From contig JACRFY010000151.1 in the NCBI GenBank assembly GCA_016212565.1, positions 1-32,381 of the forward strand: a DNA stretch of 32,381 nt, given 5' to 3'. Shown here piece after piece: positions 1 through 32,381 of the stretch. The DNA comes from Magnetospirillum sp. (GTDB lineage: Bacteria > Pseudomonadota > Alphaproteobacteria > Rhodospirillales > Magnetospirillaceae). Under the pieces are notes generated by a model. The model ran no database searches. It was not told the DNA's origin and was given only the letters and a program-made list of their open reading frames with translations. The position numbers were made by a program, and so were the translations under genes. Every line of letters begins with the position of its first letter. The stretch's first letter is position 1.

Positions 1-52
1 CCAGCAGGGCGGAAAGACCGCGTCCCAGATTCTTCCGCTTTTCCTCGGGCAC
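1..52 (-). CDS. parB: ParB chromosome partitioning protein, N-terminal fragment
   Basis: Only the first 17 codons are inside the window; the gene continues past the left edge. The visible peptide, read from a GTG at 52, is VPEEKRKNLGRGLSALL, matching the conserved ParB/Spo0J N-terminus (the GRGLSALL box that contacts and stimulates the ParA ATPase). The GTG lies 5 bases after the parA stop codon. A GGGAG sequence inside the end of parA gives a suitable ribosome binding site. An upstream in-frame CTG is possible but less likely. ParB is a CTP-dependent clamp that loads at parS, and four parS copies occur at 1424-3445. The assignment rests on position after parA and this short motif. Confidence 0.85.
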   Translation of the reverse strand, partial: MPEEKRKNLGRGLSALL

Positions 53-57
53 GGCGA

Positions 58-870
58 TCAGACTCCCGCCCGGATATCACGCTCGCGCTTCAGCACTTCG
101 CTGGCGAGGTGGATGTAGGCCTCCGACCCGCTGCTCTTCACGTCGTAGATCAGCACCGGCTTGCCGTGCGACGGGGCCTCGGAAATGCGGACGTTGCGCG
201 GGATCACCGTCTTGTAGACCTTGTCGCCGAAGTAGCCGCGAACGTCGTTGGCCACCATGTCGGAAAGGTTGTTGCGCTTGTCGAACATGGTCAGCACGAT
301 GCCCTGCAATTCCAGGGTCGGGTTGAAGGCCTGGCGCACCAGTTCGATGGTCTTCACCAGGTGGCTGATGCCTTCCAGGGCGAAAAACTCGCATTGCAGC
401 GGCACCATCACCGCATGGGCGGCGACCAGGGCATTCAGCGTCAGCAGGTTCAGCGACGGCGGGCAGTCGATCAGCACGTAGTCGTAGCCCGACACGGTGC
501 CGATGGCCTCGCGCAGACGGTTCTCGCGCCGCTCGGCCTCGACCAGTTCGATCTCGGCACCCGACAGGTCGACACCCGAGGGCACCAGCCACAATCCGGG
601 GATCTCGGTATCCAGCACCGACTCGGCCAGGGGGGCTTCGCCGATCAGGACATGATAGGAGTTGATGGCCCGGGCGGCGCGGTCGATGCCCAGACCGGTG
701 CTGGCATTGCCCTGCGGGTCGAGGTCGATGACCAGCACCTTGGCGCGGGTGGCCGCCATCGCCGTCGCCAGGTTGATGGCGGTGGTGGTCTTGCCGACGC
801 CACCCTTTTGGTTGGCAATGGCGATAATGCGGGTGGGCGTGGAGCTGCTGCTATCGCTCTGCTCGACCAC
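58..870 (-). CDS. parA: ParA chromosome partitioning ATPase
   Basis: A 270-residue Walker-type ATPase of the ParA/Soj/MinD family. Together with ParB and parS it moves the newly replicated origin region apart by cycling between nucleoid-bound ATP dimers and ADP monomers. The deviant Walker A motif KGGVGKTT is at residues 22-29, the Walker B region is VLIDCPPSLN, and the C-terminal part carries the usual RISEAPSHGKP box. The GTG start at 870 has an AGAGGT ribosome binding site about six bases upstream and overlaps the end of rsmG by 20 bases, so the two are probably translationally coupled. The length is normal for chromosomal ParA, and the order rsmG-parA-parB is the classic chromosomal arrangement, which argues against a plasmid locus. 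Confidence 0.97.
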   Translation of the reverse strand: MVEQSDSSSSTPTRIIAIANQKGGVGKTTTAINLATAMAATRAKVLVIDLDPQGNASTGLGIDRAARAINSYHVLIGEAPLAESVLDTEIPGLWLVPSGVDLSGAEIELVEAERRENRLREAIGTVSGYDYVLIDCPPSLNLLTLNALVAAHAVMVPLQCEFFALEGISHLVKTIELVRQAFNPTLELQGIVLTMFDKRNNLSDMVANDVRGYFGDKVYKTVIPRNVRISEAPSHGKPVLIYDVKSSGSEAYIHLASEVLKRERDIRAGV

Positions 871-1471
871 GGCGTACCTCTTTCAGATCCAGAATGGCGG
901 AAGCGGCATCCGTTAGAGAGGGGATGCGCTCGACCGTGATATGCCATTCTTTCTGCGCTGCGGTCAATTCGTCTTCGACCCCGCGACCCTTCAGAAACAG
1001 ACAAAAACCGTTTTCGGCGAGGTGAGGCGCGGCGAGATCGAGCAGCTTGCCCAACGGCGCTACGGCACGGGCGGTGATGAGGTCGGCCATCAATGGCGGC
1101 ACCGCCTCGGCGCGGGTGGCGTGGATGGTCACCGCGGTGCCGCTGACCCGAGCGGCCTCGCGCAGAAAGGCGGCCTTGCGGACGTCGCTCTCGATCAGGT
1201 GGACGTCGGGCGCGCCGAGGATCGCCAGGACCAACCCGGGAAAGCCGGCGCCTGAACCAAGGTCGACCGTGCGGTGGATCGCCCGGTGGGCAAGGTGGGG
1301 GAAAAGCTGCGCCGAATCGAGCATGTGACGCCGCCACAGATCCGGCACGGTGTCGGGGCCGATCAGGTTGATCCGGGCCTGCCATTTGACCAGAAGGTCG
1401 GCATAGGCGCGCAGGCGCTCCAGTGTTTCACGTGAAACAGATGTCGCCGCGGCGAAGTCGTCGGGTGTCAT
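851..1471 (-). CDS. rsmG: 16S rRNA (guanine(527)-N(7))-methyltransferase
   Basis: A 206-residue SAM-dependent methyltransferase (RsmG/GidB) that makes m7G527 in 16S rRNA. The SAM-binding motif VDLGSGAGFPG is at residues 69-79 and the N-terminal LLVKWQARINLIGP stretch is typical of the family. I chose the ATG at 1471, which has an AGGGAG ribosome binding site 5-6 bases away and gives the usual family length. The frame stays open up to 1534, but that extension would only translate a second parS site. Residues 11-16 (SVSRET) are encoded by a parS palindrome at 1424-1439, so this part of the protein is constrained by a DNA site. The gene lies in the mnmE-mnmG-rsmG-parA-parB series. Loss of RsmG is known to give low-level streptomycin resistance in several bacteria. 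Confidence 0.95.
   Translation of the reverse strand: MTPDDFAAATSVSRETLERLRAYADLLVKWQARINLIGPDTVPDLWRRHMLDSAQLFPHLAHRAIHRTVDLGSGAGFPGLVLAILGAPDVHLIESDVRKAAFLREAARVSGTAVTIHATRAEAVPPLMADLITARAVAPLGKLLDLAAPHLAENGFCLFLKGRGVEDELTAAQKEWHITVERIPSLTDAASAILDLKEVRRGRAER
1424..1439. promoter_or_regulatory. parS centromere site 1 (inside rsmG)
   Basis: The perfect 16-base palindrome TGTTTCACGTGAAACA matches the alphaproteobacterial and Bacillus parS consensus. It lies inside the rsmG coding sequence, where it encodes residues 11-16. ParB is expected to load here and spread. The assignment is by consensus plus the neighbouring parAB genes. Confidence 0.93.
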
Positions 1472-1492
1472 GCCCACTCCCTGTTGTGTGTT

Positions 1493-1508
1493 CGTTTCAC
1501 GTGAAACA
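1493..1508. promoter_or_regulatory. parS centromere site 2 (rsmG leader)
   Basis: The 14-base core GTTTCACGTGAAAC is intact at 1494-1507; the outer pair is C/A instead of T/A. The site lies just upstream of the rsmG ribosome binding site, between rsmG and mnmG. Confidence 0.9.
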
Positions 1509-1551
1509 CGATGGCTGGGTGGCGCCGCGGACACACCCCATGCATGGTGTC

Positions 1552-1567
1552 TGTTTCACGTGAAACA
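1552..1567. promoter_or_regulatory. parS centromere site 3 (mnmG-rsmG gap)
   Basis: A perfect copy of TGTTTCACGTGAAACA in the short gap just downstream of the mnmG stop codon (1575-1577). Its start is 59 bases from the start of site 2 and 128 bases from that of site 1, forming a tight cluster of three. Confidence 0.93.
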
Positions 1568-1574
1568 TCCATCT

Positions 1575-3437
1575 CTAGCCATGCCGCCGAACGTGACCGA
1601 GCAGGGCCGTCACCGCCGCCGGGGTGATGCCCGGCAGCCGTGCTGCCCCCGCCAGCGTTTCCGGTCGCGCCGCCTTCAGCTTCAGACGCACCTCCGTCGA
1701 CAGCGAGCCGATGGCGTCGTAGTCGAGGTCATCGGGCAGCGACAGCCCCTCCTCGCGACGATAGGCCTGGATGTCGGCCTCCTGGCGCTGAAGGTGTCCT
1801 TGATAGCCGCCCTCGATCGCCAGCTGCGCCGCCGCCGCCGCATCAAGACCACCCAGCTCCGGCCAAACCTCGCACAGCCGTTCGAGCGTGATGTCGGGAT
1901 AGGCCAACAACTCCCAGGCCGACCGGACCACCCCGTCCTGGTTCACGCCCAACCCCTGGCGACGCAATGCCGTCGGCGATGCCCGCAAGCTGTGCAACAT
2001 CGCCCTCCCCGCCGCGATCGCCTCGGCCTTGGCGGCGAATGCCGTGCCCCGTTCGTCACCGACACATCCCGCGGCAATCCCCCGCGGGGTCAGGCGCAGA
2101 TCGGCATTGTCGGCCCGCAATACCAGCCGGTACTCGGCCCGCGAGCTGAACATGCGATAGGGCTCCGTGGTCCCCAGCGTCACCAGATCATCGACCAGCA
2201 CGCCGATATAGGCGTCGGCGCGATCGAGGATCAACGGTGCCTCGCCTCCCACCTGGCGCGCGGCGTTGATGCCGGCGACGATCCCCTGCCCGCCCGCCTC
2301 CTCATAGCCGGTGGTGCCGTTGATCTGGCCGGCGAGGAACAGACCCCCGACGCGGCGGGTCTCCAAGGACCGATGCAGCTCGCGCGGATCGACGAAGTCG
2401 TACTCGATGGCATAGCCGGGACGCAGCATCACCACCTGCTCCAGCCCGGGGATGGTCTTCAGCAACGCGCTTTGCACATCCGCGGGAAGTGAAGTGGAGA
2501 TGCCGTTGGGATAGACGGTGGGGTCGTCCAACCCCTCCGGTTCCAGGAAGATCTGGTGGCGCGGTTTGTCGGCAAACCGGACCACCTTGTCCTCGATCGA
2601 CGGGCAATAGCGCGGACCGGTGCTCTGGATCTGCCCCGAATACATCGGCGCCCGATGCAGATTGGCCCGGATCAGAGCATGGCTGGCCGCGGTAGTGTGG
2701 GTAATGCCGCACGCCACCTGTGGGATGGTGATGCGCGTGTTGAGGAACGAGAACGGCACCGGCGGATCGTCGCCGGCCTGCATCTCCAGGCCGTCCCAGG
2801 CGATGGTCCGTCCGTCGAGCCGGGCCGGCGTTCCCGTCTTCAGACGGCCAAGGACAAAGCCATGGCGGGACAGGGTTCGCGACAGACCGTAGCTCGGTGC
2901 GTCGCCAACCCGCCCCGCCGGCCATTGCCGTTCCCCGCAATGAACGATGCCGCGCAGGAACGTGCCGGTGGTCAGCACCACCGCACCGCAGCCGATCCGC
3001 GATCCATCGGCCAGGACGACCCCGACCACCCGCCCGTTCGTGACCAGCAGATCCTCGGCCGCCCCCGTCATCAGGATCAGATTGGCCTGTGCCTCCAGCA
3101 GCGACCGCATCGCTTGGCGGTACAATTTGCGGTCGGCCTGCGCCCGCGGCCCCTGCACCGCCGGTCCCTTGCTGCGGTTGAGGATGCGGAACTGGATGCC
3201 GGCACGGTCGATGGCCCGCCCCATCAGGCCGTCGAGCGCATCGATCTCGCGCACCAACTGACCCTTAGCCAAGCCGCCAATGGCCGGATTGCAGGACATC
3301 TCGCCCAAGGTTTCCAGCCGCTGCGACAACAAAACCGTCGCGGCACCGACCCGGGCCGCCGCCGCCGCCGCCTCGCACCCGGCGTGGCCGCCACCGATTA
3401 CCACCACATCGACCGTGTGGTCCCAAACCTGTTTCAC
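1575..3437 (-). CDS. mnmG: tRNA uridine-5-carboxymethylaminomethyl(34) synthesis enzyme MnmG
   Basis: A 620-residue FAD enzyme (GidA) that, in complex with MnmE, installs the cmnm5 group on wobble uridine 34 of several tRNAs. The N-terminal dinucleotide-binding motif [10 protein letters not shown] begins at residue 15. The conserved SCNPAIGG and GTFLRG segments and the C-terminal [10 protein letters not shown] helical region are all present, and the length is normal. The start is a GTG at 3437, preceded by AGGAGAGG about eight bases away. It lies 15 bases after the mnmE stop (3453), so mnmE and mnmG form one operon. The start codon is inside a parS palindrome (3430-3445). Whether ParB binding affects expression is unknown. 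Confidence 0.97.
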
Positions 3438-3445
3438 GTGAAACG
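3430..3445. promoter_or_regulatory. parS centromere site 4 (on the mnmG start codon)
   Basis: The core GTTTCACGTGAAAC is intact at 3431-3444; the outer pair is T/G. The central CACGTG supplies the GTG start codon of mnmG on the minus strand (3437-3435), so centromere site and translation start are the same bases. It is about 1.9 kb from the other three sites. Confidence 0.9.
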
Positions 3446-3452
3446 TCCTCTC

Positions 3453-4778
3453 CTACTTGCCAATGCAGAAATCGCGGAACACCACGTCCAACAGTTCTTC
3501 GACATCGATCCGACCGGTGATGCGCCCCAAGGCCCGGCCGGCCAGACGCAGTTCCTCGGCCGCCAGTTCGACCTCCCGCCGGGTAACGAAGCGGTGGAGC
3601 GCCGCCAGACAGGACTCGACCGCCGCTCGATGCCGGGCCCGAGTGAGCACAGCCCCCGGCCCGACGGCAAAGCGATCTGCCACCATCGTCTCCAACACCA
3701 CCAGCAGCGTCTCGATTCCGACTCCGCTCAAGGCCGAAACCGCCACCACCGTTGCCCCGTCCATCCGTTCGGGCACCGGACGACACGCGCGGTCGATTTT
3801 ATTGACCACCGCCAGCCCTGCCGGACCCATGGCCGCCACCGTGGCCGCATCCCGTTCAGGCAGAAGCGTTCCGTCGAAGATCGCCAGCGTGATGTCCGCA
3901 GATTCGGCCCGGGCCAATGCCCGACGGATTCCTTCCGCCTCCACCTCTCCCGCCGCCTCGCGCAAACCGGCGGTATCGGCCAGGATCACCGGCCAGCCGC
4001 CCAAATCGAGGTGGACCTCGATAACGTCGCGTGTCGTCCCGGCGGTCGCCGAGACGATCGCCGCCTCACGCCCGGCGATACGATTGACCAGACTCGACTT
4101 GCCGGCATTGGGCGCCCCGATCACCGCAATGTGGACCCCGTCGCGAAGGCGCTCTCCCCGCGCGCCGTTGACCAGGGCCGCCGTCATCTCCGCCGTCAAG
4201 CCATCGACCAGAGCAAGCGCCCGCTCGCCGATGCCGTCGGGAAGATCCTCGTCAGAGAAATCGATGGCCGCCTCGACCAGGGCGGCGGCGGTGACCAGGC
4301 GGGCTCGCCACCCCTCCACCAACCGTTCGAGGCTTCCGTCCATCTGCCGCAGCGCCTGCCGACGCTGGGCGGCGGTTTCGGCATCGACCAAATCGGCAAT
4401 CGCCTCGGCGCGGGTCAGGTCAAGCTTCCCGGCCATGAAGGCGCGACGGGAAAACTCCCCCGCTTCCGCCGGCCGCAAGCCAAGACCGAGAAGGGCCGCC
4501 GCCATCGCCCGCGTCACCGCCCGGCCGCCATGGAGATGCAGTTCGACCACATCCTCGCCGGTAAAGCTGGCCGGGCCGGGAAACCACAGCGCCAAGCCAT
4601 CGTCGAGAACCTCATCGGCCTCCGTCAAGACCACCCGCGTCGCCCGCCGCGGCGGCGGAAGCCCCCGTCCGGACAAACGTGTCAACGCCTCCCCCGCCCG
4701 TGGGCCGGACAGGCGAAATACGGCGATGCCGGCCCGGCCAGCGCCGCTGGCGAGGGCGAAGATGGTGTCGTCGGTCAT
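3453..4778 (-). CDS. mnmE: tRNA uridine-5-carboxymethylaminomethyl(34) synthesis GTPase MnmE
   Basis: A 441-residue GTPase (TrmE/ThdF), partner of MnmG in wobble-uridine modification. Three parts are visible: an N-terminal formyl-THF-binding domain (DTIFALASGAGRAGIAVFRLSGP), a helical domain, and an inserted G domain with GAPNAGKSSLVN, the G2/G3 region TAGTTRDV and DTAGLR, and NKID. The C-terminus is CIGK, the expected C-x-G-K signature with the catalytic cysteine at residue 438. I chose the ATG at 4778 because MTDDTIFALA aligns with family N-termini. An open extension to 4814 overlaps a hairpin and adds nothing conserved. No strong ribosome binding site precedes the ATG. The hairpin just upstream (4801-4824) may end the transcript of the ferredoxin gene or attenuate this one. 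Confidence 0.96.
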   Translation of the reverse strand: MTDDTIFALASGAGRAGIAVFRLSGPRAGEALTRLSGRGLPPPRRATRVVLTEADEVLDDGLALWFPGPASFTGEDVVELHLHGGRAVTRAMAAALLGLGLRPAEAGEFSRRAFMAGKLDLTRAEAIADLVDAETAAQRRQALRQMDGSLERLVEGWRARLVTAAALVEAAIDFSDEDLPDGIGERALALVDGLTAEMTAALVNGARGERLRDGVHIAVIGAPNAGKSSLVNRIAGREAAIVSATAGTTRDVIEVHLDLGGWPVILADTAGLREAAGEVEAEGIRRALARAESADITLAIFDGTLLPERDAATVAAMGPAGLAVVNKIDRACRPVPERMDGATVVAVSALSGVGIETLLVVLETMVADRFAVGPGAVLTRARHRAAVESCLAALHRFVTRREVELAAEELRLAGRALGRITGRIDVEELLDVVFRDFCIGK

Positions 4779-4800
4779 GGGGGATAGAAAAGCACTAATG

Positions 4801-4824
4801 GCGACGGCGACCAAGCGCCGTCGC
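4801..4824 (-). terminator. Hairpin between ferredoxin gene and mnmE, possible terminator
   Basis: A perfect 9-base inverted repeat, GCGACGGCG and CGCCGTCGC, with a 6-base loop. Read on the minus strand it follows the ferredoxin gene and is followed after about nine bases by GCTTTTCT. The U run is short and displaced, so it may be a weak terminator or an attenuator before mnmE. Confidence 0.5.
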
Positions 4825-4835
4825 GTCCCCGTCGC

Positions 4836-5189
4836 TCAAACGCTGATCACCGGCTGGTCGTCGGGGTGAAGAATCAACCGCTCCACCCGTCCGCCCTCGA
4901 TCAGATGGACGCGCAAGATCTCGTCGACATCGTCGGTGTTGCGGATGGTGTACCACACCCCCTCGGGATAGATCACCACCACCGGCCCCAGCTCGCAGCG
5001 GTCCAGACAGCCGGCGGAATTGATCCGTACTCCGTCGAGCTTCAACTCCTTGGCCCGTGCCTTCATGTAGTCGCGCAAGGCTTCTCCGCCCCGGCCGGCG
5101 CACGATCCCCGTGGGTGGCTATCGGGACGGCGATTGGTGCAGGCGAAGACGTGGACCCGGTAGTAGGGCGGAGGATCCCGGTCGATCAT
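4836..5189 (-). CDS. (2Fe-2S) thioredoxin-like ferredoxin domain protein
   Basis: A 117-residue protein resembling the thioredoxin-like 2Fe-2S ferredoxins (related to the 24 kDa subunit of NADH dehydrogenase). Four cysteines fall in the expected pattern: C17 in ACTNRRP, C30 in SCAGRGG, and C61 and C65 in GCLDRCELGP. The following VVIYPEGVWY strand is also typical. Proteins of this type are presumed electron carriers, but the partner is not known for most. The ATG at 5189 overlaps the stop codon of the upstream DUF6489-like gene (ATGA), so the two are translationally coupled. No signal peptide is seen, so it is probably cytoplasmic. Confidence 0.88.
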   Translation of the reverse strand: MIDRDPPPYYRVHVFACTNRRPDSHPRGSCAGRGGEALRDYMKARAKELKLDGVRINSAGCLDRCELGPVVVIYPEGVWYTIRNTDDVDEILRVHLIEGGRVERLILHPDDQPVISV

Positions 5190-5434
5190 TTGCCGTCCCG
5201 CCGACCCATGGAGGCGAACTGCGCCCAGAACATCTTTTGCAACTGCTCGAAATTCTGCACCCCGGCGGGCAGCCAGGTCTTGATCATCGTCTCCGGGTCC
5301 ATGGCCGCCAGGGTCGAGAGCATGCGCTCCTCGACCTGGCGCATCAGGACCTCTTGAACCGGCTTCACGTCGGGGAGGCCAAGGAAGTCGCGCGCCTCTT
5401 CGGGCGTACAATCGACGTCGATGGTGAATTTCAT
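5186..5434 (-). CDS. DUF6489-like small conserved protein
   Basis: An 82-residue soluble protein starting MKFTIDVDCTPEEARDFLGL. The pattern (short beta strand, then a helix with LPDVKPVQEVL, then an amphipathic helix containing PETMIKTWLPAGVQNFEQLQKMFW) resembles a small alphaproteobacterial family of unknown function that I recall as DUF6489; I could not check this. It is the first gene of a two-gene unit with the ferredoxin (4-base ATGA overlap). The frame remains open far upstream on the antisense of the next gene, but conserved sequence begins at the ATG at 5434. No function is proposed. Confidence 0.75.
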   Translation of the reverse strand: MKFTIDVDCTPEEARDFLGLPDVKPVQEVLMRQVEERMLSTLAAMDPETMIKTWLPAGVQNFEQLQKMFWAQFASMGRRDGK

Positions 5435-5539
5435 GGGCTTACGCTTTCGGCTTGCGATTCGGGACCGGCGATCCAAACTAAGCTTTCGACCCCGGCCGTG
5501 CAACGGCTGCTCCGTCCTCTGCCCACAGGACCTAGCCCC

Positions 5540-7477
5540 ATGGCCAATCGCCTCGCCGACGAGACCAGCCCCTACCTTCTTCAACACCGCGACAATCCAG
5601 TCGATTGGTGGCCATGGGGCCCGGAGGCTCTGGCGGAAGCCAAGGCGACCAATCGCCCGATCCTGCTGTCGGTCGGCTATGCCGCCTGCCATTGGTGCCA
5701 CGTGATGGCCCACGAGTGTTTCGAAAATCCCGCCATCGCCGCCGAAATCAACCGTCTGACCATACCGATCAAGATCGACCGCGAGGAACGGCCCGACCTC
5801 GATGCAATCTACCAGCAGGCCTTGGGACTGATGGGTCAACACGGCGGCTGGCCGCTGACCATGTTTCTGAACCCCGAGGGAGCCCCGTTCTGGGGCGGTA
5901 CCTACTTCCCCCCAACCCCCCGCTACGGCCGCCCCGGCTTCCCCGAAATGTTGCGGGCGGTGGTCGAGACCTGGCAGCGCCAGCCCGACAAAATCGCCGC
6001 CAACGTGGCCGTCCTCACCGACGCCCTGTCCAATGCCACGCGAATGCCGGCCGGGATCGCGTTGTCCATGTCGTTGCTCGATCAGGGAGCCATGCAGTTG
6101 CTGCAAGCGGTGGATTTCGTCCACGGCGGATTGGGGGGAGCGCCCAAATTCCCCCAGCCACGGTTGTTCGATTTCCTGTGGCGGGCCCATTTGCGCACCG
6201 GCGAGCCCCGCCTGTATCGCGCCGTGACGGTGACACTCGATGCCCTGTGCCGGGGCGGCATCTATGACCATCTCGGCGGCGGATTCATGCGCTATGCCAC
6301 CGACGACACTTGGCTGGTGCCTCACTTCGAGAAGATGCTCTACGACAATGCCCAGTTGATCGACCTGCTGACCTTGGTCTGGCAGCGCACCGGTACGCCG
6401 CTCTATCGTACCCGGGTGGCGGAGACGGTGACCTGGCTGCAGCGCGAGATGATCGCCGAGGGCGGCGCCTTCGCCTCTTCGCTCGATGCCGACAGCGAGG
6501 GTGGCGAGGGCGCGTTCTACACTTGGCAGGATGCCGAGATCGACCGCCTGCTGCCCCCTGCCCTCGCCTCGCGTTTCAAGGCCGCCTATGACGTTGCCCC
6601 CGGCGGCAATTGGGAGGGACGTTCTATCCTCAATCTCCGCGGCCCGATCGACGCGGAGCTCGGTGACGCCCGGGCGACGTTGCTCGAGGCTCGTGCCGCC
6701 CGCCTCCGTCCCGGCCGCGACGACAAGGTCCTCGCCGATTGGAACGGCCTGACGATTGCGGCCCTCGCCAATGCGGCCTTCGTCTTCGCCCAGCCCGCCT
6801 GGCTGGAGATGGCCCGCACCGCATACGACACGGTGCGGCGGGTCATGGCCCTGCCCGACGGACGCCTCGCCCACGCCATGCGCCTGGGTCGTGTGCGGCC
6901 GGTCGGACTGCTCGACGACCTTGCGGCAATGAGCCGCGCCGCCCTGGTTCTGCACGAGATGACCGGCGAAACCTCCTTCCTCGATCACGCCCGCGTCTGG
7001 GCGGCGGCGGCCGACCGTTTCCATTGGGATGAGGAGACCGGTGGCTGGTTCCAGACCGTTGCCACCGCCGACATCCTGGTCCGACCCAAATCTCCGCATG
7101 ATTCCGCTGTTCCGTCGGCCAACGGCGTGATGGCCGAGGTCAATGCCCGCCTGTGGCTGTTGACCGGCGACGATTCCTATCGCCGCCGTGCCGAAGCGGC
7201 CATAGCCGCCTTTTCCGGTCTGGTGCCGGAGCATTTCGCCAACCTGCCGTCGCTCCTCGCCGCCTTCGAGCAACTGGCGTTGCCGGTGCAAATTTCGATC
7301 ACCGGCACGCCCGCCGAGCCCCTGCTGCGAGCCGTCGCCGCCACCTCGCTACCGACGCGCCAACTCAGCCGCGGCAACGGCAGTGCCACCGCCACCGCCA
7401 CCGTCTGCCGCGCTGCCGTCTGTTTGCCGCCCTTCACCGACGCTGCCCGGTTGCGGGAGGCCCTGCAAGGGCGTTAA
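5540..7477 (+). CDS. Thioredoxin domain-containing protein, YyaL/SSP411 family (DUF255)
   Basis: A 645-residue cytoplasmic protein with an N-terminal thioredoxin-like domain (about residues 1-165) and a C-terminal alpha/alpha-barrel resembling glycosidases and epimerases. The family signature RLADETSPYLLQH is at the start. The CxxC motif is C50-H-W-C53 (CHWCHVMAHECFENP), and the GGWPLTMFLNP and GGTYFPP segments follow. Length and architecture match the bacterial YyaL/SSP411 family (DUF255). The biochemical function is not firmly established, and a redox role is inferred only from the CxxC. The start is the ATG at 5540, the only one matching family N-termini. It is followed closely by ogt (10 bases) and probably shares its transcript. 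Confidence 0.93.
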   Translation: MANRLADETSPYLLQHRDNPVDWWPWGPEALAEAKATNRPILLSVGYAACHWCHVMAHECFENPAIAAEINRLTIPIKIDREERPDLDAIYQQALGLMGQHGGWPLTMFLNPEGAPFWGGTYFPPTPRYGRPGFPEMLRAVVETWQRQPDKIAANVAVLTDALSNATRMPAGIALSMSLLDQGAMQLLQAVDFVHGGLGGAPKFPQPRLFDFLWRAHLRTGEPRLYRAVTVTLDALCRGGIYDHLGGGFMRYATDDTWLVPHFEKMLYDNAQLIDLLTLVWQRTGTPLYRTRVAETVTWLQREMIAEGGAFASSLDADSEGGEGAFYTWQDAEIDRLLPPALASRFKAAYDVAPGGNWEGRSILNLRGPIDAELGDARATLLEARAARLRPGRDDKVLADWNGLTIAALANAAFVFAQPAWLEMARTAYDTVRRVMALPDGRLAHAMRLGRVRPVGLLDDLAAMSRAALVLHEMTGETSFLDHARVWAAAADRFHWDEETGGWFQTVATADILVRPKSPHDSAVPSANGVMAEVNARLWLLTGDDSYRRRAEAAIAAFSGLVPEHFANLPSLLAAFEQLALPVQISITGTPAEPLLRAVAATSLPTRQLSRGNGSATATATVCRAAVCLPPFTDAARLREALQGR

Positions 7478-7486
7478 GCTACCGCC

Positions 7487-7945
7487 ATGCCACAGCTCTC
7501 ATTCAACAGCCCCATCGGACCCTTGGCCATCGCCGAGGAGGACGGCCGCATCGTTTCCATCGATTGGGGTTGGCCCCCGGACAGTGAGGAGACGCCTCTT
7601 CTCCTGCGCGCCCGCGACCAGTTGGAAGCCTATTTCACCGGCACCCTGCGGGCCTTCGATCTGCCGCTCGACCCGCCCGGTACCGCTTTTCAACGCCGCG
7701 TGTGGGCGGCTCTACAGCGAATTCCCTTTGGCGCCGTCAAAACCTATGGCGCCCTGGCCGCCGAGTTGGGAACCGCTCCGCGCGCCTTGGGCGGCGCTTG
7801 CGGTCGCAACCCGATCCCCATCGTCATCCCCTGCCATCGTGTCCTCGGCACCAACGGCAGCCTGGGCGGCTATTCCGGCCTCGATGGCGTCGATACCAAA
7901 CGCTTTCTGCTCGAACTCGAAGGCGTCCTGACGCCGGTCGCCTGA
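7487..7945 (+). CDS. ogt: Methylated-DNA-[protein]-cysteine S-methyltransferase
   Basis: A 152-residue suicide DNA-repair enzyme that transfers the methyl group of O6-methylguanine (and O4-methylthymine) to its own cysteine. The active-site PCHR motif is present with C116. The helix-turn-helix region RVWAALQRIPFGAVKTYGALA and the downstream GGYSG loop are typical. The length fits the small Ogt-type enzymes without the Ada regulatory domain. It starts with ATG ten bases after the previous stop, and the next gene begins 15 bases after its stop, so the three plus-strand genes form one likely operon. Ogt or Mgt would be equally valid names. Confidence 0.94.
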   Translation: MPQLSFNSPIGPLAIAEEDGRIVSIDWGWPPDSEETPLLLRARDQLEAYFTGTLRAFDLPLDPPGTAFQRRVWAALQRIPFGAVKTYGALAAELGTAPRALGGACGRNPIPIVIPCHRVLGTNGSLGGYSGLDGVDTKRFLLELEGVLTPVA

Positions 7946-7960
7946 TCTCGGAGGTTGGCC

Positions 7961-8938
7961 ATGCCCAAGGCAATCCGTATCCACCACACCGGCGGTCCGG
8001 AACAGATGCGTTGGGAGGCGGTCGAGGTCGGCACCCCGGGGCCGGGTGAGGCCCTGATCCGCCATCGCGCGGTGGGGGTCAACTACATCGATGTTTATCA
8101 CCGGACCGGCCTTTACCCATTGCCGGCGTTGCCCGCGGTGATCGGCATGGAGGCCGCTGGTGTGGTCGAGGCGGTCGGTGCCGATGTGGTCGAGGTCAAA
8201 ACCGGTGACCGCGTCGCTTATGCCGGCGTACCACTCGGCGCCTATGCCGAACAGCGCCTGATCCCCGCCCATCGCCTGGTGCCACTACCTCACGACGTCT
8301 CCGACACCCAGGCCGCCGGGATGATGTTGAAGGGGATGACGGCGCAATATCTGCTGCGCCGTACCACCCGTGTCCGGGCCGGTGACACCGTCCTGATCCA
8401 CGCGGCGGCGGGGGGCGTCGGTCTGTTGCTCTGCCAATGGGCGCGCCACCTCGGCGCCATCGTCATCGGCACCGTCGGCTCCGATGCCAAGGCCGAATTG
8501 GCCAGGGCTCATGGCTGCACCCATCCCATCGTCTATACGCGCGAAGATTTCGTCGCCCGGGTCCGCGATCTCACCGCCGGCACCGGCGTTTCCGTCGTCT
8601 ACGATTCGGTGGGCGCCGACACTTTTCTCGCCTCGCTCGACTGCTTGCGACCGATGGGGATGATGGTCAGCTTCGGCCAGAGTTCCGGCCGCGTCGCTCC
8701 GCTCGATACCAACCTTCTCGCCGCCAAAGGATCGTTGTTCCTGACCCGGCCCAGCCTGCTGACCTATACGGCGCAGCGCGCCGATCTGATGGCCTCGGCC
8801 GCCGAGTTGTTCCAGGTCGTTCGCGAAGGCGCCGTAACCGTCGATGTCCGTCACACCTATCCCCTCGCCGAAGCGGCGCAGGCTCACACCGAGCTCGAAG
8901 GGCGACGAACAAGCGGATCCATCGTACTGCTTCCCTAG
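7961..8938 (+). CDS. qor: NADPH:quinone oxidoreductase, zeta-crystallin type
   Basis: A 325-residue medium-chain dehydrogenase/reductase without the zinc ligands. The N-terminal GroES-like fold contains NYIDVYHRTGLYPLPALPAVIGMEAAG. The nucleotide-binding domain contains AAAGGVGLLLCQWARHLGA, followed by YDSVGADTF and a C-terminal PLAEAAQAHTELEGRRTSGSIVL stretch typical of quinone oxidoreductase 1. It is expected to use NADPH to reduce quinones by one electron. I chose the ATG at 7961 because a GGAGG ribosome binding site is six bases upstream; an in-frame TTG at 7955 is too close to it. The substrate cannot be told from sequence. Confidence 0.92.
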   Translation: MPKAIRIHHTGGPEQMRWEAVEVGTPGPGEALIRHRAVGVNYIDVYHRTGLYPLPALPAVIGMEAAGVVEAVGADVVEVKTGDRVAYAGVPLGAYAEQRLIPAHRLVPLPHDVSDTQAAGMMLKGMTAQYLLRRTTRVRAGDTVLIHAAAGGVGLLLCQWARHLGAIVIGTVGSDAKAELARAHGCTHPIVYTREDFVARVRDLTAGTGVSVVYDSVGADTFLASLDCLRPMGMMVSFGQSSGRVAPLDTNLLAAKGSLFLTRPSLLTYTAQRADLMASAAELFQVVREGAVTVDVRHTYPLAEAAQAHTELEGRRTSGSIVLLP

Positions 8939-9000
8939 CTCTTGCCGGCAATCGGCGATATAACGAAGTCGTCGTGCCCATTGTCGCCGCGGGGAAGGCT

Positions 9001-9417
9001 ATGGACCCAAAGACTCGTGCCCTCGCCAAATGGATTGTCGGCGGTGTTTGCCTCCTGTGGATGGCGCTCGCCGGTTGGCTCCAGTTCAGCGATCTGTCGG
9101 AAAACGAAATCCAGACCCACGCCTCGACTGCGGTCAAAGAGCGGATGCGCGATTGCGAGGGGACCTTCCAACAGCGCTATGAGTGCAAGGAAGCCATCGT
9201 CATCCAGAGCAGTCGCGAGACGTTTTATACGGTGACGATCCGCATCATCATCGTCGCCTTGCCGCCAATTCTGTTGGGTGTCGCCTTCCCGTTTATGTTC
9301 CCGCGCCGCCGACCGGTGATTCATCGCCAGGTCGAAGACGACGATGCATGGAAACAGCGGGCACAAAGCCACATCATCCATCCCCATCAGCCACCGGCGG
9401 GCGACAACCAAGCATAA
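9001..9417 (+). CDS. Small two-helix membrane protein of unknown function
   Basis: A 138-residue protein I do not recognise. It has two likely membrane helices (about residues 11-28 and 78-100) joined by a loop of roughly 50 residues with two cysteines, C52 and C62, that could form a disulfide if the loop is periplasmic. The short charged N-terminus and the RRRPVIHRQ segment after the second helix suggest both ends are cytoplasmic. The C-terminal tail is histidine-rich. The ATG at 9001 has GGGGAAGG upstream; a GTG at 8974 is an alternative. It follows qor by 62 bases and faces rho. Confidence 0.75.
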   Translation: MDPKTRALAKWIVGGVCLLWMALAGWLQFSDLSENEIQTHASTAVKERMRDCEGTFQQRYECKEAIVIQSSRETFYTVTIRIIIVALPPILLGVAFPFMFPRRRPVIHRQVEDDDAWKQRAQSHIIHPHQPPAGDNQA

Positions 9418-9443
9418 CTGCGGCCGCAGTATCTCTTTTGGGC

Positions 9444-9480
9444 ATAAGAAAAGCCCTCTCCCACAGTGGGGAGAGGGCTT
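9444..9480 (-). terminator. Rho-independent terminator of the rho gene
   Basis: The 12-base inverted repeat AAGCCCTCTCCC (9451-9462) and GGGAGAGGGCTT (9469-9480) has a 6-base loop. Read on the minus strand it is followed by TTTTCTTAT, and it lies 15 bases after the rho stop codon. On the plus strand no T run follows, so it mainly serves rho. Confidence 0.88.
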
Positions 9481-9495
9481 CGCCGCTGAACCAGC

Positions 9496-10752
9496 TTACG
9501 AATTCATCGCCTCGAAGAAGTCGGAGTTGCTCTTCGACTGCTTGAGCTTGTCGACCAGGAACTCCATCGCATCGATGACGCCCATCGGCATCAGGATGCG
9601 GCGCAGCACCCACATCTTCGACAGCACGCCCTTGTCGACCAGCAGTTCTTCCTTACGCGTGCCCGACTTGGTGATGTCGATGGCCGGGAAGGTGCGCTTG
9701 TCCGACAGTTTGCGGTCGAGGATGATTTCCGAATTGCCGGTGCCCTTGAACTCTTCGAAGATCACTTCGTCCATGCGCGAGCCGGTATCAATCAGGGCAG
9801 TGGCGATGATCGATAGAGATCCACCCTCTTCGATGTTACGCGCCGCACCAAAAAACCGCTTCGGACGCTGCAAGGCATTGGCGTCGACACCGCCGGTGAG
9901 CACTTTGCCCGAACTCGGCACCACCGTGTTGTAGGCCCGGGCCAGACGAGTGATCGAATCCAGCAGAATCACCACATCGCGCTTGTGCTCGACCAGTCGC
10001 TTGGCCTTTTCCAGCACCATCTCGGTGACCTGGACGTGGCGGGAGGCCGGCTCGTCGAAGGTCGAACTGATCACCTCGCCACGCACCGAGCGGGCCATAT
10101 CGGTGACTTCTTCCGGCCGCTCGTCGATCAACAGGACGATCAGGTAAACGTCGGGATGGTTGTGAGCAATGGCGTGCGCCATGTTCTGCAGCATCACCGT
10201 CTTGCCGGTGCGCGGCGGCGCGACGATCAGTGCGCGCTGACCCTTGCCGATCGGCGCCACCAGATCGATCACCCGGGTGGTCAGATCCTTCTTGGTCGGA
10301 TCCTCGACTTCAAGCCGCAGCTTTTCGTTGGGATACAGCGGGGTCAAATTGTCGAAGTTGATGCGGTGGCGCACATTCTCCGGCGGCTCGAAATTGATGG
10401 TGTTTACCTTCAACAGAGCGAAATACCGTTCGCCATCCTTGGGCGAGCGGATCTGCCCCTCGACGGTGTCGCCGGTGCGCAGACCGAAGCGCCGCACCTG
10501 GCTGGGGCTGACATAAATATCGTCGGGGCCGGGAAGATAATTGGCTTCCGGGCTGCGCAGAAAGCCAAACCCGTCCTGCAAAATCTCCAAAACCCCATCG
10601 CCATAAATCGGGGTGTCGTTATCCGCCAGCTGTTTGAGAATGGCGAACATCATGTCCTGCTTGCGCAGCGTGCTGGCGTTCTCGATCTCCAACTCCTCGG
10701 CAAAAGCGAGAAGCTCGGCGGGCGTTTTCTTCTTAAGGTCCTGGAGGTGCAT
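9496..10752 (-). CDS. rho: Transcription termination factor Rho
   Basis: A 418-residue hexameric RNA-dependent helicase/ATPase. The N-terminal Rho-N helical domain begins [17 protein letters not shown]. The cold-shock-like RNA-binding domain (about 48-130) contains [25 protein letters not shown]. The ATPase domain has Walker A APPRTGKT at residues 178-185, and [10 protein letters not shown] and the Q/R-loop region follow. The length is that of the family. The gene has its own leader of about 130 bases after a good candidate promoter (10882-10910), which fits the known autoregulation of rho by premature termination, and its own intrinsic terminator. It is transcribed away from the candidate origin. 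Confidence 0.98.
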
Positions 10753-10881
10753 GGGGATATCCGCTGTGGGCTGGAATCCGCGCTCGTCTGCAACGTGAGT
10801 TGCCGGCGACCGGATCGCTCGGGCACTCTGCGCGGTATAGGAAGGAGGGAGACGGGGCTTCGCCGGCCCCTGTGCCCCTCA

Positions 10882-10910
10882 GCTTTAGCCAAAGCCGCGC
10901 CGGCTGTCAA
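10882..10910 (-). promoter_or_regulatory. Candidate sigma-70-type promoter of rho
   Basis: On the minus strand TTGACA (10910-10905, a perfect -35) is followed by a 17-base spacer and TAAAGC (10887-10882), a weak -10. This would give an untranslated rho leader of about 125 bases that contains a GGGGC/GCCCC stem-loop around 10854-10870. Confidence 0.5.
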
Positions 10911-10959
10911 ACGGCAATTCGGACATCCGCGGCAAATCCATGTCTCGGAGAACGGCCGC

Positions 10960-11385
10960 TCAGAAGGGCTTCGTCACCGCGAGAATGACGATGCCGATCA
11001 TCAACAATGTCGGCACCTCGTTGGCAACACGGTAAAATCGTTGTGTCCGGGTATTGCGGTCCGCGGCAAAATCCAACCGCCACCGCTCCATCGCCACATG
11101 GCTGGCGGTCAGCGCCACCACCAGCACTAGTTTTACATGAAACCAACCATCGGTGAACAACCCGCCGCTGATTGCCAAAACCAGGCCCGCTCCCCAAGTC
11201 ACCACCGCCGCCGGACGCATGATCGCCTTGATCAGGCGGCGTTCCATCACCTTGAACAGTTCCGAGGTCTCCGACCCCGGCGCCGCGCTGCTGTGGTAGA
11301 CGAACAGCCGTGGCAGATACAACAACCCCGCCATCCACGAAATCACGGCAATCACGTGCAAAGCCTTGATGGCGAGATAGCTCAC
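10960..11385 (-). CDS. hemJ: Protoporphyrinogen oxidase HemJ
   Basis: A 141-residue membrane protein of the HemJ family, the oxygen-independent protoporphyrinogen IX oxidase common in alphaproteobacteria and cyanobacteria. Four hydrophobic helices are visible, starting with YLAIKALHVIAVISWMAGLLYLPRLFVYH, which carries the conserved histidine and the family's W-x-A-G-L pattern. RRLIKAIMRPA and a second conserved block, GWFHVKLVLV, follow. The start is a GTG at 11385 overlapping the hemH stop (GTGA), so translation is coupled. The neighbours hemH and hemE cover steps on either side of it, which strengthens the assignment. Confidence 0.92.
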   Translation of the reverse strand: MSYLAIKALHVIAVISWMAGLLYLPRLFVYHSSAAPGSETSELFKVMERRLIKAIMRPAAVVTWGAGLVLAISGGLFTDGWFHVKLVLVVALTASHVAMERWRLDFAADRNTRTQRFYRVANEVPTLLMIGIVILAVTKPF

Positions 11386-12338
11386 GACGAAACACCTTCC
11401 ATCACCGCAGTCCGCACCACATCGGCCAAGCCGGCGATAAAAGCCGGATGACATCCCACCGCCGGCACCCGAACGTACCCGGGGACGCCCAATTCCCGCG
11501 CCCGGTGCCGATACTCGATATCCAATTCCACCAATGTTTCCGAATGTTCGGAAACGAAGGCGATCGGAACCACCACCACCGGCACTCCATCCCGCCCCGC
11601 GCGGGCCAACTCGTCTTCCGTCGACGGACCAATCCATTCCAGCGGCCCGACCCGGCTCTGGTAACAGACCACCGAATCGATTTGGCCGCCGAGAGCAGCC
11701 ACCACCGCCGCTGCCGTCCGTTCAACTTGTTGTGGATATGGATCGCCCTTATCCACCACCCGCTTGGGCAAGCCGTGTGCCGAGAACAGCACGCGACTTG
11801 CCGGACCGGCTTCCGCCAAACCGGCGCGAACGCCATCGGCCAGCGCTGCAATCAGGCCCGGTTGATCGGGATAGCAACAGACAGACGCGGTTGGTATCCG
11901 CAACCCTGCCGACTTTGCTTCCGTCGCCCAAGCCCGTGCCGATGAGGCGGAAGTGGTGGTGGAATACTGCGGATAGAGCGGCAGCAACACAATTTGTTCC
12001 GCCCCGGATGCCTTGACCTCGGCAACCGCTTCCGCCGTCAAGGGATGCCAATAGCGCATGGCGATGATCGTCTTGAAGTCCGGACCCAGCGCCGCGTCCA
12101 GGGCTTGTGCCTGATTACGCGTCTCGTCAAGGAGCGGCGATTTGCCGCCGATCTGAGCATAAATCTCACGAGCGATTGGGGCGCGCCGCCGCGACACCAA
12201 TCGGGCGATCAGCCATCGCATCGGGTTGGGAAGGGCGATGATCGCCGGATCGCTGAACAGGTTGAACAAGAAGGGCTCGACCGCGTCCGGATCGCTTGGT
12301 CCGCCGAGATTGAACAGAACCACAGCGGTTCGCGCCAT
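11382..12338 (-). CDS. hemH: Ferrochelatase
   Basis: A 318-residue enzyme that inserts iron into protoporphyrin IX, the last step of protohaem synthesis. It begins MARTAVVLFNLGGPSD, the standard N-terminus. The metal-binding histidine is H188 in FSAHGLP, and the catalytic glutamate is E264 in VSEHSETLVELD. QYSTTTSAS and GPLEWIGPSTED are also typical. The length is at the short end of the normal range, without C-terminal extension or 2Fe-2S cluster cysteines. The ATG at 12338 lies four bases after the hemE stop, and the end overlaps hemJ. It forms an operon hemE-hemH-hemJ, which may not include rho because rho has its own promoter. Confidence 0.96.
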   Translation of the reverse strand: MARTAVVLFNLGGPSDPDAVEPFLFNLFSDPAIIALPNPMRWLIARLVSRRRAPIAREIYAQIGGKSPLLDETRNQAQALDAALGPDFKTIIAMRYWHPLTAEAVAEVKASGAEQIVLLPLYPQYSTTTSASSARAWATEAKSAGLRIPTASVCCYPDQPGLIAALADGVRAGLAEAGPASRVLFSAHGLPKRVVDKGDPYPQQVERTAAAVVAALGGQIDSVVCYQSRVGPLEWIGPSTEDELARAGRDGVPVVVVPIAFVSEHSETLVELDIEYRHRARELGVPGYVRVPAVGCHPAFIAGLADVVRTAVMEGVSS

Positions 12339-12342
12339 GATT

Positions 12343-13392
12343 CTAGCCCTTCCACGCCCGGACCCGGTCGACCAATCGCGCGACGTTATCGGGCGGCGTC
12401 GGCGGAGTAATGCCGTGGCCAAGATTGAAGATGAACGGCCCCTTGCCCAGTGCCGTGAGAACGCGGTCGACGCCGGCATCCAGTGCGTCTCCGCCGGCGA
12501 GCAACAGCAGTGGGTCGAGATTTCCCTGGACCGTGCAGCGCGGTTGTAGTTCGGCGGCCGCCCATGCCAACGGAACGGTCGAATCGAGGCTGACGCCGTC
12601 GACGCCGGTTTCATCGACGAAGGCACGATAAAGCACACCGGCGCCGCGCGGAAAACCGATTACCGGAATGCCCGGGCGCTGGCTATGAATCCGTTCGACC
12701 AAGGTTTTGGCCGGACCGATGACAAAGCGGCGGAATTCCTCTTCCGGCAGCGCCCCGGCCCAGGTGTCGAACACCTGGATCGCTTCGGCGCCGGCGTCGA
12801 TCTGCGCGATCAGGTAGTCGCCGGTAGCCTGAACCAACAAGTCCATCACCCGCCGGAACAGCGTTGGTTCGGCCCACATCATTCGCTTGGCGGCGGCGAA
12901 ATCCTTCGAACCGCTGCCCTCGATCATGTAGGTGGCAACCGTCCACGGAGCCCCGGCGAAGCCGATCAAAGCGGTGGTCGTGGGGATCGCCGTTTTCAGT
13001 CCCGCGACCGTGCGGTAGACCGGGGCAAGGTGTTGGTGCAGGCCCGAGAGGCTGAGGGCTTCAAGATCCCTTGCCGAGCGAATCGGCGTCAGGGCCGGTC
13101 CTTCGCCTTCGCGAAAGGACACCGGTTGTCCCAGCGCATCGGGAACCACCAGACTGTCGGAAAACAGGATGGCAGCATCGAAGCCGTAGCGCCGCAACGG
13201 TTGGAGGGTGACTTCGACGGCCAGATCCGGATTGTAGCATAGATCGAGGAAGCTTCCCGCCTGGGTGCGCGTTTGGCGGTATTCCGGAAGGTAACGTCCG
13301 GCTTGGCGCATCAGCCAAAGGGGGGCGGGGGAGACCGTCTCACCGGCGAGAGCACGGAGGAAGGGCTTGGTCGGCGTCGAGGGGACGGACAC
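12343..13392 (-). CDS. hemE: Uroporphyrinogen decarboxylase
   Basis: A cytoplasmic enzyme removing four carboxyl groups from uroporphyrinogen III to give coproporphyrinogen III. The signature [13 protein letters not shown] near the N-terminus carries the two active-site arginines (R29 and R33 in this numbering), and [16 protein letters not shown] is the second family signature. I chose the GTG at 13392 (349 residues) because GGGAG precedes it by about seven bases and the length fits. An ATG at 13428 would lie inside the putative -10 of the promoter at 13424-13452. hemE directly borders the candidate origin, as in Caulobacter, and is transcribed away from it. Confidence 0.94.
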
Positions 13393-13423
13393 GGGCAGGC
13401 TCCCGAACGATGGTACGGATCCC

Positions 13424-13452
13424 CTCATACAAGGTTTAAGGTTTGGTGAAAA
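13424..13452 (-). promoter_or_regulatory. Candidate hemE promoter
   Basis: On the minus strand TTTTCA (13452-13447) and TATGAG (13429-13424) are separated by 17 bases; each matches four of six consensus bases. It would start transcription about 25 bases before the GTG of hemE and sits at the edge of the candidate origin. Confidence 0.4.
13436..13450. promoter_or_regulatory. CtrA-like binding site
   Basis: TTAA-N7-TGAA (TTAAGGTTTGGTGAA) matches the CtrA consensus TTAA-N7-TTAA at seven of eight specified bases. It covers the spacer and -35 of the putative hemE promoter, as CtrA sites do at the Caulobacter origin. A single short match can arise by chance. Confidence 0.4.
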
Positions 13453-13464
13453 GGTAGCTGTAGA

Positions 13465-13473
13465 TGTGGATAG
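13465..13473 (-). promoter_or_regulatory. DnaA box (8 of 9)
   Basis: CTATCCACA on the minus strand, one mismatch from TTATCCACA. A second, weaker box (AAATCCACA, 7 of 9) follows in the same orientation at 13475-13483, one base apart. Confidence 0.65.
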
Positions 13474-13508
13474 CTGTGGATTTCGGGGATCCGATTCCAT
13501 CCGCCGTT

Positions 13509-13519
13509 CGTCCACAGGG
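13509..13519 (+). repeat. Direct repeat CGTCCACAGGG, copy 1
   Basis: An 11-base sequence containing the DnaA-box-like TCCACA; the second copy is at 13620-13630. Both are in the same orientation and could be weak DnaA sites. Confidence 0.6.
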
Positions 13520-13619
13520 CTATCCCCAACCGTCTCCCCCATTCGCCATGGCGGAAACAGTGGGGAAAGCGGATGCCGAGTCGACCAATTCACGCTATCC
13601 TCGCCGCCAAGTCGACACC

Positions 13620-13630
13620 CGTCCACAGGG
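13620..13630 (+). repeat. Direct repeat CGTCCACAGGG, copy 2
   Basis: Second copy of the 11-base repeat, 111 bases downstream of the first, within the candidate origin. Confidence 0.6.
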
Positions 13631-13717
13631 GCATGGTTGTGTCGATGACCGGGACCGGTTTTGGGGATGGTTTTTCCGCCACCGCCGGAACCCCCCGCTT
13701 ATCCCCGTTCACGGGCT

Positions 13718-13726
13718 TTATCCACA
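13718..13726 (+). promoter_or_regulatory. Perfect DnaA box next to the DUF299 start codon
   Basis: TTATCCACA, identical to the strong E. coli R1-type box. It ends two bases before the ATG at 13728 and occupies the position where a ribosome binding site would normally be. Confidence 0.8.
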
Positions 13727-13727
13727 G

Positions 13728-14558
13728 ATGGGCAATTTCCACCTCCACCTCGTATCCGATGCCACCGGCGAGACGGTAACGTCGGTTGCCCGTGCCTGCA
13801 TGGTGCAGTTCGAGGATGTCCATCCCGTGCAGCACAATTGGTGGCTGGTGCGCTCGCAAGGCCAGGTCGAGCGGGTAATTGCCGGCATCGAGGAACACCG
13901 CGGCATCGTCCTTTATACCTTGGTGGACAGTGCCGTTCGCGGTGTTCTCGAAGAAGCCTGCCGGCGGCTGAAGATTCCCTGCATCGCCGTCCTCGACCCG
14001 GTGATGGGGGCGCTGGCCGGCTATCTTCAGGCCGAGATGCAGGCGACTCCGGGTCGCCAGTATCAGTTGGATGCCGAGTATTTTGCCCGCATCGACGCCA
14101 TGCAGTTCACCCTGTCCCACGACGATGGACAGTTGATAGACGACCTGGAGGACGCCGACATCGTGCTGGTCGGCGTTTCGCGAACCTCCAAGACGCCCAC
14201 CTGTATGTATTTGGCCAACCGCGGGTTCAAGTGCGCCAATTATCCGTTGGTACCCGGGGTGCCGTTGCCGCCGCAATTGGAGGTCCTCAAGACTCCCCTG
14301 GTGGTCGGTCTGACCAAGGATCCCAAAAGCCTGTCCGACATTCGTCGCGCCCGCTTACGGTTTCTCAACCAAGAGGAGGAATCGGACTATGCGCAGTTCG
14401 AGAAGGTTCGGGAAGAAGTTGCCGCCGCCCGCCGCCTGTTCACCCGCCACGGCTGGCCGGCGGTGGACGTGAGCCGGCGATCCATCGAGGAGGCCTCGGC
14501 GACCATTATCCAGCTGCATTCGCAACGGAAGGCCGCCCGCGAGGGAGGAATGCAGTGA
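13728..14558 (+). CDS. Pyruvate, water dikinase regulatory protein-like kinase/pyrophosphorylase (DUF299)
   Basis: A 276-residue protein of the DUF299 (kinase-PPPase) family, homologue of Rickettsia RP001. Characterised members reversibly phosphorylate PEP synthase or pyruvate phosphate dikinase, using ADP as donor and inorganic phosphate for removal. The N-terminus FHLHLVSDATGETVTSVA and the P-loop GVSRTSKTP (residues 149-157) followed by TCMYLANRG are diagnostic. Which dikinase it controls cannot be told here, so no ppsR/ppdR symbol is fixed. No clear ribosome binding site precedes the ATG, where a perfect DnaA box lies instead. It heads the chain with maf, aroE, coaE and dnaQ and borders the candidate origin. 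Confidence 0.94.
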   Translation: MGNFHLHLVSDATGETVTSVARACMVQFEDVHPVQHNWWLVRSQGQVERVIAGIEEHRGIVLYTLVDSAVRGVLEEACRRLKIPCIAVLDPVMGALAGYLQAEMQATPGRQYQLDAEYFARIDAMQFTLSHDDGQLIDDLEDADIVLVGVSRTSKTPTCMYLANRGFKCANYPLVPGVPLPPQLEVLKTPLVVGLTKDPKSLSDIRRARLRFLNQEEESDYAQFEKVREEVAAARRLFTRHGWPAVDVSRRSIEEASATIIQLHSQRKAAREGGMQ

Positions 14559-15145
14559 TCATCCTCGCCTCCGCCTCCGCCACGCGGCGGGCGATGCTGG
14601 AGGAAGCGGGGGTGTCGTTCCGCGTCGCCACCGCCACCGTCGACGAGGCCGCCGTCAAGCAGGCGATGGCGGGTGACGCCGCTTCACCGGCTCAGGTGGC
14701 CGAAGCGCTGGCGACGTTGAAAGCGACACGCGTCTCCGCGCGCCATCCGGCCACCATCATCGTTGGTGCCGACCAGATGCTCGATTGCGAAGGGCGTTGG
14801 TTCGACAAGCCTGCCGATGCCGCGGCGGCACGAGCCCAATTGACCGACCTGCGCGGTCGGACCCATACCCTGACCAGCGCGGTGGTCGCGGTTCGCGATG
14901 GCGTCCCTTTGTGGCGACAGACAGACTCGGCGCGCCTGACCATGCGTCGTTTCAGCGACGCGTTCCTGGATGCCTATCTGGCGAGGGCCGGAGATGTGGT
15001 GTGTGCGTCGGTTGGGGCCTACCAGTTGGAGGGTCTGGGGGCGCAGCTGTTCGCCGCCGTCGATGGCGATCACTTCACCATCCTCGGTCTGCCGCTGCTG
15101 CCGCTGCTCGATTTCTTGCGCGAGACCGGAGAGCTGATTCAATGA
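14555..15145 (+). CDS. maf: Maf family nucleotide pyrophosphatase
   Basis: A 196-residue Maf-like protein; family members hydrolyse non-canonical or excess nucleoside triphosphates (dTTP, UTP or modified pyrimidines) and have been linked to septum control. The N-terminal ILASASATRRAMLEEAG motif, the VGADQMLDCEG segment with the predicted catalytic aspartate (D73), and GAYQLEGLGAQLF are characteristic. Substrate specificity cannot be settled by eye. It begins with GTG at 14555, overlapping the stop of the DUF299 gene (GTGA), with GGGAGGA as ribosome binding site, and it overlaps aroE by four bases. Both overlaps indicate translational coupling. Confidence 0.93.
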   Translation: MIILASASATRRAMLEEAGVSFRVATATVDEAAVKQAMAGDAASPAQVAEALATLKATRVSARHPATIIVGADQMLDCEGRWFDKPADAAAARAQLTDLRGRTHTLTSAVVAVRDGVPLWRQTDSARLTMRRFSDAFLDAYLARAGDVVCASVGAYQLEGLGAQLFAAVDGDHFTILGLPLLPLLDFLRETGELIQ

Positions 15146-15978
15146 TCCCTACCGGCAAAGCCCGATTGGCCGGCGTCCTCGGATGGCCGGTGAGCCATTC
15201 CCGCTCCCCCCGATTGCACGGCTTCTGGCTCGACCGCCTGGGCATCGACGGCGCCTATGTGCCGCTGGCGGTGCGGCCCGAGGATCTGGCCGACGCCGTT
15301 GCCGTCCTCCCCAAGCTGGGTTTTTCCGGCGCCAATCTCACCGTGCCGCATAAGGAGGCGGCGCTGAAGCTGGTCGACGATCTCGATCCGCTGGCCGAGC
15401 GGATCGGCGCCGTCAACACCCTGGTGGTTCGGCCCGATGGCACGATCGAAGGGCGAAATACCGACGCCTACGGCTTTCTTGAGAACCTCCGCCGTGGTGC
15501 GCCGACCTGGCGTCCCGAAAACGGGCCCGCGGTCGTGTTGGGTGCCGGCGGTGCGGCGCGGGCGGTGGTTGCCGCGTTGGCCGCGGCTGGCGTCACCGAA
15601 ATCCGGATCATCAACCGCTCCGCGGACCGCGCACAGGCCCTGGCCGGATCCCTGGGCGGCCAGGCGGTGGTTTGGGCCGAGCGCCACGCGGCCCTCCGCG
15701 ATGCCGCGGTGCTGGTCAACACCACCACGCTGGGGATGAGCGGCCAGCCGCCGCTGGATCTTGCTCTCGACAGCCTGCCGGTGACGGCGGTGGTCAACGA
15801 TATCGTCTACGTGCCGCTGGACACGCCGCTGCTGGCGGCGGCTCGGGAACGGGGAAATACCACGGTCGATGGGCTCGGCATGCTGCTGTGGCAAGCGGTG
15901 CCCGGCTTCGAGGCGTGGTTCGGCGTTCGCCCGGAGGTCGACGCCGAATTGCGCACCTTCGTCCTCGGCGAACGATGA
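15142..15978 (+). CDS. aroE: Shikimate dehydrogenase (NADP+)
   Basis: A 278-residue enzyme reducing 3-dehydroshikimate to shikimate in the aromatic amino acid pathway. The N-terminal substrate domain has GWPVSHSRSPRLHGFWL and NLTVPHKEAA with catalytic K71. The catalytic partner D108 is in NTDAYGF, and the NADP-binding loop is GAGGAARAV with NRS following, which fits NADP preference. The C-terminal GLGMLLWQAVPGFEAWFG is also typical. The ATG at 15142 overlaps the maf stop and the end overlaps coaE by four bases. Length is standard for the AroE class rather than YdiB. Confidence 0.96.
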   Translation: MIPTGKARLAGVLGWPVSHSRSPRLHGFWLDRLGIDGAYVPLAVRPEDLADAVAVLPKLGFSGANLTVPHKEAALKLVDDLDPLAERIGAVNTLVVRPDGTIEGRNTDAYGFLENLRRGAPTWRPENGPAVVLGAGGAARAVVAALAAAGVTEIRIINRSADRAQALAGSLGGQAVVWAERHAALRDAAVLVNTTTLGMSGQPPLDLALDSLPVTAVVNDIVYVPLDTPLLAAARERGNTTVDGLGMLLWQAVPGFEAWFGVRPEVDAELRTFVLGER

Positions 15979-16619
15979 CGATTCTCGGCCTCACCGGCTC
16001 CATCGGCATGGGTAAGAGTACGGCGGCGGCGATGCTGCGCCGGTTCGGTCTGCCCGTCCACGATGCCGATGCCACCGTTCACCGCCTTTTGGGTGCCGGG
16101 GGCGCCGCCGTCGCTGCCGTCGAGGCGGCCTTTCCCGGCGTGACGGTCGCCAACGCCATCGACCGCGCCGCGCTCGCCGACAGAGTCTTCGGACACCCGG
16201 AGGCGCTGCGGAGCCTGGAGGCGATTCTTCATCCTTTGGTTCGCGCCGCGGAGACGGCGTTTCTCCGCCGCCACCGCCGCCGTCGAACTCCGCTGGTGGT
16301 GCTGGACATTCCGCTGCTGTTCGAAACCGGCGGCGAAGCCCGCTGCGACGCGGTGGCGGTGGTCACCTGCCCGGCGTTTCTTCAGGAGCAACGGGTCCAG
16401 CGCCGTCCGGGCATGACCCGAGGCCGGCTGGCGGCAATTCGTGCCCAGCAGATGCCCGATGCCGAGAAGCGGCGCCGCGCGACCTTCGTCATTCCCAGCG
16501 GCCTTGGCCGGCGAGAGACCTTGCGCCGGTTGGCGGCGGCAGTCACAGTGCTGCGGTCCCTCCACAAGCCCCCCGGCCATGCGCGAAATCGTCCTCGATA
16601 CCGAAACCACCGGCTTTGA
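15975..16619 (+). CDS. coaE: Dephospho-CoA kinase
   Basis: A 214-residue P-loop kinase catalysing the final step of coenzyme A synthesis. The N-terminus ILGLTGSIGMGKST places the Walker A motif at residues 8-16. HDADATVH, ILHPLVR, LDIPLLFETGGE and the RPGMTRGRLAAIRAQQMPDAEKRRRA lid region follow the family pattern. The ATG overlaps the aroE stop. The C-terminus is unusual: the last residues are very basic and overlap the start of dnaQ by 41 bases in another frame, longer than the four-base overlaps elsewhere in this operon. Order aroE-coaE-dnaQ is standard near alphaproteobacterial origins. Confidence 0.95.
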   Translation: MTILGLTGSIGMGKSTAAAMLRRFGLPVHDADATVHRLLGAGGAAVAAVEAAFPGVTVANAIDRAALADRVFGHPEALRSLEAILHPLVRAAETAFLRRHRRRRTPLVVLDIPLLFETGGEARCDAVAVVTCPAFLQEQRVQRRPGMTRGRLAAIRAQQMPDAEKRRRATFVIPSGLGRRETLRRLAAAVTVLRSLHKPPGHARNRPRYRNHRL

Positions 16620-17262
16620 CCCCCTTTCCGGCCATCGGGTGGTCGAGATCGGCTGCGTCGAACTGTTCAATCACCTGCCCACCGGCCAGATCTTCCACAA
16701 ATACCTCAATCCAGAGCGCGACATGCCCGAAGAGGCCTTTCGCGTCCACGGGCTGTCGGCGAGCTTCCTCGCCAACCATCCGCTGTTTTCGGCGGTGGCG
16801 GTCGAATTCCTGACGTTCATCGGCGACGATCCGCTGATCATTCACAACGCCGAATTCGACATGAAGTTTCTCAATGCCGAGCTGGTGCGCGCCGGGCTTA
16901 CGCCGCTGCCGATGAAGCGGGCCATCGACACGGTGCCGATCGCGCGCAAGAAATACCCCGGCGCCCAGGCCAGTCTCGACGCCCTCTGCCGTCGCTTCGA
17001 AATCGACAACACCCACCGCACCCATCATGGTGCGCTGCTCGACGCCGAGCTGCTGGCCGAGGTCTATCTGCAACTGATCGGCGGGCGCCAGCCGGGTTTG
17101 GCCTTGGCGGCCGACAAGACGCCGGCCCAAGTCGTCGCCGCCAAGATCGAACGCTTGCGCCGGGACCCGCGTCCCCACGCGGCGACGGCCGAGGAACTGG
17201 AGGCCCACGCCGCCTTCGTCGGCAAGATCAAGAAGGCGATCTGGCTGAAGGACGAAGGTTAG
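16579..17262 (+). CDS. dnaQ: DNA polymerase III epsilon subunit (proofreading exonuclease)
   Basis: A 227-residue 3'-5' exonuclease of the DEDDh family. Exo I is DTETTGFD with D7 and E9, Exo II is HNAEFDMKFLN, and Exo III is HHGALLDAELLAEVY. It removes misincorporated nucleotides as part of the polymerase III core. The C-terminal tail (from about residue 180) is the polymerase-binding segment. The start at 16579, MREIVLDTETTG, matches family N-termini. It ends 11 bases before the convergent hslU stop, with no clear terminator between them. Confidence 0.96.
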   Translation: MREIVLDTETTGFDPLSGHRVVEIGCVELFNHLPTGQIFHKYLNPERDMPEEAFRVHGLSASFLANHPLFSAVAVEFLTFIGDDPLIIHNAEFDMKFLNAELVRAGLTPLPMKRAIDTVPIARKKYPGAQASLDALCRRFEIDNTHRTHHGALLDAELLAEVYLQLIGGRQPGLALAADKTPAQVVAAKIERLRRDPRPHAATAEELEAHAAFVGKIKKAIWLKDEG

Positions 17263-17273
17263 CGCGCTCGCCC

Positions 17274-18593
17274 CTACAAAATGAACTTTGCCAGATCGGC
17301 CTTCTTCGCCAATTCGCCGACCCGCTCCTCGACCAGTTGCGCGGTGATCTGTACCGCGGTGCCCGGCGTCTGATCGGGGGCGGTGAAACTGATCTCTTCG
17401 AGCAACCGTTCCATCACCGTCTGCAGGCGCCGCGCACCGATATTCTCCACCGCGCGATTGATCTCGGCGGCGAGGTCGGCGATGGCGGCGATGGCGTCGT
17501 CGTCGAACGACAGGTCCACCTCTTCGGTGGCCAACAGGGCGCGGTACTGCTTGATCAGCGACGCCTCCGGCTCGGTGAGGATGCGGACGAAATCATCCCG
17601 GGTCAGGGCCTGCAACTCGACCCGGATCGGCAGGCGGCCCTGGAGCTCGGGCAGCAGGTCCGACGGCTTGGCGAGATGGAAGGCTCCCGAGGCAATGAAC
17701 AGGATGTGGTCGGTACGCACATTGCCGTGCTTGGTTGCCACCGTCGTGCCTTCGATCAGCGGCAGCAGGTCGCGCTGCACGCCTTCGCGGCTGACGTCGC
17801 CGGTGATGTGATGCTCGGACGAACGGGCGCAGATCTTGTCGATCTCGTCGAGGAAGACGATGCCGTTGTTCTCCACCGCCCAGATCGCGTCCTTGACCAC
17901 CGCCTCCTGATCGAGCAGACGGTCGGATTCCTCGGCCAGCAAAACCCCGGCGGCATCCTTGACCGTCATCCGCCGTGGTTTGGTGCGGCCGCCGCCCAGG
18001 GCCTTGCCGAGCATGTCGGAGAGGTTGATCATGCCCATCTGGGCACCGGGCATGCCGGGGATTTCGAAGGTGGGCATGCCGCCGCCGGAATCGGCGACGT
18101 GAATTTCCACCTCTTTGTCGTCGAGCGCCCCTTCGCGCAGCATTTTGCGGAACTTCTGCCGCGTGTCGGCGGACGCGGTCTCGCCCACCAAGGCATCGAG
18201 CAGGCGTTCCTCGGCGGCGATTTCCGCCTTCGCCGCCACCTGTTTGCGCAGGCGTTCGCGGGTCATGCCGATGGCGATCTCGATCAGATCGCGGACGATC
18301 TGCTCGACATCGCGGCCGACATAGCCGACCTCGGTGAACTTGGTCGCCTCGACCTTGAGAAACGGCGCCTGAGCCAGCCGCGCGAGGCGGCGGGCGATCT
18401 CCGTCTTGCCGACGCCGGTGGGGCCGATCATCAGGATGTTCTTGGGCAGAACCTCCTCCTTCAGACCTTCGGGCAATTGCTGACGGCGCCAGCGGTTGCG
18501 CAGCGCGATGGCCACCGCCCGCTTGGCATCGTGCTGACCGACGATGTAGCGGTCGAGTTCGGAGACGATCTCACGCGGGCTGAAGGCGGTCAT
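17274..18593 (-). CDS. hslU: HslU ATPase subunit of the HslUV protease
   Basis: A 439-residue AAA+ unfoldase (ClpY). The N-terminus [31 protein letters not shown] is diagnostic. Walker A GPTGVGKT is at residues 57-64, followed by the VGYVGRDVE pore motif. The intermediate I-domain (about 110-240) contains a methionine- and glycine-rich stretch around [18 protein letters not shown], and Walker B is [11 protein letters not shown]. The C-terminus LAKFIL is the hydrophobic tail that docks into HslV and activates it. Its ATG overlaps the hslV stop by four bases (ATGA), so the two subunits are made together. Confidence 0.98.
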
Positions 18594-19135
18594 AGGCTTT
18601 CCACCACGATGTTGGTGTTGGTGTAGACGCAAATGCCGGCGGCAACGGCCATCGCCTTGCGGGCGATGGCCTCGGCCTCCAGCCCCTCGATGTCGATCAG
18701 CGCCCGGGCGGCGGCCAAGGCGTAATTGCCGCCCGAACCGATGCCGATCAGGCCGTCCTCCGGCTCGAGGACGTCGCCCTGTCCGGTCAGGACCAGCGAC
18801 ACGTCCTTGTCGGCCACCGCCATCATCGCTTCGAGGCGGCGCAGGTAGCGGTCGGTGCGCCAGTCCTTGGCCAGCTCGACGCAGGCGCGGGTGAGTTGGC
18901 CGGGATGCTTCTCCAGCTTGCCCTCCAGGCGTTCGAGCAGGGTAAAGGCGTCGGCGGTGGCGCCGGCGAAGCCGACCAGAATGGTGCCGCCGCCAATGCG
19001 GCGCACCTTGCGGGCGTTGGCCTTGATCACCGTCTGGCCCAGGCTGACCTGGCCATCGCCGGCCAGCACCACCTGGGCTCCCTTGCGGACGCAGAGAATG
19101 GTGGTGCCGTGCCAGGAAGGAAGTGTTTCGGACAT
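18590..19135 (-). CDS. hslV: HslV peptidase subunit of the HslUV protease
   Basis: A 181-residue threonine peptidase (ClpQ) related to proteasome beta subunits. The sequence [12 protein letters not shown] places the catalytic threonine at T11 after removal of a ten-residue propeptide; such short propeptides are usual in alphaproteobacteria. [24 protein letters not shown] and [15 protein letters not shown] are family blocks. The ATG at 19135 fits the family. The frame stays open to 19210 without further conservation. A weak promoter candidate lies at 19170-19197. The gene pair is divergent from the his operon across a 187-base gap. Confidence 0.97.
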
Positions 19136-19169
19136 GGAATATTCTCTGCCAGCGAGGATTGCGTCGGCG

Positions 19170-19197
19170 ATGATAGCAAAGGCCGGCTCCCCGTCCA
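19170..19197 (-). promoter_or_regulatory. Candidate promoter of hslVU
   Basis: On the minus strand TGGACG (19197-19192), a 16-base spacer and TATCAT (19175-19170, five of six). The -35 is weak. No convincing heat-shock sigma-32 sequence was found for this operon. Confidence 0.35.
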
Positions 19198-19200
19198 TCC

Positions 19201-19212
19201 CCGCTGGCAACA
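19201..19212 (+). repeat. Direct repeat CCGCTGGCAACA, copy 1
   Basis: A 12-base sequence repeated exactly at 19257-19268 in the gap between the divergent hslV and hisB genes. Its core CGCTGGCA also occurs inverted at 19147-19154, so the three copies could be an operator. Confidence 0.5.
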
Positions 19213-19256
19213 GATAGGCGCGCCCAGGCCGAATGGAAGGGGTGTCCCTCCTCCCG

Positions 19257-19268
19257 CCGCTGGCAACA
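19257..19268 (+). repeat. Direct repeat CCGCTGGCAACA, copy 2
   Basis: Second exact copy, 56 bases after the first and 55 bases before the hisB start codon. Confidence 0.5.
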
Positions 19269-19322
19269 CCCCATCTTTCCTGCTAGTTAAGGCAAACCCC
19301 GTGACCGAGGAAGGCAGCAGCC

Positions 19323-19910
19323 ATGCGCAAGGCGGCTATCGAGCGCAACACCACCGAGACCCGCATTGCCGCGTCGGTCGATCTCGACGGATCCGGCCGC
19401 TATGCGGTCAAGACCGGGATCGGCTTCCTCGACCATATGCTGGAACAGTTGTCGCGCCATTCGCTGATCGACCTCGACGTTACCGCAGTGGGCGATCTGC
19501 ACATCGACTTCCACCATACCACCGAGGATTCGGCGATCACCATCGGCCAGGCGGTCGCCAAAGCGCTGGGCGAGCGCAAGGGCATCTGCCGCTACGGCTC
19601 GGCCCTGGTGCCGATGGACGAGACCCTGGTCCGGGTGGCTCTCGACCTTTCCAATCGTCCTTATCTGGTGTGGCGGGTCGAGTTTCGTCGCGACAAGGTC
19701 GGCGACATGGACACCGAGCTGTTCAAGGAGTGGTTCCAGGCCTTCGCCAGCGCCGCCGGGGCGACGCTGCATGTCGAGTGCCTGTACGGCGACAACAACC
19801 ATCACATCGTCGAGGCCTGTTTCAAGGGCCTGGCCCGGGCGCTGCGCGCGGCGGTCGAAATCGACCCGCGCAAGGCCGATGCGGTGCCTTCGACCAAGGG
19901 AACGCTGTGA
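19323..19910 (+). CDS. hisB: Imidazoleglycerol-phosphate dehydratase
   Basis: A 195-residue monofunctional dehydratase for the sixth step of histidine synthesis. Metal-binding and catalytic motifs are present: [22 protein letters not shown] and [18 protein letters not shown]. There is no N-terminal phosphatase domain as in E. coli HisB, so histidinol phosphatase must be encoded elsewhere. The ATG at 19323 gives the standard N-terminus [14 protein letters not shown]. It is the first gene of a hisB-hisH-hisA-hisF-hisE operon and overlaps hisH by one base (TGATG). Confidence 0.97.
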
Positions 19911-20554
19911 TGCGGGTCGCCATCGTCGATTACGGCTCCGGCAATCTGCGCTCTGCGGCCAAGGCCTTCGAGCGGGTGGTGGCCGAGGCTGGCCTGGGGG
20001 CCAAAGTGACGGTGACCGCGGACGCGGACGTTGTTGCCCGCGCCGACCGCATCGTCCTGCCCGGCGTCGGCGCCTTCGCCGATTGCAAGGCGGGCCTGCT
20101 CGCCTTGCCGGGGATGGTCGAGGCGATGAGCGAGCAGGTGCTCGAGCGCGGGCGGCCCTTTCTCGGGATCTGCGTCGGCATGCAATTGCTGGCGACCACC
20201 GGCAAAGAGCACGGCATCCACGCCGGCCTCGATTGGATTCCCGGCGAAGTCCTGCCGATTACCCCGTCCGATGCGGCACTGAAGGTGCCCCACATGGGGT
20301 GGAACGAACTGGCCTTCGTCCCCGGCCGCCATCCGTTGCTCGCCGATCTGCCCGAAAACCCGCACGCCTACTTCGTCCATTCCTACCGCTTTGCCTGTGC
20401 CGAGCCGCGTCATTCCTTGGCGCGGGTCGATTACGGCGGGCCGATCACGGCGGTGGTGGGCAAGGACAGTATCGTCGGTACCCAATTCCATCCCGAGAAG
20501 AGCCAGGCTACCGGGTTGAAGGTGATCGAGAATTTTCTGCGCTGGAGTCCATAG
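19910..20554 (+). CDS. hisH: Imidazole glycerol phosphate synthase, glutaminase subunit
   Basis: A 214-residue class I glutamine amidotransferase that supplies ammonia to HisF. The catalytic triad is visible: C88 in GICVGMQLL, and H194 and E196 in QFHPEKSQ. The N-terminal [13 protein letters not shown] and the glycine loop [10 protein letters not shown] are typical. The ATG at 19910 shares a base with the hisB stop; hisA follows after five bases. It works as a heterodimer with HisF, encoded in the same operon. Confidence 0.97.
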
Positions 20555-20559
20555 GGCCC

Positions 20560-21291
20560 ATGATTCTCTACCCTGCCATCGATCTCAAGGACGGCGTCTG
20601 CGTCCGTCTCAAGCTTGGCCTGATGGACCAGGCCACCGTTTTCAACACCGATCCCGGCGCCCAGGCACGCGACTTCGCCGCCGCCGGGGCGGAGTGGATC
20701 CATGTCGTCGACCTCAACGGCGCCTTTGCCGGCAAGCCGGTCAATGCCGCTGCGGTCGACGCGATTCTGAAGGCCGTTTCGGTTCCGGTCCAACTTGGCG
20801 GGGGCATTCGCGACCTGACGACCATCGAGGCTTGGCTGACCCGCGGCGTGGCCCGCGTCATTCTTGGCACCGTGGCGCTGAAGAATCCGGAGCTGGTCAA
20901 GGACGCCTGCAAGCGCTTCCCCGGTCGGGTGGCGGTGGGCATCGACGCCAAGGGGGGACGCGTGGCTGTGGAAGGCTGGGCCGAGACCGCGGACATTACC
21001 GTTACCGAGTTGGCGCTGAAGTTCGAGGACGCCGGGGCCGCGGCGATCATCTATACCGATATCGACCGCGACGGCGTGCTGAGCGGTCCCAACGTCGCCG
21101 CCACGGCGGCGCTGGCGGCCGCCATCACCACGCCGGTGATCGCCTCGGGCGGCGTGTCGTCGCTGGACGACCTCCGCGCCCTGAAGGCGGTGGGCGGCAT
21201 CGACGGGGTCATTTCCGGCCGCGCGCTCTATGACGGGCGGATCGACCTGGCGAGTGCCCTGGCACTGCTCAAGGAGCAGGCACCATGCTGA
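20560..21291 (+). CDS. hisA: Phosphoribosylformimino-5-aminoimidazole carboxamide ribotide isomerase
   Basis: A 243-residue TIM-barrel enzyme (ProFAR isomerase), fourth step of histidine synthesis. Catalytic D8 is in [33 protein letters not shown] and [11 protein letters not shown] show the two half-barrel phosphate-binding repeats. The ATG at 20560 lies five bases after hisH, and the end overlaps hisF by seven bases. Confidence 0.97.
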
Positions 21292-22046
21292 AGATGCGGG
21301 TCATTCCCTGCCTCGACGTCAAGGACGGCCGCGTGGTCAAGGGGGTCAACTTCGTCGATCTGGTCGACGCCGGCGATCCGGTCGAGCAGGCCAAGATCTA
21401 CGACCGCGCCGGCGCCGACGAGTTGACCTTTCTCGATATCACCGCCAGTTCCGACAATCGCGACACCATCTACGACGTGGTCGGGCGCACCGCCGAGGCC
21501 TGTTTCATGCCGTTGACCGTCGGCGGCGGCGTGCGCCAGGTCGAGGACATCCGCAAATTGCTGTTGGCCGGGGCCGACAAGGTGTCGATCAACACCGCCG
21601 CCGTCTTCCGTCCCGAATTCGTCCAGGAAGCGGCAGAGAAATTCGGCAGCCAGTGCAACGTCGTCGCCATCGACGCCAAGCAGACCGCGCCGGGAAAATT
21701 CGAGATCTTCACCCATGGCGGCCGCAAGCCCACCGGTATCGACGCCGTCGCATGGGCCCGGCGGATGGCGGAGTACGGGGCCGGCGAGATTCTTCTGACG
21801 TCGATGGATCGCGACGGGACCAAGCAGGGATTCAACCTGCCGCTGACCCGGGCCGTGGCCGATGCGGTCGGCATTCCGGTCATTGCCTCGGGCGGGGTCG
21901 GCACCCTCGAACATCTGGTCGAGGGCATCCGCGATGGGCACGCGACGGCCGTCCTGGCGGCCTCGATCTTCCATTTCGGAACCTTTTCCATCGCCGAGGC
22001 CAAGGCCCACATGGCCGCCGCCGGCATTCCGGTCCGGCCGGTGTGA
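21285..22046 (+). CDS. hisF: Imidazole glycerol phosphate synthase, cyclase subunit
   Basis: A 253-residue TIM-barrel cyclase that joins ammonia from HisH to PRFAR, giving imidazole glycerol phosphate and AICAR. Catalytic D11 is in [47 protein letters not shown] and [11 protein letters not shown] are diagnostic. The start [11 protein letters not shown] at 21285 overlaps hisA by seven bases; an internal ATG three codons later would also work. Confidence 0.97.
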
Positions 22047-22060
22047 GCAAAGGAGTGGCC

Positions 22061-22378
22061 ATGACCCACGCCCTCGACGATCTGTTTTCGGTAATTGCGG
22101 CCCGCCAGGGTGCCGATCCGGAAACGTCCTATACCGCCAAGCTGTTCGCCAAGGGACGGCACAAGATTGCCCAGAAAGTGGGCGAGGAGGCGGTGGAGAC
22201 GGTGATCGCCGCCGTCGCCCTCGACGCCAAGGCCGTCACGGCGGAAAGTGCCGACCTGCTCTATCACCTGTTGGTGCTGTGGGCGGCGACCGGGGTGGCT
22301 CCCGGCGATGTGTGGGCCGAGCTGGAACGGCGCACCGGAACCTCCGGGATCGCCGAAAAGAATGCGCGCAACGCCTGA
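22061..22378 (+). CDS. hisE: Phosphoribosyl-ATP diphosphatase
   Basis: A 105-residue all-helical MazG-like pyrophosphohydrolase, second step of histidine synthesis. [28 protein letters not shown] contains the metal-binding E-x-x-E pattern, and [12 protein letters not shown] follows. It is monofunctional, not fused to HisI. The ATG at 22061 has AGGAG six bases upstream and is 14 bases after hisF. hisG, hisD, hisC and hisI are not in the window. Confidence 0.96.
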
Positions 22379-22391
22379 GGAGGGACCGGGA

Positions 22392-22760
22392 ATGGCTTAC
22401 GACCCCAACAACATCTTCGCCCGGATTCTCAGGGGCGAAATCCCCTGCAACAAGGTTTACGAGGACGACCACACCCTGGCCTTCCACGACATCCATCCCC
22501 AGGCCCCGGTTCATGTGCTGGTGATTCCCAAGGGCGCCTACGAATCGATGAACGACTTCAGCGAGCGGGCCTCGGATGCCGAGATCGCCGCGCTGTTCCG
22601 GGCCGTGCGCAAGGTGGCCGGGATGGTGGGGGTCGATGCGGAGGGGTGGCGAATGCTGGCCAATGTCGGCGCCAATGGCGGCCAGGAAGTGCCGCATCTG
22701 CACCTCCACGTTTTTGGCGGTCGCCGGTTGGGGCCGATGTTGACCAAGCCGGTGGCCTGA
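22392..22760 (+). CDS. hinT: HIT family purine nucleoside phosphoramidase
   Basis: A 122-residue histidine-triad protein. The triad HLHLHVFGG places H102, H104 and H106, with the catalytic residue in the middle of the run, and [19 protein letters not shown] is the usual N-terminus. HinT enzymes cleave adenosine phosphoramidates and aminoacyl-adenylates. It begins 13 bases after hisE and probably belongs to the same transcript, an arrangement I recall from other alphaproteobacteria. A GC-rich hairpin follows it. Confidence 0.94.
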
Positions 22761-22764
22761 AACC

Positions 22765-22793
22765 GAGCCCCGCCCGCGCCGCGGGCGAGGCTC
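22765..22793. terminator. Stem-loop between convergent hinT and secB
   Basis: Twelve-base arms with one mismatch (GAGCCCCGCCCG and CGGGCGAGGCTC) and a 5-base loop fill the gap between the two convergent genes. Neither side has a T run, so it may act with Rho or simply protect 3' ends. Confidence 0.6.
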
Positions 22794-22800
22794 GCATCGA

Positions 22801-23265
22801 TCAAGCGGTTCCGGCGGCATCCTGCTGCATCGCTTCGGCCCGGCTGCGGTAGAGCTGGGCGAAGTCGATCGGCTGGATCATCAGCGGCGGGAAGCCGCCG
22901 TCGCGGGTGGCATCGGCGATGATGGTGCGCGCGAAGGGGAACAGCAGCCGCGGGCACTCGACCAGCAGTACCGCCTGGTGGTGCTCGGGGGGCAGGTTCA
23001 CGGTGAAAACACCGCCATAGGCCAATTCGGCGATGAACACCGGCTTGTCGGCGAGGCTGGCCTCGACCTTCAGATGCAGCACCACCTCGAACAGATTGTC
23101 GCGCAACGGCGAGACGTCGATGTCGACGTGAATCGGGATGTCCGGGCTCTGGTTCTGCATTTCACCAAAAATGGCGGGCGCGCCGGGGACCTCGAACGAC
23201 AGGTCCTTGATATATTGGCCGTTGACGATCAACGGCGGCAGATCGGCGGTGGTGGATTCGGTCAT
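22801..23265 (-). CDS. secB: Protein-export chaperone SecB
   Basis: A 154-residue cytosolic tetrameric chaperone that holds preproteins unfolded and hands them to SecA. LIVNGQYIKDLSFEVPGAP is the family N-terminal strand. ELAYGGVFTV, VECPRLLFPFARTIIADATRDGGFPPLMIQPIDFAQLY is the conserved C-terminal half. The ATG at 23265 matches family starts; the open frame further upstream is not conserved. It lies downstream of fxsA in the same orientation with an 82-base gap. Confidence 0.96.
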   Translation of the reverse strand: MTESTTADLPPLIVNGQYIKDLSFEVPGAPAIFGEMQNQSPDIPIHVDIDVSPLRDNLFEVVLHLKVEASLADKPVFIAELAYGGVFTVNLPPEHHQAVLLVECPRLLFPFARTIIADATRDGGFPPLMIQPIDFAQLYRSRAEAMQQDAAGTA

Positions 23266-23347
23266 AGGTGAAGGTCTCCGTGACGGGCGCCGGCTACGGC
23301 TAGCATGGAACGTCCGCCGACACAAGCTGGGCCCGAGAACGCAACGG

Positions 23348-23779
23348 TCAAGGCTTGCGATCGCGCTCGATCACGCGAAAATCGCCCTCGATCACCGGCG
23401 GTCCGGCGTTGACAGGGCGCACCGCACCGGCCAGACGTCGTGCCAGCCACAGGCGCAGAAGCGCACGCACCGGCGGCAGCAGCAGCGACAAGGCGATCAG
23501 GTCGGTGAGAAATCCCGGCAGCAGCAGCAGCAGACCGGCCACGGCCAGGCATACGGCGTCGAACGCATCGCCGACCGGCACCTCCCCGCGCTGAAGCTGC
23601 TCGCGAATTCGCCACGCGGTGGCCGCACCTTGCGCGCGCAGCAGCGCCAGCCCGGCCATGCCGGCAAGGATGGCGGCGGCGATGGTCGGCAGTACCCCGA
23701 AGGCCTGCGACGACTTGACGAAGAGGGCGATTTCGACCACCGGCAAGGCGATCACCGCCAGCACTATCATCCATGCCAT
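23348..23779 (-). CDS. fxsA: FxsA family membrane protein
   Basis: A 143-residue inner-membrane protein. Hydrophobic helices lie at about residues 2-20, 28-50 and 74-100, with the family pattern PVVEIALFVKSSQAFG in the first and LLLLLPGFLTDLIALSLLLPPVR in the last. In E. coli, FxsA overproduction relieves phage T7 exclusion by F plasmids; the normal role is unclear. The C-terminus VIEGDFRVIERD is typical of alphaproteobacterial members. It is divergent from the timA-like gene across 62 bases. Confidence 0.9.
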   Translation of the reverse strand: MAWMIVLAVIALPVVEIALFVKSSQAFGVLPTIAAAILAGMAGLALLRAQGAATAWRIREQLQRGEVPVGDAFDAVCLAVAGLLLLLPGFLTDLIALSLLLPPVRALLRLWLARRLAGAVRPVNAGPPVIEGDFRVIERDRKP

Positions 23780-23841
23780 GCTTGCTCTTTGTCCTTGTCG
23801 GGCTTATCTGTTGAACCACGCAGCCACTTTGGCCCAGGGTC

Positions 23842-24513
23842 ATGAACGACGGATTCCATCTCCTCGACCTTCTGTTCTTCGCCGTCGCCGCTTTCGTGGT
23901 TCTGCGGTTGCGAAGCGTGCTTGGCCGTCGCACCGGCAGCGAGCGGCCGGCTCCGCCGCAATGGCAACGTCCGACCGATCCCGCCAGTGTCGATAACGTG
24001 ATCGATCTTGCCGCCGCCCGCAAGCCCGCTGCCGAGAATGCCGCCGGACCACCGGTGGGTGGCGTGGCGGCGATCGCGGCCGTGGATGGCAATTTCACGC
24101 CGGACTCCTTCCTTGCCGGGGCCAGGACCGCCTTCGAAATGATCGTTTCGGCCTACGCGGCAGGCGACAAGACGGCGCTGCGGCCGCTGCTGGCCGACGA
24201 GGTTTACCGCCCCTTCGCCGCGGCCATCGATGCCCGCGAGCGCGATGGCGAACGCCTGGAAACCGAACTGGTGGCGATCCGCAAGGCCGAGATCGTCTCG
24301 GCCGGCCTGCAGGGCAGCGTCGCCGTCGTCACCGTTCGCTTCGTCTCCGATCAGGTCAACCTGATCAAGGACGACCAGGGCCGCATCGTCGAAGGCCACC
24401 CCGACCGCGTGACCGATGTGACCGACGAGTGGACCTTCCGCCGCGACACCCTGTCGCCGGATCCCAATTGGCAACTGGCGGCGACCCGGTCGCCCGACGA
24501 CGACCAGGACTGA
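23842..24513 (+). CDS. Tim44/TimA domain-containing membrane-anchored protein
   Basis: A 223-residue protein with one N-terminal membrane helix (about residues 7-22), a linker, and a Tim44-like domain from about residue 85. Features are FTPDSFLAGARTAFEMIVSAYAAGDKTALRPLLADEVYRPF and the conserved TDEWTFRRD near the end. It resembles alphaproteobacterial TimA, the bacterial relative of the mitochondrial import protein Tim44. Its bacterial role is not settled. It starts with an ATG preceded by CAGGG, and mltA begins one base after its stop. Confidence 0.9.
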   Translation: MNDGFHLLDLLFFAVAAFVVLRLRSVLGRRTGSERPAPPQWQRPTDPASVDNVIDLAAARKPAAENAAGPPVGGVAAIAAVDGNFTPDSFLAGARTAFEMIVSAYAAGDKTALRPLLADEVYRPFAAAIDARERDGERLETELVAIRKAEIVSAGLQGSVAVVTVRFVSDQVNLIKDDQGRIVEGHPDRVTDVTDEWTFRRDTLSPDPNWQLAATRSPDDDQD

Positions 24514-24514
24514 C

Positions 24515-25726
24515 ATGCGCCGGCTTCTCGCGGTCTCGTTGGCGACGCTGGCCTGGGCCTGCGCCCCATCCGGACCGCCCGCCCCGACGGTCGTTCCGCC
24601 GCCCCCTGCCCCGTCCGTCCCCCTGCCCGGCGAGCGCCTGTCGCTCCAGCCGATGCGCTTCGGCGACTTGCCCGGCTGGGCCGAGGACGCCGCCGCCGAG
24701 GTGCTTCCGGCACTGCTGAAATCCTGCGACCGGATCGCCAAACTTCCCTTCGACCGCTCCATCGGCCCCGAAGGCACCGGCGGCATTGCCGCCGATTGGT
24801 ATGCGCCGTGCGCCGCCGCCCGGCGGATCGCCATCGGCGACCATGCCTCCACCCGGATGCTGTTCGAGGAGTGGTTTGCCCCCCACCTCGCCACCATGTC
24901 CGGCAGGGCCGAGGGCACCTTCACCGGTTATTACGAACCCGAACTGGACGCCTCTCGCCAGCCGGGCGGGCGCTTCACGGTGCCGTTGTACGGCCGTCCG
25001 CGCGATCTGATCACCGTCGACCTTGGGCGATTCCGCCCGGATCTCGGCAGCGACCAATTGGCCGGACGCCTGGCCGGGACGCGGCTCGATCCCTACCCCA
25101 CGCGGGCGCAGATCGAAGCCGGGGCATTGAAGGACCTCGCCGAACCGCTGGCGTGGCTGGCCGACCCGGTCGACGCCCATATCCTGCACATCCAGGGCTC
25201 GGGCCGATTGCGGTTCGAGGACGGCAGCCGCCAGCGTTTCGGCGTTGCCGCCACCAACGGCCAACGATTCGTCGGCATCGGCAAGGTCCTCAAGGACAAG
25301 GGCAAGCTGACCGGCGACACCTCGATGCCGGCCATCCGCACGTGGCTGAAGGCCCATCCCGGCGAGGCCCGGACGCTGATGGCGGAGAATCCGCGCTACA
25401 TTTTCTACCGCCCGGTCGATGGCGACGGGCCGATCGGTTCGGAGGGCGTTTCACTGACCGCGCAGCGGTCGATGGCGGTCGACACCCGGTATGTGCCGCT
25501 GGGCATGCCGTTGTGGCTGGACACGGTGACTCCGGCCGGCCAGCCGCTGCGCCGCCTGGTGATGGCCCAGGATACCGGTGCAGCGATCAAGGGCGGGGTG
25601 CGCGGCGACTTTTTCTGGGGCAGTGGCGAGGCCGCGTTTCAGCAAGCGGGAACGATGAAGAGTCCCGGCCGCTATTGGCTGATGTTGCCGCGGATCCGAT
25701 CGCCGCGGGTTGCCGCCGCCAACTAG
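24515..25726 (+). CDS. mltA: Membrane-bound lytic murein transglycosylase A
   Basis: A 403-residue periplasmic enzyme that cuts the MurNAc-GlcNAc bond of peptidoglycan to leave 1,6-anhydroMurNAc. The N-terminal 15 residues look like a signal peptide ending in C16 (LAWAC), an imperfect lipobox, followed by a proline-rich linker. The MltA core contains GTFTGYYEPELDASRQ and HIQGSGRLRFEDG. The C-terminal 3D domain contains AQDTGAAIKGGVRGDFFWG, with D353 the expected catalytic residue. Length is normal. It follows the timA-like gene directly, and the lut genes start 10 bases after its stop. Confidence 0.95.
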   Translation: MRRLLAVSLATLAWACAPSGPPAPTVVPPPPAPSVPLPGERLSLQPMRFGDLPGWAEDAAAEVLPALLKSCDRIAKLPFDRSIGPEGTGGIAADWYAPCAAARRIAIGDHASTRMLFEEWFAPHLATMSGRAEGTFTGYYEPELDASRQPGGRFTVPLYGRPRDLITVDLGRFRPDLGSDQLAGRLAGTRLDPYPTRAQIEAGALKDLAEPLAWLADPVDAHILHIQGSGRLRFEDGSRQRFGVAATNGQRFVGIGKVLKDKGKLTGDTSMPAIRTWLKAHPGEARTLMAENPRYIFYRPVDGDGPIGSEGVSLTAQRSMAVDTRYVPLGMPLWLDTVTPAGQPLRRLVMAQDTGAAIKGGVRGDFFWGSGEAAFQQAGTMKSPGRYWLMLPRIRSPRVAAAN

Positions 25727-25736
25727 GGAGACGGAG

Positions 25737-26489
25737 ATGAAACCGCGCGTCGGCCTGTTCGTCACCTGTCTGGTCGATTTGTTCCGCCCCCAGATCGGTT
25801 TTGCCGCCGTGCGTCTGCTGGAAGATGCCGGGTGCAGCGTCGAGGTCCCGCCTGGGCAGACCTGCTGCGGCCAGCCCGCCTACAACGCCGGCGACCGCGC
25901 GACGGCCAAGGCCCTGGCGTTGCAGGTGATGCGCGGCTTTTCCGGGTTCGATTATGTGGTGCTGCCGTCGGGCTCGTGCGCGGCAATGATCCGCCATCAT
26001 TATCCGGCCCTGTTCGACGACGATCCGGACCTGGCTCGGCAAGCGCGCGCTTTGGCGGAGCGGACCTGGGAACTGGTGTCGTTCCTCACCGATGTGCGCC
26101 AGGTGACGGCGGTGGAGGCCAGCCATGCCGGCGGCGTGACCTATCATGACTCGTGCTCGGGATTGCGCGAATTGGGCATCAAGGCCCAACCGCGGGTCCT
26201 GCTGGGTTCGGTGGCGGGTCTGGAGCTGACCGAGATGGCGGCGCCGGAGGAATGCTGCGGTTTCGGCGGCACCTTCTGCGTCAAGTATCCGGAGATTTCC
26301 GACCGCCTGGTCGGCGACAAAGCCGCCGACGCCGTCGCCAGCGGTGCCGGCACCGTTGTTGGCGGCGACCTCGGTTGCCTGCTCAACATCGCCGGCAAGC
26401 TCAAGCGTCAGGGATTGCCGCTCGCCGTCCGCCATGTGGCCGAGGTGCTGGCCGACATGGCCGACGGCCCGGCCATCGGCGAGGCTTGA
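25737..26489 (+). CDS. lutA: LutA-type (Fe-S)-binding protein of L-lactate oxidation
   Basis: A 250-residue protein with two cysteine-rich CCG domains, as in LutA/YkgE and the GlcF and HdrB families. The first motif is QTCCGQPAYNAG (C43, C44) and the second is EECCGFGGTFCVKYPEIS (C173, C174), each preceded by an upstream cysteine cluster (TCLVD; HDSCSGLRELG). With LutB and LutC it forms an iron-sulfur lactate dehydrogenase system in Bacillus and others. The ATG at 25737 has a GGAGACGGAG ribosome binding site. lutB begins three bases after its stop. Confidence 0.92.
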   Translation: MKPRVGLFVTCLVDLFRPQIGFAAVRLLEDAGCSVEVPPGQTCCGQPAYNAGDRATAKALALQVMRGFSGFDYVVLPSGSCAAMIRHHYPALFDDDPDLARQARALAERTWELVSFLTDVRQVTAVEASHAGGVTYHDSCSGLRELGIKAQPRVLLGSVAGLELTEMAAPEECCGFGGTFCVKYPEISDRLVGDKAADAVASGAGTVVGGDLGCLLNIAGKLKRQGLPLAVRHVAEVLADMADGPAIGEA

Positions 26490-26492
26490 GCC

Positions 26493-27911
26493 ATGCACCC
26501 CCGCTCCCGCGCCTTTCGCGCCAACGCCGCCAAAGCCCTGGTCGATCCCGGTCTTCAGGCCGCCCTGGGCAAGCTGAAAGCCGGTTTTCGCATCAAGCGC
26601 GCCGCCGCCGTCGCCCGCCTGCCCGAGTTCGAGGCGCTCCGCGATGCCGGCAAGGCGATCAAGGACCACACCCTGGCCCACCTCGACGCCTATCTCGAGA
26701 CCTTCGAGACCCGGGCGATTGCCGCCGGCGGGCAGGTTCATTGGGCTCGCGACGCCACCGAAGCACGGGCCGCGGTCCTGGCGATCTGCCGCGCCGCCGG
26801 GGCGCGGACGGTGACCAAAGGCAAATCGATGGTCGCCGAGGAGATCGGCCTCAACGAGCATCTCGAAGCCAATGGCCTGACACCGGTCGAGACCGATCTC
26901 GGCGAATACATCATCCAATTGCGCCACGAAGGCCCCAGTCATATCGTTGTCCCGGCCATCCACCTCGACCGCCACGCGGTTGCCGACGCCTTTCGCGCCG
27001 CCCACCGGGAGCGCGCGCCGGAGCGCGACCTGAGCGAGCCGCGGGCGATGCTCGACGAGGCGCGCGAGGAGCTGCGGCGCCACTTCCTCGCCGCCGATGT
27101 CGGCATTACCGGGGCCAATTTCCTCATCGCCGAGACCGGGTCGACGGCGATCGTCACCAACGAAGGCAATGGTGATCTCACCCAGACCCTGCCGCGGGTC
27201 CATATCGTCGTGGCCGGGATCGAGAAGGTGGTTCCGACCCTCAACGATGCGGCGGTGTTGATCCGGCTGCTGGCCCGGTCGGCAACCGGCCAGGAGGTGT
27301 CGGTCTACACGACCTTTTCCACCGGGCCGCGGCGCCGCGAGGATCTTGATGGGCCCGAGGAATTCCACGTCGTTCTGCTCGACAACGGCCGCTCGGCGAT
27401 GCTCGGCGGGCCGTTCCAGGACATGCTGCGCTGCATCCGCTGTGCCGCCTGCATCAACCATTGCCCCGTCTACGGTACGGTCGGCGGCCACGCCTATGGT
27501 TGGGTCTATCCCGGGCCGATGGGCGCGGTGCTGACCCCGGCTCAGGTCGGGCTCGCGGAGGGGCGGGAGTTGGTTGAGGCCTCGACCCTCTGTGGCCGCT
27601 GCGAGCAGGTGTGTCCGATGCGGATTCCTCTGCCGGCGATGCTGCGCCATTGGCGGGAACGCGCCTTCGAGCGTCACCTGGTGCCGACCCGCCAACATTG
27701 GGGATTGATGGTGTGGGGGTTTGCGGCGCGGCGGCCGTGGCTCTATCATACCGCCATGCGGACGGCGGCGTGGGGTTTGGCCTGGTTGGCGCGGGGAAGC
27801 GGCGGTCTACGTACGCTTCCCGGCATCGGTGGCTGGACCGCCAGCCGCGATCTGCCGGCGCCGGCGGGGCGCACGTTCCGCGACCAGTGGACTCAGAGGC
27901 TGCGGCGATGA
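26493..27911 (+). CDS. lutB: LutB-type iron-sulfur protein of L-lactate oxidation
   Basis: A 472-residue protein with an N-terminal LUD-like domain containing VTKGKSMVAEEIGLNEHLE and ETDLGEYIIQL. Ferredoxin-type cysteine motifs follow: C314, C317, C320, C324 in CIRCAACINHCPVYG and C367, C370, C374 in CGRCEQVCPMRIP. GGHAYGWVYPGPMGAVLTP between them is a LutB signature. It is the electron-transfer centre of the LutABC complex. It overlaps the next gene by four bases (ATGA). The C-terminal about 70 residues are arginine- and tryptophan-rich, as in other proteobacterial members. Confidence 0.93.
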   Translation: MHPRSRAFRANAAKALVDPGLQAALGKLKAGFRIKRAAAVARLPEFEALRDAGKAIKDHTLAHLDAYLETFETRAIAAGGQVHWARDATEARAAVLAICRAAGARTVTKGKSMVAEEIGLNEHLEANGLTPVETDLGEYIIQLRHEGPSHIVVPAIHLDRHAVADAFRAAHRERAPERDLSEPRAMLDEAREELRRHFLAADVGITGANFLIAETGSTAIVTNEGNGDLTQTLPRVHIVVAGIEKVVPTLNDAAVLIRLLARSATGQEVSVYTTFSTGPRRREDLDGPEEFHVVLLDNGRSAMLGGPFQDMLRCIRCAACINHCPVYGTVGGHAYGWVYPGPMGAVLTPAQVGLAEGRELVEASTLCGRCEQVCPMRIPLPAMLRHWRERAFERHLVPTRQHWGLMVWGFAARRPWLYHTAMRTAAWGLAWLARGSGGLRTLPGIGGWTASRDLPAPAGRTFRDQWTQRLRR

Positions 27912-28408
27912 ACCAGTTGATTGCCGATTGGCGGGTGAAGCGCTCTCGTGAGGACGAGCAGCTGCATCAAATGATTCGCAAGGCCGTCGATGCCGAGCAG
28001 GTCCATTTGCATATCGCCGCGACGCCGCTGGATTTCCATGGCTCGCCGGTTCACGCCCCCTGGGACCATCTGGTTCCGCTGTTGGGGCTGATGACCCTGG
28101 CACTGGTGGTGCTGCTGGCCACCGGCGTTGCCATCGGCATCGTCGCCATGTTTGCCGGAGTCTTCGGTCACCTCTACGGCAATCGCCATTTCGTCGCCTG
28201 GCGGCTGCGGAAGCGCGCCATCGCCTACCTGATGGAAAGTGCGCTGCATTGGCAGCAGCTCTGGCATCTGGGCGGCGTGGCGCTCGAACTGAAGGGGACG
28301 ATGGAGCCGCTGTGCATCTCGCCGCACGGCGACTGGCGCAAGTTCGCCCGCCGCAACCTCCATGGCCAGGCGGCCGTCGAACCGGCCGCTGCCGAGGGCG
28401 AGGCATGA
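27908..28408 (+). CDS. Histidine-rich membrane protein of unknown function inside the lut operon
   Basis: A 166-residue protein I do not recognise. Residues about 55-90 form one long hydrophobic stretch, enough for a helical hairpin or one long helix, flanked by a charged N-terminal half and a basic C-terminal half. Twelve histidines are spread over the chain (for example QVHLHIAATPLDFHG, HLYGNRHF and ALHWQQLWHLGG). There is one cysteine, C136. Start and stop overlap lutB and lutC by four bases each, so it is translated as part of the operon. A role as membrane anchor or quinone contact for LutABC is conceivable but only inferred from position. Confidence 0.8.
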   Translation: MNQLIADWRVKRSREDEQLHQMIRKAVDAEQVHLHIAATPLDFHGSPVHAPWDHLVPLLGLMTLALVVLLATGVAIGIVAMFAGVFGHLYGNRHFVAWRLRKRAIAYLMESALHWQQLWHLGGVALELKGTMEPLCISPHGDWRKFARRNLHGQAAVEPAAAEGEA

Positions 28409-29076
28409 GCCCCCGTACCGCCATTCTCGACGGCATCCGTCGCTCGCTAAAGCGAGGGGCCCTGCCGCCCTGCGAATACGACCGCCTGAACCGCCGCCTT
28501 GCCGCACCCGACACTGCGGTGGTGCCGGTTCGGAGCGGCGGAACGCACGCCGAGAAAGTCGAGCGATTCGCGGCGATGGTGGTGGAGATGCAGGCCAGCC
28601 TGGACCGGGTGGCCAGCGCACCGGCGGTCATCTCGGCCGTCGCCGCCATTCTGGCCGCGTTCGGACTGCCGCCGAGCGTGGTGGCAGCCCCCGCCCTTGA
28701 AGACGCGCCGTGGGCGGGCAGCGGTCTGACGGTGCGCTTCGGTGCCGCCACGGCCGCCGATCCGGTGTCGGTGACCCCGGCGTTGTGCGGCGTCGCCGAG
28801 ACAGGAACCCTGGTTCTGCTCTCGGGTCCGGAAAGTCCGACGACGCTGAATTTCCTTCCCGACCTCCATATCGCCGTGGTCGCCGCGTCGGCCATCGTCG
28901 GCAGTTATGAAGAGGCATGGGCACGGGTGCGGGCGCGCGGTGCGCTGTCGCGAACGGTCAATTGGATCACCGGCCCGTCGCGCACCGCCGATATCGAGCA
29001 AACCCTGCTTCTGGGCGCCCACGGGCCCCGTCGCCTGCATGTAATTCTAGTCGATGACCGCCAGCCGGGCGCCTGA
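28405..29076 (+). CDS. lutC: LutC-type LUD domain protein of L-lactate oxidation
   Basis: A 223-residue protein of the LUD (DUF162) family. The C-terminal half has the conserved ALCGVAETGTLVLLSGPESPTTLNFLPDLHIAVV and ITGPSRTADIEQTLLLGAHGPRRLHVILVD. It completes the LutA-LutB-LutC set for oxidation of L-lactate to pyruvate. The ATG overlaps the preceding gene by four bases. Its 3' end overlaps the start of smr by 23 bases, tying this operon to the next gene. Confidence 0.92.
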   Translation: MSPRTAILDGIRRSLKRGALPPCEYDRLNRRLAAPDTAVVPVRSGGTHAEKVERFAAMVVEMQASLDRVASAPAVISAVAAILAAFGLPPSVVAAPALEDAPWAGSGLTVRFGAATAADPVSVTPALCGVAETGTLVLLSGPESPTTLNFLPDLHIAVVAASAIVGSYEEAWARVRARGALSRTVNWITGPSRTADIEQTLLLGAHGPRRLHVILVDDRQPGA

Positions 29077-29629
29077 GCACCGGCCGCGTCGGCGGGCTTT
29101 GACCCCCGACGAGGCGCGGGTGTGGCGTGCGGTGGTGCGCGACGTCGTCCCCCTGCCCGGCCGCAGTGTCGCCGAAGATGATCCGCCGCTGCCGCCGTCG
29201 CCGGAACCGGCCGCGCCGCCGCCACCGCTGCCACCGCCGCCGCCGGTTCGGGTTGTGCTGCCGCCGCGCAGTGCGGCGCCGCCCGACCTCGCTCATGGAC
29301 GGACCGCCGGCATCGACAAGCGCACCGCCGAGCGGTTTCGCCGTGGGGAGATGGACATCGACGGGCGCCTCGACCTGCACGGCCTGACCCAGGATGCTGC
29401 CCACGCCCAGCTTCTCGCCTTCGTCTGCCGGGCCTTCGACGGCGGGCGCCGCTGCCTGCTGGTGATCACCGGCAAGGGTCGTGAAAGCGGTGGGGTTCTG
29501 CGCAGTGCGGTGCCGCGATGGCTCAACCACACGCCGCTGCGCGAGAAGGTGCTGTCGTTTTCCTATGCCCGCCCGCAGCACGGTGGCGACGGCGCCCTTT
29601 ATGTGCTGATCAAGCGGAGACGGGAGTGA
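29054..29629 (+). CDS. Smr domain-containing protein
   Basis: A 191-residue protein with a C-terminal Smr (MutS2-related) domain from about residue 101: DGRLDLHGLTQDAAHAQLLAFV, then LVITGKGRESGGVLRSAVPRWLN. The DLHG and TGKG motifs are the proposed nuclease or nucleic-acid-binding elements. The N-terminal part has an RALTPDEARVWRAVVRDVVPLPGR block followed by a proline-rich linker (about 41-77). Such proteins next to mltA are common in alphaproteobacteria. Here the start lies within the end of lutC and the stop overlaps the next start. Confidence 0.92.
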   Translation: MTASRAPEHRPRRRALTPDEARVWRAVVRDVVPLPGRSVAEDDPPLPPSPEPAAPPPPLPPPPPVRVVLPPRSAAPPDLAHGRTAGIDKRTAERFRRGEMDIDGRLDLHGLTQDAAHAQLLAFVCRAFDGGRRCLLVITGKGRESGGVLRSAVPRWLNHTPLREKVLSFSYARPQHGGDGALYVLIKRRRE

Positions 29630-29979
29630 CCCCGTTCGGGGCCCGGGTCCGTGCCTTGCGCGATGCCAAGGGCTTGGCGCTCAAGACCATGGCCGCCGAC
29701 CTGAACGTTTCGGCGGCGTATCTCTCCGCCCTGGAACACGGACATCGCGGACGCCCGGCACCGGGTCTGGTGATGCAGATCGCCGGCTATCTCGGCTGCA
29801 TTTGGGATGAAGCGGAAGACCTGAAGCGGCTGGCCGAGGTTTCCCATCCGCGGGTGACCATCGACACCGCCGGCCTCGATCCCGAACGGACCGAGCTGGC
29901 CAATCGGCTGGCCCTGCACATCAAGGACCTGCCGCACGACGCGGTGGTCCGGATGCTTGCCGTCCTCCAAGACGTCTGA
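29626..29979 (+). CDS. XRE family helix-turn-helix regulator
   Basis: A 117-residue DNA-binding protein. Residues about 3-60 form a Cro/cI-type helix-turn-helix with FGARVRALRDAKGLALKTMAADLNVSAAYLSALEHGHRGRPAP, an arrangement known from short alphaproteobacterial regulators near smr. The C-terminal half is helical and ends HIKDLPHDAVVRMLAVLQDV. It starts with GTG overlapping the smr stop (GTGA), with CGGGAG upstream. The regulated gene is unknown; autoregulation or control of the lut-smr transcript would be plausible. Confidence 0.85.
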   Translation: MTPFGARVRALRDAKGLALKTMAADLNVSAAYLSALEHGHRGRPAPGLVMQIAGYLGCIWDEAEDLKRLAEVSHPRVTIDTAGLDPERTELANRLALHIKDLPHDAVVRMLAVLQDV

Positions 29980-29980
29980 T

Positions 29981-30634
29981 TCAACTCGCCGTCGCCAGCC
30001 CGCGATGGGTCTGGACCAGGGACTTGTAGACCTCGGCGATGCAGGAGGCCGGCGGCGGCTGCACCTCGCCGACCGGCCGCACCATGCAGGCGTGCCACAA
30101 CGCCTGACCGTTGGGTTGGCCGAATTCGCGGGTGACCAGGGTCAGCGCTCCCTGCAGAGTCTGCACCGTTCTGGGATCGGAATAGAACTGCTCCCAGGTC
30201 AGGTTGTTGCCGTGGATCACCAGCAAGGCCTGGACGATGGCCCGGCATCGCTCTTCGAAGGCGTGCAGGCGCGCGCCGATGGCATGGTCGACGAACATGA
30301 AGTAATTGGTCAGGCAGGCGCGGGGGAAGATCGGATTCTCGCCGGTAAGAAGATGCTCGAACGGCCGCACCATCAGCCGCTGGAACGGATTGGACCGGGC
30401 GCCGATGTCGCCCTTGGGCCGGGCGTGCTCCTTGCGGCAACCGGACTCGTGAACCCGCAGGGCTTCGTCGAGGGTGATGGTTCCGCGCCGCAGCAACTCG
30501 GCCACCCGTTCGACCTCGGCCAGACTGACAAAGCCGTCGACGGCCCGCTCGCGGAGCAGGGTGAGGAGGATCTCGCTGACTACGCCCGCAAGCTGATGAC
30601 ACCGCGTCACCGGTGTGCCTGTCCTGCCCGCCAT
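29981..30634 (-). CDS. Unrecognised cytoplasmic protein
   Basis: A 217-residue protein for which I see no known family. It is soluble, without signal peptide or membrane helix. The N-terminal half is helical (VVSEILLTLLRERAVDGFVSLAEVERVAELLRRG). The middle has many aromatic and histidine residues (NPFQRLMVRPFEHLL; CLTNYFMFVDHAIGARLHAFEERCRAI). Six cysteines (12, 66, 107, 130, 183, 198) are spread out and do not form a clear metal motif. The ATG at 30634 is preceded by GGAGGGAG, a strong ribosome binding site; a longer frame to 30700 is less likely. It is convergent with the XRE gene, one base apart. Confidence 0.8.
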   Translation of the reverse strand: MAGRTGTPVTRCHQLAGVVSEILLTLLRERAVDGFVSLAEVERVAELLRRGTITLDEALRVHESGCRKEHARPKGDIGARSNPFQRLMVRPFEHLLTGENPIFPRACLTNYFMFVDHAIGARLHAFEERCRAIVQALLVIHGNNLTWEQFYSDPRTVQTLQGALTLVTREFGQPNGQALWHACMVRPVGEVQPPPASCIAEVYKSLVQTHRGLATAS

Positions 30635-30773
30635 GCGGCTCCCTCCGCAACGTCGGTGCCCATCCCGACGATACTGTGCACCGAAGCGGCGAATGCGCAC
30701 AAGAATTATTGGTTGCAGTCCGGCGGCCGGTGGATTTCACTCGCCCCGATCACACCCACCACAGGGGGCGGCC

Positions 30774-31241
30774 ATGGATCCCTATCTGCTGCTGAAGAGT
30801 GTGCACCTCGTCGGCGTGGTTCTGTTCGTCGGCAACATCGTCGTGACCGGCTGGTGGAAGGTGATGGCCGACCGAACCGGCGACCCGCGCATTGTCGCCT
30901 TTGCCCAGCGTCAGGTTACCCTCACCGATTGGGTCTTTACCCTTGGCGGGGTAAGTCTGGTCGCCGTCGGCGGCATCGGCAACGCGCTGTGGCACAACAT
31001 GCCCCTGACGACGCCATGGCTGCTGGCCGGCAACATCCTGTTCCTTGCCTCGGGGATCATCTGGGTCGCGATCCTGCTGCCATTGCAGCGCAAGCTCGGC
31101 CGCATGGCGCGGGCGTTTGCCGCCGCGCCGCGTATCCCCGCGGCCTATTGGCCGGCCGAGCGGTTATGGCTGGCGTTCGGCATCCTGGCGACCGTCCTCC
31201 CCCTGGCCGCCATTCCCGTCATGGTATGGAAATTCGCCTAA
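30774..31241 (+). CDS. DUF2269 family membrane protein
   Basis: A 155-residue protein with four predicted membrane helices (about 5-27, 47-70, 77-98 and 128-150). The start DPYLLLKSVHLVGVVLFVGNIVVTGWWKVMADR is the DUF2269 pattern, with a histidine in the first helix (H11) reminiscent of HemJ-like small membrane proteins. PLQRKLGRMARAF and YWPAERLWLAFGI are also conserved. The function of the family is unknown. The ATG at 30774 has AGGGGGCGG upstream. It is divergent from the unrecognised gene across 139 bases. Confidence 0.85.
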   Translation: MDPYLLLKSVHLVGVVLFVGNIVVTGWWKVMADRTGDPRIVAFAQRQVTLTDWVFTLGGVSLVAVGGIGNALWHNMPLTTPWLLAGNILFLASGIIWVAILLPLQRKLGRMARAFAAAPRIPAAYWPAERLWLAFGILATVLPLAAIPVMVWKFA

Positions 31242-31242
31242 C

Positions 31243-31273
31243 ACGTGACGCCCAAACTGTGCATCACGTTTTA
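31243..31273 (+). terminator. Weak candidate terminator after the DUF2269 gene
   Basis: ACGTGA (31243-31248) and TCACGT (31264-31269) can pair around a 15-base loop and are followed by TTTTA. The stem is short, so this is a weak call. Confidence 0.35.
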
Positions 31274-31287
31274 GGCATTATGGTTTT

Positions 31288-31316
31288 GCCCTTGCCGGGC
31301 GCGGCCCTCCGGCCGC
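31288..31316. repeat. Adjacent GC-rich hairpins between DUF2269 gene and comM
   Basis: GCCC/GGGC (31288-31300) is immediately followed by a perfect GCGGCC-CTCC-GGCCGC hairpin (31301-31316). They lie in the 142-base gap between convergent genes, in sequence that looks unlike the flanking coding regions. They could be a terminator pair or part of a dispersed repeat. Confidence 0.45.
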
Positions 31317-31383
31317 TTGGCCGCTCGCTCAATGCTCGCAAAGGCGCTGCGTTGCACAGCAGTTAAGGTGCGGCGCCCTAGAA

Positions 31384-32381
31384 TCAGCGTCCGGGAACCA
31401 GCCGGCGGTAGGACAGCGCCTCGGCAACGTGCAGGCGGCGCACGCCGTCGCTGCCGTCGAGATCGGCCAACGTGCGGGCAACCCGCAGCACGCGGTGGTA
31501 GCCGCGGGCGGTCAGGCGCATGCGACTGGTCGCCTCGCCGAGCAGCGCGCGTCCGGGGGCGTCGGGCGAAGCCACCTGCTCCAGCAGCTCGCCGTCGGCT
31601 TCGGCATTGCAGCGGATCGCCTTGCCGGGGGCAAGGGCGCGATAGCGATCGTTCTGGACGGCACGGGCCGCCGCCACCCGGGCCGCGACGGTTGCCGAGC
31701 CTTCGGCCGGCGGCGGCAGGGCAAGATCGGCGGGATTGACCGCCGGAACATCGACGTGAAGGTCGATGCGGTCGAACAGCGGCCCCGAGATCTTGCCCTG
31801 ATAGTCGATGCCGCATTTCGGCGCCCGTGTGCAGGCCTGGCCGGGATCGCCGAGATAGCCGCAACGGCACGGATTCATCGCCGCCACCAACTGCACCCGG
31901 GCCGGATAGGTGACATGGGCGTTGGCTCGGGCCACCACCGCGCGGCCGCTCTCCAGCGGTTGACGCAGGGCCTCAAGCGCGCCGCGGGCGAATTCCGGCA
32001 GTTCGTCGAGGAACAGCACCCCGTTGTGGGCCAGCGAGATTTCCCCCGGCCGCGCCCGTGTGCCGCCCCCGACCAGGCTCGGCACGGAGGCGGAATGATG
32101 TGGGTCGCGGAACGGCCGCCGGGTCAGCAGCCGCCCGCCGTCGAGGCGACCGGCCACCGAGTGGATCATGCTGACCTCCAGCGCCTCGGCCGGGGACAGC
32201 GGCGGCATCAGCCCCGGCAGGCGGGCGGCGAGCATCGACTTGCCCGAGCCCGGCGGGCCGATCATCAGCAGATTGTGATTGCCGGCTGCCGCCACCTCCA
32301 GCGCCCGCTTGGCGGTCTCCTGGCCCTTGATGTCGCGCAGATCGAGGGCCGGCCCACCGTCCTCGGCGAGCATGGCGATGG
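31384..32381 (-). CDS. comM: YifB/ComM family Mg-chelatase-like AAA+ ATPase (5' end outside window)
   Basis: The last 331 residues of a protein that is usually about 500 residues long; the N-terminus is beyond the right edge. The AAA+ core is visible: Walker A GPPGSGKSM, GEISLAHNGVLFLDELPEF as Walker B, and a cysteine-rich segment NPCRCGYLGDPGQACTRAPKCG typical of the family. The C-terminal Mg-chelatase-like helical domain RMRLTARGYHRVLRVARTLADLDGS follows. ComM is a hexameric helicase that extends branch migration during natural transformation; in other bacteria it is simply called YifB. Whether this organism is transformable cannot be inferred. Confidence 0.93.
   Translation of the reverse strand, partial: IAMLAEDGGPALDLRDIKGQETAKRALEVAAAGNHNLLMIGPPGSGKSMLAARLPGLMPPLSPAEALEVSMIHSVAGRLDGGRLLTRRPFRDPHHSASVPSLVGGGTRARPGEISLAHNGVLFLDELPEFARGALEALRQPLESGRAVVARANAHVTYPARVQLVAAMNPCRCGYLGDPGQACTRAPKCGIDYQGKISGPLFDRIDLHVDVPAVNPADLALPPPAEGSATVAARVAAARAVQNDRYRALAPGKAIRCNAEADGELLEQVASPDAPGRALLGEATSRMRLTARGYHRVLRVARTLADLDGSDGVRRLHVAEALSYRRLVPGR

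Follow-up and report, generated by a model that had tools for sequence, protein, structure and literature searches.

Genomic context of the hemE-DUF299 gap

The window analyzed here is a 32,381-bp stretch that represents the entire contig C98 of a draft genome (G000; 4.0 Mb in 308 contigs), whose named close relatives are Magnetospirillum and Rhodospirillaceae. A gap of 335 bp separates the divergently transcribed hemE and DUF299 genes, and its sequence is single-copy in the genome. The genes and parS sites around the gap are as follows:

58..870, minus strand: parA (PF13614)
1424..1439, no strand assigned: parS, perfect motif match
1493..1508, no strand assigned: parS, motif match with 1 mismatch
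1552..1567, no strand assigned: parS, perfect motif match
3430..3445, no strand assigned: parS, motif match with 1 mismatch
12343..13392, minus strand: hemE, uroporphyrinogen decarboxylase (PF01208), start about 13392
13393..13727, no strand assigned: predicted chromosomal replication origin, the whole hemE-DUF299 gap, based on box density, the skew switch in relatives, conserved synteny and parS proximity
13728..14558, plus strand: DUF299/kinase-pyrophosphorylase gene (COG1806, PF03618), RP001-type, ATG at 13728

The initial annotation had likened the flanking genes to those of the Caulobacter origin and the Rickettsia RP001 context. The domain assignments and divergent orientation agree with this, and both of these origins are located between the same two genes (PMC1914354). 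The genes had also been described as reading outward on both sides, which applies only to the near neighbors because a Cdc48-type AAA ATPase ORF (17274-19274), probably hslU, reads inward. A parAB-parS locus had been placed about 10-12 kb away. Four parS sites (1424-3445) and parA are indeed in the window, but parB is located on contig C69. The contig break falls between parA (window, 1-870) and parB (right end of C69), and the two contigs therefore probably join there. In four genomes (G000, G020, G038, and G043), all parS sites with ≤1 mismatch are on the hemE side of the gap, at a distance of 10-13 kb.

The gene arrangement is strongly conserved. hemE is adjacent to and divergent from DUF299 in 50/50 family genomes with sequence, and in the class sample the same holds for 85 of the 97 genomes having both genes. 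The origin between hemE and DUF299 thus appears as the rule in the class sample.

DnaA boxes and related motifs

A number of DnaA boxes and related elements were identified in the gap:

13427..13466, no strand assigned: candidate DNA unwinding element, AT-richer, beside hemE; least stable 40-mer of the window
13453..13470, plus strand: G-rich, C-poor period-3 array AGG TAG CTG TAG ATG TGG, degenerate DnaA-trio-like candidate between the AT-rich part and the box at 13475, overlapping the 8/9 box
13465..13473, minus strand: DnaA box CTATCCACA, 8/9 consensus match
13475..13483, minus strand: DnaA box AAATCCACA, 7/9, in tandem with CTATCCACA and inside the family-conserved CTGTGGATAnCGGGGAT module
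13484..13489, minus strand: TCCCCG, W-box-like, in the same conserved module as AAATCCACA
13508..13516, plus strand: weak DnaA box TCGTCCACA, 7/9 consensus match
13520..13528, plus strand: weak DnaA box CTATCCCCA, 7/9 consensus match, including the W-box hexamer TCCCCA
13561..13566, minus strand: W-box hexamer TCCCCA, within a conserved GGGGAAA element (motif match, family alignment)
13588..13603, plus strand: conserved element ATTCACGCTATCCTCG (family alignment)
13622..13627, plus strand: TCCACA half-box, motif match
13640..13648, minus strand: weak box TCATCGACA, 7/9 consensus match
13662..13667, minus strand: W-box hexamer TCCCCA, motif match
13699..13707, plus strand: TTATCCCCG, 7/9, leading box of the terminal pair; the perfect box is 19 bp away
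13718..13726, plus strand: perfect DnaA box TTATCCACA, 1 base before the DUF299 start

The gap contains seven matches to TTATCCACA at ≤2 mismatches, and the earlier count of one perfect box, one 8/9 and several 7/9 matches proved correct, the last being five. This cluster is well above chance, with a mean of 0.79 and a maximum of 4 in 2000 dinucleotide shuffles of the gap, and the gap is the densest stretch of the window, which averages 0.43 such boxes per 335 bp. TCCACA hexamers occur 5 times (0.20 in shuffles) and ATCC[AC]C 8 times (1.1 in shuffles). The 8 TCC[AC]CA cores compare with a window mean of 0.29 per 335-bp stretch and are unmatched elsewhere in the window. TCCCCA, the W-box consensus in Caulobacter (PMC4285127), is present three times (P=0.0145 vs shuffles). 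The perfect box is rare, with only 7 copies in the whole 4.0-Mb genome. The terminal pair TTATCCCCG/TTATCCACA (13699-13726), which abuts the DUF299 start, is present in most family members. GANTC methylation sites in the gap are not above chance (2 vs 1.6 in shuffles), and a consensus search of the gap gave no match to an IHF site, another feature of the Cori subtype.

The gap is also AT-richer than its surroundings (59% vs 66% GC in the window). The AT-richer patch reported beside hemE was located to 13427-13466 (37.5% GC), the weakest 40-mer of the window. The weakest 40-mer falls in the hemE half in 128/130 related gaps.

Conservation of the gap in family and class

Boxes with ≤1 mismatch average 3.16 per gap in the family and 2.05 in the class, vs 0.06-0.09 in shuffles. 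A weak duplex by hemE with boxes facing hemE is the common layout of the class sample, to which this family adds a terminal pair of boxes by DUF299. In the family alignment, the module CTGTGGATAnCGGGGAT is common to the gaps and is preceded by GAAAGGTnGCTGTGGT and the AT-rich part.

The window gap falls approximately 60 bp short of the family norm, and the middle TGTGGA element of the consensus is absent (13530-13560). About two thirds of the family gaps contain ATTCACGCTATCCTCG, positioned some 145-150 bp ahead of DUF299; elsewhere in the class sample this element is practically absent. A class-wide search for the conserved ATTCACG element returned two matches outside the family, neither of them at hemE.

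GC skew in complete relatives

A sign change of GC skew at the gap had been predicted. Since the genome itself is a 308-contig draft, skew was followed with sparse 20-kb samples in G020 and G038, two relatives from the same family with complete genomes, and the change was found in both at the orthologous gap. In G020, 10/10 samples are positive on one side of the gap and 8/10 negative on the other, and a second switch occurs near 2.2 Mb, about half of the 4.37-Mb chromosome. G038 displays the same pattern with more noise, with one switch at the gap and another about half a chromosome distant. The sign is opposite to that expected in one G038 sample (+124 kb) and in a few samples close to the G020 gap, which limits the resolution of the switch to about 100 kb at best. 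Within the window itself the skew is weak, -0.057 left of the gap and about 0 right of it.

Assignment of the gap as a probable replication origin

The gap combines the box cluster, the weak duplex by hemE, the conserved modules and the synteny with a change of skew sign at the orthologous position in relatives. Judged from these sequence features, it very probably serves a Magnetospirillum-like alphaproteobacterium as its chromosomal origin (oriC), at a position orthologous to Caulobacter Cori. The proposal of a probable origin made in the initial annotation is thus supported by the skew in two complete relatives, the parS clustering and the conserved gene pair with its box-rich gap, and no rival emerged among the box clusters inspected. 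The locus is of a known type, the alphaproteobacterial hemE/COG1806 class, and does not represent a novel kind of origin. The assignment locates the origin, together with a probable site of unwinding, for a genome in draft form.

Other explanations were considered. The gap might be a mere divergent promoter region of hemE and DUF299, with DnaA acting as a transcription factor and replication starting elsewhere. The two genes are indeed transcribed away from the gap, and the perfect box stops 1 base short of the DUF299 start codon, where bound DnaA would block expression. A promoter function alone, however, leaves the skew sign change in relatives, the weak-duplex element, the parS clustering and the class-wide box conservation unexplained, and we consider it very unlikely. 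As a point against the origin assignment, gene regulation may also be a role of the perfect box and of the tandem boxes.

It is still less probable that the gap acts as the origin in relatives but that the copy in this draft genome has decayed, being shortened and without the middle TGTGGA element. The window gap is the shortest among the gaps measured, but both of its ends (unwinding module and terminal pair) are kept, its seven boxes are within the family range of 4-11, and the genome contains a single copy.

Origins close to dnaA are common in bacteria outside the alphaproteobacterial hemE/COG1806 group, but a true origin adjoining dnaA or parB is highly improbable here, as the skew switch lies 0.7-1 Mb from dnaA in relatives and no 335-bp stretch near dnaA or parB in the draft genome contains more than 2 TCC[AC]CA cores, vs 8 in the gap. 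The better box cluster near either gene that would have argued against the gap was accordingly not found. Relative to the gap, dnaA is at about +0.98 Mb in G020 and +0.69 Mb in G038, inside one skew arm without a sign change. In Rhodospirillales, a position of dnaA close to ori is not conserved (PMC8116508). Among the first 100 one-mismatch box matches listed for the draft genome (contigs up to C147), the other groups, on C71, C25, C9, and C37, were much weaker than the gap.

Comparison with known origins

The predicted origin was compared with two origins of the same gene pair. Caulobacter crescentus Cori (hemE/CC0001) has a similar spacing, 404 bp (PMC1914354) vs 335 bp here, and both contain an AT-rich element and DnaA boxes, the gap also carrying TCCCCA hexamers that resemble the Cori W-boxes. 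Cori, however, has only G-boxes (TGATCCACA), whereas the gap has one perfect high-affinity box (TTATCCACA) and no TGATCCACA among its seven boxes. CtrA sites (TTAA-N7-TTAA), a hallmark of Cori, number 0 in the window gap and 0 in all 50 family gaps. This absence is consistent with the reported dispensability of ctrA in Magnetospirillum (PMC8116508). It also fits CtrA control of the origin as a later addition. The Rickettsia prowazekii origin (hemE/RP001) has the same flanking genes and a similar length (384 bp; PMC1914354), but the gap here is GC-rich and lacks the CtrA sites predicted in Rickettsia.

The layout was further compared with the basal unwinding system, which consists of DnaA boxes, a spacer and DnaA-trios (PMC8287927; PMC6669920). 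The tandem boxes in the gap likewise point at the AT-rich element, and a G-rich strand with a period of 3 separates the two. In contrast, the published trio rule (a box, a spacer of ≤16 bp and at least three 3'-NAN-5' trios; PMC8287927) finds no match in the window gap.

Proposed opening mechanism

We infer the exact opening mechanism, including an unwinding step at the hemE-side AT-rich DNA, as follows. DnaA would load at two places, the tandem boxes (13465-13483) and the perfect box by DUF299, and the weak TCCCCA and TCC[AC]CA sites between them would fill cooperatively. The weak TCCCCA sites and the terminal box pair (13699-13726) would assist the invasion of the AT-rich DNA. The arrangement of box, spacer and trio in the basal unwinding system (PMC8287927; PMC6669920) suggests that DnaA runs from the tandem boxes toward hemE. 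The filament would grow in this direction onto one strand of 13427-13466, the one reading AGG TAG CTG TAG ATG TGG, and open the AT-rich element so that the helicase could enter. The new origins would then be segregated by the nearby parS cluster.

Such arrays were scored with a degenerate rule, fixed in advance of scoring the held-out gaps, that requires five or more 3'-GNN-5' triplets next to a hemE-facing box. They were detected in 18/50 gaps of the family, 15/40 of the class and 6/40 of the held-out set, vs 0.9, 0.5, and 0.0 in shuffles. The held-out rate is below that of the set that prompted the rule (15/40), the rule is permissive, and related triplet phases, e.g., A.., also pass. For these reasons, the degenerate trio array is presented as a hypothesis, and as the one possibly new point of the locus. 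In its general form, alphaproteobacterial origins would use a degenerate DnaA-trio that keeps a G in each triplet instead of the middle A (3'-GNN-5' repeated), located between the tandem boxes and the hemE-side unwinding element. We regard this as tentative and, on balance, rather unlikely. If true, it would correspond to the deviant trio suspected by the authors of the basal unwinding system in origins failing their rule. The array offers a concrete testable lead to the opening of such origins.

Other features of DnaA boxes

The perfect box (13718-13726) ends 1 base before the DUF299 ATG and occupies the place expected for the ribosome-binding site of this gene (13718-13730). DnaA binding there could therefore influence DUF299 expression. 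Across the draft genome, TTATCCACA with ≤1 mismatch occurs 176 times vs 289 for a reversed control pattern, suggesting that DnaA boxes may be avoided genome-wide.
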